A stretch of 64,000 nt of DNA from Lachnospiraceae bacterium (lineage in GTDB: Bacteria > Bacillota > Clostridia > Lachnospirales > Lachnospiraceae). Below the pieces are notes generated by a model, which saw nothing but the letters and a program-made list of their open reading frames with translations, ran no database searches and was not told where the DNA came from. The stretch lies in assembly GCA_902362715.1 (NCBI GenBank), contig CABIXN010000001.1:793673-857672 (forward strand), written 5' to 3'. This document shows positions 1 through 64,000 of this stretch, one piece after another. Position numbers and translations under genes: made by a program. The first letter of the stretch is position 1. Each line of letters starts with the position of its first letter.

Positions 1-30
1 CTGCAGAAAACTAATTTTTATTTCACTCAT
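1..30 (-). CDS. 5' end of a gene cut by the window edge
   Basis: An ATG at 28-30 (minus strand) opens ten codons, MSEIKISFLQ, before the window ends. A GGAAGG ribosome site lies just upstream, and a good promoter with two operator-like palindromes lies behind it. The product cannot be named from ten residues. The two palindromes have the spacing typical of MarR-family boxes, so an autoregulated MarR-type regulator or its target is plausible, but this is inference. Confidence 0.45.
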   Translation of the reverse strand, partial: MSEIKISFLQ

Positions 31-48
31 AGCTTCCTTCCTTTAAAT

Positions 49-112
49 AGTTGAGTATTCAACTTCTTTTATACAGAACTTATCTTACCTCCAAAAAGTT
101 GAGTTGTCAACT
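49..112 (-). promoter_or_regulatory. Promoter with two AGTTGA-n4-TCAACT operators
   Basis: Seen on the minus strand: -35 TTGACA at 105-110, a 17-base spacer, and -10 TAAGAT at 82-87. Two perfect palindromic boxes flank it: AGTTGAGTATTCAACT at 49-64 (downstream of -10) and AGTTGAGTTGTCAACT at 97-112 (over -35). The paired, identical arms with a 4-base centre resemble MarR-family operators. The promoter drives the gene that leaves the window on the left. Confidence 0.6.
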
Positions 113-142
113 ATTTTTTCTCTTGAAATTTTTCCAAAAAAC

Positions 143-234
143 AAAAAAAAAGATGTCCTGACAGGGACGCGCTCCAGGCATACAGATCAGTTTCTCATAC
201 CTCATGGAACGCTTCCTTTAGAACATCTTTTTTC
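143..234 (-). terminator. Long structured terminator after the ABC lipoprotein gene
   Basis: The outer arms AAAAAAGATGT and ACATCTTTTTT pair over about 90 bases. Inside, GGAAGCG/CGCGTCC, TCCA/TGGA and GGTAT/ATGCC can extend the stem. The minus-strand transcript leaves it in a run of nine U. It directly follows the gene ending at 238. The stem is longer and more elaborate than an ordinary intrinsic terminator. Confidence 0.5.
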
Positions 235-237
235 TAA

Positions 238-1260
238 TTAATTTTCAATTGCAATGTAGTCATCGGGAATTTTTACATTCAGTGTCTGACACATTTCCGA
301 ATTATATTTTTTCGTAAACTTCGGGGCATTCTGGATAGGCATTGTTGAAATATCCTCTTTTCCTTCTAAAATATCCGCCGCCATCTGCCCGGTCTCATAC
401 CCCAGATCATATGCATCCAGACACAAGGTCGCCACGCCGCAGCCTCTGCAGATTGTTTCGCTGCCGGTAAATACAGGTACTTTTGTATCCAGACAAATAT
501 TTTTTATAATACCGGTATTCGCTCCTACCGTATTATCGGTAGGTGTATAAATAACATCCGATTCTTTGGCAGCTTTTGTTACTACCGCCGCTAAATCGTT
601 GCTGTCTGAAAAGGTATATTCCTGACACTGATATCCCATTCCTTCTAAATACTTTGAGATTTCCTCTACCTGGGATTTGGCATTGATTTCTGCTGAGCAA
701 TAAAGGACTCCGATCTTTTTTTCATCCGGAAATAATTCTTTTATCATATCAGCCTGCTGGTCTAAGGGTGAAACATCTGACGTACCGGAGATATTCCCTC
801 CCACCGTACCATCAAACTCTTTCAAATCCAGGGCCAAAGCGTAATCTGTTACACAGGTGCCAAGAATGGGAATGGTATCTGTTCCTGCCGCTGCCGCCTG
901 CAGAGCCGGTGTTCCGTTGGCCATAATCAGGTCCACATCGTTGGATACAAAACTATTAACAATTACCGAACAGGTATTAGAATCACTCTGGGCATTCTGC
1001 ACCTGAATGGACACCTTATCTCCCATTCTGTCTTTCACCGCATCCCGAAACCCTTCTGTGGCGGCATCTAAATCTTCGTGCTGTACAAGCTGACAGACCC
1101 CGATGGTAAATTCAGCGTCATCTTCCGTCTGCTGTTCTGATAATTTTCGCCCTGTCTGATCTGCTTGTTTTTTTGTTCCAGTATTTTCTGAATTTGTGCA
1201 GGCTGATAATCCCATTACCAGTCCTGTCATCAGCAGTAAAGCAATCATTTTTTTCATCAT
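238..1260 (-). CDS. ABC transporter substrate-binding lipoprotein (TrpX/ABC_sub_bind family)
   Basis: A 340-residue secreted lipoprotein. The N-terminus has a charged MMKK start, a hydrophobic core and the lipobox LSAC, followed by a Ser/Thr/Lys-rich linker. The mature part (IGVCQLVQHEDLDAATEGF onward) has the two-lobed layout of the ABC_sub_bind (PF04392) family, whose members bind small ligands such as aromatic amino acids. No permease or ATPase gene sits next to it, so it is an orphan here; a terminator follows directly. GAGAGGAG before the ATG sets the start. Its leader contains the 65-bp structured element and a terminator, suggesting attenuation. The ligand is unknown. Confidence 0.85.
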   Translation of the reverse strand: MMKKMIALLLMTGLVMGLSACTNSENTGTKKQADQTGRKLSEQQTEDDAEFTIGVCQLVQHEDLDAATEGFRDAVKDRMGDKVSIQVQNAQSDSNTCSVIVNSFVSNDVDLIMANGTPALQAAAAGTDTIPILGTCVTDYALALDLKEFDGTVGGNISGTSDVSPLDQQADMIKELFPDEKKIGVLYCSAEINAKSQVEEISKYLEGMGYQCQEYTFSDSNDLAAVVTKAAKESDVIYTPTDNTVGANTGIIKNICLDTKVPVFTGSETICRGCGVATLCLDAYDLGYETGQMAADILEGKEDISTMPIQNAPKFTKKYNSEMCQTLNVKIPDDYIAIEN

Positions 1261-1289
1261 AGATTTCTCCTCTCAGACGACTTTCCCGG

Positions 1290-1316
1290 AAAATAAAGAA
1301 TGTGCAAAGCACATTC
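1290..1316 (-). terminator. Leader terminator next to structured element copy 1
   Basis: The minus-strand transcript contains GAATGTGC-UUU-GCACAUUC followed by UUUAUUUU. It starts inside the end of the conserved 65-bp element and ends 30 bases before the ATG of the lipoprotein gene, the usual place for an attenuator. Confidence 0.65.
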
Positions 1317-1377
1317 TCCGCCTGCGGCGGGTCGCTTTTGCGACATGACTCCACTCCGCCGCAGTACGATCCACAGC
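1313..1377 (-). promoter_or_regulatory. 65-bp structured leader element, copy 1
   Basis: On the minus strand the element folds as a 9-bp stem CUGCGGCGG/CCGCCGCAG, an 11-base one-sided bulge (AGUGGAGUCAU) and an inner hairpin GUCGC-AAAA-GCGAC. It is 62/65 identical to the copy at 12597-12661, in the same strand, and both copies run straight into an intrinsic terminator whose own stem sequence differs. In this copy an upstream CUCCGC can pair either with GCGGAG inside the element or with GCGGAG just after it, which would allow two alternative folds. A riboswitch or protein-bound attenuator is a reasonable guess. I do not recognise it as a known class. Confidence 0.5.
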
Positions 1378-1450
1378 GGAGCGTTTTTTTGCTCTATAGG
1401 AATCGGTACTTTTCAGCTTTATCACAACACAATATTTCCTATAGAGAAAT

Positions 1451-1479
1451 AAAAACGTTCCCGGAAAAGGAACGTTTTT
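1451..1479. terminator. Intrinsic terminator hairpin
   Basis: AAAAACGTTCC and GGAACGTTTTT pair around a short loop, with U-runs on both strands. It separates the GntP fragment (ends 1791) from the leader of the lipoprotein gene. Between it and the 65-bp element another inverted repeat, CTCTATAGGAA/TTCCTATAGAG (about 1392-1446), is present. The rest of the 1480-1790 stretch shows no gene. Confidence 0.65.
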
Positions 1480-1790
1480 AAATGCATACTCCCCGAAGAG
1501 AATATCATATTTACAGCGGATTCTGCACATCTGCCAAAGCCAAAGTACAGTATCTGCTCACAGCCGTATTGTCGTCTTCTTTTCCTGTCAGTTACCATCC
1601 CAGCCACTTTCAGCTTGCTGATGGTCCTTATAAGTCAAGTTGTTTTTTAAATTGAATATTCCCTGTCAGCATTTGCTTTCAGATTATATTCTTTTATTAT
1701 ATAGAAATCTATTCCTAAAAATCAAGTACAATATTTTAAGATTCTTCTGAAACTCTTTTACGGTTTCATATTCCGGCAAATTGACTGCCG

Positions 1791-2291
1791 TCAGGCAAGA
1801 AAAGGAAGCACTGTTAAAATAATAGCCACAACAAATGATGTAATTGTTGTATTTAAAACAGTCGTAATAAACACATATTTATATGATTTGTTCATTGGAA
1901 CATCCGTTACACTTGTTGCAACGGCAAATCCCGGATTTGTGGGCAGGGTATCAAGGGTCTGGCTGGAAAATACTGCCACCCGGTGCAGAGCATTCATATT
2001 AATTCCCATTTGAGCAAAGGACTCTGACAAATACGGAAGTGTTGCATTTAATCCCGCCGGGCCGGAGCCGGACGCTCCGGTTAAAAGAGCAATGCAGATA
2101 ATCACTTTAAATAATCCCGGTATCTGCATATGTACCAGTCCTTCCGTAATGGAAGGAAATACCGGTGATGCTGCGACCACGGCTCCAAGAGCTCCAAGGG
2201 CTCCTACCTGCAAAAGCAGTTCCGCCGCCTGCTTAGGAACCGGATTTAAAAGCTCCTTTAATCCGCCTCCTCCTTTATTTTTATACGAGAT
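1791..2291 (-). pseudogene. 3' remnant of a GntP-family gluconate/organic acid permease
   Basis: About 166 codons are open from just after a stop at 2292-2294 to the end at 1791. They match the last third of GntP-type H+ symporters: a GGGG linker, then hydrophobic helices, the signature TLDTLPTNPGFAVATS and a final membrane helix VVAIILTVLPFL. A full member has roughly 430-450 residues, so the first two thirds are missing. The break lies only 16 bases from the stop of the upstream URO-D gene, suggesting a deletion. No proper start codon with this reading frame is visible, so it is probably dead. Confidence 0.75.
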
Positions 2292-2307
2292 TTATCCGAT
2301 ATTTGTA

Positions 2308-3297
2308 CTATCTTATATTTCTTCTGCCATAATTCCTTTCCATTTTCATTCCTTCATCTATCATCCATGGCAGTATCTCCTTTTGAATCACCAGGGGATA
2401 TGCTACATAGCTTCCCCCCGGCGCTAAAAGATCATAGGTCCGCCGCACTTCCCTGCGTACCTCCTCCTCTGTTACGCCTTTTTTATCCAGGATTCCCTGA
2501 TTATCAAAGCCTCCGCAGAAGGTAATGCGATGCTGATACTTATCTTTCAGTTCTCTTAATGGATTGGTAATCTGCAGCGGATCAATGGCATCCACTCCCA
2601 TCTCCACAAGCTGATCAAAAATAGGGGCTATATATCCGCAGGAATGATGTTCATAGAGCATCCCCGCTTCATGAGCAGCATCAATCACTTTTTGCAGGTT
2701 ATCCTTAAAAAACTCTTCCCACATATCTACAGACATCAGCATCTGCTCATTGGCTCCATAATCATCATGGGCATTTAAAATGTCCGGCTTCCAGTACTTC
2801 CCGATAATTTTAATACACTCAATTTTGTAATTGCAGATGGCATCCAGCAGTTCTTTGTAGGCTTCCGGTTCTTCATACATGGCTATTAACGCATCTTCAA
2901 ATCCCATTAACTCATGGCTTCGTTCAAATATTCCGTTAATCAGCATGACCATTGTCAATTTGTTCTCACGATCCCAGTTTTTGGTATCCTTTCCGGCCTC
3001 TTTTTCCCAGTCAATCTGTGAAAGATCCGGAAAAGCCACCTGCTCCCGCCATTTTGTAACATCTGTAATTACTTTTTTATCCGGAGTATCAATCACCATG
3101 CTTGCACGCTGCTGTGGAACATATTCCCAGTAAGTTCCAAACCAGTCGTATCCGGTTCCCTCACTTCCATCCGGGTTCACAGGACGTTCTTTCATGGCCG
3201 GAATTAATGTAAAATCAAAATCCGTCAAAAGATTTAATACTTTTCCGATATCTTCATGATCCCTGTAAACCCGCAGTAATTCCTCGTGTCGACTCAC
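2308..3297 (-). CDS. Uroporphyrinogen-decarboxylase-superfamily protein (methyltransferase-like)
   Basis: About 329 residues from a GTG at 3295-3297, chosen because AAAGGAG sits just upstream; an in-frame codon at 3351 lacks one. The fold is that of the URO-D superfamily, which includes the corrinoid methyltransferases MtaA/MtbA. It carries the HSCG motif (HxC zinc-type ligands) near the middle and the segment NAHDDYGANEQMLMS before it. A late cysteine common in MtaA-like enzymes is not evident here, where the end reads GGSYVAYP. True heme enzymes sit among hem genes, which are absent, so methyl transfer is more likely. The substrate is unknown. A LysR gene lies upstream on the same strand. 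Confidence 0.75.
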   Translation of the reverse strand: MSRHEELLRVYRDHEDIGKVLNLLTDFDFTLIPAMKERPVNPDGSEGTGYDWFGTYWEYVPQQRASMVIDTPDKKVITDVTKWREQVAFPDLSQIDWEKEAGKDTKNWDRENKLTMVMLINGIFERSHELMGFEDALIAMYEEPEAYKELLDAICNYKIECIKIIGKYWKPDILNAHDDYGANEQMLMSVDMWEEFFKDNLQKVIDAAHEAGMLYEHHSCGYIAPIFDQLVEMGVDAIDPLQITNPLRELKDKYQHRITFCGGFDNQGILDKKGVTEEEVRREVRRTYDLLAPGGSYVAYPLVIQKEILPWMIDEGMKMERNYGRRNIR

Positions 3298-3447
3298 TTC
3301 ATATCTCCTTTCTGATTTGTTAAATTTATTATAAAAGCAATATATATGCATGTAAAATATAAAAAAGCCGGAAATCTATATCATTTTTGATATAATCTTT
3401 CCGACTATCATAGTATGATTCGCTTTTATAGAATAATTCTTAAGCTG

Positions 3448-4323
3448 TCACCCCATCCGTTTTTGAATCTCTGTAATCAGAACGCTGACTGCCACATTCT
3501 GCGTTTCCGATTTCCATCCAAGCATAACTGTGTGTCTGGTTTCCATTGGAATAAACAACAGCTTTTCATCAAACACATATCTGGTCCATTCATCACAAAT
3601 CAAAACCCCCTGACCCAATTCCACACTGTTAATGGCTGATTCCAGACTATTCACATATTTTATCTGCGGAATAAAGCCGTAAGGTTCACAAAATGTCCGG
3701 ATCTGCGTTCCAAGAGCCATGGTCCCGTCCTCATCCATAACAAAAAACTGTTCTTTTTTGAAATCTCTTGGAACAGGTGTCCCATTTTTACACCATTGAT
3801 CTTTCCTGCATAAAATCCCTCTCACAATTTCCGTTACTCTTTCTTTGCGGATCCCCCGTCTCTGATTTAAAATCCCCTCAATTCCGAAAACAAGATCTAT
3901 TTCATCTCTGTCAAGCTTCTCCAAAAGCTCTCTGCGATTGCAGGCTTCCATACGTATATCCATATTCGGATACTCTTTCTTAAAATCCCAGACCAGTTCA
4001 TACAACAGCTCTGAGACCTTCCAGCCTTCCATGTATCCGATCCTGATATTTCCAAGACGATTGGAATGAAGATTTCTGGCGTGAAAAGAAACCTCCCGGT
4101 ATGCCAGCTGTGTTCTTCGAAAAAAATCATAATATTCTTTTCCCGCCTCCGTTAAGCACACCTGCTTTCCAGTACGTTCAAACAGCTGCACCCCCAGCTC
4201 CGCTTCCAGTTTTAAAACGCTGCGGCTTAAATTGGGCTGGGATACATAGCCCTTTTCCGCTGCTTTACTGAAATTTTTTTCTTCCGCTACCAGCAGAAAA
4301 TTTTTAATCTGTGACTCGTTCAT
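3448..4323 (-). CDS. LysR-family transcriptional regulator
   Basis: A 291-residue regulator. The first 60 residues form the winged helix-turn-helix (FLLVAEEKNFSKAAEKGYVS ... ERTGKQVCLTEAG) and the rest is a periplasmic-binding-like effector domain. CAGGAG sits before the ATG. It lies upstream of the URO-D-type gene on the same strand with about 150 bases between, so it could control that gene. The ligand cannot be read from the sequence. Confidence 0.9.
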   Translation of the reverse strand: MNESQIKNFLLVAEEKNFSKAAEKGYVSQPNLSRSVLKLEAELGVQLFERTGKQVCLTEAGKEYYDFFRRTQLAYREVSFHARNLHSNRLGNIRIGYMEGWKVSELLYELVWDFKKEYPNMDIRMEACNRRELLEKLDRDEIDLVFGIEGILNQRRGIRKERVTEIVRGILCRKDQWCKNGTPVPRDFKKEQFFVMDEDGTMALGTQIRTFCEPYGFIPQIKYVNSLESAINSVELGQGVLICDEWTRYVFDEKLLFIPMETRHTVMLGWKSETQNVAVSVLITEIQKRMG

Positions 4324-4346
4324 CCTGTTCTCCTGACAGCAGCCTT

Positions 4347-4841
4347 CTATCTGCTTTTACACCTTTCTGACAGCTCAATTGCCAGAACAGCCATTATATA
4401 AGGGAGCAGACCATGGCTCGTTTCTAGTTCCAGCGTATATATCCGCATGTCTGCTCCTTTAACTGAGACACCCGCCAGCTTTTTCTGATTCTCATCAAAT
4501 ATGGTATACCCTCCCGGAAATGCCGCCTGCTTTCTCTTTTCAATGGTCCATATGACATTATCTGAAGCAAACTGAAGCTTCCAGAAAGGAAACTCCTTTC
4601 GGACTGTTCCTAACAAAACCTCTCCTGCCCAAAGCAGAAATGTCTGATCTTCCTTTCTTCCCTCTTTGATGGATAAATCTTCTTTCACTGATCCCAAAAA
4701 TATATTCTGACTGTCATATATTTCCAAACATTCTTTTATTACAGACTGCTCTCTGGCCACATAAAGCAATAGTCCTGTATCGTCATAAACGTCACAGGTA
4801 ACAAAGCCGGAAATAAGTCTCGACGTTAGAAACAATTTCAT
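4347..4841 (-). CDS. Hypothetical protein, LURP-one/scramblase-like beta fold
   Basis: A 164-residue soluble protein made mostly of alternating short beta-strand-like segments (GFVTCDVYDDTGLLLYV, WAGEVLLGTVRKEFPFWKLQF) with no signal peptide or membrane helix. The pattern of repeated strands with conserved Trp and Gly recalls the LURP-one-related (DUF567) and scramblase fold, but I recognise it only weakly. It lies 23 bases upstream of the LysR gene on the same strand and may be cotranscribed with it. Function unknown. Confidence 0.6.
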   Translation of the reverse strand: MKLFLTSRLISGFVTCDVYDDTGLLLYVAREQSVIKECLEIYDSQNIFLGSVKEDLSIKEGRKEDQTFLLWAGEVLLGTVRKEFPFWKLQFASDNVIWTIEKRKQAAFPGGYTIFDENQKKLAGVSVKGADMRIYTLELETSHGLLPYIMAVLAIELSERCKSR

Positions 4842-5295
4842 GTTTTATCCTCACTCTTACTTACGTATAGCTCTAAACCTTTTAAAGTCCTGCCACCGGA
4901 CCAAAATATTCAGATACTGCAAAAATTCTACTTTTTTCAAACAAAAAAATTATATCGAAAAAAAAGATAACTATCAATGGGATTTTTTATGTAATCTCAA
5001 AGACGTTCAATAACTTTTTATTTTATTTCCCTAAAAAAGAAAAAGGGACCGCTGTCATACAGGTGATCTCTCATCTGCTTTGCAGCAGTCCTTCTTCTGT
5101 TCATTACCCTGCCCCCGTATATAGAACATATTTAGATAGGATGGGACTTATTTTCTCAGAGACTTTTCCGAAAGCTATATCATGGATGCTGAGGTTCTTA
5201 CTATCTGCGGCTGCAGAAAAGAGATGACGGTGAAGTTTAAATTAGAAATGTAGATCTACATTTATTTTAACACGATACCTCTTGTTTGTCATCTA
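4842..5295. other. Intergenic stretch without a convincing gene
   Basis: This 454-base stretch holds a perfect 18-bp palindrome, AAATGTAGATCTACATTT, at 5246-5263, some 33 bases past the MATE stop. It may be a weak terminator or an operator. A 37-codon plus-strand frame ending at the TAG within the palindrome (… SESYIMDAEVLTICGCRK …) looks protein-like but has no matching start or length, so it may be a gene remnant. Nothing else stands out. Confidence 0.4.
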
Positions 5296-6639
5296 TTAAT
5301 TCATATTTTTAGTTATTAGTTTTATTTTTCTCTGATAGATCAGATAGTAAACAGCACCCAATACTGCCACAACTAATTCCGTAATGGGGCAGGCCAGCCA
5401 TACCCCGGTCATCCCACAGGCTTTTTCCAGTACAACAGCCACTGGAATAATTAAAACAATTCCTCGAAGAACAGATAAAATATGCGCAGGCACCGCCCTC
5501 TCTACAGAAGTGAAAAACGTTGCAAGAACAATATTGTATCCCATAAACAAAGAAGCTGTAAAATACAGTTTTAATCCCTTAACCGCAATTTCCTGCAACC
5601 CCAAAAGATGCTCACTGTTAAAAGCAGATACAATAGGCTGGGCAAAGATTACGAATAAACTATATACCAGACAGGATATCACAGCCATAGTAATCATGGC
5701 ATATCTTCGCACAGCAAACAGCTGGGCGTTTTTTTGTTTTCCATGAAAACTGCTGATCAGAGGCTGAATCCCCTGGGCAATTCCTGTATATACAGCAGCC
5801 AGCACTAAAGACAGATTGGCAATGACACCGTAAGCTGCCACCCCGGTATTTCCTTCCAGCTTTAAAATCATCGTGTTCAGTGTAATCATAACAATACCCG
5901 ATGACAGCTGAGCCACAAGGGAGGGAAATCCCAGAGCCGCCGTCTGCCCTACAATAACGCCGCTGATTTTTGTTTTCTTAAAATGAAAGGTATTTTTCTT
6001 TCGAATCCAGTGGGGAAGCATCATAACCATACTGATCACCGGCGAAAGACCCGTAGCAAAAACAGCGCCGAAAATCCCCATTTCCATAGGAAATATAAAA
6101 ATATAATCCAGAACAATATTGGCAAAACTTCCGGTGAGCATAGCAGCCATGGACAGCTGAGGACTTTCATCGTTTCTTACAAAGCAAAGAAAAACATCGT
6201 TGAAAATAAAAGCCGGCGCAAAAATTAACAGCCATCTTAGATACGTCTCTGTCATCTGTAATGTATCTGCATCTGCTCCAAGAAGACCGGCCAGATCACC
6301 AGCCAGAAAAAGGCCTGCCAGAAAAAATACTGCTGAAGCTGCAGCGGCAAAATAAATGCTGTTTGTATAAATCCGGTGAACCTCTTCCTTTTTTCTCTGG
6401 CTTTTGCAGATTGAAAACCTTGTAGCTGCTCCCATTCCAACCATCAGACCGGTCCCGTGAATAAAATTGTAGACAGGAATAGCAAGATTTAATGCTGTCA
6501 GCCCATCAGCCCCCAATCCCTTAGAAACAAAAAAAGTATCTGCCAGAATGTAGCAGGATACTCCCAGTGTTCCAAACACACTGAATATGGTATAGCGGAT
6601 AAATTCCGAAAAACAAGATTTCTGATTCATATTTCTCAC
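5296..6639 (-). CDS. MATE-family multidrug/guanidine exporter (MepA-like)
   Basis: A 447-residue membrane protein with twelve predicted helices in the twofold MATE layout; the first half holds GTLGVSCYILADTFFVSKGL and the second half the repeated equivalent. MATE pumps couple export of cationic compounds to Na+ or H+ entry. Directly upstream lies a leader that fits the guanidine-IV (mepA) riboswitch, which in other Clostridia switches on such pumps when guanidine accumulates. The likely cargo is therefore guanidinium or related cations; this is inference from the leader. AGGAAGTGAG precedes the ATG. Confidence 0.9.
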   Translation of the reverse strand: MRNMNQKSCFSEFIRYTIFSVFGTLGVSCYILADTFFVSKGLGADGLTALNLAIPVYNFIHGTGLMVGMGAATRFSICKSQRKKEEVHRIYTNSIYFAAAASAVFFLAGLFLAGDLAGLLGADADTLQMTETYLRWLLIFAPAFIFNDVFLCFVRNDESPQLSMAAMLTGSFANIVLDYIFIFPMEMGIFGAVFATGLSPVISMVMMLPHWIRKKNTFHFKKTKISGVIVGQTAALGFPSLVAQLSSGIVMITLNTMILKLEGNTGVAAYGVIANLSLVLAAVYTGIAQGIQPLISSFHGKQKNAQLFAVRRYAMITMAVISCLVYSLFVIFAQPIVSAFNSEHLLGLQEIAVKGLKLYFTASLFMGYNIVLATFFTSVERAVPAHILSVLRGIVLIIPVAVVLEKACGMTGVWLACPITELVVAVLGAVYYLIYQRKIKLITKNMN

Positions 6640-6691
6640 TTCCTGTATGTATTTTATAAAAGAAAACTGGCCGCAGAAGCCATCCTTTATG

Positions 6692-6785
6692 AAAAAAAGC
6701 GCCAGATATTCCTATCTTCAAAGGCCTAACGATAGAAACACTGACGCAAAAACTGATTACCCGGCGGCAACAGCTGTCATTGATA
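6692..6785 (-). promoter_or_regulatory. Candidate guanidine-IV (mepA motif) riboswitch
   Basis: The minus-strand leader contains two hairpins. The first, 6753-6773, has the stem CUG-UUGCC with loop GCC and the G-rich return GGGUAA. The second, 6699-6747, has the outer stem GCGUCAG/CUGGCGC and inner stem UUUCUAUC/GAUAGGAA. It ends in seven U, so it is a terminator. Loop one (GCC) can pair with GGC in loop two, the loop-loop contact expected for this class. Position before a MATE gene fits the known distribution. The class assignment is from memory of the motif, not from a search. Confidence 0.7.
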
Positions 6786-6826
6786 TTTTTTAAACTTTAG
6801 CATACGAATTCTAAAAAGTCAATCTG

Positions 6827-6908
6827 TTCAAGTCTTGCCCTCGCAAGACTTGGTGCGCGATTTGGGTCAGCTTTGCTGACAATATTCTATTCCGAATTGC
6901 TGCACATC
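6827..6908. repeat. 82-bp structured repeat, copy A
   Basis: It matches 45730-45811 at 76 of 82 positions with no gaps. It contains a 10-bp hairpin (CAAGTCTTGC/GCAAGACTTG, loop CCTC), an inner hairpin TCAGC-TTT-GCTGA, a stem ATTTGG/CCGAAT around it and an outer GTGC/GCAC. In one stem the two copies differ by a paired change (T.G here, G-C in the other copy). It lies between phnX and the MATE leader. Its role is unknown. Confidence 0.7.
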
Positions 6909-6920
6909 CTCGCGGAGCGC

Positions 6921-7006
6921 ATATCAGATGAGGGATTGACACACGCCACTGATACTTACTTGTTACTCACCGCCTATAGAGGCGGGAGTTATCCCTCATC
7001 TGATAT
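6921..7006 (-). terminator. Large inverted repeat overlapping the phnX stop
   Basis: ATATCAGATGAGGGAT at 6921-6936 and its exact complement at 6991-7006 are 54 bases apart; the right arm covers the last codons of phnX. Between them is a small hairpin CCGCC-TATAGA-GGCGG. There is no clear U-run, so it may be a 3' stabiliser, a terminator with a branched fold, or part of the neighbouring repeat. Confidence 0.45.
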
Positions 7007-7769
7007 AATCCAGTACTCCACGGATATCTCTTACTACTGCATCTGCTCCGGCATCTTTAAATTTCCTCTTAGCTGCAGCCAGCCGTTCTTCTTTTTCTGC
7101 TTCTGTCAAAGCTTCAAACTCATCCTGATGAAGTCCCATAACTGAGCTTCCTTCCAGTATTCCAATGGTAAACATTCCAGCATTTTTTCCTTCCAGAATG
7201 TCAGATACCGTATCCCCTGCCTTGATGGCCTTTGCTGCTGAGGATACCTGCAGTGCTTCCAGATTTTTAAAAATCATGTAAGGATAAGGACGTCCCATTC
7301 CATTTACAGCATCCGGGCTGAACCAGCAGTCAGGTGCATAGCCAAGCTCTTCTGCCTTTGGTACCACAACATTCATCATAACATCGGTATACCCGGTTGT
7401 AGAACCAATTTTAATTCCCATTTCTCTGATTTTGTTTACGGTTTCTATTACATAGGGTTTTGGAGCCGCAAACTGATCCAGAATTTTTAATAAAGCCGGC
7501 TCGAACCGCGCATAAAGAGCATCTGCATCGGAATCCTGAGGCGCCTTCCCGTACTTTTTTGTCCAGCATTCCTTAATTCTTGGCATTTCAAGCATTGTCC
7601 GGATGTGATCCCATTTTAACATACCCATTGGCTCTCTGACTTCTTCCATGGAAGGTTCCATACCTGCCTCTGTAAATACTTCCATAAATGCCTGTACCGG
7701 TGCAAAACAGCCGTAATCTACAGTTGTTCCTGCCCAGTCAAAAATGACTGCTTCTATCTTTTTGCTCAT
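6996..7769 (-). CDS. phnX: Phosphonoacetaldehyde hydrolase
   Basis: A 257-residue HAD-superfamily enzyme that splits phosphonoacetaldehyde into acetaldehyde and phosphate. The N-terminal motif FDWAGTTVDYG gives the nucleophile Asp11, and Lys52 in MGMLKWDH matches the Schiff-base lysine of this family. TTGYT and GDTVSDI provide the other HAD motifs. Length is normal. It is the last gene of the 2-aminoethylphosphonate operon, 75 bases after phnW, which makes its substrate. CAGGAG precedes the ATG. Confidence 0.96.
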   Translation of the reverse strand: MSKKIEAVIFDWAGTTVDYGCFAPVQAFMEVFTEAGMEPSMEEVREPMGMLKWDHIRTMLEMPRIKECWTKKYGKAPQDSDADALYARFEPALLKILDQFAAPKPYVIETVNKIREMGIKIGSTTGYTDVMMNVVVPKAEELGYAPDCWFSPDAVNGMGRPYPYMIFKNLEALQVSSAAKAIKAGDTVSDILEGKNAGMFTIGILEGSSVMGLHQDEFEALTEAEKEERLAAAKRKFKDAGADAVVRDIRGVLDYIR

Positions 7770-7844
7770 TGTTCATTCTCCTGTCTGATTTTTTATAATA
7801 TTACACTACATAGAATTTTTCTTACCTGTTCTGTACACAGCTCA

Positions 7845-8945
7845 CTATTCTGCTTTCCTGCTTTCGAAAAATTCTTTAAATATCTCACACAATTTTTCAA
7901 TGTCTTCTTTATAAATCTCACCGATATTTCCAATCCGGAACGTATCTGCATCCGTAACTTTTCCCGGATAAATAGCATAGCCTCTGCTTTTTACATATTC
8001 ATACATCTCCGGAAAGGAAAAACTGCTTTGTTCCGGATAAAAGAAGGTTGTAATAATGGGACCCTGGTATTCTCCACCGATATAAGAGCGGATACCCATT
8101 TCCTTCATTTTCTGAATCAGAAGATGGTTATTATCATAATACCGTTTTGACCTGGCAGGGATTCCCCCCTCTTCTTCTAATTCTTCCAGAGCTTTTGCAA
8201 AAGCCAGCACCGTATGCGTTGGAGATGTAAAACGCCACTTTCCGTCTTTTTCCATAGTCTTCCACTGATCATAAAGATCTAATGACAGGCTTCTTGCCTT
8301 CCCTTCACTCTCCATTAATTTCTTGCGATTACAGATAATAAAGGAAAATCCCGGTACTCCCTGGATACATTTGTTGGCACTGCTGATAAGAAAATCAATA
8401 CCCAGGCCTCCCACTTCAATATCTACCCCGGCAAAGCTGGACATGGCATCTACAATCATTGTTTTTCCCGCCGCTTTTACTTCCTTTGTAATAGAAGCAA
8501 TGTCATTTAAAATTCCGGATGTGGTCTCACTGTGAACCATTGCCACATGGGTAATGGCCGGATCTTCTGCAAGAATCTCAGCTGTTTTTTCTGCTGAAGG
8601 AACCTGATCATATACTTCCTGGTATACAGTATAATTAATTTTTGCGTGCTGGCAAATACTGATCATACGTTCCCCGTATGCCCCGTTAACAATAATCAGC
8701 AGTTTATCATTTTGGCCAATTACACTGGTTAAAACAGACTCTACCCCAAAGCTTCCGCTTCCCTGCATTAAGACTGCAGTGTATTCTTCCTCTGATACAT
8801 GAGCAAGTTTTAATAATTCTTTTCGAATTTTCTGTGTAATCTGCTTATAATCATCATCCCAGGTACAATGATCTACCAGCATTTCTTTTTTTACACTGTG
8901 GGATGTGGTCAGCGGACCAGGTGTCAGTAATTTGTAATGAATCAT
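7845..8945 (-). CDS. phnW: 2-aminoethylphosphonate:pyruvate aminotransferase
   Basis: A 366-residue class V PLP aminotransferase that moves the amino group of 2-aminoethylphosphonate to pyruvate, giving phosphonoacetaldehyde and alanine. LLTPGPLTTS at the start, Asp166 in VDAMSS and the PLP lysine Lys192 in SSANKCIQGVPGF are all present. Length is typical. Together with phnX downstream and the importer upstream it forms a complete pathway that releases phosphate, nitrogen and a two-carbon unit from this phosphonate. AAAGAGG precedes the ATG. Confidence 0.96.
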   Translation of the reverse strand: MIHYKLLTPGPLTTSHSVKKEMLVDHCTWDDDYKQITQKIRKELLKLAHVSEEEYTAVLMQGSGSFGVESVLTSVIGQNDKLLIIVNGAYGERMISICQHAKINYTVYQEVYDQVPSAEKTAEILAEDPAITHVAMVHSETTSGILNDIASITKEVKAAGKTMIVDAMSSFAGVDIEVGGLGIDFLISSANKCIQGVPGFSFIICNRKKLMESEGKARSLSLDLYDQWKTMEKDGKWRFTSPTHTVLAFAKALEELEEEGGIPARSKRYYDNNHLLIQKMKEMGIRSYIGGEYQGPIITTFFYPEQSSFSFPEMYEYVKSRGYAIYPGKVTDADTFRIGNIGEIYKEDIEKLCEIFKEFFESRKAE

Positions 8946-8980
8946 GTTTTTTACCTCTTTTTCTCTATGAATCTAAAAAT

Positions 8981-11623
8981 TTATTGTTTACAATTTTCGG
9001 ACAACTGCTGATGCTTTTTCAGCAGTTCTGCGGTCAGGGGTTCCTGAAATGTTTTCGGATAGGCTGACTGGAAAATTTTATCCACAGTTTCACCCTGATA
9101 TAATGGATTCGGATATATTTCTTTCAGTTTTTCTCTTCCCTTTTTAACAATACATTCCGCCATCTCCATAGCTTTTTTGCTTCTTTCGTCTCCTTTATCT
9201 ACAACCGCCACGGATTCCGTCAGGGAAAAATTTCCTTCTATTGGATCTATATAGTCAACGGGCAGTCCGTCTTTTTTATCCGCCACCGCCTGGTGCCTTA
9301 ATCCAAAGCCAATGGCGACTTCACCGGAACGCACTTTTTTTAGAGGGCCTGAGCCGGAATCTTCCATATGCGGTCCGGCATTCTTATAAATCCCGGCGAG
9401 TACTTCCTTCGCCCCATCCTCCCCGTATTCACTGACCAGGGCCTGAATCATCAGCCAGGCAGTAGAGGAACTCTTTATATCTGTCACAGATATTTCTCCT
9501 GCATAAACCGGATCTGCCAGATCTTTTAAGGATTCCGGAACGGGAAGATTTTTTTCTTCCATTACTTTTGTGTTAAAAATGATGACGCCTTCCTGTGAAG
9601 TAACAGGCCGGTAAAAATCCGGCGCCTCACTTAACGTTTCGGCTTCAAAGGTAAGATCTGCAAACATCTGATTCTGCTGCTGGGCGCTCTCCAGGTAAAA
9701 GGAACTCATTGTTACCAGGTCGGCCTCAATATTTTTTCCTTCCGCTAAGAGCTTTCCTCCAAGCTCTGAGGTTCCAAAGGTCTGGAAAATATACTGATCC
9801 TGATACCCGTTCTGGTCTAGTGTCTCTTTCATCGCTTCCACAGCCTCATCGTCTGCATTGGAATAAATAACTACTTTCTGGCTGCTTTGTGAGCCTCCCG
9901 GAAAAACTGCAAAGCCTATGACTGCTGCTGCCAGAATACAGACTGCTGCGATTCCGGCTGCCTTTGTCCTCTTCTTTTTTTCTTTTCCGGTGCTTGTTCC
10001 TGCTTTTCTTCCCCGTTCTGCCAGCATCCGGAACAAAAGCTTTGCCACAATATTTGTCACTAAGATACAGAGAGACAAAACAAAGATCTCATTAAATTCT
10101 GCAAAATGCTGCAGCTCTTTTATTTTTGCCGTAATCACCATGGTTCTGGCCCCTGAAATAAAGATCACGGCACTGACGGTTACCATGGCATTTACAAAAT
10201 AGTAGCTGAACACTTCAATCAGTGTTGGCAGCGCATTAGGTGTAACAACCCGCAAGATCGTTTTCATCCAGTTATCACCCATAAGCATGGCTGTTGTCTC
10301 CCAGGAACTGTTCATTTTCTCCAGAGAGTTTTTCATCATAAGATACGGTGTGGAAAAATAATGCACAATATTACAGATAATAATCAGCGCAAAGGTATTT
10401 TGCAGCGGGCTGCCGGAAAACATCAGCATAAAAGCAATACCAATCACCATGCCCGGAATGGTATTGGTAACAAGGGCAATGCTTTCTATCATCTGTTTAT
10501 ATTTCTTTGGCATTCTGCTTCTGGCTGTAATTAATGCTGCACCGTACGCTGCCGCAGAACCGATCATTGCTGTAAGGGCCGCCACAATCACCGAATTTCT
10601 AAATACCCCGAACAAGGTACTGTCCCCAAAGACATTTTTTACATGTTTCAGGGTAAAGGTCATTTCATATGGCCATTCACTGACAAACGGTACCAGAAAG
10701 ATCACAGAGAATACAATCAGGATGACAAAAATAATGCAAACCGAGGAAACCCCGCAGATTCCGTCTCTGATATGATTTTTCTGATTTTCCACAGGAGTGA
10801 TTTTGCTGTAGCGGACATTGTATTTTTCCAGTATATGCAATAAAGCAATGCTGACAATGGAGGGCACAAGCATCACCAGAGCCACAACCGCCCCGTTATT
10901 AAAATTGGGAAGACTTCCAAGCATTTCGTCATATAAAACGGAAGCCACCACATCATACTGTCCGCCCACAGAGGCTGGAATGCCAAAGTCTGTAAAGGCC
11001 AGAAAGAAGCACTGGATAAAGGATGCCGCCAGCGTCCCTGTCAGCGGGCGCAAAATCGTAATTGCAAATGTCTGCAGACCTTTATCTCCCATTACCCGGG
11101 ATACCACCATAAATTTTTTATCAATGTAACCCATGGTATTGTGAATCAGCAGAAACGATACCGGAAGCGTATAGATCACATACCCCAGCAGCAGGCCGCC
11201 AAAACCATAAATATCAAATATTTGTGTTCCCAGTATTCTGGTTATAAGCCCCTGTCTGCCAAAGGAATAAATAATGGCAAAACCATATGTAATGGTAGGC
11301 AGCAGCATGGGGAGCACTGCCAATACTTGAATCATTTTCTTGAAAAATCCGGGAATATTCGTATAGTGAAGGGTATAGGCAAGAAGAAAGGCAAGAAACG
11401 TGGTAATTGCCGCACTGCTTCCTGCCACTTTAAAACTGTTTCCCACCGCATTCCAAAATCCGCTCCCGGAAAACACCTGTGCATAATGCACCAGAATATT
11501 TCCGGTATCACTTTGAAAGGATTTCAGTAAAAGAGTTACTATCGGAACCGCCAAAAACCATATAAATAAAACGAGAACCGCTGTAAAAATCACTTTAACT
11601 TCCAAGTTCTTTTTCTGTTTCAT
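8981..11623 (-). CDS. 2-AEP ABC importer: double permease fused to substrate-binding domain
   Basis: About 880 residues from the ATG at 11621-11623 (GTGGGG upstream); a GTG at 11633-11635 abutting the ATPase stop is the alternative. Residues about 10-560 are two BPD-type permease halves, each with several helices and an EAA-like loop (SRVMGDKGLQ and TAMLMGDNWMK). A short basic linker (KEKKKRTK) and one more helix (AAGIAAVCILAAAVIGFAV) tether a C-terminal iron/AEP-type binding domain (about 585-884, VVIYSNADDEAVEAM). Importers of this kind normally have a separate lipoprotein. A stationary fused receptor is unusual. It sits between the ATPase and phnW, so 2-aminoethylphosphonate is the likely cargo. 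Confidence 0.9.
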   Translation of the reverse strand: MKQKKNLEVKVIFTAVLVLFIWFLAVPIVTLLLKSFQSDTGNILVHYAQVFSGSGFWNAVGNSFKVAGSSAAITTFLAFLLAYTLHYTNIPGFFKKMIQVLAVLPMLLPTITYGFAIIYSFGRQGLITRILGTQIFDIYGFGGLLLGYVIYTLPVSFLLIHNTMGYIDKKFMVVSRVMGDKGLQTFAITILRPLTGTLAASFIQCFFLAFTDFGIPASVGGQYDVVASVLYDEMLGSLPNFNNGAVVALVMLVPSIVSIALLHILEKYNVRYSKITPVENQKNHIRDGICGVSSVCIIFVILIVFSVIFLVPFVSEWPYEMTFTLKHVKNVFGDSTLFGVFRNSVIVAALTAMIGSAAAYGAALITARSRMPKKYKQMIESIALVTNTIPGMVIGIAFMLMFSGSPLQNTFALIIICNIVHYFSTPYLMMKNSLEKMNSSWETTAMLMGDNWMKTILRVVTPNALPTLIEVFSYYFVNAMVTVSAVIFISGARTMVITAKIKELQHFAEFNEIFVLSLCILVTNIVAKLLFRMLAERGRKAGTSTGKEKKKRTKAAGIAAVCILAAAVIGFAVFPGGSQSSQKVVIYSNADDEAVEAMKETLDQNGYQDQYIFQTFGTSELGGKLLAEGKNIEADLVTMSSFYLESAQQQNQMFADLTFEAETLSEAPDFYRPVTSQEGVIIFNTKVMEEKNLPVPESLKDLADPVYAGEISVTDIKSSSTAWLMIQALVSEYGEDGAKEVLAGIYKNAGPHMEDSGSGPLKKVRSGEVAIGFGLRHQAVADKKDGLPVDYIDPIEGNFSLTESVAVVDKGDERSKKAMEMAECIVKKGREKLKEIYPNPLYQGETVDKIFQSAYPKTFQEPLTAELLKKHQQLSENCKQ

Positions 11624-11635
11624 ATTCCCCACCAC

Positions 11636-12388
11636 TTATGCCGTCTGACAGTGAAACAGTGAGAAAATATTGTTTCTCTTAATTTCCAGCTGATTTAGTA
11701 TAAACTCACGGATAAAAGAATTATCGGGCCGGCTGATAATCTCTTCAGGTTTTGCATATTGTGAAATTTTTCCCTGATTGATAATCAGTACCCGGTCAGA
11801 TAAGGTTAACGCCTCTTCCGGATCATGGGTTACGATAATGGTTGTCAGATGAAATTCTTTGGCAATGGTTTTGATCCGGTCTTTGATGGATTCCTTGATG
11901 ACACCGTCTAAAGCGCTTAAAGGCTCATCCAGCAGCAGAATTTTGGGTTTCATCACCATAGTTCTTGCAATTGCAACTCTTTGTTTCTGCCCGCCGGAAA
12001 GCTGGGCAATCCCTTTGTCTAGATGTTCCCGAAGCCCCAGCAGATCAATAAGTTCATCCACTTCTTCTTTTGTAGAAATTCCGGGCTTATTTTTTAATCC
12101 GTAAATAATATTCTGATAAGCGTTGAGGTTTGGGAATAAGGCATAATCCTGAAATACAATATTAAATCCCCGCTGTTCCATAGGTACATCTGTCAGATCT
12201 TCTCCGTGATAAATAAGCCTGCCGCTGTCAATATCCGTAATACCAAGAATGAGATTTAACAGTGTCGTCTTGCCGCTTCCGGAAGGACCCAGAATTGAAA
12301 CAATCTCTCCGTCCTCCACATCCAGACTGATATCATCTAAAATCACGTTTCCGTTATAAGACTTTTTAATATTTTTTAATTCCAGCAT
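11636..12388 (-). CDS. 2-AEP ABC importer ATP-binding protein (PhnT-like)
   Basis: A 250-residue ABC ATPase with Walker A GPSGSGKTT, Q-loop FQDYALFPN, signature LSGGQKQRV, Walker B ILLLDEPLSALD and the switch His in VTHDPEEALT. It is of the iron/spermidine/phosphonate importer type. It starts the operon ATPase, permease-receptor, phnW, phnX; its stop codon touches the first possible start of the permease. GAAGGAGC precedes the ATG. About 180 bases upstream lies the second copy of the 65-bp structured element with a terminator. Confidence 0.93.
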   Translation of the reverse strand: MLELKNIKKSYNGNVILDDISLDVEDGEIVSILGPSGSGKTTLLNLILGITDIDSGRLIYHGEDLTDVPMEQRGFNIVFQDYALFPNLNAYQNIIYGLKNKPGISTKEEVDELIDLLGLREHLDKGIAQLSGGQKQRVAIARTMVMKPKILLLDEPLSALDGVIKESIKDRIKTIAKEFHLTTIIVTHDPEEALTLSDRVLIINQGKISQYAKPEEIISRPDNSFIREFILNQLEIKRNNIFSLFHCQTA

Positions 12389-12572
12389 TTAAAAGCTCCT
12401 TCCCTGTCTCTTACCGATGCTTCCATTGCACATCAGCTTTTTACGTTCTATATCTGCTTAACATATTATGAATTATAAAAAATACAAAAGAACGCTTCTA
12501 TCATGCTTCTATAAAATTTTTGTGAATCTTTCGTAAAGCTTGCGGCACAAATGTTAAATCCCAAAGTATCAT

Positions 12573-12600
12573 AAAAAAGAATCCTGCCACAGCAGGATTC
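12573..12600 (-). terminator. Terminator next to structured element copy 2
   Basis: The minus-strand RNA has GAAUCCUGC-UGUG-GCAGGAUUC followed by six U. It starts within the end of the 65-bp element, exactly as in copy 1, but its stem sequence is unrelated to that of copy 1. Confidence 0.75.
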
Positions 12601-12661
12601 TCCGTCTGCGGCGGGTCGCTTTTGCGACATGACTCCACTCCGCCGCAGTGCCATCCACAGC
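12597..12661 (-). promoter_or_regulatory. 65-bp structured element, copy 2
   Basis: 62/65 identical to 1313-1377 in the same strand, with the same bulged stem and GUCGC-AAAA-GCGAC hairpin. The few differences fall outside the paired core. It lies between the end of the nickel/peptide-type ABC operon and the start of the phosphonate operon, 209 bases before the latter's ATG. It may be an attenuator for the phosphonate genes or a small RNA. Confidence 0.5.
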
Positions 12662-12713
12662 AAAAAAGTGATGCAAAAACAAATGAGTTTCCATCTGTAT
12701 TGCATCACTTTTT
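12662..12713 (-). terminator. Terminator of the nickel/peptide-type ABC operon
   Basis: AAAAAAGTGATGCAA and TTGCATCACTTTTT pair across a short AT-rich loop, and the minus-strand RNA ends in six U. It lies 28 bases past the stop of the last gene of the operon. Confidence 0.75.
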
Positions 12714-12740
12714 CATCTTAATTATATCTAACCTTTGTTA

Positions 12741-13352
12741 TTACCTTTGCTTGTCAAGCTCCACCTGTCTGGTGCAGATCTGATTTAGCAGCTGTCTGTT
12801 ATGACTCACTGCAATCAACCCAATCTGCCTTTCCTTTACTTCCTTTAAAAGGAAACCCCAGATCTGGCTCTGAGTGATTAAGTCAAGCATTGTTGTAATT
12901 TCGTCTGCCAGCAAAAATTTGGTTCCCTCTCCCAGGGCCCTGGCAATGCAGAACCTCTGCAGTTCTCCTCCGGAAAGCTCTGACGGGAAACGATTCAGCC
13001 AGTCTTTTTCTATTCCAAGAGCCTTTATCATACGTTCCTCTATCTGATCCCCTTCTTCCAGTACATCCCGCATTCGAAATCTTGGATTCACCGAAAGCTC
13101 CGGGTGCTGCCAGATCATCTGAACAGGACAATAGCTCCCATAAGAAGACAGCGTTTTGCCGTCCAGCAGAATTTCCCCCTGCTCCGGCTTTAAATAACCG
13201 GAAAGTAATTTGCACAATGTAGTTTTTCCGTATCCGCTGGGAGCCGTTAGCCCTACACGTTCTGAACTGTCTGCTGTAAAGCAGAAGTTATCCAGTATCA
13301 TTCTTCCCTTTTTGGAATACTGATAAGAAATATTTTTAATTTCAAGTTTCAT
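12741..13352 (-). CDS. ABC importer ATP-binding protein (DppF/NikE-like)
   Basis: A short 203-residue ABC ATPase: Walker A APSGYGKTT, Q-loop WQHPELSVNP, signature LSGGELQRF, Walker B FLLADEITTML and switch His in VSHNRQ. Within the signature region the Walker B ends in EITTMLD, as in oligopeptide/nickel importers. It lacks the C-terminal oligopeptide domain present in its partner, which is normal for NikE-type subunits. Last gene of a five-gene operon; a terminator follows. Confidence 0.9.
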   Translation of the reverse strand: MKLEIKNISYQYSKKGRMILDNFCFTADSSERVGLTAPSGYGKTTLCKLLSGYLKPEQGEILLDGKTLSSYGSYCPVQMIWQHPELSVNPRFRMRDVLEEGDQIEERMIKALGIEKDWLNRFPSELSGGELQRFCIARALGEGTKFLLADEITTMLDLITQSQIWGFLLKEVKERQIGLIAVSHNRQLLNQICTRQVELDKQR

Positions 13353-13364
13353 ACGTTTCCCTTT

Positions 13365-14291
13365 TTATTCCGCGCAGAGACATCTCACCAGACCGCCGCG
13401 GACCATTCGATTCTGCACGTCTTTTTTGCAGTCTTCTTTCTGCATGCTGCACTGTTTTACGAAGGGGCATCCACGGGGTAATTCCTTAACATAAGGCTGA
13501 TTTTCCTCTATAAACTGAAAACCATTTCTGGGCATTGCCCGCCAGAGGGCTTTTGTGTACGGATGTCTCAGCGTTTCTTCCTGTTCAAAGTCTTTTACCG
13601 AAGCTTCTTCGATGGTAGTGCCCGCATAAAATACAACAATCTTATCTACTGTTTCCAAAGCAAGCTCCAGATCATGGGTAATCACAAGCACAGCCGCCCC
13701 CTGAGCCGCCAGCTCTCGGAAATGTTCCATTGCTCTCTTTGCCGCTCTAAGATCCAGTCCCGGCGTTGGCTCATCTGCAATCACCAGCCGCGGACTTTCT
13801 ATCATAGCAGTTGAAATCAGAACTCTCCGGTTCATACCCCCGGATAATTCAAAGGGATATAGAGTTTCCACCTCAGGTTTTAGATCATAGCGGTTAAAAA
13901 TTTCCTGTAATTTCTTCTTTTTCGTCTTGCTTTTATCTCCTTTGCAGATCTGAGAGCCAATCTGCTTTAAGGGATTCAAATAGGAAATACTCTGTGGTAC
14001 TATCACAATCTCACTGCCTCGAAGTTTTTTCAGCTTTTTCTCTGTAAGCTTTTCACCACAGTAGCTGATCTGTCCGCCCATAGATGCATTGTAAGGCAAA
14101 ACCCCCATTACACCGTGAGCCAGCAGGCTCTTTCCAGAACCGCTGGAGCCTGCTACAGCAACCACCTCCCCGGCATGTACCTCTACATTCAAATCCCGGA
14201 TCACAGGAAGCTCCACCTGACGCAGTCCCCTTTCGTATTGAGTAAATGTAATATTCATATGTTCAATCTTTAAAACCGGATGTTTCTTCAT
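13365..14291 (-). CDS. ABC importer ATP-binding protein (DppD/NikD-like)
   Basis: A 308-residue ATPase with Walker A GSSGSGKSL, signature LSGGMNRRV, Walker B LVIADEPTPGLD and switch His in ITHDLELAL. The C-terminal oligopeptide/dipeptide domain is present, with the four cysteines of GCPFVKQCSMQKEDC and a later CLC, a pattern that holds a 4Fe-4S cluster in some DppD/OppD proteins. It pairs with the next ATPase, 12 bases downstream. Confidence 0.92.
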   Translation of the reverse strand: MKKHPVLKIEHMNITFTQYERGLRQVELPVIRDLNVEVHAGEVVAVAGSSGSGKSLLAHGVMGVLPYNASMGGQISYCGEKLTEKKLKKLRGSEIVIVPQSISYLNPLKQIGSQICKGDKSKTKKKKLQEIFNRYDLKPEVETLYPFELSGGMNRRVLISTAMIESPRLVIADEPTPGLDLRAAKRAMEHFRELAAQGAAVLVITHDLELALETVDKIVVFYAGTTIEEASVKDFEQEETLRHPYTKALWRAMPRNGFQFIEENQPYVKELPRGCPFVKQCSMQKEDCKKDVQNRMVRGGLVRCLCAE

Positions 14292-14326
14292 CTATCTTCA
14301 CCTGCTTCTTATTTCGTTATTGATCA

Positions 14327-15151
14327 CTACTCATGAAAACTTCCCGGATCCAGCAGTTTTCTTAAATTTTCTCCGCCTTTGAAAAATAAAAGAACCGTTA
14401 CTACAAGAAAAATTCCCGGAAACAAAGCCAGCCACCACTCCCCGGTAATCAGATACCGCATGGATTCTGACAAAATATTTCCAATGGCCGGCTGATCAGA
14501 AGACAGCCCAAATCCCAGAAAGGTAATACTTGACTCATGCAGTATGGCGTGAGGAAATAAAAGAACCAATCCCACGACAAACTGTGGCAGCAGATGCGGC
14601 AGCAAATGTTTTTTTATAATATACCATCTGTTTTTGCCAAGCTTCCCGGCAATTAAAATATAAGGGCTTTCTTTTAACTGCAGCACTTCCGCCCGGATCA
14701 GCCTGGCCAGTGACGGCCAGTGTGTCAGGGCAACCCCCGCTACTACGCCGTACATTCCCCGTCCTAAAAACACGGAAATTAGTATTAAAAGCAGAATATG
14801 GGGGATTCCCATAATCAGATCTATAAGAAAAGAAATCACACAGTCCGCCGTCTTCCCAAAAAGAGCCGCCGCGATTCCAAGAAGAAGCGCCAGACAGGCA
14901 CTGACACCTGCGGCTAAAATCCCAATAAAAATACTATTGGACAGCCCCTTTAATGTCCGTACCAGCATATCTCTTCCCAGCCAGTCCGTTCCGAATATAA
15001 ATTCCTTACAGGGAGCCAGGTTTTTCCTGGAAAAATCCGTTATTTTTGCTGCATCTGTTCCCAGCACTCCAAAGATACATACTCCGGCCAGAAACCCGGC
15101 AGAACAGAGCACGCCAAATATTACCATTTGTCTCCGATTCCATCTTTTCAT
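14327..15151 (-). CDS. ABC importer permease (DppC/NikC-like)
   Basis: A 274-residue inner-membrane permease of the DppC class with the N-terminal helix VIFGVLCSAGFLAGVCIFG, the short soluble segment FGTDWLGRDML typical of the class, and the EAA loop around ALTHWPSLARLIRAEVLQLK. It overlaps the preceding permease gene by four bases (ATGA), which indicates translational coupling. Confidence 0.92.
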   Translation of the reverse strand: MKRWNRRQMVIFGVLCSAGFLAGVCIFGVLGTDAAKITDFSRKNLAPCKEFIFGTDWLGRDMLVRTLKGLSNSIFIGILAAGVSACLALLLGIAAALFGKTADCVISFLIDLIMGIPHILLLILISVFLGRGMYGVVAGVALTHWPSLARLIRAEVLQLKESPYILIAGKLGKNRWYIIKKHLLPHLLPQFVVGLVLLFPHAILHESSITFLGFGLSSDQPAIGNILSESMRYLITGEWWLALFPGIFLVVTVLLFFKGGENLRKLLDPGSFHE

Positions 15152-16143
15152 CTGAGAACGCCCCCTCTTCTGATCCTTGGATCAATGGTTCCATAAATCA
15201 GGTCCGCTGCCAGATTTCCGCCAAAAACAAAAACTGCACTTACAACGGTAATAGCCATCAAAAGAGGCAGATCACTGCCAAGTCCCGCTGCCACAGCCGC
15301 CTGCCCAAGTCCCGGATAAGAAAACACCTGCTCTACCAGTACAGAACCGCCGAATATTTCACTGATAGAAGCAAACTGCAAGGTCACAGCAGGAAGAAGA
15401 ACATTTCGGAACCCGTTATTTTTAAACAGCTTCATTCCCTGTTCACCCCTCATTCTTGCAAACAGGACATACTCGCTTTCCATAATATCCGCCATTTTTT
15501 CTCTTGTATGAAGGGCAATGTTAGATACCCCGGTGATGCTTAGTGTTACTGCCGGCAGAACAGCATGATATATGCGGTCTAAAAAGGTCACCTGATCTGC
15601 TTCCACCCCAATAGGGACGCTCAATCCCATGGGAAAAATCTGCAGCCAGACGCCAAACACCAGAAGAAGCAGCAATGCCAGCCAGAATACCGGCGTGCTG
15701 GATATTACCATACAATATCCTTTGATCACTTTATCTATCAGTTTTCCCCTGTTCATACCGGCTGTAACTCCAAGTGCAAATCCGGCAATACCCGAAACAA
15801 TCCATGCAATTACCATAATAAATAGAGAGTTTTTTAATTTCACACCGATAACTTCTGCTGCCGGCTGGCGGTACAGCAGAGATGTTCCCATATCCCCTCT
15901 GATAAAATCCTTTGCCCAGGACAAATACTGCTGTACCGGAGGCGTATTCGTCCCCCAATATTCTTCCAGCTTCTCTTTTTGTTCCCGGCTCATGCTTCCA
16001 AGGGCCGTCTGGCCTACATTTGCCTGCAGGGGATCAATGGGAGATGCCTTCATTAAGCCAAACGTAACAATACTGACGCATATCACAAGCAGAAACATTC
16101 GAATTATTTTTTTTATAAGATATACCGGCCTGTTTCTTTTCAT
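15148..16143 (-). CDS. ABC importer permease (DppB/NikB-like)
   Basis: About 331 residues from the ATG at 16141-16143, chosen for the AAAGGAG upstream; an earlier in-frame ATG is at 16170. DppB-type layout: one N-terminal helix, a long external loop (SPIDPLQANVGQTALGSMSR … YWGTNTPPVQQYL) and five further helices with an EAA-like loop (HTREKMADIMESEYVLFARM). Forms the heterodimeric channel with the next gene. Confidence 0.92.
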   Translation of the reverse strand: MKRNRPVYLIKKIIRMFLLVICVSIVTFGLMKASPIDPLQANVGQTALGSMSREQKEKLEEYWGTNTPPVQQYLSWAKDFIRGDMGTSLLYRQPAAEVIGVKLKNSLFIMVIAWIVSGIAGFALGVTAGMNRGKLIDKVIKGYCMVISSTPVFWLALLLLLVFGVWLQIFPMGLSVPIGVEADQVTFLDRIYHAVLPAVTLSITGVSNIALHTREKMADIMESEYVLFARMRGEQGMKLFKNNGFRNVLLPAVTLQFASISEIFGGSVLVEQVFSYPGLGQAAVAAGLGSDLPLLMAITVVSAVFVFGGNLAADLIYGTIDPRIRRGGVLR

Positions 16144-16220
16144 GACTGCTCCTTTCATCATATCTCCCATGACTGTCCGCCCTTACATCTTCTGTTACTT
16201 TAAGCTGCAGAAAAAAGCTT

Positions 16221-17834
16221 TTAATCCCAGGACCACTGATCTACATTATTAATGATGGACCATCCATGCCCGTGAGGATGTATTTTCTGTTCCGCAATCT
16301 TTAATCCGTCTCTGACAAAATACAGATGTTCTACATTGCAAAGCCAGATCCAGGGAATATCCCCCTGCTGGGTTACTCCTGTGTTCTGGTCCCACTGGGC
16401 ATTCTGCCAGAGCTTATAGGACTCCTCCAGACTGTCTGCGGCCAGCGCCGCATCCATATACTGATCTACAGATTCGCTGGCATAAGGGGACAGCTGGGCA
16501 AGTCCGGTATCCGAATCCGTATGATAAATGTTGTAAAGCTCCATGGGTGTGTGCGCTCCCCAGCCCCAGATCAGCGGCTCCGACTGAGCGCGGTCATAGG
16601 CGGTATCCCATCCCACGCCTTCTGTTTTTACTTCAATTCCAAGCTTCTTTAGCTGATTGGCTGTATCCTCCGCCAGAGCCTGGCGCACGGAATCCCCTGT
16701 GGAAAACATCAGAGTAAAGGAAGCTCGAACGCCGTCTTTTTGCCGGATACCGTCGGCGCCTGTTTTCCATCCTGCCTGATCTAACAGCTGCTCCGCCAGC
16801 TTTGGATCATACGAAACTTCACTGGCACTGTTGTACCACGGCATTTTATCGCAGACACTGTAGGCAGCGGTTCCATATCCATTTAACACATTTTCAATCA
16901 TTTCCTCACGGTTGATTCCGATGTTGATAGCTCTGCGCACATTAATATCAGAGGTAAAAGCATTTCCGTATGTGACCCCGTCTTTTTCCACCGGTTCTAC
17001 AGCCGGCAGATTAAATCCGCGGTTATCCACACTTTCTACTTCAAAAAGCTGATATCCGTTTAATTTCTGATCAGCATAGGAAGCCGCTGTATGAGCCACA
17101 TCTGCCTGCCCTGCCATAGCTGCCGCCAGGGCCGCATCTTCTTCCATAAACAGTACCGTAACCTTCTTTATTTTGGGCTGTTCTCCATAATAATCCGGAT
17201 TGGCCTCAAAAATCACCTGCTGGCCTTTATCCCACTGTTTCATAATATAGCGTCCGGAACCCACAGGATTCTGTCCATAGGCTTCACTGTATCCGTGCTC
17301 CGGCACAATCCCCACAACCGCCATAGTATAAGGCCAGATGGAAAACGGCCGCTCCATCTGAAATTCTACCGTCACATCATCTACTGCCACCGCCTGCTTT
17401 AACATTGTAAAATCATTAACGGAACTGTTCTTTTTGCAGTTATTATAAGTAAATGCCACATCTTCAGCCGTCAGAGGCTCACCGTCAGTAAACGTGACAT
17501 CATCCCGGATTTTAACAGTCCAGGTAAGGCCATCCTTGCTGACACTGTAATCTGTGGCCAGATCTTTTCCAATTTTTAAGTCGGTGGTTGTTGTAGTCAA
17601 TGTGCTTTGAATCAAAGGTTCGTGAACATGTTCCCCGGCGCCCCAGCCGTAAGCCGGATCAAACCCAGACTCCGGCTCTGACGTTGTTGGCATAGTAACT
17701 ATAACCTCATTCTTTGCAGCAGCCTTCCCGGCGCCGTCTGTCTGATTTTTTTGCTGCCGGCCGCACCCTGCCAGCAATCCAGCTGCCAGCATCAGCGTAC
17801 ACATAATACTGAAAATCCTTAGTCTCATTTTCAT
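16221..17834 (-). CDS. Family 5 substrate-binding lipoprotein (NikA/Opp-like)
   Basis: A 537-residue lipoprotein with signal peptide and lipobox LAGC, then a family 5 (SBP_bac_5) fold: SKDGLTWTVKIRDDVTFTDG and GSGRYIMKQWDKGQ are typical. It heads the operon followed by two permeases and two ATPases. The C-terminus carries an unusual His-rich segment HPHGHGW. Together with nickel/cobalt-type neighbours this hints at a metal or metal-chelate ligand, but peptides are equally possible. Either of the first two ATGs, two codons apart, could be used; GGGG lies upstream. Confidence 0.9.
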   Translation of the reverse strand: MKMRLRIFSIMCTLMLAAGLLAGCGRQQKNQTDGAGKAAAKNEVIVTMPTTSEPESGFDPAYGWGAGEHVHEPLIQSTLTTTTTDLKIGKDLATDYSVSKDGLTWTVKIRDDVTFTDGEPLTAEDVAFTYNNCKKNSSVNDFTMLKQAVAVDDVTVEFQMERPFSIWPYTMAVVGIVPEHGYSEAYGQNPVGSGRYIMKQWDKGQQVIFEANPDYYGEQPKIKKVTVLFMEEDAALAAAMAGQADVAHTAASYADQKLNGYQLFEVESVDNRGFNLPAVEPVEKDGVTYGNAFTSDINVRRAINIGINREEMIENVLNGYGTAAYSVCDKMPWYNSASEVSYDPKLAEQLLDQAGWKTGADGIRQKDGVRASFTLMFSTGDSVRQALAEDTANQLKKLGIEVKTEGVGWDTAYDRAQSEPLIWGWGAHTPMELYNIYHTDSDTGLAQLSPYASESVDQYMDAALAADSLEESYKLWQNAQWDQNTGVTQQGDIPWIWLCNVEHLYFVRDGLKIAEQKIHPHGHGWSIINNVDQWSWD

Positions 17835-18014
17835 CTTCCCCTTTCATCTGCTGTCAGTATATCATTGCAGATTTTACGCGGCAAGCCTCCCCGGCGGATA
17901 CAAATTCCGAAATTGACATCATTATTTTTATCTACTATAATATTTTTTAGTGTCAGTCTGGTGCTGCATTTCTTTAAAAAATCCCAGAAAAACAAAATTT
18001 TCTGCTTTAGCAGC

Positions 18015-18048
18015 AAAAAACAGCACCCAAATATGGATGCTGTTTTTT
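18015..18048. terminator. Hairpin with U-runs on both strands in a divergent region
   Basis: AAAAAACAGCA and TGCTGTTTTTT pair around a 12-base loop. It lies between two divergent genes (17834 and 18116), where no terminator is needed, so it could insulate the two promoters or act as a leader attenuator for the YczE-like gene. Confidence 0.55.
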
Positions 18049-18115
18049 ATCTATGAAAAAATGCATTTCCTTACTGATTCTATTTAAACAAATAACTTAA
18101 AAGAAAGGACCTCCA

Positions 18116-18772
18116 ATGAACTCTGTAGTCATTCATAAAAATACTATTAAAAGATATCTGTTTTTATGCCTTGCGCTTATTGTCATGGCTTTCGGGGTTG
18201 CTATGTCTATCAAAGCTAACCTTGGAACCTCACCTATTTCAAGCTTTCCCTTTGTGCTGAGTCTGCTTACACCGCTGTCAGTGGGAAAGGCTACCATTTT
18301 ACTTCATTGTACTCTGATTGCTTTACAGATTCTGATTCTCCGCAGACGTTACCGCCCCGTTCAGCTGATACAGCTTCCGGTGGCTTTTCTTTTTGGTTAT
18401 CTGACCGATTTTGCAGTCTGGGCCCTCCAGGGAGTTTCTTATACTGCTTACTGGCAGCAATGGCTCCTTTGTATTGCCGGCATTTTTCTGGTTGCCGCAG
18501 GCGTCAGCCTTGAGGTAACAGCTGACGCCGTAACACTGGCCGGCGAAGGCTTTGTACTGGCAGTCTGCCAGGTGCTTCCCATTAAATTTGGAAATATGAA
18601 AGTTGCTTTTGACGTTACTCTGGTTGCCGTCTCCTGCCTTTTATCTGTTTTGTTTACTGCAAAGCTGCAGGGAGTCCGGGAAGGAACCGTTGCCGCTGCA
18701 GTTTTTGTAGGCCTTCTGGCCCGGCAGTTCAATAAACCGTTACATACCTGGTTTCAAAAACATCTGGCCTAA
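18116..18772 (+). CDS. YczE/YyaS-family membrane protein
   Basis: A 218-residue integral membrane protein with about five helices. The N-terminal part FGVAMSIKANLGTSPISSFP is the typical start of the YczE/YitT-related group; a second family-like segment is SLEVTADAVTLAGEGFVLAV. Members are of unknown biochemical role, sometimes linked to peptide-antibiotic production. It is the only plus-strand gene in this part and is convergent with the toxin-antitoxin pair. GGACCTCC lies before the ATG. Confidence 0.85.
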   Translation: MNSVVIHKNTIKRYLFLCLALIVMAFGVAMSIKANLGTSPISSFPFVLSLLTPLSVGKATILLHCTLIALQILILRRRYRPVQLIQLPVAFLFGYLTDFAVWALQGVSYTAYWQQWLLCIAGIFLVAAGVSLEVTADAVTLAGEGFVLAVCQVLPIKFGNMKVAFDVTLVAVSCLLSVLFTAKLQGVREGTVAAAVFVGLLARQFNKPLHTWFQKHLA

Positions 18773-18808
18773 ATGCCTTATGTGGATAAGGCAGTAAATA
18801 TGCTGTTG

Positions 18809-19126
18809 TTATTTGATAAGCCAACTGTAATCCTTGCGACAGTCAAGGATATATTCTACATAGACCGTATCATCTTGAATCTGGTAGAGGACAAGATAAC
18901 ACTTTTCAATGAACATCTTATGATATTTATTTGGAGTGATATACAATTCCTCAAAGAAAGGGAAACGATGCGGCATTTGACACAAAGAACGCATTGCGGT
19001 CATAAGCTCTTTTTTCTTTGTCGCTGCTACCTGCTTATTGACCTGTGCCATAAAGCGGATATGCGTTCCTAACATTCTTTTTGCTCTGTCAGAAACAATT
19101 ACTTTATACCTGCTGTTTGATACCAT
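18809..19126 (-). CDS. RelE/ParE-family toxin
   Basis: A 105-residue basic protein with the RelE/ParE layout: an early VSDRAKRMLGTHIRFMAQ helix pair, then beta strands ending in YLVLYQIQDDTVYVEYILDCRKDYSWLI. RelE proteins cut mRNA on the ribosome; ParE proteins poison gyrase. The sequence alone does not say which this is. It follows the antitoxin gene with three bases between, the usual order. Confidence 0.88.
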   Translation of the reverse strand: MVSNSRYKVIVSDRAKRMLGTHIRFMAQVNKQVAATKKKELMTAMRSLCQMPHRFPFFEELYITPNKYHKMFIEKCYLVLYQIQDDTVYVEYILDCRKDYSWLIK

Positions 19127-19129
19127 ACG

Positions 19130-19396
19130 CTATCCCTCTGCAATCACTTCATCAAGATAAGCGTCTAATTCATCAAGCGTACAGCCGCATCTTCCTGCAA
19201 GCCTATCTTCCTCTACAGCAAGCAGTTCCTCACGGAGCTTCAGCATTTTTTCCCTGCGGTTGTAGGTTTCAATGTCCATAACCACTAAATCACCCTCACC
19301 GTTCTTGGTAAGAAAAATCGGTTCTTCGGTCTTTCGGCACAAATCGGCAATCTCGTTATAGTTCTGACGGATGGCTGCGGATGGACGAATATTCAT
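19130..19396 (-). CDS. Phd/YefM-family antitoxin
   Basis: An 88-residue protein with the Phd/YefM N-terminal DNA-binding fold (PSAAIRQNYNEIADLCRKTEEPIFLTKNGEGDLVVMDIETYN) and an acidic C-terminus that should bind and mask the toxin. GGAGG precedes the ATG. The gene is led by a strong promoter, and the pair is probably autoregulated as in other type II systems. Confidence 0.88.
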   Translation of the reverse strand: MNIRPSAAIRQNYNEIADLCRKTEEPIFLTKNGEGDLVVMDIETYNRREKMLKLREELLAVEEDRLAGRCGCTLDELDAYLDEVIAEG

Positions 19397-19440
19397 AACG
19401 ATACCTCCTTTGCTGACTTGGATAGTAGTATTCTATACAT

Positions 19441-19469
19441 ATTATATCCGTTTCATACAATGAAATCAA
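19441..19469 (-). promoter_or_regulatory. Promoter of the toxin-antitoxin operon
   Basis: On the minus strand, TTGATT (19464-19469) and TATAAT (19441-19446) are separated by exactly 17 bases. The transcript would start about 40 bases before the antitoxin ATG. A partial inverted repeat around TATAGAATACTACTATC lies just downstream and could be the antitoxin operator. The remaining bases to 19620 hold nothing I recognise. Confidence 0.65.
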
Positions 19470-19620
19470 CAGATTCAAAAAAGTTTACAAATACACCATT
19501 CTGAATCAACGCCAGACAGCCTGTTCCATATATAAAGATCAGATCATTCCTTTACTGATTTCCTCTGGGAGTACAGGGGGAAAATACCTGTCCTGAACCG
19601 GAATCAGACGTTTCACCTTT

Positions 19621-21024
19621 TTACACCTGTGCAATCTTATGGGGATTTAAAATATTTTTAGGGTCAAATGCCTGTTTAATTTTGTTCATCAATTGAAGAT
19701 CAACGGATGGCAGAGACTCTTTTAAATATTGTTTTTTCGCATAACCAATGCCATGTTCTCCGGACACCTGGCCGCCTAGTTCTTTTGCTTTTTCATATGC
19801 TTTGTCCATGGCTTCGTTTAAGCGGTTCTCCCATTCCTGCTCATTTAACTGATCTTTTAAAATATAAGCATGAAGATTTCCGTCGCCTGCGTGGCCAAAG
19901 CTCTTAATCCTTATATTTACGTCCTTCTGAAGGTCATGCAGATATGTTACCATCTCATTGACACGGTTTCTTGGAACAACCACATCTACTTCATCCATAT
20001 AAGTAGTTGAACCTTTGATTGCTTCCAGAAAAGCGCCCCTTGCTTTCCAGATAGACTCCTCTCTTTCTTCCGTATCGGAAATCAAAACATCTAATGCGCC
20101 CTGTTCTAAGCAAAGCTTTGCCACCTGATCATAGGTATTTTCGATTTCTTCTACTGAGTTTCCGTCAAACTTCAAAAGCAGATATGCATCCGCCTGATGA
20201 TCCGGAAATGCCTTTCCAAGATATTTTTCCGCATCCATGATGACTTCTCTCTGCATAAACTCTATAGCAGTTGGAATTGATTTGGATTTTATAATTAACG
20301 GCACTGTATCAATGGCCTGCTCCAGGGTCGGGAATGGGATCAGAAGACTGATCACTTTCTTTGGCAGGGGCAGCAGTTTTAAAATTGCCTTTGTAATAAA
20401 TCCAAGGGTTCCCTCAGAACCAATCATTAAATCTTTCAGGTCATAACCGGAGCTGTTTTTTACAACTTTTCCTCCAAATTCTGTAATGGTTCCGTCCGGA
20501 AGTACAACCTCTAGTCCACGGACATAGTCTCTTGTCACCCCGTATTTTACTGCACGCATTCCGCCGGCATTAGTGCTGATATTCCCGCCGATGGTAGCAG
20601 ATTTTTCGCCCGGATCCGGCGGGTAAAAGAAGTCATGGTCTTCTACATAAGCTGACAGTTCCATTAAAAGGACTCCAGGTTCCACGGTAATGGTTAAGTT
20701 TTCCTCATCCAGTTCCAGAATCTGATTCATAAGACTAGAGTCAATCATAATGCCGTGTTCCATAGCGACAGAAGAACCTACCAGACCGGTTCCTGCGCCT
20801 CTTGGAGTAACCGGAATTGTATGTTCATAGGCATACTTCATAATTTTAGATATTTCTTCTGCACTTTTAGCCCTTACAACTACATCCGGATAACTGCTTG
20901 TTCCGCTTAATTCATCATGACTGTACTCCTCATTAATGTCACCATTTGTCAGAACACGCTCGTCATCTCCAATCACCTGTCTGATATATGTAATATCTTT
21001 TTCATCTACTTTTTTGTATCCCAT
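19621..21024 (-). CDS. lctD: FAD-linked 2-hydroxyacid (lactate) dehydrogenase, LctD/GlcD-like
   Basis: A 467-residue FAD enzyme of the GlcD/vanillyl-alcohol-oxidase group. [20 protein letters not shown] and [19 protein letters not shown] are the FAD-binding motifs; [11 protein letters not shown] and [10 protein letters not shown] are the C-terminal family motifs. It follows EtfB and EtfA genes in the order seen for Acetobacterium woodii LctBCD, where lactate is oxidised with NAD+ by electron confurcation that consumes reduced ferredoxin. Lactate is inferred from this order and from the LldR-like operators; glycolate or another 2-hydroxyacid is possible. Two bases separate it from etfA. Confidence 0.88.
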
Positions 21025-21026
21025 GA

Positions 21027-22220
21027 TTATGCCCCCTTCTTCTCTTTGATTTTGGCAATCAGCTGTGGAATGACTTCATAGAGGTCTCCGATCATACAGT
21101 AGTTGGCAGTTTTAAAAATCGGTGCTTTTGGATCTTTATTTATGGCAAAAATATTGTCTGAATGATTCATTCCCGCCACGAACTGAATGGCACCGGATAC
21201 ACCACAGGTAATAATCAATTTCGGTCTGACGGTCCTTCCGCTTAATCCAATCTGATATTTTGCATCCATAAAGCCTGCTTCAACCATCGGTCTGGTACAT
21301 GCAACCTGTCCGCCAAGCTCATCCGCCAGTTCCTGGAGCATTTTCAAATCCTCTTCTTTTTTCAGTCCCCGCCCTGCAACCACAAGGACATCAGCGTTTT
21401 CAATAAACTGCTCCTTTGGTTTCTTTGCAATATCAAGCACATCTACATTGGTTTTCAGCTTTGCCGGATCTATCGTACAATCTATAATTTCACCATAAGC
21501 ATCTTTCTGACGATTTGGCGCATTCATAATTTTATATCGAACGGTTGCCATCTGGGGCCGATGATTTGGGGTTTTAATATGAGCCATAATATTTCCGCCA
21601 AATGCAGGACGAATCTGAGAAAGATCTGTATTTTTATCCATTTCAAGAATCGTACAGTCTGCAGTCAGGCCAGTACGGACTCTTGCCGCAACCCTTGGCG
21701 CCAGCTGACGGCCCACCGTTGTAGCTCCTACAAGAATGGATGACGGTTTGATTTTCTCAATAAAATCCGCAAACGCTGCTGTATACGGTTCTATTTTGAA
21801 ACGGTCAAGGGCCGGATCATCATATACGAATACTTTATCTGCCCCGTAATGCAAAATCTCCTCACTTTTATCACGGATACCGCTTCCCAGAAACAGAGCG
21901 TACACCGGCTGGTCTGATACCTCTGCCATTTCTTTTGCTTTTCCCAGCAGTTCGTAAGTAACCGGATGAATCACGCCGTCTACATGGTCTACATATACTG
22001 CGAGCCCCTTCCATGCACTTTTATCTATCTGAGGCTCTTTTTCATCATCTATATACTCTACCGCACCCTTAGGCCCTTTTTTCACACAAAGCCGGCACAT
22101 CCGACAGGCAGCTGTAATTTCTACTTTTCCATTTACTTCTTCCATTGCGCCAAAAGGACAGATTTTCATCAATTCCTGCGCATTTGGTATTTTATCCTGA
22201 TGAACAACTAATTTAGCCAT
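21027..22220 (-). CDS. etfA: Electron transfer flavoprotein alpha subunit with N-terminal ferredoxin domain
   Basis: A 397-residue EtfA. The first ~60 residues are a ferredoxin-like domain (CPFGA, then [12 protein letters not shown]), as in LctC and CarE. The ETF domains follow, with the FAD-binding C-terminal part [13 protein letters not shown] … [23 protein letters not shown]. The iron-sulfur extension is typical of bifurcating Etf complexes. AGGAGG precedes the ATG. It sits between etfB and the FAD-linked dehydrogenase. Confidence 0.92.
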
Positions 22221-22234
22221 ATCTTTCCGTCCTC

Positions 22235-23023
22235 CTATACAAACTTCAATTCTACAATTTTGTGGAACAATTTCTCTGCCAATACTTCACCGGAATCATC
22301 CCACACCTCTTTTTTATCATTGGATTCCGGAGGAAAAATCTTCTCTACCTGAGTAGGAGAACCATTCAGTCCATAATGATTTTCATCTTTATCCACCATA
22401 TCATCCAGAGACAGCACTTTGATTTCCCGGTCTTTGGATGCTGATTTCTTTACATAAGAAGGAAGCCTTGGCTGAAAAATATCTTTCTCTACAGTCAGCA
22501 GGCACGGATATTTTACTTTTACAACTTCCACTTCACCTGGAAGATCCATGTCAACCGTAATATCCTTCTCACTTACTTCTTTTATTCTAAGTACATTGGA
22601 TACACTTGGCACCTTTAAATCTTCTGAAATCTCCGGGCCAACCTGAGCAGTATCACCGTCTGTAGTCTGCTTTCCGCATAAAATCAGATCAAATTCTCCC
22701 CAGGCCCGAATCCCCTGAGCCAGTGTATAGCTTGTTGCAAGTACATCCGCACCGCCAAATCTCCGATCTGAAATTAAGACGCCATGATCAGCCCCCATGG
22801 CATAAGCTTCCCGGATTACCTGTTCTGCCTGAGGCGGTCCCATAGAAATTACATCTACTGTTCCCCCTGTTTTTTCACGGATTCGAAAGGCGGTCTCTAG
22901 TGCATACAAATCATATGGATTCATTTTAGATTCCGCACCGTCTCTTTTTAATACGCCTGTTACAGGATCTACCTCAACCTTACTGCTTGCCGGTACCTGT
23001 TTGATACACACAAGAATTCTCAT
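22235..23023 (-). CDS. etfB: Electron transfer flavoprotein beta subunit
   Basis: A 262-residue EtfB that pairs with the alpha subunit. Family motifs include the start [31 protein letters not shown] and [20 protein letters not shown], the region near the bifurcating flavin site in EtfB proteins. First gene of the operon, 14 bases before etfA, behind a strong promoter with two LldR-like boxes. Confidence 0.93.
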
Positions 23024-23065
23024 ACTTTTGACTTCCTTTCAGATTTAAAATAGTTAAGTCCCTCA

Positions 23066-23084
23066 CAATTGGTAGTACCAATTG
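23066..23084. promoter_or_regulatory. GntR/LldR-like operator, site 1
   Basis: CAATTGGTAGTACCAATTG is palindromic around a 3-base centre and contains TGGT-n3-ACCA, the core bound by FadR-type GntR regulators such as LldR. It lies 43 bases upstream of the etfB ATG. The regulator gene is not in the window. Confidence 0.65.
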
Positions 23085-23093
23085 AGCTATGAT

Positions 23094-23118
23094 AAAAACT
23101 TCAGCAGTAACTGAAGCT
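23094..23118 (-). terminator. Leader hairpin between the two operators
   Basis: The minus-strand RNA has CUUCAG-UUACUG-CUGAAG followed by five U. It lies between the promoter and the etfB ATG, so it may add attenuation to the operator control. Confidence 0.5.
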
Positions 23119-23120
23119 TT

Positions 23121-23137
23121 TATTGGTCCTACCAATA
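23121..23137. promoter_or_regulatory. GntR/LldR-like operator, site 2
   Basis: TATTGGTCCTACCAATA has the same TTGGT-n3-ACCAA core as site 1. It begins a few bases past the expected start of transcription of the lct-type operon, where a bound repressor would block the polymerase. Site-to-site distance is about 54 bases, near five helical turns. Confidence 0.65.
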
Positions 23138-23149
23138 TTCTATATATTT

Positions 23150-23178
23150 ACTATAGGATTAGCAGACTGCAATGTCAA
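23150..23178 (-). promoter_or_regulatory. Promoter of the etfB-etfA-lctD operon
   Basis: Minus strand: TTGACA at 23173-23178, 17-base spacer, TATAGT at 23150-23155. Near-consensus sigma-A promoter. Confidence 0.75.
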
Positions 23179-23290
23179 TAGTTTTTTGAAAAAAACATCG
23201 CTTTTATTTCATGAGTCTGCCCCTTTCCAAAAGCTTTTGTTTCTTCCGGAAAGGGGCACTTTTATGGTAGTCTCTAAAATAAGAAATCTT

Positions 23291-24409
23291 CTATTTTTTT
23301 AGTGAATTTCCCATTGCAATTACATTTTCCAATTTTGCGTTCATGGGCACTTCACATCCGGAGCCAAGCATCACACCGCCTTTTAAGCAGATGTCGGTAA
23401 TCAGCCCCTCACAGTATTCCGATACCTCGTCCGGCGTTCCATATGCCAGCATTGCAGCAGGAACATCTCCTCTCATACTCTGCCAGCCTTCTAATACTTC
23501 ATATGCCTTCCGCATATCGGTATCTCCGTCAAATTCAAAGTGGACACTTCCCTTTGGAACCTGTTTGAAATATTCAAGCATCGGCAGCCAGTTTCCGTCT
23601 GCGTGAACCACAGATGTAATTCCTTCTGCCCAGAATGCGTCAATCATCATTTTTAATCCCGGCCAGCAAAATTCCTCAAAAGAATCCGGAGATACAAAGG
23701 TAGCGCTGGATCTCATAGCATAGATTCCCACACGGCTTCCGTGAATCTGCTTAATGGTTCCCACAGCCTGGCCAATCACAGCCGGGGTGCTTGCCAGAAT
23801 AACCTCTTTTATTTTTTCAGGATAATCAAAGAGGTCATAACAAAACTCCTCCATGGTATGAGACTGTGACAATGTATCAAAAATCGGCGCACATGCGGTA
23901 TGGGATAACGGCGCAATTCCCTGAGGGATAAAATGCATTGCCATTTTTCCCATATTTTGTCCCATCTGGTCAAAACGTGCAAACAGCTGGCCCGGATCCA
24001 TATATGGGGGGTTCTGAATTTTGCAGAGCAGCTCCCCGTTCCAGTTCTGCCAGCCCATTTTCAAAATTCGGTCATATTCTTCACCGTCCTGCAGTGCAAA
24101 CTGATCGGTCTCTACAAACTGATACAGCGCATTGTCATCCAGATCTTTTCCCGGAACGCGAACCGGCAGCCCCATAATAAATACAGTATCCTGAGTAGCT
24201 GTACACATCATAACATCTGGTTTTCCTACTTTTCCAAATGTGATATCCAGTGCTTCTATATTTTTATCTACACTTTCCATCATATCTTTCTGAGAAATGC
24301 CGGAACAGGTACCTGCCCAGGTCATGATCTGCGGAAAATATGGAATCTCACTGCGAGCCTTTGGCTTTTCCATCCGCAGCATTTTCTGAAGTTTTTCTTC
24401 TGAATTCAT
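23291..24409 (-). CDS. URO-D-superfamily protein (corrinoid methyltransferase-like)
   Basis: A 372-residue URO-D-type protein, distinct from the one at 2308. It has the His of VVHADGNW and the late GSGCEVP motif, together resembling the H...C zinc ligands of MtaA/MtbA-type methyltransferases. PFAM-level family: uroporphyrinogen decarboxylase (URO-D). No hem gene is nearby, and no corrinoid protein gene is in the window. It is divergent from a PucR-like regulator at 24666, which likely controls it. AGGAGG precedes the ATG. Substrate unknown. Confidence 0.78.
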   Translation of the reverse strand: MNSEEKLQKMLRMEKPKARSEIPYFPQIMTWAGTCSGISQKDMMESVDKNIEALDITFGKVGKPDVMMCTATQDTVFIMGLPVRVPGKDLDDNALYQFVETDQFALQDGEEYDRILKMGWQNWNGELLCKIQNPPYMDPGQLFARFDQMGQNMGKMAMHFIPQGIAPLSHTACAPIFDTLSQSHTMEEFCYDLFDYPEKIKEVILASTPAVIGQAVGTIKQIHGSRVGIYAMRSSATFVSPDSFEEFCWPGLKMMIDAFWAEGITSVVHADGNWLPMLEYFKQVPKGSVHFEFDGDTDMRKAYEVLEGWQSMRGDVPAAMLAYGTPDEVSEYCEGLITDICLKGGVMLGSGCEVPMNAKLENVIAMGNSLKK

Positions 24410-24665
24410 AATAAATACCTCCTGCCATATATTTTTCTGATTTTATTTCTGACTCACATTTTGACTTTGATAATCTTTTTTTGTTCTTCTTTATTTCACC
24501 ACAAAATCCACATCACAAAAACATATATTTCATACAATTAGACAATTATTTTTATTGTATTTTCGTTTAAAATATACTAATCTATAGATAGTTACTGTAT
24601 TTTATCAAATTTATCTTCATTATTTTTCTATAACATATATACAAAAGAAGCAGGAGACTTTTATT

Positions 24666-26114
24666 ATGAAACTCAGTATGTGGATATTTGCCGGCTGGCT
24701 GAAGGAGTTCCAGCCAAAACCGGATATACAATTAAATTTATTTGAAATTGAAGCGGTACGTCTTTTTTCTTCCGATGTAACACCAGCACCCAACACCATG
24801 TATATCGGCCGGCTCTGTGACCTGTTCACCAATGGCAATGACCGTGTGATTTGTGTTCACAACAATGATGTTTTACGACTGAATACTTCTGAGCTGGATG
24901 CTGTCTTAAATTGTGTACTGAATGCCCTTGCCTTTTATACAAGCTGGGACAATACTATGATGAACCTTTTGACTTCAGGAGCCATGCTGCAGGACCTTGT
25001 GGATGCCTCTGAAGATGTTCTTAACAACCCTTTGTTTATTCTGGATTCCGGTCAGAGACACCTTGCCCACAATCAGAAATATCAAAAAGGGGACGTGGAT
25101 GAACTCTGGGATTACCTTCTAGAAGAAGGCAGCTGCCATATGGACTTTTTGATTCAGTTTAACCAGTTTGATCCCCAGCGCCTGACCAGAAAAGGAATAT
25201 ATTCCTATGATCAGCCTGTCTTTCCCAACAACGCCTATCATTATAATTTTCTTCAGGAAAATAACTTTTTCGGGTCTGCTACTTATATTGATCTGAGTAA
25301 TAACGTATCACAGGATAAAATTGATTGTTTTAAACTGTTTTGCAATTACATAGACCGATGGTTTCAGATTCATATTCAGGAACAGCAGTCCCTGATACTG
25401 GATACACAGATTCACGCTGCAATTTCTGATGCCCATGGGGACAGCGATGATCTGTGCCGCAGACTGATTCTATATGGATGGCAGGAAACAGATCCCCTGA
25501 TATTCTTTAAGCTTGACGCGCCTTATCAGCCTTTTAACATCAATAAACATCTGTGCCATACGCTGAATATGAATTTTTCAAATCTGTATGCCATTACCAC
25601 AGACCTCTCCATCTGTCTTCTCTGTAATCTGAATATATGTACACTGGAGGAAACCAAAAAGAGCCTGCTGCCCTGGCTGCAAAGCAGCAAATACTATGCA
25701 ACAGCAGGCCAGCCGTTTTTTATGAAAGAATCTTTTTATAATCACTATCAATATGTATCTAAAACTTCCGAATTTGTCCAGAAACAAATCGGACAGATTT
25801 ACGACGGAAAACAATATGCATTTCCATATATTCTGTCAGAAATGCATCATACCATTCTGCCGGATATTCTGCATCCGGTACTGGAAACACTGAAAACCTA
25901 TGATACCACACATCATACTGAATTTTACGAAACGCTCTATGTTTACCTGAAAAATGACCGCAGCATAGCAGATACTGCAAAAGAAATGAATCTCCACCGC
26001 AATACTCTTATTTATCGGCTAAAGCGGTTAAAGGAGCTGACAGACAGCAGTCTGGATGATTATATGGCTCGTCTTCATATACTTCTTTCTTATGAAATTG
26101 AATTTTCAAAATGA
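24666..26114 (+). CDS. PucR/CdaR-like transcriptional regulator
   Basis: A 482-residue regulator. The N-terminal part (MKLSMWIFAGWLKEF ... YIGRLCDLF) is a sensor domain; the last ~60 residues are the PucR-type helix-turn-helix (RSIADTAKEMNLHRNTLIYR). It is a clear paralogue of the protein at 38020, which starts MKLSMWIFADWLKGY. It faces the URO-D-type gene across 256 bases; within that gap ACAATTA at 24542 and TTATTGT at 24552 form an imperfect inverted repeat. CAGGAG precedes the ATG. Confidence 0.88.
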   Translation: MKLSMWIFAGWLKEFQPKPDIQLNLFEIEAVRLFSSDVTPAPNTMYIGRLCDLFTNGNDRVICVHNNDVLRLNTSELDAVLNCVLNALAFYTSWDNTMMNLLTSGAMLQDLVDASEDVLNNPLFILDSGQRHLAHNQKYQKGDVDELWDYLLEEGSCHMDFLIQFNQFDPQRLTRKGIYSYDQPVFPNNAYHYNFLQENNFFGSATYIDLSNNVSQDKIDCFKLFCNYIDRWFQIHIQEQQSLILDTQIHAAISDAHGDSDDLCRRLILYGWQETDPLIFFKLDAPYQPFNINKHLCHTLNMNFSNLYAITTDLSICLLCNLNICTLEETKKSLLPWLQSSKYYATAGQPFFMKESFYNHYQYVSKTSEFVQKQIGQIYDGKQYAFPYILSEMHHTILPDILHPVLETLKTYDTTHHTEFYETLYVYLKNDRSIADTAKEMNLHRNTLIYRLKRLKELTDSSLDDYMARLHILLSYEIEFSK

Positions 26115-26451
26115 TACCTTTTTTATGCTTTCTGAACTGGATTCCACAATCCCATATTCTTATACTCAGAATCTATTTAAACAGCACAATTTCCATCCAG
26201 CAGAAATTATAAAATACAATCAATCAGAAACAATATTGATGATGGTCCATACAAATTCAGGAGTTTCACTGCTTTCTGAATTTGCTGCTACTGACCAGTT
26301 TGAGGACATTATTGTCAAACCTTTAAGGGAAACTACACCTCTTTATCTTGAGCTTGTGTGGAGAAAAAACTCCTGCACATTTTATCATACAGAATTTATA
26401 AAACGTCTGGCAGAAAAATACAAACAAGGAAATCCAGAGACAAATTGTTAA
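26115..26451 (+). pseudogene. Fragment of a LysR-family effector domain
   Basis: About 110 codons directly after the PucR-like gene read as the last third of a LysR regulator: MLSELDSTIPYSYTQNLF, then MMVHTNSGVSLLSEFA and a C-terminal LELVWRKNS helix region. The DNA-binding domain and first effector subdomain are missing. The open frame runs back into the preceding gene, with no proper start of its own. It is probably a relic left by a deletion. Confidence 0.7.
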
Positions 26452-26454
26452 GGA

Positions 26455-26602
26455 CTTTTTCATCAAATTCACAAAAAACTACAAATTCCCAGTGTGAAGC
26501 ATTATTCTGATGTGGAAGAAGCCCTTCGGGAGTTGAAACGATGACGCGAGATATTATCTGGACGACCAAGCTCAAAAAAGAACATTCTCATAATAAAAGT
26601 CC
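26455..26602 (+). pseudogene. Possible remnant of a RelB/RelE-type toxin-antitoxin pair
   Basis: A short frame ends in KHYSDVEEALRELKR and its stop overlaps an ATG that opens MTRDIIWTTKLKKEH. Such overlap, and a start like this, are seen at antitoxin-toxin junctions of the DinJ/YafQ type. The second frame stops after 22 codons inside the terminator hairpin. The match is by pattern only. Confidence 0.35.
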
Positions 26603-26645
26603 GGGATGAAAACCCTTCTTTTATTATATGAGAATGTTCTTTTAT
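26574..26645. terminator. Long bidirectional terminator
   Basis: Two arms of about 24 bases (AGAACATTCTCATA plus ATAAAAG and their complements) pair around a GGG/CCC inner hairpin, with U-runs on both sides. It ends transcription from the plus-strand regulator and from the minus-strand UbiD gene. Confidence 0.8.
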
Positions 26646-26696
26646 TCAGCCGCAGGGATTGCGATTTGATACTTACGCTCTCCCCTTTAACTAATC

Positions 26697-28169
26697 TTAT
26701 GAAAATCCATATTCTTTCCAGTGATCAATTACATGTTTCTGCAGTTTTTCAGGATAACCACGGAAAGAAGCTTCCACCGGGCGCATTTCTTTGGGCCAGC
26801 TGTGGAATGGTGTCAGGCAGTTGTAGATTACTCTTGTAGATACGGATTCGCTCTTTTCCTTGGGGCTTAAATATGCCACCAGCGGGAACATATACTGATC
26901 CGAAAAGGCAATTCTCCGATCCGGATGATGTCTTGTGGCAATGGCCCATACAAGCTGCTCCAAGTTGGCCGGATCAATGTCATCATCCAGTACGATAACT
27001 TTTGGAATATAAGAACCGCCTCTGGATGCAAACACCGCTTTTCCAATATCCAGGGCAAGCTTTTCATCATCTTCTGTGGTACGATTACGGTCCACGGTAA
27101 CTACAAACCAGTGGGCTGCACATTCCATAGGAATAAAGCATTCTTTAATGGGAAAATCCAGTTTCTGTATTTCATACTGGATGCTTGCTGCGATATTCAA
27201 TCCCCAGTTGGTATGATTTTCTTCCGTGGGCACTCCGGCTACACAAAGAGGCATAATGGGATTATCCCGGTAAGTCATAGCAGACACATTAAAACATGGC
27301 ACCTGTTTATGACGGCCGGACCAGACATATCCGCCGTATTCACCCATTGGCCCTTCCTTTAGCAGCTCACTGACAGATGCCAAGCCTTCGATTACAATTT
27401 CGGTGGAAGCCGGGACCAGCAGATTATTGGTTTCACATTTTACTACATCCACAGGCTCTCCGTACCAGGCTCCCAGTATATCTCCTTCATTTAAACCGGA
27501 AGGCAGCGGATACCCCGCAGCCATAGTAATGGCCGGATCTACCCCCAGGCACAATGCAAAAGGCATATCCTGTCCGATCTCCTGCCACTGGCTGAATATT
27601 TTCCCAAAGTCCTGGGTGGGAATAATCACGCCGGCAATGGTTCTGGGGCCGTCCAGCATAGCCCGGGTAATGGCCCAGTTGGTCCAGGAACCGTCCGGTG
27701 TCTGAGCAATGATAATACCGTAAGTATTAATGTAACGCCCCCCGTCGCCTTCATGAATCAGAGGAATCGGCAGCTTTGTAAGATCTATCTCCCCTTCGGA
27801 TAATTGATTCTCTTTGCAGGCTCCCGTTTCTACGGTCCGGGTGGGTACCGGTTCCATATCTGCAAGCTTCGACCAGACTCCAACAATCTGCGGACCGCTC
27901 ATATCAATGGGAAGCCCCAAAGACAGCGCCAGACGTTTAAACGGGTGTCTGGCATCTGTGCTCAGCCCCATGGGCGCGCCTAAAACCCGAAATCCCGGCG
28001 TACAATCCTTCACATTAGAAAAAAGCGGCGCCGGTGCATGAAGATCATACACTCTTCTGGTAATAGCGCTCATTTCGTAACGCCAGTCCACTTCTTTTGT
28101 TACTTCCACAATCTCATTCTGTTCCTTTAAAACATCCACGTATTCACGAAAACTTTTGATTACATTCAT
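26697..28169 (-). CDS. UbiD-family (prenylated-FMN) decarboxylase
   Basis: A 490-residue member of the UbiD family, enzymes that add or remove CO2 on aromatic or unsaturated acids with prenylated FMN. Seen: the N-terminal RxYxLxAPAPLF segment, NWAITRAMLDGPRTIAGV, and GPMGEYGGYVW with the conserved glutamate. Length is normal. GGAGGG precedes the ATG. The UbiX-type prenyltransferase that makes the cofactor is not in the window. The downstream-strand neighbour at 28300 is an old-yellow-enzyme-type reductase, so the two may act on the same unsaturated or aromatic acids. The actual substrate is unknown. Confidence 0.88.
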   Translation of the reverse strand: MNVIKSFREYVDVLKEQNEIVEVTKEVDWRYEMSAITRRVYDLHAPAPLFSNVKDCTPGFRVLGAPMGLSTDARHPFKRLALSLGLPIDMSGPQIVGVWSKLADMEPVPTRTVETGACKENQLSEGEIDLTKLPIPLIHEGDGGRYINTYGIIIAQTPDGSWTNWAITRAMLDGPRTIAGVIIPTQDFGKIFSQWQEIGQDMPFALCLGVDPAITMAAGYPLPSGLNEGDILGAWYGEPVDVVKCETNNLLVPASTEIVIEGLASVSELLKEGPMGEYGGYVWSGRHKQVPCFNVSAMTYRDNPIMPLCVAGVPTEENHTNWGLNIAASIQYEIQKLDFPIKECFIPMECAAHWFVVTVDRNRTTEDDEKLALDIGKAVFASRGGSYIPKVIVLDDDIDPANLEQLVWAIATRHHPDRRIAFSDQYMFPLVAYLSPKEKSESVSTRVIYNCLTPFHSWPKEMRPVEASFRGYPEKLQKHVIDHWKEYGFS

Positions 28170-28299
28170 GCTTCACCCTCCTGAAATACCTTCCCAAATT
28201 TCATTGCTGCATAAAACCCCTGTTATGTAAAAACGTAACGTTTCCTACATCTGATATTTTTATTTTACGCCTAAAAAAAACGGATGACAAGAACAGATT

Positions 28300-30249
28300 T
28301 CATAAAATATCCAGCGCCGCATGATAGCCCTGATATACCGCATTTGTAATTGTAGACACCTTCCGGGCATCGCCGATCACAGCCGTATATGGAGCTGCAT
28401 CTTTTAATTTCTCTACGCATACTTTTCTGGAGCGCTGTCCCAGAGCACAGATCACAGAAGTTCCGGGTACCAGATATGATTTTCCATTGTTATCTTCACA
28501 GATCACTCCCTCTTTTGTCACTTCCATCCCCCGGCAGCCGGTATGAACTGTCACATATTTATCAATTTCTGACAAAAGAAGCGGCCGGTGGCGGACATTG
28601 GCATCCGGTGCAAGCTCCTCTTTCATTTCTACCAGATGAACCTCTTTTCCTTCCATTCCCAGATGTACTGCACATTCACATCCGGCCAGTCCTCCTCCCA
28701 GAACAACTACCTGTCCGCTGATGTTTTCCTGCTTCTGATAATATTGATTTACAACAACTACCTGTTTTCCATCCAATCCGGGGATATCCGGAACAATGGG
28801 TTCTGAACCTACTGCGATAATCAGTGCATCCGCCTGCTCCTTCTGCACATACGCCTCCGTAACTTCCGTATTCAGACGGATTTCCACTCCGGACTGTCTG
28901 GCAAGAAATTCATACGTACGTCCCAGCTCATACATTTCCTTTTTAAAAGGTATCGCCTGCTCACTTTTTAATATTCCACCCAGTTCAGACTCTTTCTCGC
29001 AGAGAATGACCTGATGCCCCCGTCTGGCGGCGGTATATGCCGCATACAGTCCACCTGGTCCTCCTCCGGCAACCAAAACCTTCCTTTTTACCGGAGCGGG
29101 AACAACTTCCGTCCCCTCTAGCTCTCTTCCAATCAACGGATTTACTGTACATCTTCTTGTAGCAGTCACTGCCCGTTCTGCCATACAGGTAAAACATCTC
29201 AGACAATGAACAATTTCCTCTTCGCGGTTTTCTTCTATTTTTCTTGGAAGATATGGATCTGCCAGCAGAGCCCTTGCCATATAAACAATATCCGCCTGAC
29301 CGCTGGCAATAATTTCCTCCATCTGACCGGGATCATTGAGAGCTCCAATGGTTGCCACCGGAACAGATACATGCTTTTTTACAGCTGCAGCCAGATATAC
29401 ATTCGCGCCATGTTCTTTAAACATAGACGGGTGCGTATCACCAAACCCCCGCTGATAAGTTCCGGCAGATATATGGAGCAGATCTACATAAGGTTCCAGC
29501 ATCTGAGCAATTTTAATTCCTTCTTCAAGATCATAACCTTCCGAAAACAATTCGGAACCACTCATGCGAAATTCAATGGGAAATTTCTCTCCCACCTGTT
29601 TCCGGACAGAAATCAATATTTCAATGGCAAGACGGCACCGGTTTTTTAGGCTTCCTCCGTATTCATCTGTCCGCTTATTAAAATAAGGCGACAAAAACTG
29701 ATTGATCAGCCATCCATGTCCCCCGTGAATCATAATCATTTCAAAACCTGCCCGTTTCGCCAGAGCAGCTGTTTTTCCGTATGCCCCGGTAATCTCATCT
29801 ATCATTTCCTTTGTCAGACTTTTTACCCGGATGCCGTCCGGGCGCACAGTATCCGAAGGCCCCCATTGATTCAATTCATGCTGTCTGCTTTTATCTGTCA
29901 TATAAGTGCCTGCATACATGCCAGAATGAGACAGTTCCAGGCTTGGAACTGCCCCATGTCTTTGAATTGCATCTGCGGTATAAGCCGCACAGGCAATGGA
30001 ATTTAAAATACTGGTATCCAGATGATATGCATGAGAACCATCTGTTTTAGGGTGCACCATACATTCGCTGACGGTGACAGCCCCCGCCCCTCCCTTGGCA
30101 CGCAGTTCATAAAATGCGGTAGATTTTGGCCCGATACATCCATCGTTGGTAATATCCGTTCCTCCCATGGGTGCGGAAAACATGCGGTTCTTAAAGGTAA
30201 CCCCTGCAAGTGTAACAGGGCTGCACAGATTCGGATACTTTCGTTTCAT
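28300..30249 (-). CDS. NADH:flavin oxidoreductase, old yellow enzyme fused to FAD/NAD domain
   Basis: A 649-residue enzyme of the 2,4-dienoyl-CoA reductase/BaiCD/enoate reductase type. Order: FMN TIM barrel (1-~340), four-cysteine 4Fe-4S motif (CLRCFTCMAERAV ... CTVNP), then an FAD/NAD(P) pyridine-nucleotide domain with VLVAGGGPGGLYAA and VVVLGGGLAGCECA. Such enzymes reduce activated C=C bonds with NADH. The UbiD gene follows on the same strand, 130 bases away. AAGGAG precedes the ATG. Substrates could be unsaturated acids, bile-acid intermediates or aromatic derivatives. Confidence 0.93.
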   Translation of the reverse strand: MKRKYPNLCSPVTLAGVTFKNRMFSAPMGGTDITNDGCIGPKSTAFYELRAKGGAGAVTVSECMVHPKTDGSHAYHLDTSILNSIACAAYTADAIQRHGAVPSLELSHSGMYAGTYMTDKSRQHELNQWGPSDTVRPDGIRVKSLTKEMIDEITGAYGKTAALAKRAGFEMIMIHGGHGWLINQFLSPYFNKRTDEYGGSLKNRCRLAIEILISVRKQVGEKFPIEFRMSGSELFSEGYDLEEGIKIAQMLEPYVDLLHISAGTYQRGFGDTHPSMFKEHGANVYLAAAVKKHVSVPVATIGALNDPGQMEEIIASGQADIVYMARALLADPYLPRKIEENREEEIVHCLRCFTCMAERAVTATRRCTVNPLIGRELEGTEVVPAPVKRKVLVAGGGPGGLYAAYTAARRGHQVILCEKESELGGILKSEQAIPFKKEMYELGRTYEFLARQSGVEIRLNTEVTEAYVQKEQADALIIAVGSEPIVPDIPGLDGKQVVVVNQYYQKQENISGQVVVLGGGLAGCECAVHLGMEGKEVHLVEMKEELAPDANVRHRPLLLSEIDKYVTVHTGCRGMEVTKEGVICEDNNGKSYLVPGTSVICALGQRSRKVCVEKLKDAAPYTAVIGDARKVSTITNAVYQGYHAALDIL

Positions 30250-30425
30250 AGCACTCTCTCCTTCCTGACGGCTTTGATTCCGTTTTTTTTATTTTCTGCA
30301 CATCACTTTTAATTTTTACATGTTTTTACTATACCATATCAACTGCCCGGATATAGTGCCTTTACGCAGATTTTTTATGTTTTATTTTAAGATCAGCTTT
30401 CCTTTCAGTCTGCGCCGCCGTGTTT

Positions 30426-30842
30426 TTACTGTAAAGCTTCAAATACATAAGCAGAAAGCTCTTTCAGATTCGTTACTTTGGCAAGCCTTTCCGGTGAAGG
30501 GCTAAGCTCTAGATCTTTCTGAACAGCATACAAAAGCAGCACCTTTTTCGTAGATTCAGAAGTAGCATGATCACAAGGCGTTGCCTGGTCAAGATTCCGA
30601 ATCACATCTTTATCCAGTTTCATTGTTTTTGCCAGACTCAAAGCTGCCAGTTCTTTTAAATCTTCGGCTTCGCAGTCAGGGGGCAGCAAAAACTTTGATA
30701 ATACGTAGTTTCTTACATGTTTATATATAAATTCCAAGGTTGGATTTTTTTCTTTCTTAATTTGCTCTACCTCTTCTAAAGTGGCTTTTTTAGCTGCTGA
30801 TAATAATTTTATAACCAGCTTTTTTCTTTCTACAATATCCAT
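30426..30842 (-). CDS. Hypothetical helical protein next to SufE
   Basis: A 138-residue, charged, mostly helical protein with no signal peptide or membrane helix. I do not recognise the family. Its C-terminus (LELSPSPERLAKVTNLKELSAYVFEAL) recalls the last two helices of acyl carrier proteins, but no DSL serine motif is present. It follows the SufE-like gene with three bases between, and AAGGAG precedes the ATG, so it is surely made. A role in the same sulfur or cofactor pathway is only a guess. Confidence 0.7.
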   Translation of the reverse strand: MDIVERKKLVIKLLSAAKKATLEEVEQIKKEKNPTLEFIYKHVRNYVLSKFLLPPDCEAEDLKELAALSLAKTMKLDKDVIRNLDQATPCDHATSESTKKVLLLYAVQKDLELSPSPERLAKVTNLKELSAYVFEALQ

Positions 30843-30845
30843 TCC

Positions 30846-31274
30846 CTATGCTCCTTTCTTTTTTCCGGCAAAGTTCTGAATATTTTTTATTACCTCATGA
30901 ATTCCATGAAAACGGTCCGTGGAAATCTGTGTTTTTAAGTTTGTCTCTTCAATAAACCGGGGGGTATAACAGACGATTTCATCTGCCTTACGTCCATTGA
31001 GCAAAGATACAATTACCGCCAGCATTCCGCGGATAATCAGCGCTTCACTGTCCGCCTGCACATAGATTCTGCCATTGTCTTCAGATAACAGCAGCCAGAC
31101 TCCTGACTGGCACCCATGTACTTTATTTTCTTCTGTTCTTAGTTCTTTTGGAATATGAGGCAGGTCTGAGGATATTTCCAACAGATACTCATATTGCAAA
31201 AACCAGTCATCCAACAGATTTAGATCATCCATATAGGTTTCTTCCAACCGGGTAATTGTTAATGCTTCTTCCAT
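30846..31274 (-). CDS. SufE-family sulfur acceptor protein
   Basis: About 142 residues from the ATG at 31272-31274 (GGAG upstream; a TTG at 31299-31301 has no ribosome site). The SufE fold is clear, with the persulfide-carrying Cys55 in KVHGCQSGVW. SufE takes sulfur from the cysteine desulfurase SufS and hands it to the SufBCD scaffold. No suf genes are in the window, so this is a stand-alone member cotranscribed with an unknown helical protein. Confidence 0.9.
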   Translation of the reverse strand: MEEALTITRLEETYMDDLNLLDDWFLQYEYLLEISSDLPHIPKELRTEENKVHGCQSGVWLLLSEDNGRIYVQADSEALIIRGMLAVIVSLLNGRKADEIVCYTPRFIEETNLKTQISTDRFHGIHEVIKNIQNFAGKKKGA

Positions 31275-31379
31275 TTTGCAAACATCTCCATCGTTTTTCA
31301 ATTAGCTGCCCAAAACGGCCGTCAGTTTTGGATGCAGTTTTAAAACTTCTTCCAAAATTTAAGATACGGCTTACTGTCC

Positions 31380-31415
31380 GGACAGGGAACAGCACAAAAG
31401 ACTGCTCCCTGTTCC
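31380..31415. other. Stable hairpin between two minus-strand genes
   Basis: GGACAGGGAACAG and CTGCTCCCTGTTCC pair over about 13 bases around a 9-base loop. There is no U-run, so it is not a standard terminator. It could be a processing or stabilising hairpin between the isomerase-like gene and sufE. Confidence 0.5.
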
Positions 31416-31459
31416 TGACAAAATCTATGTATGGATAAAAATCCAAATGATATTCCGGA

Positions 31460-32989
31460 TTATACTCTGACTACTTCAAGGCCAAGGCTCTCACCCAGCA
31501 ATTCCAGTTCTTTTGCATAATCTCCATATACAAATGGAAGATGATTTCCAAACTGGCACTGTGCTTTGTAGAATTTCTCCTGATCTGCCACACGATAAAC
31601 AACATATCCGTTACAGTTGTCCAGATCGTAATCGCCCCCTGCAACAATGGTTCCCTCTCCTACAAAGATCTTTGTGCAGTCCGGAGACAGGCGGCAGATT
31701 GTAATTTTTTCACCGGCATCTTTCTTAAAATCATAACGAAGAACAGCTCCAAATCCCTGATCATACGCAAAATGACGAACTCCGTAATGACCGTTTTCTC
31801 CATCAATGCCTTTGAATTTTCTGCTTGGTGTGGAATGTGCTGCGTGGTACAGATTGGTAAGATCTTCTACCCCTTCCAGATCTTCAATATGGAAACGTCT
31901 CATAGGACGGATTGTTCCGTTTTCATATACAAGTGGATTTGTATTTCCCATAAATGGTGCGCGGTTTGACACGGTAGATAAAATCAGCATGGTCAGCACG
32001 CCATCTACATCATATTCACACGCAGAAGGGATTCCCTGTTCATTTAAAAGAGAATGGGTCAGACAGAATGTAAATTTCTGCTCATTCATTCTTCTTGTGG
32101 AGCAGGTATCCGGACATGGAACGGTGAAGCCGCAGCAATCATGCAGATCCAGAAGTTTTTTCACTTCTACATATGCCCTGCAGGAATTAACCATCTGCTC
32201 ACGGTCAATGTGCGTATCATCAGCACCTGCAAGAAGCTCATCTGCCAGTTTTTCAGCCTCTTTGATATCTTCTTCTGTAATATTAGGAGTATTCATTCTT
32301 CCCGGTGTTGTATAGTTTCCGCCTTCCGGTAATGGATTCATGTAATCCAGCAGTTCATGAAGATTCAGGAAACGGAAGTTTGTTCCAAACTTTTCAGTTG
32401 CTCTCTGCAGAGAAATAAATGTATCATTTGCACTCTTTGATACATTAGAATCAAAACGTACAGCAAGGAGTACATTCGCTTCCTTGAGTGCTTTTCTGAT
32501 CCGGAGCACACGCAGATGCATTGCCACACTCTCCCAGGTCAGCGGTGCATAACATTCAAGTCCCAGCGCTTTGATGGCTGCAGTTACAGCAGTTAAATCA
32601 CAGCAGGTTGCCGGATCCTGAATAATCGGTTTATGTGTGCGCTGTGCAAGCTCAATAACAAGACCGCTTCTTGCAATACCGCCGGACATTAAGAATAAGT
32701 CAATTTCTTCCTGATCTGTTGTCATAGCATCAAATGCCGCTTCCGGAATCATCCAGTCATCATGACATGGCAGGAAAACAGGCTCTAATAATTTTACCGC
32801 ATCCGGCATATTTTTTTCTACAGTTTCAAAAAACTGCTGCTGCAGTTCCTGTGCTAATATCTGCTCATATTCCGGTGTCAGCGCCTCGCCTTTTGCAAAA
32901 CGACACGGTCCCTCATAATAATACTGATGCTCCAGCCCAAGAAAAATCGGTTTTACATTTAATTTTGTGTCAATACCTCTGCGAATCAT
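31460..32989 (-). CDS. L-fucose/L-arabinose isomerase-related protein
   Basis: About 509 residues from the ATG at 32987-32989, chosen for AAGGAG seven bases upstream. It resembles the fucose/arabinose isomerase superfamily: Rossmann-like N-terminal halves (LFLMSGGIARSGLVIELAQ) and a C-terminal beta domain (ITICRLSPDCTKIFVGEGTIVAGG). It has an unusually Cys-rich middle (LDLHDCCGFTVPCPDTC). The sugar or polyol substrate is unknown. It is divergent from the PucR-like regulator at 33476. Confidence 0.75.
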   Translation of the reverse strand: MIRRGIDTKLNVKPIFLGLEHQYYYEGPCRFAKGEALTPEYEQILAQELQQQFFETVEKNMPDAVKLLEPVFLPCHDDWMIPEAAFDAMTTDQEEIDLFLMSGGIARSGLVIELAQRTHKPIIQDPATCCDLTAVTAAIKALGLECYAPLTWESVAMHLRVLRIRKALKEANVLLAVRFDSNVSKSANDTFISLQRATEKFGTNFRFLNLHELLDYMNPLPEGGNYTTPGRMNTPNITEEDIKEAEKLADELLAGADDTHIDREQMVNSCRAYVEVKKLLDLHDCCGFTVPCPDTCSTRRMNEQKFTFCLTHSLLNEQGIPSACEYDVDGVLTMLILSTVSNRAPFMGNTNPLVYENGTIRPMRRFHIEDLEGVEDLTNLYHAAHSTPSRKFKGIDGENGHYGVRHFAYDQGFGAVLRYDFKKDAGEKITICRLSPDCTKIFVGEGTIVAGGDYDLDNCNGYVVYRVADQEKFYKAQCQFGNHLPFVYGDYAKELELLGESLGLEVVRV

Positions 32990-33475
32990 ACATATTCTCC
33001 TTTTCATCTTTTTTGGGGGATTCCCTTTGATGGAAGGAGTATAACATTGCAGAAGAATGATGACATCGGAAAAAACTCTGATTTTAAGACTACAAGATTC
33101 ATACATTATCTAAACGCAAAAGTTTCTCAGAAACAAATTTCATTTTTTCATTCTTCCAGCAAAATATTTCCTATTTTCCCTCTATGATTTCTGACGTTAT
33201 TTTTCTTCGCCAGCACTGCACATTTTCTACAATAATTCTTTTTATCTTTCCTGTATTTTCAGTACCGCGTCGGCTGTTTTTACCTCCCATTGTTATAGTT
33301 TCCAAAAATATAACCAGCTTTTTAGAAATTATTACATATTTTTCGGGTTAAATTCCAAGCAGACTGATAGAAAATCATATATATTTATATATGTAACATT
33401 GTTTAATAAAAATAATTTTGTAACATTTTTAGAAATCTCTCAAATAAATACCTATTACAGAAAGAAGGCAGATAT
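32990..33475. other. Divergent regulatory region
   Basis: This 486-base AT-rich region separates the isomerase-like gene and the regulator. It holds the near palindrome GTTTCTCAGAAAC (33122-33134) and a direct repeat GTAACATT at 33393 and 33420. These are operator candidates for the regulator. No gene is visible; the 39 codons upstream of 32989 in the isomerase frame lack a ribosome site. Confidence 0.45.
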
Positions 33476-35050
33476 ATGATACCTATTTCCGTATCTCTTA
33501 ATATTATTCTACATGAACTTAAGATTCCCTGCGAGGAGCATACTGCCCCTCTGCAGTCTAATCCCGGATTTCAGGCTGTGGAACTATTGTCCACAGAAAT
33601 GCAAAAAAACCCTTCTGTCCTATATATTGGCACTTTAAGCCAGGCATTAAGTCAGGCCGCACGTTCTCCTGACAGTTTCTTTCTGGCAATCCGCGACCGG
33701 TTTCCGGATCAGGAAGAGGAGCCATGCAGAAATCTTATCATTCTCCGGGCAAATATGGAGATCGCAGAATTATATAACCGGGTTATGCGTATTTTCCTTA
33801 AAATTCTGCACTGGAATTATGAAATGTCCTGCTCTGCTGCTGCCGCAAAAGGGCTTCAGGACCTGCTAAATCTCAGTGAAGATATTTTGGAAAATCATAT
33901 TGATATTCAGGATTCCGCTTTTTCACTGCTGGCCTATACCAAAAATATTCCTATTGATGATGAAATTACAAACAGTCTTGTAGAAAAGGGATACCACGAT
34001 ACGAAAACCATCCGGCAATTTCAGGAACTCAGACGCATTGAAGAATTTCACAAGCAAAGCCAGGTTTACATTTCCAATGACCACAAACTGTGTAAATATT
34101 CCACCGTAAAACGCGTGCTGCATCTAAATAACAAAATTGTCCTTTATATTGTTATGCACTGTAACCACAGAGAAGTAGATGACGGGCTCATTGACCTGTT
34201 CCAGATGCTTGTATCCTATGCTTCCTGTTACGTACTGAAAAATTCTTCATATCCTGTTCATTTTCAGTCCTACTCTCAATATTTTGCAGATCTGCTGGAC
34301 GGAAAAATAAAAAATAAGGATGAGGCGGTCTCCCGGGCAGCCGGCGCCGGTCTGTTATTTCAGGGATGTTTTCTCCTTGCCATTATTCAATTTGACGATA
34401 TTTTTAATACACCGGTTGAAAACCTGACCATGCAGCTGCGCCAGCACCTGACCGCCTGTTATGTATTTTCCTATCAAAATCATATTATTCTCGTGTCACC
34501 AGTTCAGAAAAACTGTAAGGATTCCCACCGTCAGCTGCTAGATAATTTAAAACCATTGTTAACAGCCAAATGCCTGATTGGGATTTCCAACATATTTACA
34601 GATCTCTGGGAATTAAAAGGCGCTCACGAACAGGCCGGATGTGCCGTTGAATACGGCTTTCATGTCCGCAAAAAAAATGCGGATAATTCAGAAATGAACG
34701 CATTTACTTTTGAAGAGAGTTTCTTGACGCTTATTATTTCTAAAAGCTTTAACAGCTCCCCGGATCTGTTTCGCAGCTGCTTTATGACAAAAGCAATAGA
34801 AAAGCTAAAAAAAGACGATTCCATGAACAGCCACAATATGATACAGCTGTTATCCATTTATCTGGCTTCCGGCTGTAAAGCCACCAAAACCAGCGAGCTT
34901 CTTCATATGCACCGCAATACCGTTTTATATCATATAGAAAGAATAGAGCAGCTGCTTGGAATTTCTCTTTCAGATATGGAAGTCAGAACAAAACTGTATC
35001 TTGGTCTGGCTGCGGAAAATTCCGGTATGTCCGAATTTTTTCCTTTATAA
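33476..35050 (+). CDS. PucR/CdaR-like transcriptional regulator
   Basis: A 524-residue regulator with an N-terminal PucR-type sensor region, a GGDEF-like middle domain (LLFQGCFLLAIIQFDDIF) and a C-terminal helix-turn-helix (CKATKTSELLHMHRNTVLYH). It is more distant from the other two regulators of the window than they are from each other. It is divergent from the isomerase-like gene and convergent with the amidase. AGAAGG precedes the ATG. Confidence 0.88.
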   Translation: MIPISVSLNIILHELKIPCEEHTAPLQSNPGFQAVELLSTEMQKNPSVLYIGTLSQALSQAARSPDSFFLAIRDRFPDQEEEPCRNLIILRANMEIAELYNRVMRIFLKILHWNYEMSCSAAAAKGLQDLLNLSEDILENHIDIQDSAFSLLAYTKNIPIDDEITNSLVEKGYHDTKTIRQFQELRRIEEFHKQSQVYISNDHKLCKYSTVKRVLHLNNKIVLYIVMHCNHREVDDGLIDLFQMLVSYASCYVLKNSSYPVHFQSYSQYFADLLDGKIKNKDEAVSRAAGAGLLFQGCFLLAIIQFDDIFNTPVENLTMQLRQHLTACYVFSYQNHIILVSPVQKNCKDSHRQLLDNLKPLLTAKCLIGISNIFTDLWELKGAHEQAGCAVEYGFHVRKKNADNSEMNAFTFEESFLTLIISKSFNSSPDLFRSCFMTKAIEKLKKDDSMNSHNMIQLLSIYLASGCKATKTSELLHMHRNTVLYHIERIEQLLGISLSDMEVRTKLYLGLAAENSGMSEFFPL

Positions 35051-35089
35051 AAAATGGGCTGTAAAAAAACTCCCCTAATCCTATAGAGT

Positions 35090-35150
35090 AAAAAAGCTGC
35101 GGATATTATGTTTTCAGATTTCCCTGTTTTCATAATATTCACAGCTTTTC
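35090..35150. terminator. Bidirectional terminator
   Basis: The arms AAAAAGCTGCGGATATTATG and CATAATATTCACAGCTTTT pair with few mismatches, and both strands end in U-rich runs. It lies between the convergent regulator and amidase genes. Confidence 0.75.
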
Positions 35151-35152
35151 TT

Positions 35153-35728
35153 TTATTCTGCCATTCCCAGCCCAAAGTATCTTAACATTCCCCGGTAAAT
35201 ACCGTCTGCAAAGGCATATTGTTTATCCATCAGAAGTTCCGCATCCTCAGGATTACTTAAGTACGCCAGCTCTACTAGTACAGATGGCATTGTGGTCCTT
35301 CGCAAAACATAAAGAGATGGGTTTGTTCTTACCCCATTGTCTCTTGTACCCACACGGGCCACAATCCCAAGAACAATATGCTGTGCCAGAAAATAAGCCT
35401 GGGTATAAGACTGATACACATAACATTCTGTTCCATTGATATTTGGATTTTCATTGGAATTAGCATGGATACTGATAAAGTAATCTGCCGGCCATGAATT
35501 GGCCATATATACTCTTTCTCTGAGACTGCTGGCATTGCTGGTCCCTAATATTTCTTCCGGACTGTTTCTAGAAAGCCTTACTTCAAATCTTCCGTCTCTT
35601 CTTAAAAGATCTGCCAGATATACTCCCACCTGATATGTGATATCCTGTTCACGCAGCCCAAATCCTTCTGCTCCCATATTATGCCCGGAAGGGTTATGCC
35701 CCTGATCTATAAATATTTTAATTGCCAT
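35153..35728 (-). CDS. N-acetylmuramoyl-L-alanine amidase (Amidase_3)
   Basis: A 191-residue zinc amidase that cuts the bond between MurNAc and the stem peptide of peptidoglycan. Zinc and catalytic residues are visible: His in FIDQGHNPSG, His in FISIHANSN and Glu in VLVELAYLSN. There is no signal peptide or cell-wall-binding domain, so it may act in the mother cell during sporulation or leave with lysis. Single-gene unit. Confidence 0.9.
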   Translation of the reverse strand: MAIKIFIDQGHNPSGHNMGAEGFGLREQDITYQVGVYLADLLRRDGRFEVRLSRNSPEEILGTSNASSLRERVYMANSWPADYFISIHANSNENPNINGTECYVYQSYTQAYFLAQHIVLGIVARVGTRDNGVRTNPSLYVLRRTTMPSVLVELAYLSNPEDAELLMDKQYAFADGIYRGMLRYFGLGMAE

Positions 35729-35820
35729 TGCCGCTGGTTCTCCTGCTTCCTTACAGCTATAGTATGCCGCAGAAGGTAAATCTGTTCCCGGATTTTTTTA
35801 TATCTTTTCATAAATAACCA

Positions 35821-36354
35821 TTACAGAGCAGTTCCTTTTTTAGGAATAAAAAAGGACTTCATATCTGCTCCCTCCAAGGTCAGTAACTGAATTTTTTTAT
35901 CTATCCCTCCTGCATATCCCGTAAGACTCCCATTAGAGCCTACCACCCGGTGGCAGGGCACTATAACAGAAATTTTATTATGCCCGACAGCACCGCCTGC
36001 CGCCTGGGCTGACATATGAGCACTTCCCTTTTTAGCCGCAATCTGCCTTGCAATATCCCCATATGTCATTGTCTTTCCATAAGGTATCCTGCAGAGAATT
36101 TTCCATACCTCATTTTGAAAATCCGTTCCTGTGAAATGAAGGGGAACCATAAAATCCGGCTCTTTTCCGGAAAAATAAATATCAAGCCACTGTTTTGCCT
36201 GATCAAACACTGGTATCTCTCTTTCCTCATGTTCTTTATCTAAATGAAGTGCAAAATACTTCTGCCCTTCAAACCACAATCCTGTTAAACCCACCGTATC
36301 TGCAGCCAGTAAAATATTTCCAAAGGGTGACTGATAATGACTGATATACTGCAT
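35821..36354 (-). CDS. ogt: Methylated-DNA-protein-cysteine methyltransferase
   Basis: About 177 residues from the ATG at 36352-36354, which has AGGAGG eight bases upstream; an in-frame GTG lies at 36372. The active-site motif VPCHRV is followed by GSNGSLTGYAGG. The N-terminal Ada-like domain and the DNA-binding helix (YGKTMTYGDIARQIA) are in place. It removes alkyl groups from O6-guanine by suicide transfer to the cysteine. Confidence 0.93.
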   Translation of the reverse strand: MQYISHYQSPFGNILLAADTVGLTGLWFEGQKYFALHLDKEHEEREIPVFDQAKQWLDIYFSGKEPDFMVPLHFTGTDFQNEVWKILCRIPYGKTMTYGDIARQIAAKKGSAHMSAQAAGGAVGHNKISVIVPCHRVVGSNGSLTGYAGGIDKKIQLLTLEGADMKSFFIPKKGTAL

Positions 36355-36445
36355 ATTGCTTCCTCCTATCACCTTATATATGTCATATGCTTTTTACTAA
36401 GTATACGGGACTTTCATTTAGAACACAAGAAAATACCGGATATCT

Positions 36446-36474
36446 AAAATACACGCAGTCTTAAGACTGCGCGT
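36446..36474 (-). terminator. Terminator of the MFS gene
   Basis: ACGCGCAGTC-TTAA-GACTGCGTGT on the minus strand, followed by AUUUU. It lies 64 bases past the stop of the MFS transporter. Confidence 0.6.
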
Positions 36475-36537
36475 ATAAGAGGAGTATCTTTGGTTTTTAT
36501 GAGAAACCAGATACAGGGTAAGCAACATCATAACGGA

Positions 36538-37869
36538 TTATTTTCTGTCACATAAAGTATCATCCAGTGTTTTTCCTGCTTTTTCTCTGTATTTGTCATC
36601 AATTTCTTTTACATGTTTTGCACTAAAAAGCAGAATAAGAATCAGACTTACCACTCCTGCAACTGCAATAGCAATAAAACATAAACGATAACCAACTGCT
36701 GTATACAAAAGAAATGCGATAACAGTTGGGGCAATGGCATTAAAAATATTTGCAATGGGATTTAAACAAGCAAATACGCTGGAAAAATCTTCTCGCCGCC
36801 AATACTGTGCCGCCGCTGAAACTGTAAAATTAGAAGACGCTCCCATAAATACAGCCAAAAGAATCATTGCAATCATCAAACATGCCGCATTTTGAATAAT
36901 GCCAAATACACCGGATAACATCATAATCACAACGGCAATAGCAATTGCTTTCTTAGTGCCAAATCTAGTATCCAAAAGCCCCAGACTATAGCTTCCAATA
37001 ATTCCAAATACCATAATCAGCGTCATAATCATTCCATAATTCAAAGATTCAAATTGTGCTACAATAGCTGCTGTCTGCGTCATCATACCAACAGAAAACA
37101 TCAGCAGAAATCCACAGGTAACACTGATAAACCAGAAATCACGATTGGACAGTGTGTGACCGGTTGTCCAAACTGTTGTCTTCTTGTTTTCGATTTCTTC
37201 TTCCATTATTTTTTTGGCAATTTCTGGAGTAAAACTCCTGTCATTATCTCTATAAGCTCCGCATTGCTCCGGATAATCCTTTACAAATATCAAGCCTGCT
37301 ACCCAGGTAAGGATACAGACAATTAAAAATGGTAAAAATGCAGAGGCAGGATTTGGAGCTCCTCCTTTAAATACATTTGCTGCAAAAATACTAATCATAC
37401 CATTTCCAATAGGAAACAATAATGTCGTAATTCCCATGATAGTTCCCTTTCTTCTTGGAAACCACTGTCCTACAAGAATGCTGCAGGTAAATGTACAATA
37501 CATATTTACACATACGCTTTCAATAAAATATGCCCCAATCCATACGGCACTGAAACCAAAGGGTACCGGATAAAATGCAATCACGCATCCCATTAACAAT
37601 GAAACTGCACCAAAAAATATGGTCAGATTTTTCATATTTTTTATTTTACCGATAAATCTTGATAATATTAACTGCATAATAATCGCTACGAATGTACCGG
37701 CAGTAAATACCATAGGCACAAATTTAGCTCCACCATAAAAATCCGCAAGGATGTTCATGGGATAGTTGGTAAAGACGACCTGAGTAAAAAAAGCACCCGC
37801 TTGAAAAATAATAAGCATCCATCCATAAAAGCCGAATCCCATACTCTTTTTTTGTGTATTCTCCATCAC
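36538..37869 (-). CDS. MFS transporter of the OFA (oxalate/formate antiporter) type
   Basis: A 443-residue carrier with twelve helices. The N-terminal half has the long second loop and the motif NYPMNILADFYGG; the central loop (VKDYPEQCGAYRDNDRSF) is typical of the OFA family, which moves small carboxylates. The gene is divergent from a PucR-like regulator. The cargo is not readable from sequence, but a small organic acid fits both the family and the decarboxylase and dehydrogenase genes nearby. Confidence 0.85.
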   Translation of the reverse strand: MMENTQKKSMGFGFYGWMLIIFQAGAFFTQVVFTNYPMNILADFYGGAKFVPMVFTAGTFVAIIMQLILSRFIGKIKNMKNLTIFFGAVSLLMGCVIAFYPVPFGFSAVWIGAYFIESVCVNMYCTFTCSILVGQWFPRRKGTIMGITTLLFPIGNGMISIFAANVFKGGAPNPASAFLPFLIVCILTWVAGLIFVKDYPEQCGAYRDNDRSFTPEIAKKIMEEEIENKKTTVWTTGHTLSNRDFWFISVTCGFLLMFSVGMMTQTAAIVAQFESLNYGMIMTLIMVFGIIGSYSLGLLDTRFGTKKAIAIAVVIMMLSGVFGIIQNAACLMIAMILLAVFMGASSNFTVSAAAQYWRREDFSSVFACLNPIANIFNAIAPTVIAFLLYTAVGYRLCFIAIAVAGVVSLILILLFSAKHVKEIDDKYREKAGKTLDDTLCDRK

Positions 37870-37905
37870 AAATCCCCCTTTTATATTATGGATTTATTCT
37901 ATTCT

Positions 37906-37974
37906 ATTATAGTTGAACAATAAACAGCTAAAATGACAAATACTTTTTCATATAATAGCTTGTCTTATTGTTCA
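37906..37974. promoter_or_regulatory. Divergent promoter region with 10-bp inverted repeat
   Basis: TGAACAATAA at 37914-37923 and its complement TTATTGTTCA at 37965-37974 flank a 41-base centre. A TATAAT (minus strand, 37906-37911) for the MFS gene and a TATAAT (plus strand, 37951-37956) for the regulator lie close by. The half-site core TTATTGT also occurs before the paralogous regulator at 24666. It is a candidate site for the regulator. Confidence 0.5.
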
Positions 37975-38019
37975 TTTTGAACTAAGATAGTAACAAACTT
38001 TCATGGAAGGGGAAACTAT

Positions 38020-39474
38020 ATGAAATTAAGCATGTGGATTTTTGCAGACTGGCTGAAGGGTTATCATCCAAAGCTACAGATTCAATCTGGAAAAATGGAG
38101 ATTGAAACCGTACGACTGTTCTCCCAAAACAACATTTCAAAAGACAACACACTCTACATTGGCAGACTCAGTGATTTTTTTCCAAACAACAGCGGCCATC
38201 ATGTTGTATGCTCCAATAGAAATGATCTGATTATTCTTCCGGTTAATGATATAGCAGAAATTTTAAATGCTGTTATAGAAGCAATTGAATTTTATTCCAA
38301 ATGGAATACCGATATCTTAAAGCTGTTATCTCATGGATGCCTGATCCCTGATCTCTTAAAACGAAGTGAAAAAATATTGAAAGAGCCTGTATTTGTACTG
38401 GATTCCGGTCAAAGACTTCTTGCCATTTCATCCTTATATCATGATCAGTATGTGGATCGTTACTGGCATGAACTTGCAGAATACGGAAGTACCAACATTG
38501 ACTTTATCCTGAAATTTAATCAGCACTATGCCAAAAATCTTTTTCAAATCCGGGGCGTCTATCTTGTAAACGAAGATATTCTGCCGCACAAAACCTATTG
38601 TTATAATTTTTTCCTGAATAACGTCTGGGTTGGTGTCACTAATATACTAGTACAGGGAGAGAGTCTTTCTCAGGGGACACTTGATTTATTTACTGCCTTT
38701 TGTCATTACATTGACATGTGGTTTACCTCTTCTCCTCAACAGCAGTCTATGCTTTTTTTGGATTCTATGTTTCATTTTGCTCTTTCAAATCAAGAATGTG
38801 ATTACGAAAATTTCAACCGGCATTTAAAGCTCCTAAACTGGCAGTTTGATGACCCCAAAATTTTGATTACTATGGTTAATACCTTTGAACAGTATAATAT
38901 CCATACACATTTATGCCATACTATTAATGATCTGTTCCCATATGCCTACGCGCTCACCCATGATAGTTATGTATGCGTATTATGCAATCTAAATCAAAAA
39001 GAACTTTCTTTTATCTGCCAGGATATCATCCCCTGGCTGAAAAAAAGCAACTATTACGGATGCTACAGCAGTCCTTTTACAGATTTAAAATTATTGTCAG
39101 AACATTTTGAGCAGACAAAAATTGCCGCACAGTTTTCTCCCCAAAATATAGGGGAAATGTATCATACACAGGATTATATCATGAAATATGGATTTACTGT
39201 CATGAAGCAGCATGTCCAGACAACTCTTATCCATGCAGTAGTCACACAGCTAGAAGCCTATGATCTGGAACACCAAACAGAATTCAGTCATACCCTTCAT
39301 ATGTATCTGAAATATGAACGCAGTCAGTCACAAACTGCAAACGCGCTGAATCTGCACCGCAATACCCTAACCTACCGGCTAAAAAAACTGCGGGAGCTTA
39401 TTTCCTGCTACCTTGACAATCCGGATACCCGTATGAACCTGCTGATTTCTTATGAGCTGCTAGATAACCTATGA
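38020..39474 (+). CDS. PucR/CdaR-like transcriptional regulator
   Basis: A 484-residue paralogue of the regulator at 24666, alike throughout, from MKLSMWIFADWLKGY to the C-terminal helix-turn-helix RSQSQTANALNLHRNTLTYR. It is divergent from the OFA-type transporter, whose expression it probably adjusts. GGAAGGGG precedes the ATG. Confidence 0.88.
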   Translation: MKLSMWIFADWLKGYHPKLQIQSGKMEIETVRLFSQNNISKDNTLYIGRLSDFFPNNSGHHVVCSNRNDLIILPVNDIAEILNAVIEAIEFYSKWNTDILKLLSHGCLIPDLLKRSEKILKEPVFVLDSGQRLLAISSLYHDQYVDRYWHELAEYGSTNIDFILKFNQHYAKNLFQIRGVYLVNEDILPHKTYCYNFFLNNVWVGVTNILVQGESLSQGTLDLFTAFCHYIDMWFTSSPQQQSMLFLDSMFHFALSNQECDYENFNRHLKLLNWQFDDPKILITMVNTFEQYNIHTHLCHTINDLFPYAYALTHDSYVCVLCNLNQKELSFICQDIIPWLKKSNYYGCYSSPFTDLKLLSEHFEQTKIAAQFSPQNIGEMYHTQDYIMKYGFTVMKQHVQTTLIHAVVTQLEAYDLEHQTEFSHTLHMYLKYERSQSQTANALNLHRNTLTYRLKKLRELISCYLDNPDTRMNLLISYELLDNL

Positions 39475-39554
39475 AAAATTCAAGGGACTTATATTCTTTG
39501 CCTTCTCGTTTTTCATGGTGTTTTTCATATACAATGCGAAAGACAAATTAAAAT

Positions 39555-40574
39555 TTATTTATCAAGTTCTTCAACTAACTTATCAAAATCACTTTGATAC
39601 AATCCATCCTGTATTACCCTGTATTTTTCAAATTCGCTTTCTGCAAAAGCTTTCGCTACCGCTGCCGTAACCTTGCCTTTATCCTTTAAGATTTCCGCAT
39701 CGTTAAACTGTAAAAATGCGTCTAATTTTGAAGCCCAGTCTTCCATAGTCATGAGAATATGTCTTCGCGCCTGTCTTGCAGCATAATCCAGATACATGGT
39801 AACGATTTCATTCAGTTCCTGCATTTCCGGTGCGGATAAATAATTTTTTGCAATTGATACATCTGTTTTTACAATCTTTCCATGTGGTGCATTACGCCAC
39901 GAGGTGAGTCCCATATGTTCTTTTTGGTGATTTGCTCTTTGTACAATTACTTCAACCGCTGTATTTCCATGAACTGCAAAATGCATTTTGTTTTGAACGG
40001 CAGCAAAAAATTCTTTCGTTGTTACACTATCAACAGAATAATCTACTGCTGTTGCATATATATCGGTGATTTTTTGATAAAATCGACGCTCACTTGCACG
40101 AATTTCCTGAATTTCCGCAATTAAGTGTTCAAAGTAATCCTCATCAAAAATCTGTCCGTTAATTAGCCTGTTTTTATCAAGTACATATCCTTGTTTTGTG
40201 AATGTATCCAAAACTTTCGTCGCCCACTGTCTGAATTGTGTCGCTCTGCCAGAATTGACTCGGTACCCTACAGCAATAATTGCCGATAACGAATAGAATT
40301 TATATTGATATGTCTTACCGTTATCAGCAACTTGTGCAAAATTTGCACAAGTTGAATTTTCATCCAATTCCTTACTTTCAAAAATATTTTTCAGATGTTT
40401 TGTAACGACACTTCTATCTATATCGAATAATTCTCCAATTGCTTTCTGCGTCAGCCATACATCGCCGTCTTGTATTCTTACCTCAATGCCATCCTCTTTT
40501 GCGTCTTTTGTAAAAACAAGAAAATCCACCGTGCTGTTACGAATTTGGAGTTTCGTTTCTTCTTTTGCTTTCAT
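39555..40574 (-). CDS. RhuM-family protein
   Basis: A 339-residue protein of the virulence RhuM group. The N-terminal part contains a helix-turn-helix-like segment (VWLTQKAIGELFDIDRSVVTKHLKNIF) and the family core FYSLSAIIAVGYRVNSGRATQFRQWAT; the C-terminal half is helical (TKEFFAAVQNKMHFAVHGNTA). RhuM proteins are found on islands and near toxin-antitoxin and restriction genes; the biochemical role is unsettled. It opens the accessory island. Confidence 0.9.
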   Translation of the reverse strand: MKAKEETKLQIRNSTVDFLVFTKDAKEDGIEVRIQDGDVWLTQKAIGELFDIDRSVVTKHLKNIFESKELDENSTCANFAQVADNGKTYQYKFYSLSAIIAVGYRVNSGRATQFRQWATKVLDTFTKQGYVLDKNRLINGQIFDEDYFEHLIAEIQEIRASERRFYQKITDIYATAVDYSVDSVTTKEFFAAVQNKMHFAVHGNTAVEVIVQRANHQKEHMGLTSWRNAPHGKIVKTDVSIAKNYLSAPEMQELNEIVTMYLDYAARQARRHILMTMEDWASKLDAFLQFNDAEILKDKGKVTAAVAKAFAESEFEKYRVIQDGLYQSDFDKLVEELDK

Positions 40575-40688
40575 CGGTAATCACCCCTTACATCGATTTT
40601 CTCTTTCATTTTACTGCACATATATGCTAAATTCAAACCTTTTAAACAGCTGGTAATGTAACACAACTGTTCGATAAAAACAGTATTT

Positions 40689-41464
40689 CTATGTACCGTA
40701 TCTTTGTATTACATATAAATTATACCACAAAGATACACTTTGTCGCCTTTCTATTTCCCCCGCCTCCCGTGCAGTTTCAACGGCTGTATCCTCTTTCTCA
40801 TCCAAGATTTCATTCCCCTTCTTATCTATATTCAAAAGAATATTCAGCTCATCGAGTCGCTTGGTTTTCTCATTCAGTTCGTCTTCATTTGCGACTTCTT
40901 TCGTCACCTCTGTCTTTGCTGTCTCATATTGTGCCAGCAGATTCTCATGCTGTTCTTCTGCCAGTTTTAATTTCTTTTCAATGTTTTCAAGGGCGTTATC
41001 AAGCCTTGTAATATTGCCGAACACATCGCTGCCAAGAACTGCTCTATGCCTTGTTTTATGCTTCATACAGTCAATCAGAATGTATTCATAGTCCTTCTTG
41101 ATATCCTTCAGATAATTACGCAGCGTCAGTTCCCTGCTCATGGCATTTACAAGGTTCATCTCCATAGAAGACAGTTCCAGATTTGCGGGAATCAAGTCAA
41201 CACCCTCCTTATGGTGTAAAACGCCTTCCCCTTTTTGAAGTTCTTCCTCCCGGATTACCTTTCTCATCAGATCCGCCAAGGTGGTATTCAATGATCCCCG
41301 TCTTTCCACCCAAGACAGGTAGTTAAATCTCCCTGCGGGTCTGCGTCGATGAGCAGGACTTTCTTTCCTTCTTTTGCAAGTCCAATTCCCAAGTTGACTG
41401 TGGTTGTGGTCTTTCCGACGCCGCCTTTTTGATTGGCAATTGCAATTACTTTGCAGTTTGACAT
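40689..41464 (-). pseudogene. Broken ParA ATPase joined to the tail of a conjugative-element protein
   Basis: ParA starts at the ATG 41462-41464 (GGAGGG upstream) with a normal deviant Walker [11 protein letters not shown], and [12 protein letters not shown]. It then frame-shifts near 41290 and continues as TLADLMRKVI ... ELSSMEMNLVNAMSRE to ILIDC. There, near 41070, it switches without a stop into KTRHRAVLGSDVFGNITRLDN and a coiled coil, sequence I know as the C-terminus of the large helicase/methylase-like proteins of Tn916-like conjugative elements. A frameshift plus a deletion fusion explains this. It is unlikely to work. Confidence 0.75.
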
Positions 41465-41547
41465 CACGGTTTCCCTCCTTTCTGAAAAATTTAATAGCCA
41501 TCTTCCCACAATGATTGTAAGAAATGACTATGTATAAAAAGGGCATG

Positions 41548-41590
41548 AAAAAAGCCGGATGATTTTCGTAGATTAAAAACCTTCCGGCTA
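41548..41590 (-). terminator. Terminator of the AbiTii operon
   Basis: The minus-strand RNA has AGCCGGA ... UCCGGCU followed by six U, 41 bases past the stop of the AbiTii gene. Confidence 0.75.
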
Positions 41591-41630
41591 TGTACTGAAC
41601 AATATCTTTTATCAAATATATAAAAACTAT

Positions 41631-42242
41631 TTATTCTCCTTGCTTGACATCTATATCAGAAACTTCTGCATAAAAATTATTTGTATAATGATTAATAACT
41701 TGATTATTCTGAGCTTTTTCCTTCTCTACACCAGTAAACGTCATTCCTTCGCCCACTATTCCATTTTCTTCAAGAAGTAATGCCCAATCTAAAATCTTAT
41801 TTCTTACTGTACTCATAATTCTATATAATTCACTTTTTGTAGAAAAAAAACGATACTTGGTTGGAATAGAATCTGTATTAGAGTTAAACCATTCTGTTAA
41901 TGTTCCATTTATGGATAAACATACCGTTCCCTCACTAGAATTATATATATCTTGCAATTCAGAAATCGAAGTAGGTATTGGCATTTTGGAAACCAAATCT
42001 GTTATATCAGCAGATAAAACCATTGGTATCCATCCATGATAAGGATTCCATGCTTTTATTTCTCCCCCTATATTTCGATATTCTGGCACTTCCTGCTTAT
42101 ATCCATTCTGTTCCTGACTTATCCATTCTTCAAAATCTTTCAAATTAAGTTTTCTAGCTACTAGGTATGCCTTTCTCATCAAAGATTCTATAGATATACT
42201 TTCATCTAATGCCTCTTTTTGTAGTTCAATTACTATTCCCAT
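41631..42242 (-). CDS. AbiTii-domain protein
   Basis: A 203-residue protein. Residues 1-~110 match the AbiTii domain (abortive-infection-linked): IELQKEALDESISIESLMRK and VARKLNLKDFEEWISQEQNGY. The C-terminus ends in HYTNNFYAEVSDIDVKQG (186-202), a short motif also found in the upstream gene product. No enzyme motif is visible. It follows that gene by 13 bases and is closed by a terminator, so the two form a cassette. A defence role is inferred from the domain name and the island setting. Confidence 0.8.
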   Translation of the reverse strand: MGIVIELQKEALDESISIESLMRKAYLVARKLNLKDFEEWISQEQNGYKQEVPEYRNIGGEIKAWNPYHGWIPMVLSADITDLVSKMPIPTSISELQDIYNSSEGTVCLSINGTLTEWFNSNTDSIPTKYRFFSTKSELYRIMSTVRNKILDWALLLEENGIVGEGMTFTGVEKEKAQNNQVINHYTNNFYAEVSDIDVKQGE

Positions 42243-42255
42243 ATTTATTCACCGC

Positions 42256-42897
42256 CTATATTATCGAGCTAATAGCTGTAACAATACCTGATGCGATTAT
42301 ACTTCTTGCCACTCCAAGAGATATATTCTTAATTTCTGTCAATAATACTTTTATTTTACTTGGATTCTCTCTCTTTTGTAATAATTTTTCTATTTCTTCA
42401 ATCTTATTTCTTAACTCTGACACATTCTCCCCATATTCTTCATCAAACATACTATCATACTTTTTAATTTGTCCTACAACTTCTTTTACTTTATCATAAT
42501 TGAAATCTTGCATTATTGTCTGGTTTTGTGAAGAACTGTTTGTACCTTGTTGTATTTGTACTCCCCTTGCTTCTCCATAAAAGTTATTTGTATTGTTTAC
42601 TATTCTTTTCTCTTCGCCCATTAGAGTTTCTCCTCTATTTCTAGCTAAATCCGTAACTTTCTCAATATCCATATTAATCAGATTTTCTGAAAAATTTATT
42701 TTTAAAATTATGTATTTTTCATTTATACCATTTTTCAACTTTCTTTCGATAAAATCACCTTCTTCAAAAGGTATATCAAAGGCTTGTGTTAATAATTTAT
42801 TTACTGAGCTCTGCAAATTTACCCTAATATCATCATATATTTTTCCATTTACTTTTACCAAAGATACTGATTCTAAATCTCGTACCAATAATCTCAT
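42256..42897 (-). CDS. Partner protein of AbiTii with a C-terminal hydrophobic helix
   Basis: A 213-residue protein of no family I know. It has a mixed N-terminal domain (1-~95), then NNTNNFYGEARGVQIQQG (101-118), which repeats the motif at the end of the AbiTii protein, then a Ser/Gln-rich linker, a helical or coiled-coil stretch (134-190) and a final hydrophobic helix LGVARSIIASGIVTAISSII. The last part could insert into a membrane. GGAGG precedes the ATG. The two shared motifs suggest that the proteins touch each other or a common partner through them. Confidence 0.75.
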   Translation of the reverse strand: MRLLVRDLESVSLVKVNGKIYDDIRVNLQSSVNKLLTQAFDIPFEEGDFIERKLKNGINEKYIILKINFSENLINMDIEKVTDLARNRGETLMGEEKRIVNNTNNFYGEARGVQIQQGTNSSSQNQTIMQDFNYDKVKEVVGQIKKYDSMFDEEYGENVSELRNKIEEIEKLLQKRENPSKIKVLLTEIKNISLGVARSIIASGIVTAISSII

Positions 42898-43263
42898 GAT
42901 TTACCTCCACACTTTACTATTTTCTTTAACCCTATCTGCGTTACGAGTTTTCTCTGCAAAAAGTCACAAATTCATTTTGTCCATCTAGTGTTATCTAGTC
43001 CATCTGATTTCATTTCATCCGTAAAATATGGACGAATCAGCACTAAAAAGTACTGGATATTCCTCATTTTTATGCCTCGCACACTAGGAGACAAAATATT
43101 CTGTTGAATATTCTAATCTCTGCCCCAAAATAATTATAAAATATCTTTTTTTATCAAGCAATATACCACTTCCATAATTATGAAATATATTCTCATTAAA
43201 ACTTCCTAAAAACAGATTGTCTATGTATCCAAAAGTAGTGTGGCTATGTATGATTCCCGCCTA
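42898..43263. other. Intergenic region ahead of the AbiTii cassette
   Basis: No gene in 366 bases. Just before the cassette the heptamer TCCATCT occurs twice 19 bases apart (42979, 42998), around CTAGTGTTATCTAG, which looks like an operator. Further off, a small hairpin AATATTC-TGTT-GAATATT lies near 43098-43115. The base composition is AT-rich. Confidence 0.4.
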
Positions 43264-43617
43264 TTAAACGGGAATTTTCTCCTCTTCTGTTTCTAACCTC
43301 TTATCCTCAATCACGTCATAAAAATCAAAAATAAATTCTGACGCGAAAGATTCCTGAAGTTCTTCCGATTTTTCCAACTGTACGATCTCCTGCGGATATT
43401 CCATACCGGCAATTCCAAACAATCCCCTTATCATATGGAACGCCTCGCTGATTCTGTCTGCATCCACCAATGCAGTTATGGAGAAATAAATATCATCCAT
43501 ATCCTCAATCCTTTGACTGTTGGAAAATAGTTTGTTGATCAGGGGCAATGTATAGGTCCCGGAGATCAGATTTACAGTGCTTTTTACATCTTTGATCTTG
43601 TTGTCATCATTCTTCAT
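43264..43617 (-). CDS. Hypothetical protein at the island edge
   Basis: About 117 residues from the ATG at 43615-43617 (GAGGG seven bases upstream; an ATG two codons earlier is too close to it). The sequence is acidic and mostly helical, with SGTYTLPLINKLFSNS and ADRISEAFHMIRGLFGIAG. No membrane helix, no known motif. It lies between the tsf terminator and the island, so it may be part of either. Function unknown. Confidence 0.65.
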   Translation of the reverse strand: MKNDDNKIKDVKSTVNLISGTYTLPLINKLFSNSQRIEDMDDIYFSITALVDADRISEAFHMIRGLFGIAGMEYPQEIVQLEKSEELQESFASEFIFDFYDVIEDKRLETEEEKIPV

Positions 43618-43671
43618 TGACATTCCCTCTCTTTCTTTAACTCTGGCAAAAGCCATATATTTATAGAACGC

Positions 43672-43717
43672 AAAAAAGCCCTTGAAAACGCCCGTTTTAC
43701 GGGATTTTCAAGGGCTT
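43672..43717 (-). terminator. Terminator of the rpsB-tsf operon
   Basis: A 12-bp arm AGCCCTTGAAAA pairs with TTTTCAAGGGCT around an inner CCCGT/ACGGG hairpin; the minus-strand RNA ends in six U. It begins 24 bases past the tsf stop. Confidence 0.85.
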
Positions 43718-43740
43718 CAAGCACCTTTTCTTTTAGGAAA

Positions 43741-44670
43741 TTACATTTCCATCTGTTTTGCAACTTCTTCTGCAAAGTTCTCTTCTTTTTTCTCAATACC
43801 TTCGCCTGTTTCAAAACGAACAAATCCTGTGATTTTTACAGCGGATCCTGCTTCTTTTGCAACCTGATCCAGGTATTTTGCTACAGTCTGTTTTCCGTCT
43901 TCTGCTTTTACATATACCTGCTCTAACAGACATACTTCTTTTAACTCCTTGTTGAGACGGCCGATAATCATTTTTTCAATGATATTGTCCGGTTTGTCCG
44001 GATTTTCGTTTTTAGCCTGTGCAAGAAGAATGGATTTCTCATGCTCTTTGTATTCTTCGCTTACATCTGCAGAAGAAACATATTTTGGATTTAAAGCTGC
44101 AACCTGCATTGCGATGTTTGTTAAAGCTTCTTTTACTGTATCATTAACTGTTTCTGTTTCAGCTTTTACTAATACGCCGATACGTCCGCCGCCATGGATA
44201 TAGGAAACGATGCATCCGTTTTCTACGGTTTCTTTCTGGAATCTTCTGATGTTTAAGTTTTCACCGATCACAGCGATCTTCTCAACCAGAGCTTCTTTTA
44301 CTGTTTTAGCTCCGTCTTCAATCCATGCTTCTGCCATGAAAGCATCCATGTCAGCTGCATCAGATTTAACAGCCTGAGCTGCTACAGATTCAACATATGC
44401 CTGGAATGTTTCATTTTTAGCAACGAAATCTGTCTCAGAATTAACTTCTACAATTGCTGCTGTATTTTCACCATCCATTGCAACACGAACAAGACCTTCT
44501 GCTGCAATACGTCCGGATTTTTTCTCTGCTTTTGCCTGGCCGTTTTTTCTTAAAAATTCTACTGCTTCTTCCATGTTGCCATTTGTTTCACCAAGAGCTT
44601 TTTTGCAGTCCATCATTCCTGCGCCAGTCATTTCTCTTAATTCTTTTACCATTGCTGCTGTAATTGCCAT
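43741..44670 (-). CDS. tsf: Translation elongation factor Ts
   Basis: A 309-residue EF-Ts, the nucleotide exchange factor of EF-Tu. It has the N-terminal UBA-like domain (VKELREMTGAGMMDCKKALGETNGNMEEAVEFLR) and the TDFVAKN motif that contacts EF-Tu. Length is as expected. It follows rpsB by about 96 bases, the universal pairing. Confidence 0.98.
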   Translation of the reverse strand: MAITAAMVKELREMTGAGMMDCKKALGETNGNMEEAVEFLRKNGQAKAEKKSGRIAAEGLVRVAMDGENTAAIVEVNSETDFVAKNETFQAYVESVAAQAVKSDAADMDAFMAEAWIEDGAKTVKEALVEKIAVIGENLNIRRFQKETVENGCIVSYIHGGGRIGVLVKAETETVNDTVKEALTNIAMQVAALNPKYVSSADVSEEYKEHEKSILLAQAKNENPDKPDNIIEKMIIGRLNKELKEVCLLEQVYVKAEDGKQTVAKYLDQVAKEAGSAVKITGFVRFETGEGIEKKEENFAEEVAKQMEM

Positions 44671-44766
44671 AACGATCTACCTCCGATTATTTTATCATGA
44701 CATAGGACAGGCATGAAATTATGTCTGTCCTATAATTAGTTACTGTCGTCCGTCTGGTAACAAATT

Positions 44767-45510
44767 TTATTCTTCTACTGCAGCGTCTTCTGCTTCTTCA
44801 TCAGCATAAGGAACATCTGCTTCGATGGTTCCCTGGTTTGCTTCAATAACAGCATCTGCCATTTTGGAAACGATTAATTTTACTGCTCTGATGGCATCAT
44901 CATTTCCAGGAATTACATAATCAAGTTCTTCCGGATCACAGTTTGTATCTGCAATACCGATCAGTGGGATTCCCAGTGTATGAGCTTCCTGAACACAGAT
45001 TCTTTCTTTCTTAGGATCTACAACAAAGATAGCGTCCGGAACTCTTCCCATATCTTTGATACCGCCAAGGTTTTTCTCTAATTTATCCCATTCTTTTTTC
45101 AGGTTGATAACTTCTTTTTTCGGAAGAACATCAAATGTTCCGTCTTCAGCCATTTTTTCAATTGCTTTTAATCTAGCAATACGGCTCTGAATTGTTTTGA
45201 AGTTTGTCAGCATTCCGCCTAACCATCTCTCATTTACATAGAACATGCCGCAGCGCTCTGCTTCTGCTTTAATTGCATCCTGAGCCTGTTTCTTAGTACC
45301 AACAAATAAGATGATACCGCCCTGTGCTGCAATATCAGCAACTGCATCATATGCTTCATCTACTTTCCCTACAGATTTCTGAAGGTCAATGATATAAATA
45401 CCATTTCTCTCTGTGTAGATGTACGGAGCCATTTTAGGGTTCCATCTTCTTGTCTGATGTCCGAAATGTACACCAGCTTCTAATAACTGTTTCATTGAAA
45501 TAACGCTCAT
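44767..45510 (-). CDS. rpsB: 30S ribosomal protein S2
   Basis: A 247-residue S2 from the ATG at 45508-45510, set by GGAGG eight bases upstream; a longer in-frame start at 45546 adds residues foreign to the family. Motifs: [19 protein letters not shown] at the start and [13 protein letters not shown] further on. The acidic C-terminus is short. Followed by tsf. Confidence 0.98.
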
Positions 45511-45621
45511 TTTTTCTACCTCCATGGTTTGATCTTCCATATGCATCTCACCCTCCGGCTTACTCTAAAGCACCATGCCCGATAGTCCGCATATGTGTTT
45601 ACTAATTTTTCAGACCGGGTC

Positions 45622-45650
45622 ATTATACCACAGCCGAATACTTGTTTCAA
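45622..45650 (-). promoter_or_regulatory. Promoter of rpsB-tsf
   Basis: Minus strand: TTGAAA (45645-45650), 17-base spacer, TATAAT (45622-45627). The leader to the rpsB ATG is about 105 bases, long enough for S2 autoregulation. Confidence 0.75.
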
Positions 45651-45729
45651 TAGTTTTTCCTTTAAAATACCGGAAAATCTTATCCAAAATCTTATCCATT
45701 CAGCCCCCTTGGCCAAACAGCTTCGAAAA

Positions 45730-45811
45730 TTCAAGTCTTGCTCTCGCGAGACTTGGTGCGCGATTGGGATCAGCTTTGCTGACAATATTCTATTCCCAAG
45801 TGCTGCACATC
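45730..45811. repeat. 82-bp structured repeat, copy B
   Basis: 76/82 identical to 6827-6908. It lies between codY and the rpsB promoter. In its middle stem TTGGGA/TCCCAA a G-C pair replaces the T.G pair of copy A through changes on both arms. The 10-bp hairpin keeps pairing here through a G.T wobble. Flanks differ from those of copy A. Confidence 0.7.
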
Positions 45812-45818
45812 TGATATG

Positions 45819-46604
45819 TTAAATATTATGGTTTTTTCTGATTTCCTCAATTTCTTCAAACACAACATCATTTAAAACTTTGATATAGGTGCCCTTCATT
45901 CCGGAAGAGCGCGATTCAATCACTCCGGCGCTCTCAAATTTCCGAAGGGCATTTACAATTACAGATCTGGTAATCCCCACACGGTCTGCAATCTTGCTTG
46001 CCACAAGCAGTCCTTCTCTTCCTTCCAGCTCGTCAAAAATATGAACAATGGCCTCAAGCTCTGAATAGGACAATGTATTGATGGCAGATTTAACAATCTG
46101 CTGCTTTCTGTTTTCTTCCTCGTTCTCCTCATTAACAGAACGAAGCATCTCAAGTCCCACAACAGTGGTACCGTATTCAGTTAAAATGATATCATCAATT
46201 TCAAACTGTTTTTCCAGCCGGTATACAAACAATGTTCCAAGTCTTTCTCCGGCGATTTCAATTGGCGATATAATTGCGGCGTAAGAACCAATATCTGTAT
46301 TGGTAAATCCTAAGGTTTCCAAATTTACATTCTCTTTTGTTGATAAAATCTCCAAAAGACGTTCGTTTAAATAGGGATCTATATAGCCCCCTACTGTATC
46401 TGAAATCAACTCATGGATTTCCGGGACATCAGTCCTGCGGCTGATTCCAAGAATCTTGCCTTTTCTGCTGATCACCAGTATATTTGCTCCAAGAATCTCA
46501 GCAAGAACTCCGCAGATATCGTTAAACACAACCTTTGTAGAACTATTGTTGTGAAGCAGTTTGCCAATCTTTCTTGTTTTATCCAGTAGACGTACGCTGC
46601 TCAT
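45819..46604 (-). CDS. codY: GTP- and branched-chain-amino-acid-sensing repressor CodY
   Basis: A 261-residue CodY: N-terminal GAF-like effector domain (LLDKTRKIGKLLHN ... EILGANILVISRKGKILG) and C-terminal winged helix (ASKIADRVGITRSVIVNALRKFESAGVIESRSSGMKGTYIKV). It represses amino-acid and transport genes in rich conditions. GGAGGAAG precedes the ATG. Located after topA, as in many Firmicutes. Confidence 0.97.
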   Translation of the reverse strand: MSSVRLLDKTRKIGKLLHNNSSTKVVFNDICGVLAEILGANILVISRKGKILGISRRTDVPEIHELISDTVGGYIDPYLNERLLEILSTKENVNLETLGFTNTDIGSYAAIISPIEIAGERLGTLFVYRLEKQFEIDDIILTEYGTTVVGLEMLRSVNEENEEENRKQQIVKSAINTLSYSELEAIVHIFDELEGREGLLVASKIADRVGITRSVIVNALRKFESAGVIESRSSGMKGTYIKVLNDVVFEEIEEIRKNHNI

Positions 46605-46665
46605 AATCTTCCTCCATAATTATCAAATGCATATTCTTTATCAGTGCCTGACTGTCTCAGACAAA

Positions 46666-46708
46666 TAGTGCTAAAATCACGACACCGCTGTAATCTTAGC
46701 ACTATTTT
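46666..46708. terminator. Hairpin between topA and codY
   Basis: AGTGCTAAAATC and GATTACAG-type arms pair with TTAGCACT. The U-run (ATTTTTC) is on the plus strand; on the minus strand it is weak, so this may only slow read-through from topA into codY. Confidence 0.45.
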
Positions 46709-46740
46709 TCTGTAAATTCAATAAGTTGTTTGAAAATTCC

Positions 46741-48819
46741 TTAATTTTCTTCTTCCTTGGGTTTATCCATAACATAACCGCACTGCTCATCTGCGCAGAC
46801 AATTTTATTTCCCTTTTCAACCATATAACCGCCGCAGTCCGGACATTTATCTTTATACGGCTTCTGCCAGGACATAAAATCACATTCCGGATTGTCAATA
46901 CATCCGTAATACTTTCTTCCTTTTTTCGTCTTTTTCAGAATAACGTCCTTACCACATTTCGGGCAGGAAACACCGATTTTTTCATAATATGGTTTTGTAT
47001 TCCGACAGTCAGGAAAGCCCGGGCAGGCAAGAAATCTGCCATGAGGTCCGTATTTGATCACCATATTTCTGCCGCACTCTTCACAGATGACATCTGTAAC
47101 TTCATCTGCAATCTCGACTTTGGCAATTTCTTTCTCCGCAGTTTCAACAGCGCTCTCAAGATCCGGATAAAAATTGCTGATAATGGTTTTCCATTCAATA
47201 CTTCCCTCCTCCACACTGTCCAGAAGAGATTCCATATTGGCAGTAAAATGTTCATCGACAATTACCGGAAATGCTTCTTTCATAATATGATTTACAACTT
47301 CTCCAAGCTCTGTCACATACAGATTTTTCTTTTCTTTTACAATATAACGTCTGCCAAGGAGCGTGGTAATTGTAGGAGCATAAGTACTTGGACGCCCGAT
47401 TCCCAGCTCTTCCAGGGATTTTACAAGAGAGGCTTCTGTATAATGAGCCGGCGGCTGGGTAAAATGCTGTTTTGGGTCTGTCTCAAGGCAGGTCAGCACA
47501 GAATCTTCATCCAGCGATTTTGCTAAAAATGTGCTCTCCGCCTTTTCTTCATCCAGACTGTACACCGACATATAGCCCTGGAATTTAATTTTAGATGCAG
47601 ATACCTGGAACCGGTAAATCCCGGCTCCGATTTTTACGGATATCGTCTCGTATTGGGCCGGAAGCATACGGCTGGCTGTAAAACGGTTCCAGATCAGCTG
47701 ATACAGCCGGAACTGATCTCTTGTGAGAGATTCTTTTACTTTTACCGGCGTCCGTTCAATATCGGTGGGACGGATGGCCTCATGTGCATCCTGAATTTTA
47801 TTATTGTTTTTTTTGGTCCCGGCATCCTTCGCGGCATACTCAGGTCCATAATTTTCAGAAATATAAGCGCCCGCCAGTGCTTCTGCTTCTTCTGAAATCC
47901 GGACGGAGTCCGTACGAAGATACGTAATCAGACCAACAGTGCCATTTCCTTTAATATCAATACCTTCGTACAGCTGCTGAGCCAGACGCATGGTTTTTTG
48001 TGTAGAAAAATTCAAATGCTTGCTGGCTTCCTGCTGCAGAGTACTGGTGGTAAAAGGCAGCGGAGCTTTTTTTGTACGCTCCCCCCGCTTAACACTTAGG
48101 ACTTTGTAATGAGCGCCTTCTAGATGGTCCAGAATCTCTTTTAATTCTTTTTCAGAATGAATGACAATTTTCCCGTTTTCATCTCCGTAAAATTTTGCCG
48201 TTAAAGGCTTTTTCTCACCTTCTACTTTAAGCACAGCATCCAGTGACCAGTATTCTTCCGGAATAAATGCGTTAATCTCCTCTTCCCGGTCACAGATAAT
48301 GCGCAGCGCTACAGACTGAACGCGCCCTGCACTTAACCCCCGTTTTACTTTTGCCCATAAAACCGGGCTGATCCGGTATCCTACCATACGGTCTAATACT
48401 CTTCGGGCCTGCTGGGCATCCACAAGATGCATATCAATATCTCTTGGCTGTTTTAAAGATGCCTTTACCGCATTCTTTGTGATCTCATTAAATGTAATTC
48501 TGTGAATATCTTTATCTTCCAGCTTTAATGCTTTGGACAAATGCCAGGAAATAGCTTCACCTTCACGATCGGGGTCAGTTGCCAGAAATACTTTATCTGC
48601 CTTTTTTACTTCTTTTCGTAAATTTGCAAGAATATCTCCTTTTCCCCGGATTGTTATATACTTTGGCTCATAACCATGCTCCACGTCAATGCCCAGCTGG
48701 CTTTTGGGCATATCCCGCACATGCCCGTTGGATGCAGCTACTTCATAATTTTTACCTAAAAATTTCTTTATTGTTTTCACCTTGGCAGGTGATTCCACGA
48801 TTACCAGATATTTAGCCAT
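46741..48819 (-). CDS. topA: DNA topoisomerase I
   Basis: A 692-residue type IA topoisomerase that relaxes negative supercoils. Toprim domain at the start (YLVIVESPAKVKTIKKFLG, DPDREGEAISWHL), catalytic tyrosine in GLITYLRTDS, and three C-terminal zinc ribbons (CEECG...C, CPKCG...C, CPDCG...C). Length and order are standard. It lies between dprA and codY. Confidence 0.98.
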   Translation of the reverse strand: MAKYLVIVESPAKVKTIKKFLGKNYEVAASNGHVRDMPKSQLGIDVEHGYEPKYITIRGKGDILANLRKEVKKADKVFLATDPDREGEAISWHLSKALKLEDKDIHRITFNEITKNAVKASLKQPRDIDMHLVDAQQARRVLDRMVGYRISPVLWAKVKRGLSAGRVQSVALRIICDREEEINAFIPEEYWSLDAVLKVEGEKKPLTAKFYGDENGKIVIHSEKELKEILDHLEGAHYKVLSVKRGERTKKAPLPFTTSTLQQEASKHLNFSTQKTMRLAQQLYEGIDIKGNGTVGLITYLRTDSVRISEEAEALAGAYISENYGPEYAAKDAGTKKNNNKIQDAHEAIRPTDIERTPVKVKESLTRDQFRLYQLIWNRFTASRMLPAQYETISVKIGAGIYRFQVSASKIKFQGYMSVYSLDEEKAESTFLAKSLDEDSVLTCLETDPKQHFTQPPAHYTEASLVKSLEELGIGRPSTYAPTITTLLGRRYIVKEKKNLYVTELGEVVNHIMKEAFPVIVDEHFTANMESLLDSVEEGSIEWKTIISNFYPDLESAVETAEKEIAKVEIADEVTDVICEECGRNMVIKYGPHGRFLACPGFPDCRNTKPYYEKIGVSCPKCGKDVILKKTKKGRKYYGCIDNPECDFMSWQKPYKDKCPDCGGYMVEKGNKIVCADEQCGYVMDKPKEEEN

Positions 48820-48845
48820 ATATACCCCTTTTAATCAGCTTTTTA

Positions 48846-49928
48846 TCAATAACTTCTTCTGCTGAAATAATTTTTATAACATTCTCTCACCAGTCCTTTT
48901 TTTTGAAGACGGTACAAAAGATTTAAAACCTGAACCATAGATAAACCTGTTTCTTCTATAATAATATCTAAAAATTTTGGTTCCAAATCCAGACAACTAT
49001 ACAACAACTGTTCCTCTTTTTCAAGTCCCAATTGCGGGTGTTTCTGAATATTCATACTTTTTTCAAGTTTTAAATTGCAGTCTTCTAAAAACAGATCAAG
49101 GTCATACAAAATCCCCGCACCCTGGTAAATTAAACGGTTTGTTCCCTCACTTTCCGGGTCGCAGCACCTGCCCGGAACAGCAAATATTTCTTTCCCCTGC
49201 TCCAGGGCAAAATCTGCAGTAATCAAAGACCCGCTGCGTTTTCTAGCTTCCACTACAATCACTATATCTGCCAGACCACTGATAATTCTGTTTCTTGCAG
49301 GGAAAAATGCCGGAAGGGGATGCATGCCGGGTAAATACTCTGATATCATACCACCATCTGATGCAAGAATATTCTGGTAAAGATTTCCTGCACTTTTGGG
49401 ATAACACACATCCGGACCGCAGCCAAGCACAGCAAAGGTCTTTCCACCGCCTTTTAATGCACCCCAATGTCCGGCACTGTCAATGCCAAGAGCAAGGCCG
49501 CTTAACACCGGGACTTGATTTTCTGCCAGTGCTCTGCCGATTTTTTCGGCGGTAATCCTTCCATATTCAGAACACTTTCTTGCTCCAACAATAGCGGCCA
49601 TCACCTGGTTTTTCGGAAGTTTGCCTTTATAGAACAAAGCATAGGGAGGATTTTGTATCCGCTTTAATTTTTCCGGATAGCCGGCGTCTCTGATGGTCAC
49701 AAAGGATATATTCTTATTTTTCAGCTCCATATCATCATACAAATACGCCTCCTTTGTTCTGGCGTTTGTAAAAACATCCATTTCTATCTCAAAAAAGGAG
49801 CAAAACATCAACAGCTCTTTTTCATTCATATGATAGATTTCCTCCGGAGAATACCCGGAATTTATGATCTCACATTTTTTTGCTCCGGACAGTTCCACAA
49901 CAGATGCAAACCAGTACTTATAATTCAT
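48846..49928 (-). CDS. dprA: DNA processing protein DprA
   Basis: About 360 residues from the ATG at 49926-49928, set by GGGAGGGG upstream; it overlaps the end of comM by 11 bases. Rossmann-like core motifs GARKCSEYGR and SGLALGIDSAGHWGAL and the C-terminal winged-helix domain (IIEETGLSMVQVLNLLYRLQKKG) are present. DprA loads RecA on incoming single strands during transformation. A longer frame to 50024 lacks a ribosome site. Confidence 0.95.
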   Translation of the reverse strand: MNYKYWFASVVELSGAKKCEIINSGYSPEEIYHMNEKELLMFCSFFEIEMDVFTNARTKEAYLYDDMELKNKNISFVTIRDAGYPEKLKRIQNPPYALFYKGKLPKNQVMAAIVGARKCSEYGRITAEKIGRALAENQVPVLSGLALGIDSAGHWGALKGGGKTFAVLGCGPDVCYPKSAGNLYQNILASDGGMISEYLPGMHPLPAFFPARNRIISGLADIVIVVEARKRSGSLITADFALEQGKEIFAVPGRCCDPESEGTNRLIYQGAGILYDLDLFLEDCNLKLEKSMNIQKHPQLGLEKEEQLLYSCLDLEPKFLDIIIEETGLSMVQVLNLLYRLQKKGLVRECYKNYFSRRSY

Positions 49929-51465
49929 CCTGCCCCTCCCAGTATTTTCTTTTGGCCATACGGAAGGCGGAAGCTTCCGTGGCATGGCACATCTGAATCT
50001 TCTCACTTCCCTCCAGGTCAGCAATGGTTCTGGCAGTTCTTAACAGTTTATAATAACCTCTGGCAGAAAAGGATTCACGGCCGGACAGTTCTTCTAGATA
50101 TGCTTGGGTCTCTGCATTTACTTCACACCAGCACTCCATATCTTTTGAAGGTATCTGAGAATTAAAGCTGTAATCTTTCTTTAAAAATCTCTGCCGCTGT
50201 ATCTCATGGGCAGCCTGTACACGCCTGCGGATCTGTTCTGAGGACTCTCCGGGTTTCTGACGGAAAAGCTCTGAGGCCGGAATGCTTTTTGTTTCCACTG
50301 TCATATCAATTCTGTCCAGTATTGGCCTTGATATTTTACTGAGATAGCGGCGCACCGAAGAGGGCGTGCACCTGCACTTTTTAAGATCCGGATAATAACC
50401 GCATCTGCAGGGATTCATAGCTGCAAGCAGTAAAAAATCACAGGGGTACTCATAAGTTCCCTCCAGTCTGGCAATCCGGATTTTTTTATCTTCCAGAGGC
50501 TGACGCAAAAGCTCTATCACCGGTCTTGGAAACTCCGGAAATTCATCTAAAAACAGCACCCCTTTATGCGCCAGGCTGACGGCCCCGGGTACCGGATAAC
50601 GGCCGCCTCCGCACATGCCCTGTGCAGTAATGGTGTGATGAGGCGCCTGAAAGGGTCTCTGAATCTGAAATACATCATCTTCCTGCAGTACCTGAAACTT
50701 TCCGCTGACACTATATACCTGGGCCAGGGAAAGCATCTCTTCCTTTGTCATATTGGGCAGGATCGTAGGCAGTCTTTTTGCCGCCATAGTTTTTCCTGAT
50801 CCCGGAGGGCCGATCATTAAAAGATTATGCATACCCGCAGCCGCTATTTCACAGGCCCGCTTTACCATTCTCTGCCCTCTGATTTCAGAATAGTCTTCTC
50901 TGTACTCTGCCTGCTTTTGTGTGGTCCGCACCCTGCAGGCAGATTTTTCCGGATTCTGGCTTTTGCAGATACGAATAAAATCTTCTACAGAAGCAACCGG
51001 AATCACGACCACACCATCCAGTACAGATGCCTCCTGCAGATTGCTCTCCGGCACAAACATCAGGGGAATCTGATGGTCTCTGGCAAGAACTGCTGCCGGC
51101 AGCATCCCGCGGACAGGCAGCACTTCCCCGTTTAACCCTACCTCCCCAAAGATCAGTGACCGCTTAAGGATTCCCTCCGGAATTTCATTCATTGCCCGCA
51201 AAATGGCTGCTGCCACGGCCAGATCAAACCAGGAGCCGGATTTTCTGAGATCTCCCGGCATAAAATTAATGGTAATTCTTCTTGGAGGCAGCAATATGCC
51301 GCTGTTTTTTAACGCAATCCGCACCCGCTCTTTCGCTTCTTTTACTTCTGATGCAAGAAAACCAACCATCTCAAAAGAAGGCATTCCCGGCGAAATATCC
51401 GCTTCCACCTGGATTAAAATGCCTTCCACTCCGCGCAGCACTGCGCTTTTTACAATACTGTACAT
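49918..51465 (-). CDS. comM: YifB/ComM-family Mg-chelatase-like AAA ATPase
   Basis: A 515-residue AAA+ protein: an N-terminal Lon-protease-like domain without peptidase motif (MYSIVKSAVLRGVEG ... VSDISPGMPSFEMVG-like), Walker A GPPGSGKTM and Walker B LFLDEFPEF, and the C-terminal Mg-chelatase lid. ComM aids branch migration during natural transformation. It overlaps dprA, as in many Firmicutes. Confidence 0.95.
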   Translation of the reverse strand: MYSIVKSAVLRGVEGILIQVEADISPGMPSFEMVGFLASEVKEAKERVRIALKNSGILLPPRRITINFMPGDLRKSGSWFDLAVAAAILRAMNEIPEGILKRSLIFGEVGLNGEVLPVRGMLPAAVLARDHQIPLMFVPESNLQEASVLDGVVVIPVASVEDFIRICKSQNPEKSACRVRTTQKQAEYREDYSEIRGQRMVKRACEIAAAGMHNLLMIGPPGSGKTMAAKRLPTILPNMTKEEMLSLAQVYSVSGKFQVLQEDDVFQIQRPFQAPHHTITAQGMCGGGRYPVPGAVSLAHKGVLFLDEFPEFPRPVIELLRQPLEDKKIRIARLEGTYEYPCDFLLLAAMNPCRCGYYPDLKKCRCTPSSVRRYLSKISRPILDRIDMTVETKSIPASELFRQKPGESSEQIRRRVQAAHEIQRQRFLKKDYSFNSQIPSKDMECWCEVNAETQAYLEELSGRESFSARGYYKLLRTARTIADLEGSEKIQMCHATEASAFRMAKRKYWEGQDEL

Positions 51466-51538
51466 ATATTTATATTTCGTATGGAATAAATAAGCGATCT
51501 GCTCTTTACAAAGAATCCCCTTTCCGGGAACAAAAGAT

Positions 51539-51579
51539 AAAAAGACAAAACTATGATATCACATGTTTTGCCTTTTTTC
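51539..51579 (-). terminator. Second hairpin after sigK
   Basis: Minus-strand arms GGCAAAACAU and AUAGUUUUGUCU followed by five U. Together with the hairpin at 51604 it separates sigK from comM. Confidence 0.6.
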
Positions 51580-51603
51580 CAGAAATATGAAATTGTCACA
51601 TGA

Positions 51604-51648
51604 AACCGGAAAGTTAAGAATCTGTCCTCGAAACTTTACCTTCCGGTC
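51604..51648 (-). terminator. First hairpin after sigK
   Basis: ACCGGAA...TTCCGGT with an inner AAAGTT/AACTTT stem starts within the last codon of sigK. It ends in a weak U-run, so it may work with the stronger one downstream. Confidence 0.55.
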
Positions 51649-52271
51649 TATTTTGATAATTCGGCTTTTAATTTTTCTAGAGCCTTTTTCTCAATGCGGC
51701 TTACATAGGAACGTGAGATTCCCAGAACTTCTGAAATCTCACGCTGTGTTAATGGTCTGCAATTGTATAATCCATAACGTCTGCAGATAATATAGCGTTC
51801 TCTTTCTGACAAAATGTCCGGAACCAGCTGATACAGTTTTGCCACATTTTTCCGCAGCTCCACCGCCTCCGGCAGTTCCGGCGCATCACTCTCCACTACA
51901 TCCATTAATTTTATCTGATTTCCTTCTTTGTCTGTACCAATGGGTTCATATAACGACACTTCCCTGGAAACTTTTTTTCTTCCCCTAAAATACATCAGCA
52001 ATTCATTTTCAATACATCTGGCTGCATAAGTCCCTATCCGGTTCCCCTTTTTTCCGTTATAGGTGTTTACAGCCTTAATCAACCCAATCGTCCCAATGGA
52101 AATCAGCTCTTCCATGTCCTCTTCCGCATTCTGGTACTTTTTCGCAATATGTGCCACAAGACGCATATTGCGTTCAATCAGGATTTCTCTTGCATTACAG
52201 TCTCCCTGTTCTAACAGGGCCAGATAATACTTTTCTTCTTCCGCATCCAATGGCATCAGAAATGTTTTCAA
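51648..52271 (-). CDS. sigK: Sporulation sigma factor K
   Basis: A 207-residue sigma-70-family factor. Region 2 reads RNMRLVAHIAKKYQNAEEDMEELISIGTIGLIKAVNTY and region 4 ends RPLTQREISEVLGISRSYVSRIEKKALEKLK, both close to sigma-K. It starts at a TTG (52269-52271; AGAGG upstream). No pro-sequence is present: an in-frame stop lies about eight codons earlier. The gene is whole, not split by a skin element. It would direct late mother-cell sporulation genes. Confidence 0.9.
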   Translation of the reverse strand: MKTFLMPLDAEEEKYYLALLEQGDCNAREILIERNMRLVAHIAKKYQNAEEDMEELISIGTIGLIKAVNTYNGKKGNRIGTYAARCIENELLMYFRGRKKVSREVSLYEPIGTDKEGNQIKLMDVVESDAPELPEAVELRKNVAKLYQLVPDILSERERYIICRRYGLYNCRPLTQREISEVLGISRSYVSRIEKKALEKLKAELSK

Positions 52272-52375
52272 AAAGCACCTCTTTTTTGGCGGAACTTATT
52301 ATATTCTATGTTTCGGCCATGTTGTCTGTGCTTTTCCCATTCATATTCTTGAAAAAATGTGCTATACTGGCTGAC

Positions 52376-53263
52376 ATGAAACGTATATTTGAATATCATA
52401 TGACCAAAAAAGAAAACGGCTCCACTATATTGGAATTTTTAAAGGCAAAGGGCTATTCTCACAGCGTTATGGTACATCTGAAAAAAACCCCGGAAGGGAT
52501 TTTAAAAAACGGCTCCTGGAGTTATGTATCAGAAAAGCTGCAGGCAGATGATACACTGACCATCCGCCTGCTGGAGGATACAGGTTCTGAAAAAATTGTT
52601 CCCAATGATAAGCTGCCCTTCCCTGTTATTTACGAAGATGAAGATATCTTAGTGATAAACAAACCTGCAGGTATGCCCATTCATCCTTCCATGAATAATT
52701 ATGACAACACCCTGGCAAATGCTGCTGCCGCCTATTTTGCCAGGCAGAACACCCCTTATGTCTACCGCTGTATTAACCGGCTGGACAGGGATACCAGCGG
52801 TCTGACTATACTGGCCAGACATATGCTTTCCGGGGCCATCCTGGCCCGGCATTCCGGCCTCAGTGAGATTTCCAGAGAATATACCGCTATCGTTGCAGGA
52901 TGCCCGCCTTTGCAGGGCACAGTAAATGCTCCTATTGCAAGGACTTCTGATTCGGCCATTGCACGCTGTGTAGATACCAGGCTCGGAGTCTCTGCCATCA
53001 CCCACTACAGACGGCTTCTTTATAACAGCCAAAAAGATCTGTCCTTAATCCGTCTGAAATTAGAAACCGGACGTACACACCAGATCCGGGTTCATATGAA
53101 ATATGCAGGCTATCCCCTGATCGGTGATTTTTTATATCATCCGGATTACCGGTACATAGAAAGACAGGCGCTCCATTCGTCGCACCTGTCCTTTATTCAT
53201 CCCATAACGGGAAAGCTTATGCAGTTTGAAGCCCCTCTGCCTGAAGATATGCAGCTCCTTTAG
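52376..53263 (+). CDS. RluA/RluD-family rRNA pseudouridine synthase
   Basis: About 295 residues from the ATG at 52376-52378; the upstream part of the open frame is the sigK region. An S4-like N-terminal domain (TILEFLKAKGYSHSVMVHLKK) precedes the catalytic domain with the catalytic Asp in INRLDRDTSGL. A putative -10, TATACT, ends only ten bases before the ATG and no ribosome site is visible, so the mRNA may be leaderless. Only plus-strand gene of this part; convergent with trpS. Confidence 0.9.
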   Translation: MKRIFEYHMTKKENGSTILEFLKAKGYSHSVMVHLKKTPEGILKNGSWSYVSEKLQADDTLTIRLLEDTGSEKIVPNDKLPFPVIYEDEDILVINKPAGMPIHPSMNNYDNTLANAAAAYFARQNTPYVYRCINRLDRDTSGLTILARHMLSGAILARHSGLSEISREYTAIVAGCPPLQGTVNAPIARTSDSAIARCVDTRLGVSAITHYRRLLYNSQKDLSLIRLKLETGRTHQIRVHMKYAGYPLIGDFLYHPDYRYIERQALHSSHLSFIHPITGKLMQFEAPLPEDMQLL

Positions 53264-53282
53264 CAGCCTGGGTATATTACAC

Positions 53283-54287
53283 TTAACGTACTCTTTCCGG
53301 GAATCCTACCTTCTTTTGAACTTTCCGAAGTGTTTTCGTGGCATAATAATTGGCTTTTTCGGCATTTTCTTTTATAATCCCGTCAATATAAGCCTTATCT
53401 TTGGAAAGTTCTGCAAAACGGTCCTGAACCGGTTTTAAGACCGATACAACGGCTTCCCCTACTGCCATTTTCAGTTCACCGTAACCTCTGCCGTCAAATT
53501 CTTTCACCGCCTGCTCCGGTGTTAAGCCATTACATGCACAGTAAATATCCAGCAGATTTTTAATACCGGGCTGCTCTTCCCGGTAACAGATGCAGCCTTC
53601 GGAATCTGTTACCGCACGTTTAAATTTCCGCATTACCGTGTCCGGATCGTCCATGAGATAAACGCTGGCATTGGGATTCTCGTCTGATTTTGACATTTTC
53701 TTATCGGGATTTTGAAGGCTCATAATCTTGGCTCCAGATTTCCCGATATAGGCTTCCGGAATCGTAAACACATCCCCGTAAATACCGTTAAAACGCTGTG
53801 CAATATCTCTTGTAATTTCAAGATGCTGCATCTGGTCAATGCCTACCGGAACTACATCTGCCTGATACAGCAAAATATCAGCCGCCATCAAAACCGGATA
53901 AGTAAACAGACCCGCATTTATGTTGTCCGCATGTTTTGCAGACTTATCTTTAAACTGTGTCATTCGGTTTAACTCACCCATATAAGTAAAACAATTTAAT
54001 ATCCAGGAAAGCTCTGCATGTCCGGAAACATGAGACTGATAGTAAATACAGTTTTTCTCCGGATTAAGCCCAGCCGCAATATATAAAGTCAGAAGATTTC
54101 TTGCGCGTTTTCTTAACTCCGCAGGATTCTGCCTTACTGTAATAGAATGCAGATCTACCACACTGTAAAAGCATTCATACTCGTCGCTGAGCGTTACCCA
54201 GTTCTTTAAAGCTCCCAGATAATTCCCAAGCGTCAGTGTTCCTGTGGCCTGCATTCCGCTGAACAAAACTTTTTTATCGTTGATCAT
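53283..54287 (-). CDS. trpS: Tryptophanyl-tRNA synthetase
   Basis: A 334-residue class I synthetase. The HIGH-like signature is TLTLGNYLGA and the KMSKS motif is KKMSKSDENP. Length is standard. The upstream gap of 75 bases is too short for a T-box, and none is seen. It converges with the pseudouridine synthase gene, 19 bases away. Confidence 0.97.
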   Translation of the reverse strand: MINDKKVLFSGMQATGTLTLGNYLGALKNWVTLSDEYECFYSVVDLHSITVRQNPAELRKRARNLLTLYIAAGLNPEKNCIYYQSHVSGHAELSWILNCFTYMGELNRMTQFKDKSAKHADNINAGLFTYPVLMAADILLYQADVVPVGIDQMQHLEITRDIAQRFNGIYGDVFTIPEAYIGKSGAKIMSLQNPDKKMSKSDENPNASVYLMDDPDTVMRKFKRAVTDSEGCICYREEQPGIKNLLDIYCACNGLTPEQAVKEFDGRGYGELKMAVGEAVVSVLKPVQDRFAELSKDKAYIDGIIKENAEKANYYATKTLRKVQKKVGFPERVR

Positions 54288-54362
54288 ATGTGTAACCCTC
54301 TCTTTTTCAAAGCTTGTTTTAGTTTATCACTCTAAATTACAGAAGTCAATGAAACCACCGTT

Positions 54363-54902
54363 TTACTGCTGTTTCTTTGAGAGAACCTCCTGTCTGATAT
54401 AGGCAAAGGTTTTCTCTTCCCCCTCTTCGGCCAGCATATGAAGAAGCCGCTCTAAAAGCTGTCTTACTTCCGGATGCAGGATATGCTGATCCTTTCCCCA
54501 TTCATAATATTCCAAAGCGCTTCTGTCTGTGTATTTTTCCTTCTGATAATTTTTAGAGGCCGCTACCCGGTCAATAAACATTTCTACCACATACCGGTTT
54601 GGCATCCGCATTCCTGTCATGCCATGCTCCGGCGGAAGGGCATAATCAATCCAGTATTCCAGATGATGTTTGTTGCGCCCTTTGTGATGCAGCCAGGCAG
54701 AGGAATATCCTTTTTCTTTCCGCTCCTCATTATTGGGACTTTTATCTCCCTGATAATAGCGGCAGCCAACAAAAAATTCAGCCGGTGAATATTTGGACAG
54801 GTCATGAAGCAGCCCCTGTCTGTACAGCCCCACTTTAAAACAGCCCTTCATAACCAGCCATTTATGATGTGTAATTGTGCGAAAATGCTTCCATATTTTC
54901 AT
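54363..54902 (-). CDS. DUF5662-family protein
   Basis: About 179 residues from the ATG at 54900-54902 (AAGGAG upstream). It holds a conserved, His-rich pattern: FRTITHHKWLV, GLYRQGLLHDLSKYSP and HHKGRNKHHLEYWID, suggestive of a metal-binding HD-like hydrolase. The family is common in Firmicutes and has no known function. It overlaps nothing important but its in-frame longer start overlaps traX-like gene at 54920. Confidence 0.85.
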   Translation of the reverse strand: MKIWKHFRTITHHKWLVMKGCFKVGLYRQGLLHDLSKYSPAEFFVGCRYYQGDKSPNNEERKEKGYSSAWLHHKGRNKHHLEYWIDYALPPEHGMTGMRMPNRYVVEMFIDRVAASKNYQKEKYTDRSALEYYEWGKDQHILHPEVRQLLERLLHMLAEEGEEKTFAYIRQEVLSKKQQ

Positions 54903-54919
54903 ATCAAACTCCTTATTAT

Positions 54920-55618
54920 CTATACCAGAATATGCTGCCATACAACCGGATACAGATAAGCAGAAATTAAAAACAGTATCATAAGATGGCAGGGATAAAA
55001 TGCATAAAAAAAGTATTTGCAGGAAATTCCTCTTCTGCCATTATACAGCGCCATAGGCAGCACAGATGCAATTGCGGCAATCTGTACGGTATTTCCCATC
55101 AAAAGCATAAGAACTGTAAAGGCCAGATACTTCCAGGCAGGCCGATGATAAAAAAAGTAAAAAACAAAAACCACTGCGATTCCAAAAGCGGAATAATCCG
55201 TTCTGGCAATCATAGCAGCTGCCATAACCGCCACTACAATCACAAACTGCCCTCCCACAGAGCCGGTCTTTTGGACCAGATACAGCATAAAAACTCCAAA
55301 CAGCAGCGTCCAGAATACATTTTGACTGTCCCAGCTAAATAAATGGCCGGTTCTTGCAAGGTCATAAGGTATCTCTGATAGTAATGCAAAAATCAGCAGA
55401 CGCAGCATATATTTTTTTACATCTTTTGTATGCAGAAATCCTTCTGCCAGGACAAATGCAAACAGCGGAAATGCCAGACGTCCGATTATATTTAAAATGA
55501 TGCAGTCTGGGAAAAATACCTTTCCCAGATGATCGCAGAGCATAGATACAACTGCTGTCATTTTTAATGCAAATCCATTAAGTCCCACCTGTGTTTCTTT
55601 CATTTTATTTTTCTCCAT
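54920..55618 (-). CDS. TraX-family membrane protein
   Basis: A 232-residue membrane protein with about seven helices, starting with GLNGFALKMTAVVSMLCDHLGKVFFPD and containing FPLFAFVLAEGFLHTKDVKKY. TraX in plasmid F acetylates pilin; chromosomal homologues of Clostridia are of unknown role and often stand alone, as here. It sits downstream of the fatty-acid operon terminator and upstream of the DUF5662 gene. Confidence 0.85.
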   Translation of the reverse strand: MEKNKMKETQVGLNGFALKMTAVVSMLCDHLGKVFFPDCIILNIIGRLAFPLFAFVLAEGFLHTKDVKKYMLRLLIFALLSEIPYDLARTGHLFSWDSQNVFWTLLFGVFMLYLVQKTGSVGGQFVIVVAVMAAAMIARTDYSAFGIAVVFVFYFFYHRPAWKYLAFTVLMLLMGNTVQIAAIASVLPMALYNGRRGISCKYFFYAFYPCHLMILFLISAYLYPVVWQHILV

Positions 55619-55679
55619 ATTTTTTGATTATAGCATAGAACAAACAGACGGTACAAGACTATTCCCTTCTCATACGCGC

Positions 55680-55729
55680 AAAACAGCCACGGCCTTTAGA
55701 TATGTTATCTGCCGGCCGCGGCTGTTTTA
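55680..55729 (-). terminator. Terminator of the fatty-acid synthesis operon
   Basis: AAAACAGCCGCGGCC and GGCCGTGGCTGTTTT pair over about 14 bases on the minus strand, with a U-run. It starts 12 bases past the accDA stop. Confidence 0.85.
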
Positions 55730-55740
55730 TACGTACTGGT

Positions 55741-57417
55741 CTACATATTTCGAAAACGATTATAGCGTTCTTCTGCAAGCTGTTCTCCGGATTTATCCAG
55801 ATTTTCATAAAGAAATTTCCGGATATTTTTCCGCATGAATTTACTGAGAGCCAGCAGATTTTCGTTGCAGGCGGGCTTGGGTTCTGCAATCACCTTATCA
55901 ATAATATGCAGCTTGTGCAGCTCTTTTGCTGTAACTTTCATTAGACCTGCCGCCTCCGGCGCCCGCTTGCTGTCTTTCCACAAGATAGAAGCAAATCCTT
56001 CCGGGGAGAGAATGGTATACGTAGCGTTTTCCATCATCCAGACTTCATTGGCTACTGCAAGAGCAAGAGCGCCGCCGCTTCCGCCTTCCCCGATTACGAT
56101 TGTCAGTACAGGAACTTTCAGTCCCGACATTTCCATCAGATTTCTGGCAATGGCCTCTCCCTGTCCGTGCTCTTCGGCTTCCAGGCCGCAGAATGCACCT
56201 GGAGTATCTACAAAATTAATAATAGGACGATGAAACTTCTCCGCCTGCTTCATCAGCCGCAGAGCCTTCCGGTATCCTTCTGGTGAGGGCATGCCAAAGT
56301 TACGTTTAATATTTTCCTTTGTGCTCCGCCCTTTCTGCTGTCCGATGACAGTTACCGGACATCCGTCCAGATATGCAATTCCCCCAACGGTAGCGCCGTC
56401 ATCTCCGTAATGGCGGTCACCATGAAATTCTTCAAAGTCCGCAAAAATCTCATTGATATAATCAAGAGCGGTGGGACGTCCTGCACTTCGCGCAATCATC
56501 ACACGTTCCCAGGCTTCCATTTCCTGGTTTTCAAACCGCTGTCCAGGTATAGCAAGCTTTGTCAGGATCAGCGCCTCTTCTTTTGTTACTTTATGATGCA
56601 TCTGAAGGAGCTTTGCAAGAGTTCCCTTCATATTATCCCGTTCAATAATACCGTCAATCAGTCCATGCTCCACTAAAAACTCCGAGCGCTGGAATCCTTC
56701 CGGAAGCTTTTGTCCAATGGTCTGCTCAATAACACGGGGACCTGCGAATCCCACCAGCGCCCCCGGCTCAGCCAGAATAATATCTCCCAGCATGGCAAAG
56801 CTTGCTGTTACCCCGCCGGTTGTAGGATCTGTTAAAACAGTAAGATATAAAAGTCCTGCATCTGAATGCTTTTTCAGGGCCGCAGCAGTTTTTGCCATCT
56901 GCATCAGGGAAACCATTCCTTCCTGCATTCTGGCTCCGCCGGAACAGGTAAAAATAATCAGCGGCAGTCTTAATTCCGTGGCTTTTTCCACGGACCTTGT
57001 AATCTTTTCACCTACAACATATCCCATACTGCCCATAAGGAATCTGGCGTCACAAATACAGACTGCCGCTTCTTCCCCGTGAATCTTACATTTCCCGCAG
57101 GTTACAGCTTCATCAATTTTCCACCGGTCTTTGAGGAACTCAATTTTTTCCGGATACCCGGGATAATCCAGAGGATTTGAATTTTCAAGATCTGTAAACC
57201 ATTCCTCAAATGTTCCTCTGTCAGCAATCAGGCGAATTCTTTTTTTCGTTGACAGGCGAAAATATTTTCCGCATTTATAACAGCTGTAGTGATTATGCAC
57301 AACATCTTCTTTGTACAGCATCTGGCCGCACCCGTCGCACTTCATCCACAGCCCCTCCGGAAGATCACTTTCTTTTTTCGGAAGTGAAATATAATTGCCT
57401 TTTTTAAATTTTAACAC
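55741..57417 (-). CDS. accDA: Fused acetyl-CoA carboxylase carboxyltransferase, beta and alpha subunits
   Basis: A 558-residue single chain. Residues 1-~280 are AccD with the four-cysteine zinc finger ([23 protein letters not shown]... split as C-x2-C and C-x2-C) and the crotonase-like core [18 protein letters not shown]. Residues ~290-558 are AccA ([33 protein letters not shown]). Most bacteria have two genes. Fusion fixes the 1:1 ratio. It transfers CO2 from carboxybiotin to acetyl-CoA. Last gene of the operon, 18 bases after accC. Confidence 0.95.
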
Positions 57418-57435
57418 AATCAGTCACCTTAATTC

Positions 57436-58788
57436 CTATTCATGTTCAAAGTAATCCTGAATAAAATGAGTATTCACCTCTCCGGCCAGAAATACCGGGT
57501 GATTGATAATCTCATACTGATAATCCAGGTTTGTTACAATGCCGTCTACATTTACTTCGCCTAACGCACTGCGCATTTTCGCAATGGCTGACGCCCTGTC
57601 TTTTGCAAATACAATAATCTTCGCGATCATAGAATCATAGTATGGCGGTATTACATATCCGGAATAAATAGCAGAATCAATCCTGATACCGTTTCCTCCC
57701 GGCAGATGCAGATATTCGATCTTTCCCGGGCACGGCATAAAGTTTCTGGAAGGATCCTCCGCATTCAGGCGGCACTCAATGGCATGGCCGCTGATCTTTA
57801 TATCCTTCTGTTTAAACCGCAGTGGTTCTCCGGCTGCAATGGTAATCTGCTCCTTAATCAAATCAAGCCCTGTTACCATTTCCGTCACCGGATGCTCCAC
57901 CTGAATCCTTGTATTCATCTCCATGAAATAAAAGTTTTTTTCTTTATCCAGTAGAAATTCTATGGTTCCTGCACTTTCATAATTTGCAGCCTTTGCCGCT
58001 TTAACAGCAACTTCTCCCATTTTTTTCCTAAGCTTTTCATCCAGCGCTGCTGACGGAGATTCTTCAATCATCTTCTGATGGCGTCTCTGTATAGAACAGT
58101 CTCTTTCACCCAGAGACACTACATTTCCAAACTTATCTGCCAGTATCTGAAACTCAATATGGCGGGGGCTCTCTACATATTTTTCAATATACATAGTATC
58201 ATCCCCGAATCCATTTACAGATTCCTGCTGAGCCACTTTAAAATTATCCGAGAAATCCTGAGCCGAACGGGAGATCCGCATTCCTTTTCCGCCGCCTCCG
58301 CTGGCCGCTTTGATCATCACGGGATATCCGATTTCATCAGCAAGCTTCTGCCCTTCTTTGGCAGAAAATACAGCCTCTTTCGTACCAGGAACTACCGGAA
58401 CTCCGGCATTCATCATTGTTTTTCGTGCTTCTTGTTTATCGCCCATTCTATGAATCACTTCCGAAGAAGGGCCGATAAAGGTTACATTACACTTTTCGCA
58501 CATCTCCACGAATTTTGAATTTTCAGATAAAAATCCGAACCCCGGATGAATGGCTTCGGCTTTGCTGGCAATGGTAGCGCTTAAAATACGCTCCATATTC
58601 AAATAACTGTCAGCCGGGGAGGCTTTTCCAATACAGATGGCTTCATCCGCCAGCTGTGTATGAAGAGCCTCCCTGTCAGCTTCTGAATAAACCGCAACAG
58701 ATTTAATTCCCAGCTCCCGGCAGGCACGGATAATCCGCACCGCGATTTCTCCCCGGTTTGCAATTAATATTTTCTGAAACATAAGCAC
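57436..58788 (-). CDS. accC: Biotin carboxylase
   Basis: A 450-residue ATP-grasp enzyme that carboxylates the biotin of AccB. Motifs: QKILIANRGEIAVRIIRACRE, KAASGGGGKGMRI for ATP and EMNTRIQVEHPVTEMVTG for the biotin site. Length is standard. Five bases separate it from fabZ. Confidence 0.97.
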   Translation of the reverse strand: MLMFQKILIANRGEIAVRIIRACRELGIKSVAVYSEADREALHTQLADEAICIGKASPADSYLNMERILSATIASKAEAIHPGFGFLSENSKFVEMCEKCNVTFIGPSSEVIHRMGDKQEARKTMMNAGVPVVPGTKEAVFSAKEGQKLADEIGYPVMIKAASGGGGKGMRISRSAQDFSDNFKVAQQESVNGFGDDTMYIEKYVESPRHIEFQILADKFGNVVSLGERDCSIQRRHQKMIEESPSAALDEKLRKKMGEVAVKAAKAANYESAGTIEFLLDKEKNFYFMEMNTRIQVEHPVTEMVTGLDLIKEQITIAAGEPLRFKQKDIKISGHAIECRLNAEDPSRNFMPCPGKIEYLHLPGGNGIRIDSAIYSGYVIPPYYDSMIAKIIVFAKDRASAIAKMRSALGEVNVDGIVTNLDYQYEIINHPVFLAGEVNTHFIQDYFEHE

Positions 58789-58793
58789 ACCTG

Positions 58794-59222
58794 TTAACCG
58801 ATGGCGAAAGTCAGCTCGGCAATAACGGCAGCCTTACCGTCTACGTAAGCTTTTGCGCTTCCAACGCCAATGGGTCCTTTTTGTTTGACAATTTCTAGTT
58901 CCAGGGTTAACACATCTCCCGGAACAACTTTTCTCTTAAACTTAGCAGAATTAACTGCACCAAAATAAGCCGTTTTCCCTTTAAAATCTTCGCAGCTTAA
59001 GATTGCCACTGCACCCACCTGAGCCAGCGCTTCTAAAATTAAAACTCCTGGCATTACAGGCTCCTGTGGAAAATGCCCCGCAAAAAACGGTTCATTATAG
59101 CTGACACATTTTCTGCCTACCGCACGTTTCCCGGGTTCTAGCTCCTCAATGGTATCAATTAAAAGAAATGGCTGTCTGTGAGGGATGATTTCCATAATTT
59201 CCTTGGTTGTTAATACAGACAT
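58794..59222 (-). CDS. fabZ: 3-hydroxyacyl-ACP dehydratase
   Basis: A 142-residue hot-dog-fold enzyme. Catalytic His and Glu lie in [20 protein letters not shown]. It removes water from 3-hydroxyacyl-ACP. It sits between accB and accC, with spacings of eight and five bases. Confidence 0.96.
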
Positions 59223-59230
59223 ACTGCCTC

Positions 59231-59701
59231 CTATCCAATAATAAACATATCCTGACCATATTCGATCAGCTCGCCATTTTCTACCAGGATTGCTTTTACA
59301 ATCCCGTCAAATTCAGATTCAATTTCATTCATCAGTTTCATGGCTTCTACAATTCCAAGAACCTGACCCTTTTTCACAGTATCTCCAACCTTAACAAAGG
59401 GTTCCGCATCCGGTGAAGGCGCCGCATAAAAGGTTCCCACAAGAGGACTGCTCATATGATTGCCGGAAGGCTGCGCATCTGCTTCATTCCCTTCAAATCC
59501 TGCTGCAGATACTTCTGTATTTACAACGGGTACGGCATTCATCACAGGCATGTTTGGAACCTGAAGAGGCTGCATCTGAATTTTTCCGTTACTTTTTTTC
59601 AGTTTTAAAATGGCACCGTTTTCTTCATAGGACATTTCTGTCAGACCGTTTTTTGAAACGGCTTCCATTAATTTAATAATCTGGTCTACTTCCATTTCCA
59701 T
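59231..59701 (-). CDS. accB: Biotin carboxyl carrier protein
   Basis: A 156-residue BCCP. The C-terminal domain carries the biotinyl lysine Lys122 in VEAMKLMNE; a Met/Pro-rich linker ([16 protein letters not shown]) joins it to the N-terminal helix. It shuttles carboxybiotin between AccC and AccDA. Confidence 0.96.
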
Positions 59702-59709
59702 GCTCCTGA

Positions 59710-60942
59710 CTATTTATATTTTTTAACAATTAAGGTAGCATTGTGGCCGCCAAAAGCAAGTGAGTTGCTCATGGCATAATCAAATTCCATATCTACACCA
59801 TGCCCCTGTACATAATCCAGATCCAGTTCTTCATCCGGCTGTTCTAATCCTACTGTCTGGTGAATATAATTGTGATTCATCTGCAGGATGCTGGCAATAA
59901 ACTCTACCGCCCCCGCAGCGCCCAGAAGATGTCCGATCATGGACTTTGTGGAATTAATTTTCAGCTTGTATGCATGATCTCCGAAGGCTGTTTTAATGGC
60001 TCTCGTCTCAAAGAGATCGTTATGATGGGTGCTGGTTCCGTGGGCATTGATATAGGTAATGTCCTCCGGCTTCACCCCGGCATCCTCCATGGCAAATTTC
60101 ATGGCATTTGCCGCTCCCATACCGTCTTCTGCTGGAGATGTGATATGGTATGCATCGCTGGTAGCGCCATATCCAACAACCTCAGCCAGAATCTTTGCGC
60201 CCCGGGCTTTTGCATGCTCCAGCTCTTCTAGTACTACAACACCTGCCCCGTCTCCCAGAACAAATCCGTCTCTGTCCTTGTCAAAAGGAATGGAACATCT
60301 TTCCGGTGTATTCTTCGCAGATAATGCAGTCAGAGATGTGAATCCCGCTACACTGATGGGGGTAATGGCACATTCAGTTCCGCCTGCCAGCATCACATCT
60401 GCCTCCCCATGCTGAATACTCCGGTATCCCTCTCCGATAGAATGGGTTCCTGTGGCACATGCGGTAACTACATTGATTGTTTTTCCTTTCAGTCCAAGCT
60501 GAATGGAAACGTTGCCTGCCGCAATATTGGTAATCATCAAAGGCACCAATAACGGATTTACTCTTCCCGGTCCTTTGTTCAGCAGTTTTTCGTACTCCCG
60601 CTCAATGGCCTGGAGACTTCCGACGCCAGATCCGATGGCACAGCCTACCCGGTACGGGTCTTCCTGTTCCATATCAAGTCCCGACTGCAAAAAGGCTTCC
60701 TTTGCCGCCGCCACAGCATACTGGGAGAATTTTTCCATTCTCTTTGCAGCTTTGCCGTCCATAAATTCCTTGGCCGCAAAGCCTTTGACTTCCGCCGCAA
60801 TCTTTACTTTATAATCTGTTGTATCAAAATATGTGATTTCGCCAAAACCGGTTTTTCCGGCTTTCAAACCGTCCCAGTATTCTGCAACATTTAATCCGAT
60901 CGGGGTAATTGCTCCCATTCCGGTTACTACTACTCTTCTCAT
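59710..60942 (-). CDS. fabF: 3-oxoacyl-ACP synthase II
   Basis: A 410-residue condensing enzyme with the Cys-His-His triad: TACATGTH, INAHGTSTHHND and KSMIGHLLGAAG. It elongates acyl-ACP with malonyl-ACP and sets saturated and unsaturated chain length. Ten bases lie between it and fabG. Confidence 0.97.
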   Translation of the reverse strand: MRRVVVTGMGAITPIGLNVAEYWDGLKAGKTGFGEITYFDTTDYKVKIAAEVKGFAAKEFMDGKAAKRMEKFSQYAVAAAKEAFLQSGLDMEQEDPYRVGCAIGSGVGSLQAIEREYEKLLNKGPGRVNPLLVPLMITNIAAGNVSIQLGLKGKTINVVTACATGTHSIGEGYRSIQHGEADVMLAGGTECAITPISVAGFTSLTALSAKNTPERCSIPFDKDRDGFVLGDGAGVVVLEELEHAKARGAKILAEVVGYGATSDAYHITSPAEDGMGAANAMKFAMEDAGVKPEDITYINAHGTSTHHNDLFETRAIKTAFGDHAYKLKINSTKSMIGHLLGAAGAVEFIASILQMNHNYIHQTVGLEQPDEELDLDYVQGHGVDMEFDYAMSNSLAFGGHNATLIVKKYK

Positions 60943-60951
60943 ATCTTCCTC

Positions 60952-61692
60952 CTACATTGCCATTCCGCCGTCTACACACAGCACCTGTCCGGTAATATAC
61001 GCCGCTTCATCAGATGCCAGAAAGCAGACTGCCGAAGCAATCTCTTCTGCCTTTGCAAATCTTCCCATAGGAATCTGGGCCAGGCCGGCCTCTTTTGCAG
61101 ATGCAGGCAGTTTATCTGTCATAGGCGTCTCAACAAAACCGGGGGCTACTGCATTCACACGGATTCCGCGGCTGGCAAGCTCTCTTGCCATAGATTTTGT
61201 CATACCGATAATTCCGGCTTTGGAAGCAGCATAATTCACCTGGCCCGGATTTCCAAGCACACCGGATACAGAAGAAATATTAATAATACTGCCGCTTTTT
61301 TGTTTCAGCATCTGACGATAAACATGACGCATCGTATTAAATGTGCCTTTTAAATTCACATCAATGACATCGTCAAATTCTTCTTCTTTCATAGCCATCA
61401 AAAGATTGTCTTTTGTAATACCTGCATTGTTCACAAGAATATCAATGCGGCCGTATTTTTTAACAATCTCCTTGATCATAGACTGAACTGCAGTAAAATC
61501 ATTGACACTGCACTGTACGCATTCTGCCTTCCCACCGGCATCCCTGATATCTGCCGCAGCAGCTTCTGCTGATTCTTTTGAGTGCATATAATTGATCATT
61601 ACCTGTGCGCCCTTGGCCGCCAGCATTTTTGCAATTTCTTTTCCGATACCTGACCCGGCACCTGTTACTAATGCTACTTTACCATTCAACAT
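60952..61692 (-). CDS. fabG: 3-oxoacyl-ACP reductase
   Basis: A 246-residue short-chain dehydrogenase. NADPH motif TGAGSGIGKEIA, NNAG, catalytic Ser-Tyr-Lys in ISSVSGVLGNPGQVNYAASKAG-region, and the usual GQVLCVDGGMAM end. Reduces the keto group made by FabF. Confidence 0.96.
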   Translation of the reverse strand: MLNGKVALVTGAGSGIGKEIAKMLAAKGAQVMINYMHSKESAEAAAADIRDAGGKAECVQCSVNDFTAVQSMIKEIVKKYGRIDILVNNAGITKDNLLMAMKEEEFDDVIDVNLKGTFNTMRHVYRQMLKQKSGSIINISSVSGVLGNPGQVNYAASKAGIIGMTKSMARELASRGIRVNAVAPGFVETPMTDKLPASAKEAGLAQIPMGRFAKAEEIASAVCFLASDEAAYITGQVLCVDGGMAM

Positions 61693-61705
61693 ATTTTCTC
61701 ATCCT

Positions 61706-62635
61706 TTATTCCTGACCGGACAGCTCCTTTACAAGGACATCCAGATCTTCTATCTTATCTACATGATAAGCGGAAACTTCTTTATTGATTTTTTTCATAA
61801 ATCCGCAAAGTGATTTCTTTGGTCCGATCTCAATAAATACTTCTACACCGTCATCAATCATCCGTTCAATGGTCTGCTGCCAGCGCACAGAAGAAGAAAT
61901 CTGATCCTTTAACAATCCGCGGATTTCATTTTTATTAGTTACATAGTCAGCTGTCACATTTGTAATATACGGAGTCTGAATATCATGGATTTCTACCTGT
62001 TCCAGCTCTTTTTCCAGCTTCAGACCTGCTTCTTTAAGCATATCTGAATGAAAGGGGCCGCTTACCTTTAAAGGCACGCACCGTTTTGCACCTGCCGCTT
62101 TTAAGGCATCTGCCGCTGCTGATACAGCGCCTTCCTCCCCGGTGATTACAGTCTGTCCCGGACAGTTATAATTTGCCACGGAAACAATTCCTTCTGTTTC
62201 CTGGCATATTTTCTCAATGGTTTCATTGTCAAGGCCCATAACAGCCGTCATGGCTCCTCCCGTGGGAACCGCTTCCTGCATATATGCCCCCCGTTTTACC
62301 ACGATTTTAAAGGCATCCTCCGGTGTCATAACCCCAGAGGCAACCAGGGCTGCGTATTCTCCCAGACTTAACCCTGCATTGACAGTAGAAGAAAATCCTT
62401 TCTCTTCTACTGCTTTTAACACTGCCAGCTCGTCTGCAAGCATAGCAATCTGCGTATATTTTGTAATGTCCAGTTCCTGATTTTCCTCAAAAAGAAGATG
62501 ATACATATCTATGCCGCTTACTTTACCAGCCAGATCGATCATCTCCTTGGAACAGGCATATGTATCATAAAAATCTTTTCCCATGCCAATGTACTGTGAA
62601 CCCTGGCCCGGGAATATAAAAGCTGTTTTTTTCAT
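61706..62635 (-). CDS. fabD: Malonyl-CoA:ACP transacylase
   Basis: A 309-residue transacylase. Active serine in GLSLGEYAAL, conserved His in GPFHSDML and GQGSQYIGMGKDFYD near the start. It loads malonyl groups on AcpP. Confidence 0.96.
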   Translation of the reverse strand: MKKTAFIFPGQGSQYIGMGKDFYDTYACSKEMIDLAGKVSGIDMYHLLFEENQELDITKYTQIAMLADELAVLKAVEEKGFSSTVNAGLSLGEYAALVASGVMTPEDAFKIVVKRGAYMQEAVPTGGAMTAVMGLDNETIEKICQETEGIVSVANYNCPGQTVITGEEGAVSAAADALKAAGAKRCVPLKVSGPFHSDMLKEAGLKLEKELEQVEIHDIQTPYITNVTADYVTNKNEIRGLLKDQISSSVRWQQTIERMIDDGVEVFIEIGPKKSLCGFMKKINKEVSAYHVDKIEDLDVLVKELSGQE

Positions 62636-62644
62636 GATTTTCTC

Positions 62645-63568
62645 CTATCTGTTCAGTAAGCTCTCCGCCTTTGTCATAATGTCCGCAATGATTTCGGCAC
62701 AGCTTTGCTCTTCTTTCACCATTCCGGCAATCTGGCCTGCCATAACAGTACCTGTTTTTACATCGCCGTCAATCACCGCATTTCTCAGTGAGCCAAGGGT
62801 AAGATGCTCAAGCTCCTCAAATCCCGCTCCCTGCTCTTCTAACTTAATGTACTCTCTTGTCATCTGATTTCTGAGACAACGGATGGGATGTCCGTGAGAA
62901 CGTCCTGTAACAGTAGAATCGATATCTTTTGCCTTAATAATTTTCTTTTTGTAATTTTCATGGCAGATACATTCATTGGCCACACAAAATCTTGTACCAA
63001 TCTGAACTGCCTGCGCCCCCAGCATCATAGCCGCCGCAAGGCCTCTTCCGTCTGCAATGCCTCCGGCTGCAATCACCGGAATTGTTACTGCATCCACAAC
63101 CTGGGGAACAAGAGTCATGGTAGTTGCTGCTCCAATGTGGCCGCCGGACTCTGTACCCTCCGCCACAACAGCATCCGCACCGGCCTTTTCCATCATCCGT
63201 GCCAGGGCTACACTTGCCACAACAGGAATCACCTTAATGCCGGCCGCTTTCCACATTTCCATGTATTTGCCCGGATTTCCGGCCCCGGTTGTCACAACCT
63301 TAATGCCTTCTTCTACAACTACTTTTGCTACTTCATCCGCATAAGGACTCAGCAGCATGACATTTACTCCAAAAGGCTTATCTGTCAGCTCTTTTGCTGC
63401 CCGGATTTCTCTGCGGATCACATCCTCCGGTGCGCTGGCAGCACCGATCAGTCCAAGACCGCCTGCTTCGGATACTGCCGCCGCTAAATGATGTTCCGCT
63501 GCCCAGGCCATACCTCCCTGGATAATCGGATGTTCAATTCCTAAAAGTTCTGTAATTCTGGTTTTCAT
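62645..63568 (-). CDS. fabK: Enoyl-ACP reductase II (FMN-dependent)
   Basis: A 307-residue TIM-barrel FMN enzyme of the nitronate-monooxygenase/FabK group. IEHPIIQGGMAWAAEHHLAAAVSEAGGLG at the start, and ESGGHIGAATT and AAGGIADGRGLAAAMMLGAQAVQIGTRF further on. Sited within the fab operon it must be the enoyl reductase; FabI is absent. FabK makes such bacteria resistant to triclosan. Confidence 0.95.
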   Translation of the reverse strand: MKTRITELLGIEHPIIQGGMAWAAEHHLAAAVSEAGGLGLIGAASAPEDVIRREIRAAKELTDKPFGVNVMLLSPYADEVAKVVVEEGIKVVTTGAGNPGKYMEMWKAAGIKVIPVVASVALARMMEKAGADAVVAEGTESGGHIGAATTMTLVPQVVDAVTIPVIAAGGIADGRGLAAAMMLGAQAVQIGTRFCVANECICHENYKKKIIKAKDIDSTVTGRSHGHPIRCLRNQMTREYIKLEEQGAGFEELEHLTLGSLRNAVIDGDVKTGTVMAGQIAGMVKEEQSCAEIIADIMTKAESLLNR

Positions 63569-63585
63569 TTTTTTATCCTTTTGAA

Positions 63586-63819
63586 TTATTCTTCTACACC
63601 ATGCTCTTTCAGGTAATTTACAATATCACCTACTGTAGCCATAGATTCTAATTCTTCAGATGGGATTTCCACTTCATACTCATCTTCTAAAGCCATTACT
63701 AATTCAAATAAATCTAAAGAATCAGCCTCTAAATCATCTTTAAAGTTTGATTCTAATTTAACCTCTGCTGCGTCAATGTCTAACTGGTCTGCGATCATCT
63801 GTTTCATTTTTTCTAACAT
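63586..63819 (-). CDS. acpP: Acyl carrier protein
   Basis: A 77-residue acidic four-helix carrier. The phosphopantetheine serine is Ser34 in LEADSLDLFELV. First gene of the operon. AAAGGAG precedes the ATG. Confidence 0.97.
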   Translation of the reverse strand: MLEKMKQMIADQLDIDAAEVKLESNFKDDLEADSLDLFELVMALEDEYEVEIPSEELESMATVGDIVNYLKEHGVEE

Positions 63820-63862
63820 AATAGTGTCTCCTTTACTTGTATATCATTCTTTTTATATTTAT

Positions 63863-63903
63863 TTTGATATTCAAAGTATATATATTGGTGATTTATTTGT
63901 CAA
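63863..63903 (-). promoter_or_regulatory. Promoter of the fab operon with FabT-like box
   Basis: Minus strand: TTGACA (63898-63903), 17-base spacer, TATACT (63875-63880). The palindrome TTTGATATTCAAA at 63863-63875 lies over the start of transcription and matches the TTTGA-n3-TCAAA core of FabT (MarR-family) sites known from Streptococcus. The regulator would be outside the window, probably to the right. The last 100 bases hold no gene. Confidence 0.65.
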
Positions 63904-64000
63904 TACTTTCTGAAGGTAAAATAAATTGACTTTTTTCCACAACTTTCCTATACTTGGAATATACAAAATATAACCCGTGATCTTATATGGAAAGTGAAGG

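What the first reader, a model, noticed from the sequence alone, without database searches (positions are those of the whole stretch)
1290..12713. A 65-bp structured RNA-like element occurs twice, each time fused to a terminator before ABC-transporter genes
Copies at 1313-1377 and 12597-12661 agree at 62 of 65 positions, lie in the same strand and fold alike: a 9-bp GC-rich stem, an 11-base one-sided bulge and a GUCGC-AAAA-GCGAC hairpin. Each runs straight into an intrinsic terminator whose stem sequence is not conserved, which is the pattern of a riboswitch or attenuator: conserved sensing part, free expression platform. Both lie upstream of ABC-import genes (orphan lipoprotein; phosphonate importer). 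I do not recognise the class. It could also be a dispersed mobile repeat or an sRNA tail.
Basis: partly seen in the sequence, partly recalled or inferred. Interest (0 to 1): 0.75.

Follow-up and report, generated by a model that had tools for sequence, protein, structure and literature searches.

The report
Terminator-docked structured repeat of gut bacteria
The two matching pieces look like copies of a widespread hairpin-forming DNA repeat of gut Lachnospiraceae that tends to sit just behind the transcription stop signals of unrelated genes, so they are very probably not a sensor switch for transporter genes.

Summary
In detail: two minus-strand copies agree at 62 of 65 positions and each runs into a terminator-like hairpin. 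The riboswitch reading fails as a general account. The 65 bp belong to a unit of about 130 bp: upstream terminator, AT-rich palindrome, mini-hairpin, bulged hairpin core, own terminator. Copies occur in 64 of 200 Lachnospiraceae genomes and number 0-71 per genome within one genus. All 26 modelled pairs show compensatory changes. Placement follows the upstream gene: 175 of 222 scorable copies lie behind a same-strand gene, 58 of them between convergent genes. A terminator precedes 140 of 251 copies, against 18 of 251 random positions. Of 30 downstream genes none has an ABC family hit. Orthologous intergenic regions without the element exist. I read it as a modular, terminator-docked interspersed repeat, comparable in kind to pneumococcal BOX/SPRITE. 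No Rfam family matched it. The mobilising enzyme is unknown; Y1 transposase and reverse transcriptase families do not track copy number. A 3'-end function remains possible. A third, divergent copy lies at 6828-6908.

The parts
1296..1372 (-). copy 1: bulged-hairpin core plus its own terminator hairpin
   Evidence: R1 85.0 bits, E 4.5e-18
1373..1390 (-). copy 1: A-run and CGC-TCC-GC mini-hairpin
   Evidence: sequence; same module in many relatives
1391..1447 (-). copy 1: AT-rich AGGAAA/TTCCT palindrome with expanded loop
   Evidence: inverted arms found; same module in relatives
1450..1480 (-). copy 1: upstream intrinsic terminator (T1)
   Evidence: 13-bp stem and T-run
238..1260 (-). gene after copy 1: ABC substrate-binding lipoprotein
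   Evidence: PF04392
12577..12656 (-). copy 2: bulged-hairpin core plus its own terminator hairpin
   Evidence: R1 84.7 bits, E 5.2e-18
12662..12714 (-). copy 2: upstream hairpin with T-run (T1), directly abutting the core; no AGGAAA palindrome
   Evidence: sequence and fold; not called by the simple terminator scan
12741..13352 (-). gene before copy 2: ABC ATPase
   Evidence: PF00005
11636..12388 (-). gene after copy 2: ABC ATPase next to the permease/binding-protein gene of an importer
   Evidence: PF00005
6828..6908 (-). copy 3, divergent: same architecture with different stems
   Evidence: R1 31.4 bits, E 2.1e-5
6911..7006 (-). copy 3: palindrome overlapping the stop codon of the upstream gene, then the mini-hairpin GCGCTCCGCG; no T-run seen
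   Evidence: sequence
6996..7769 (-). gene before copy 3: HAD hydrolase (phosphonatase-like by neighbourhood, inferred)
   Evidence: PF00702

Best explanation
The copies belong to a modular, interspersed, hairpin-forming repeat of Lachnospiraceae that settles immediately 3' of intrinsic terminators, mostly in the sense orientation of the upstream gene, and as a rule carries its own terminator at its 3' end. Shown: unit anatomy, covariation, copy number, genome-specific homogenisation, enrichment behind terminators, orientation, and presence/absence between related species. Inferred: that it spreads as a small non-autonomous mobile or recombining element; that the spot behind a terminator is a place where it costs the host little; and that its own terminator keeps transcription closed. 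The enzyme that copies it is unknown.
For: Copies: 12 of 12 genomes reached through element-bearing loci, 1-15 exact-pattern copies each; 64 of 200 family genomes; 26 of 29 genomes of one genus, 0-71 copies. The loop sequence is shared in 230 of 302 within-genome pairs against 145 of 2399 between-genome pairs of the 74 copies. Changes on both sides in 26 of 26 pairs in two alignments; covariation score not reached in 500 shuffles. Orientation in tandem gaps 117 with and 19 against transcription; 58 convergent and 28 divergent, while gaps without copies run 26 convergent and 51 divergent. Upstream terminator in 140 of 251 against 21 (opposite strand), 4 (shuffled), 18 (random position). Orthologous sites without it: L215 against 3 relatives with a homologous terminator; L252 against G001 and five further genomes; L230 and L226 against G234/G235; R1 finds no whole copy in 26 loci covering these sites, only the half copy at a G235 contig end that belongs to the filled L252 site. 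Tandem units in L029.
Against: No transposition was seen, no target-site duplication defined and no helper gene found: G001 (36 copies) and G221 (26) have neither Y1_Tnp nor RVT_1 matches, G212 (0 copies) has 5 and 17. L230 and L226 could be deletions in G234/G235: in L230 the T-run is missing too, in L226 a possible remnant is left. In L252 the terminator stems also differ between G234 and G001. No terminator was found by the descriptor before 111 of 251 copies, and 28 plus 19 of 222 copies do not follow a same-strand gene. Stem covariation shows constraint on folding, which a purely inert repeat would not need.
Confidence: 0.7

Rival explanations
1. A riboswitch or attenuator: the conserved hairpin senses something and the following terminator is the expression platform for the downstream gene.
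For: Conserved core with variable terminator stem; 145 of 222 copies precede a same-strand gene; copy 1 ends about 30 bp before the lipoprotein start; a promoter-like site lies at 1725-1696, though 2 such sites in the region against 1.6 expected is chance level; copy 1 has a competing fold.
Against: 58 of 222 copies lie between convergent genes; the 30 downstream genes tested share no function and none has an ABC family hit; 0 of 12 orthologous starts of the phosphonate-type importer carry it, a test weakened because only 3 of those genomes are known carriers; copy number runs from 0 to 71 within a genus.
Confidence: 0.06
2. A functional 3' element or read-through small RNA: RNA polymerase that escapes the gene's terminator makes a short structured RNA closed by the second terminator, which protects the 3' end, insulates neighbours or binds a protein through the conserved purine-rich bulge.
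For: Sense orientation behind terminators, and an own terminator in 190 of 251 copies; stems change wholesale while bulge and architecture stay; the listing of PMC8144298 (start of abstract seen) describes sRNAs between dual terminators of E. coli rRNA operons.
Against: Absent at orthologous loci; no copy in 3 of 29 genomes of the genus; the G-U against A-C test for a transcribed strand is inconclusive and leans the other way, 38 G-U against 72 A-C cells in the core; no expression data.
Confidence: 0.2
3. A known transposition system in disguise: REP/RAYT single-strand transposition or group II intron machinery acting in trans on a hairpin element.
For: Hairpins in intergenic 3' regions resemble REPs; group IIC introns are said to insert behind terminators (recalled; only a search listing seen).
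Against: Copy number does not track Y1_Tnp or RVT_1 matches.
Confidence: 0.04

Closest known systems
Pneumococcal BOX, RUP and SPRITE repeats (PMC3049150, passages seen)
   Same: Small structured repeats, typically under 200 bp, BOX modular; over-represented between convergent genes, few relations to gene function; SPRITE resembles a terminator
   Different: Other sequence and host; here the unit sits directly behind an existing terminator; no terminal inverted repeats or target duplications were seen by eye
Bacillus cereus bcr1 (passages in PMC3446304 and PMC3733652)
   Same: Dispersed intergenic element called MITE-like, often part of UTRs
   Different: bcr1 is filed among MITEs with inverted termini; none were seen here
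REP sequences (PMC12306157 and PMC3733652, passages seen)
   Same: Intergenic palindromes
   Different: Longer unit of several hairpins; no tracking with the Y1 transposase family in the genus tested
Riboswitch plus terminator platform
   Same: Conserved structured core followed by a terminator with free stem sequence
   Different: Placement and downstream genes do not fit

Membership tests
riboswitch/attenuator | lies in the 5' leader of the controlled gene | tested here: not met
   58 of 222 copies convergent; the link is with the upstream gene. Not excluded for copy 1 alone
riboswitch/attenuator | downstream genes share a function | tested here: not met
   0 of 30 with an ABC hit; only tRNA synthetases and the S4 domain recur, twice each; 3 of 30 have no Pfam hit
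riboswitch/attenuator | conserved at orthologous leaders | tested here: inconclusive
   0 of 12 phosphonate-type importer starts, but only 3 of the 12 genomes are known to carry copies elsewhere
riboswitch/attenuator | ligand changes structure | not testable with these tools
   needs bench work
Rfam families | reaches a gathering score | tested here: not met
   0 matches in the window; 3 matches in 20 loci, at other coordinates than the element: FMN, SAM, tRNA
small interspersed structured repeat (BOX/SPRITE kind) | many similar intergenic copies per genome | tested here: met
   up to 71 copies
small interspersed structured repeat (BOX/SPRITE kind) | presence/absence at orthologous sites | tested here: met
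MITE | terminal inverted repeats and target-site duplication | tested here: inconclusive
   none seen by eye at four junctions; flanks diverged
REP/RAYT | resident Y1 transposase | tested here: not met
   G001, G220, G221 carry 36, 71, 26 copies and no Y1_Tnp match; assemblies may be incomplete
group II intron or its derivative | intron ribozyme or RT | tested here: not met
   no Rfam match at the element; no RVT_1 match in G001 or G221

The most novel reading that the evidence does not exclude
A new class of terminator-homing miniature element: a non-autonomous hairpin element that recognises the stem/T-run junction of intrinsic terminators, inserts there in sense orientation, brings its own terminator, and keeps an 11-base bulge as recognition site while swapping all its stems; moved in trans by an undescribed enzyme.
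Probability: 0.3. Interest if true: 0.7.

Novelty: new variant of a known kind. Interest (0 to 1): 0.48.

Why it matters
It removes a false riboswitch lead and gives annotators a model for an abundant repeat of common gut bacteria that can break assemblies and be mistaken for leader RNAs, sRNAs or small ORFs. If the terminator homing is real, it offers a natural example of safe-site targeting and a search for its unknown mobilising enzyme.

Tried and rejected
Peptide reading (ATG in the bulge, MSxKRPAAGGES): rejected, because loops of 3 or 5 instead of 4 bases shift the frame in some copies and no conserved stop was seen; the Roseburia plasmid ORF that starts in the element is probably over-annotation. 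Strand test by G-U against A-C mismatches: inconclusive, partly because the search pattern fixed one arm. CsrA-like GGA motif in the bulge: considered; GGA is not kept in many G001 and G214 copies. Y1 transposase and reverse transcriptase as movers: no tracking. Two viral scans gave 4 and 3 stretches that I judge to be chance. The early context count of 72 copies was replaced because small spurious ORFs crossed the element. L253 was not used as an empty site: the gap there is larger than the element.

One search used 273 non-redundant of 306 hits, of which 39 lacked a flank and 12 lay in ORFs of 900 nt or more. Pfam tests used the 30 nearest of 52 downstream genes and 20 of 53 upstream genes, the latter picked without a rule.

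Full report
Observation. A 25-base core occurs nowhere else in the window at up to 3 mismatches and in none of 100 shuffles. Each runs into a terminator-like hairpin of unrelated stem. Rfam gave no match at gathering score in the window and 12 matches far below gathering score in 1200-1700, the best at E 0.49.

The real unit. Six were left out as chance; of the 112 kept, 108 have at least 7 of 9 pairs of the outer stem. Titles of the kept records name Lachnospiraceae, other Clostridia, or only a bacterium. Similar DNA also came from 12 human-faecal contigs labelled Bacteriophage sp., 11 of them at E 1e-6 or better, and from a Roseburia plasmid. Not every copy has every module: the simple test for both AGGAAA and TTTCC arms succeeded in 159 of 251 copies, and many of the misses it printed still show the palindrome by eye. 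Copy 1 has every module, copy 2 lacks the AGGAAA palindrome. The covariance model finds a third, divergent copy at 6828-6908, behind the stop of a HAD hydrolase gene.

Structure. On alignment A2 the core barely varies because the search pattern fixed it. Copies found by the model R1 are less biased: in A4 (70 distinct of 71) and A3 (73 distinct of 110) all 26 pairs have changes on both sides, paired cells are 95.4 and 95.9 percent, and covariation scores of 0.265 and 0.411 exceed all 500 shuffles and every slid version. These alignments are fitted to the structure, so both controls flatter them. Whole stems are exchanged, for example CGCAAATGC with GCGACGCATTTGCG, while a purine-rich bulge (AAAGGAAAT-like) and the layout persist. 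The single-sequence fold of copy 1 prefers another helix, not seen as best fold in the ten other copies folded.

Copy number and homogenisation. Exact-pattern copies: 1-15 in 12 of 12 genomes reached through element-bearing loci. With R1: 64 of 200 family genomes, only 23 candidates scored per genome, so counts are lower bounds; in one genus 26 of 29 genomes, from 0 to 71 copies. The inner loop is genome-specific: 230 of 302 within-genome pairs share it against 145 of 2399 between genomes (from the 74 copies). The window's two copies share loop AAAA and bulge GTGGAGTC, and no copy held from elsewhere matches them closely.

Placement. With a simple ORF caller of my own, 222 of 273 non-redundant copies could be scored: 117 between same-strand genes and in their sense, 19 in antisense, 58 between convergent genes, 28 between divergent genes. 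Other gaps of 200 bp or more in the same loci: 87 tandem, 26 convergent, 51 divergent. So the link is with the 3' end of the upstream gene. A terminator found by a strict descriptor lies within 190 nt upstream in 140 of 251 copies, against 21 on the opposite strand, 4 after shuffling and 18 at random positions; 190 of 251 end in a terminator of their own.

Gene functions. The 30 nearest downstream genes (of 52 listed) gave 27 with Pfam families, none of them an ABC transporter family; tRNA synthetases and the S4 domain recur, twice each. Twenty upstream genes (of 53) gave one ABC ATPase and one ECF transporter component. The window's copy-2 locus was compared with 397 family genomes: of the 20 loci fetched, 8 are the 3' end of the peptide-importer operon and 12 the start of the phosphonate-type importer; 0 of 20 carry the element. 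This is weaker than it looks: only 6 of the 20 genomes are known to carry copies elsewhere (G038, G152, G160, G281, G285, G353).

Sites without it. (a) L215 of G214 has the element right behind a terminator whose homologue stands without it in G212, G217 and G219. (b) L252 of G234 has about 144 bp more than G001 between flanks of 83 and 91 percent identity; G213, G225, G217, G212 and G219 lack it too, and by eye G214 has a related but different unit there; G235 shares the filled state, its contigs breaking in the element; the terminator stems of G234 and G001 differ. (c) L230 of G001 has 237 bp (element plus a second palindrome module) between flanks that are adjacent in G234 and G235. (d) L226 of G001 has the unit behind a terminator homologous to that of G234/G235, which lack it. 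R1 at E 0.1 finds no copy in the loci without it; of the 26 loci given, the one that matches is L317, the G235 half of the filled site in (b). In (c) the T-run is gone as well, and in (d) a few bases may be a remnant, so loss in G234/G235 is as likely as gain in G001. Gain is best argued for (b), then (a).

Who moves it. Y1_Tnp matches occur in 18 and RVT_1 matches in 24 of 29 genomes of the genus, but G001 and G221 have neither and carry 36 and 26 copies, while G212 has 5 and 17 and no copy. A resident enzyme of these classes is therefore not required, as far as these assemblies are complete. I found no autonomous partner, but did not search for one beyond these two families.

Mechanism. Most likely (0.7): a modular repeat that spreads by an unknown route and is tolerated behind terminators, where its sense orientation and own terminator keep transcription closed. 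Anatomy, numbers, docking, orientation and presence/absence are shown; spread and tolerance are inferred. The strongest rival (0.2) is a useful 3' element or read-through RNA, because folding is under clear constraint. The riboswitch idea keeps 0.06, mainly for local co-option at copy 1, whose terminator lies about 30 bp before the lipoprotein gene.

Known kinds. Pneumococcal BOX, RUP and SPRITE repeats show similar statistics: enrichment between convergent genes and few relations to function (passages of PMC3049150). bcr1 of Bacillus cereus is another relative in kind (passages). Surveys of stem-loop families (PMC2267715, passages) and REPs (PMC3733652, PMC12306157, passages) did not show this one in the passages seen. 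Nine paper searches listed nothing that I recognised as a description of it, but subscription journals and supplements were not searched; it could be among the 3161 motifs of PMC8040213 (passages).

Noticed in passing
6828-6908: Third, divergent copy of the element (E 2.1e-5), preceded by a long palindrome that overlaps the stop codon of the HAD hydrolase gene.
   Followed up: partly
1340-1390: Copy 1 can form a competing 13-bp helix between the mini-hairpin region and the 5' arm of the core.
   Followed up: no
8981-11635: One 884-aa reading frame joins two permease stretches and a solute-binding domain of an ABC importer.
   Followed up: no
1791-2213: Short ORF upstream of copy 1 without Pfam match, possibly a truncated membrane-protein gene.
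   Followed up: no
L006-L017: Unannotated human-faecal contigs filed as Bacteriophage sp. carry the repeat, so some may be bacterial DNA.
   Followed up: no
L005:3045-3392: A hypothetical protein of the Roseburia plasmid is annotated from inside the element, probably an over-annotation.
   Followed up: no
L237:209-403: Two units 116 bp apart with stems unlike the main type.
   Followed up: no
G235 C104 and C37 (L309, L317): Assembly contigs end inside the element, so the repeat can break draft genomes.
   Followed up: no
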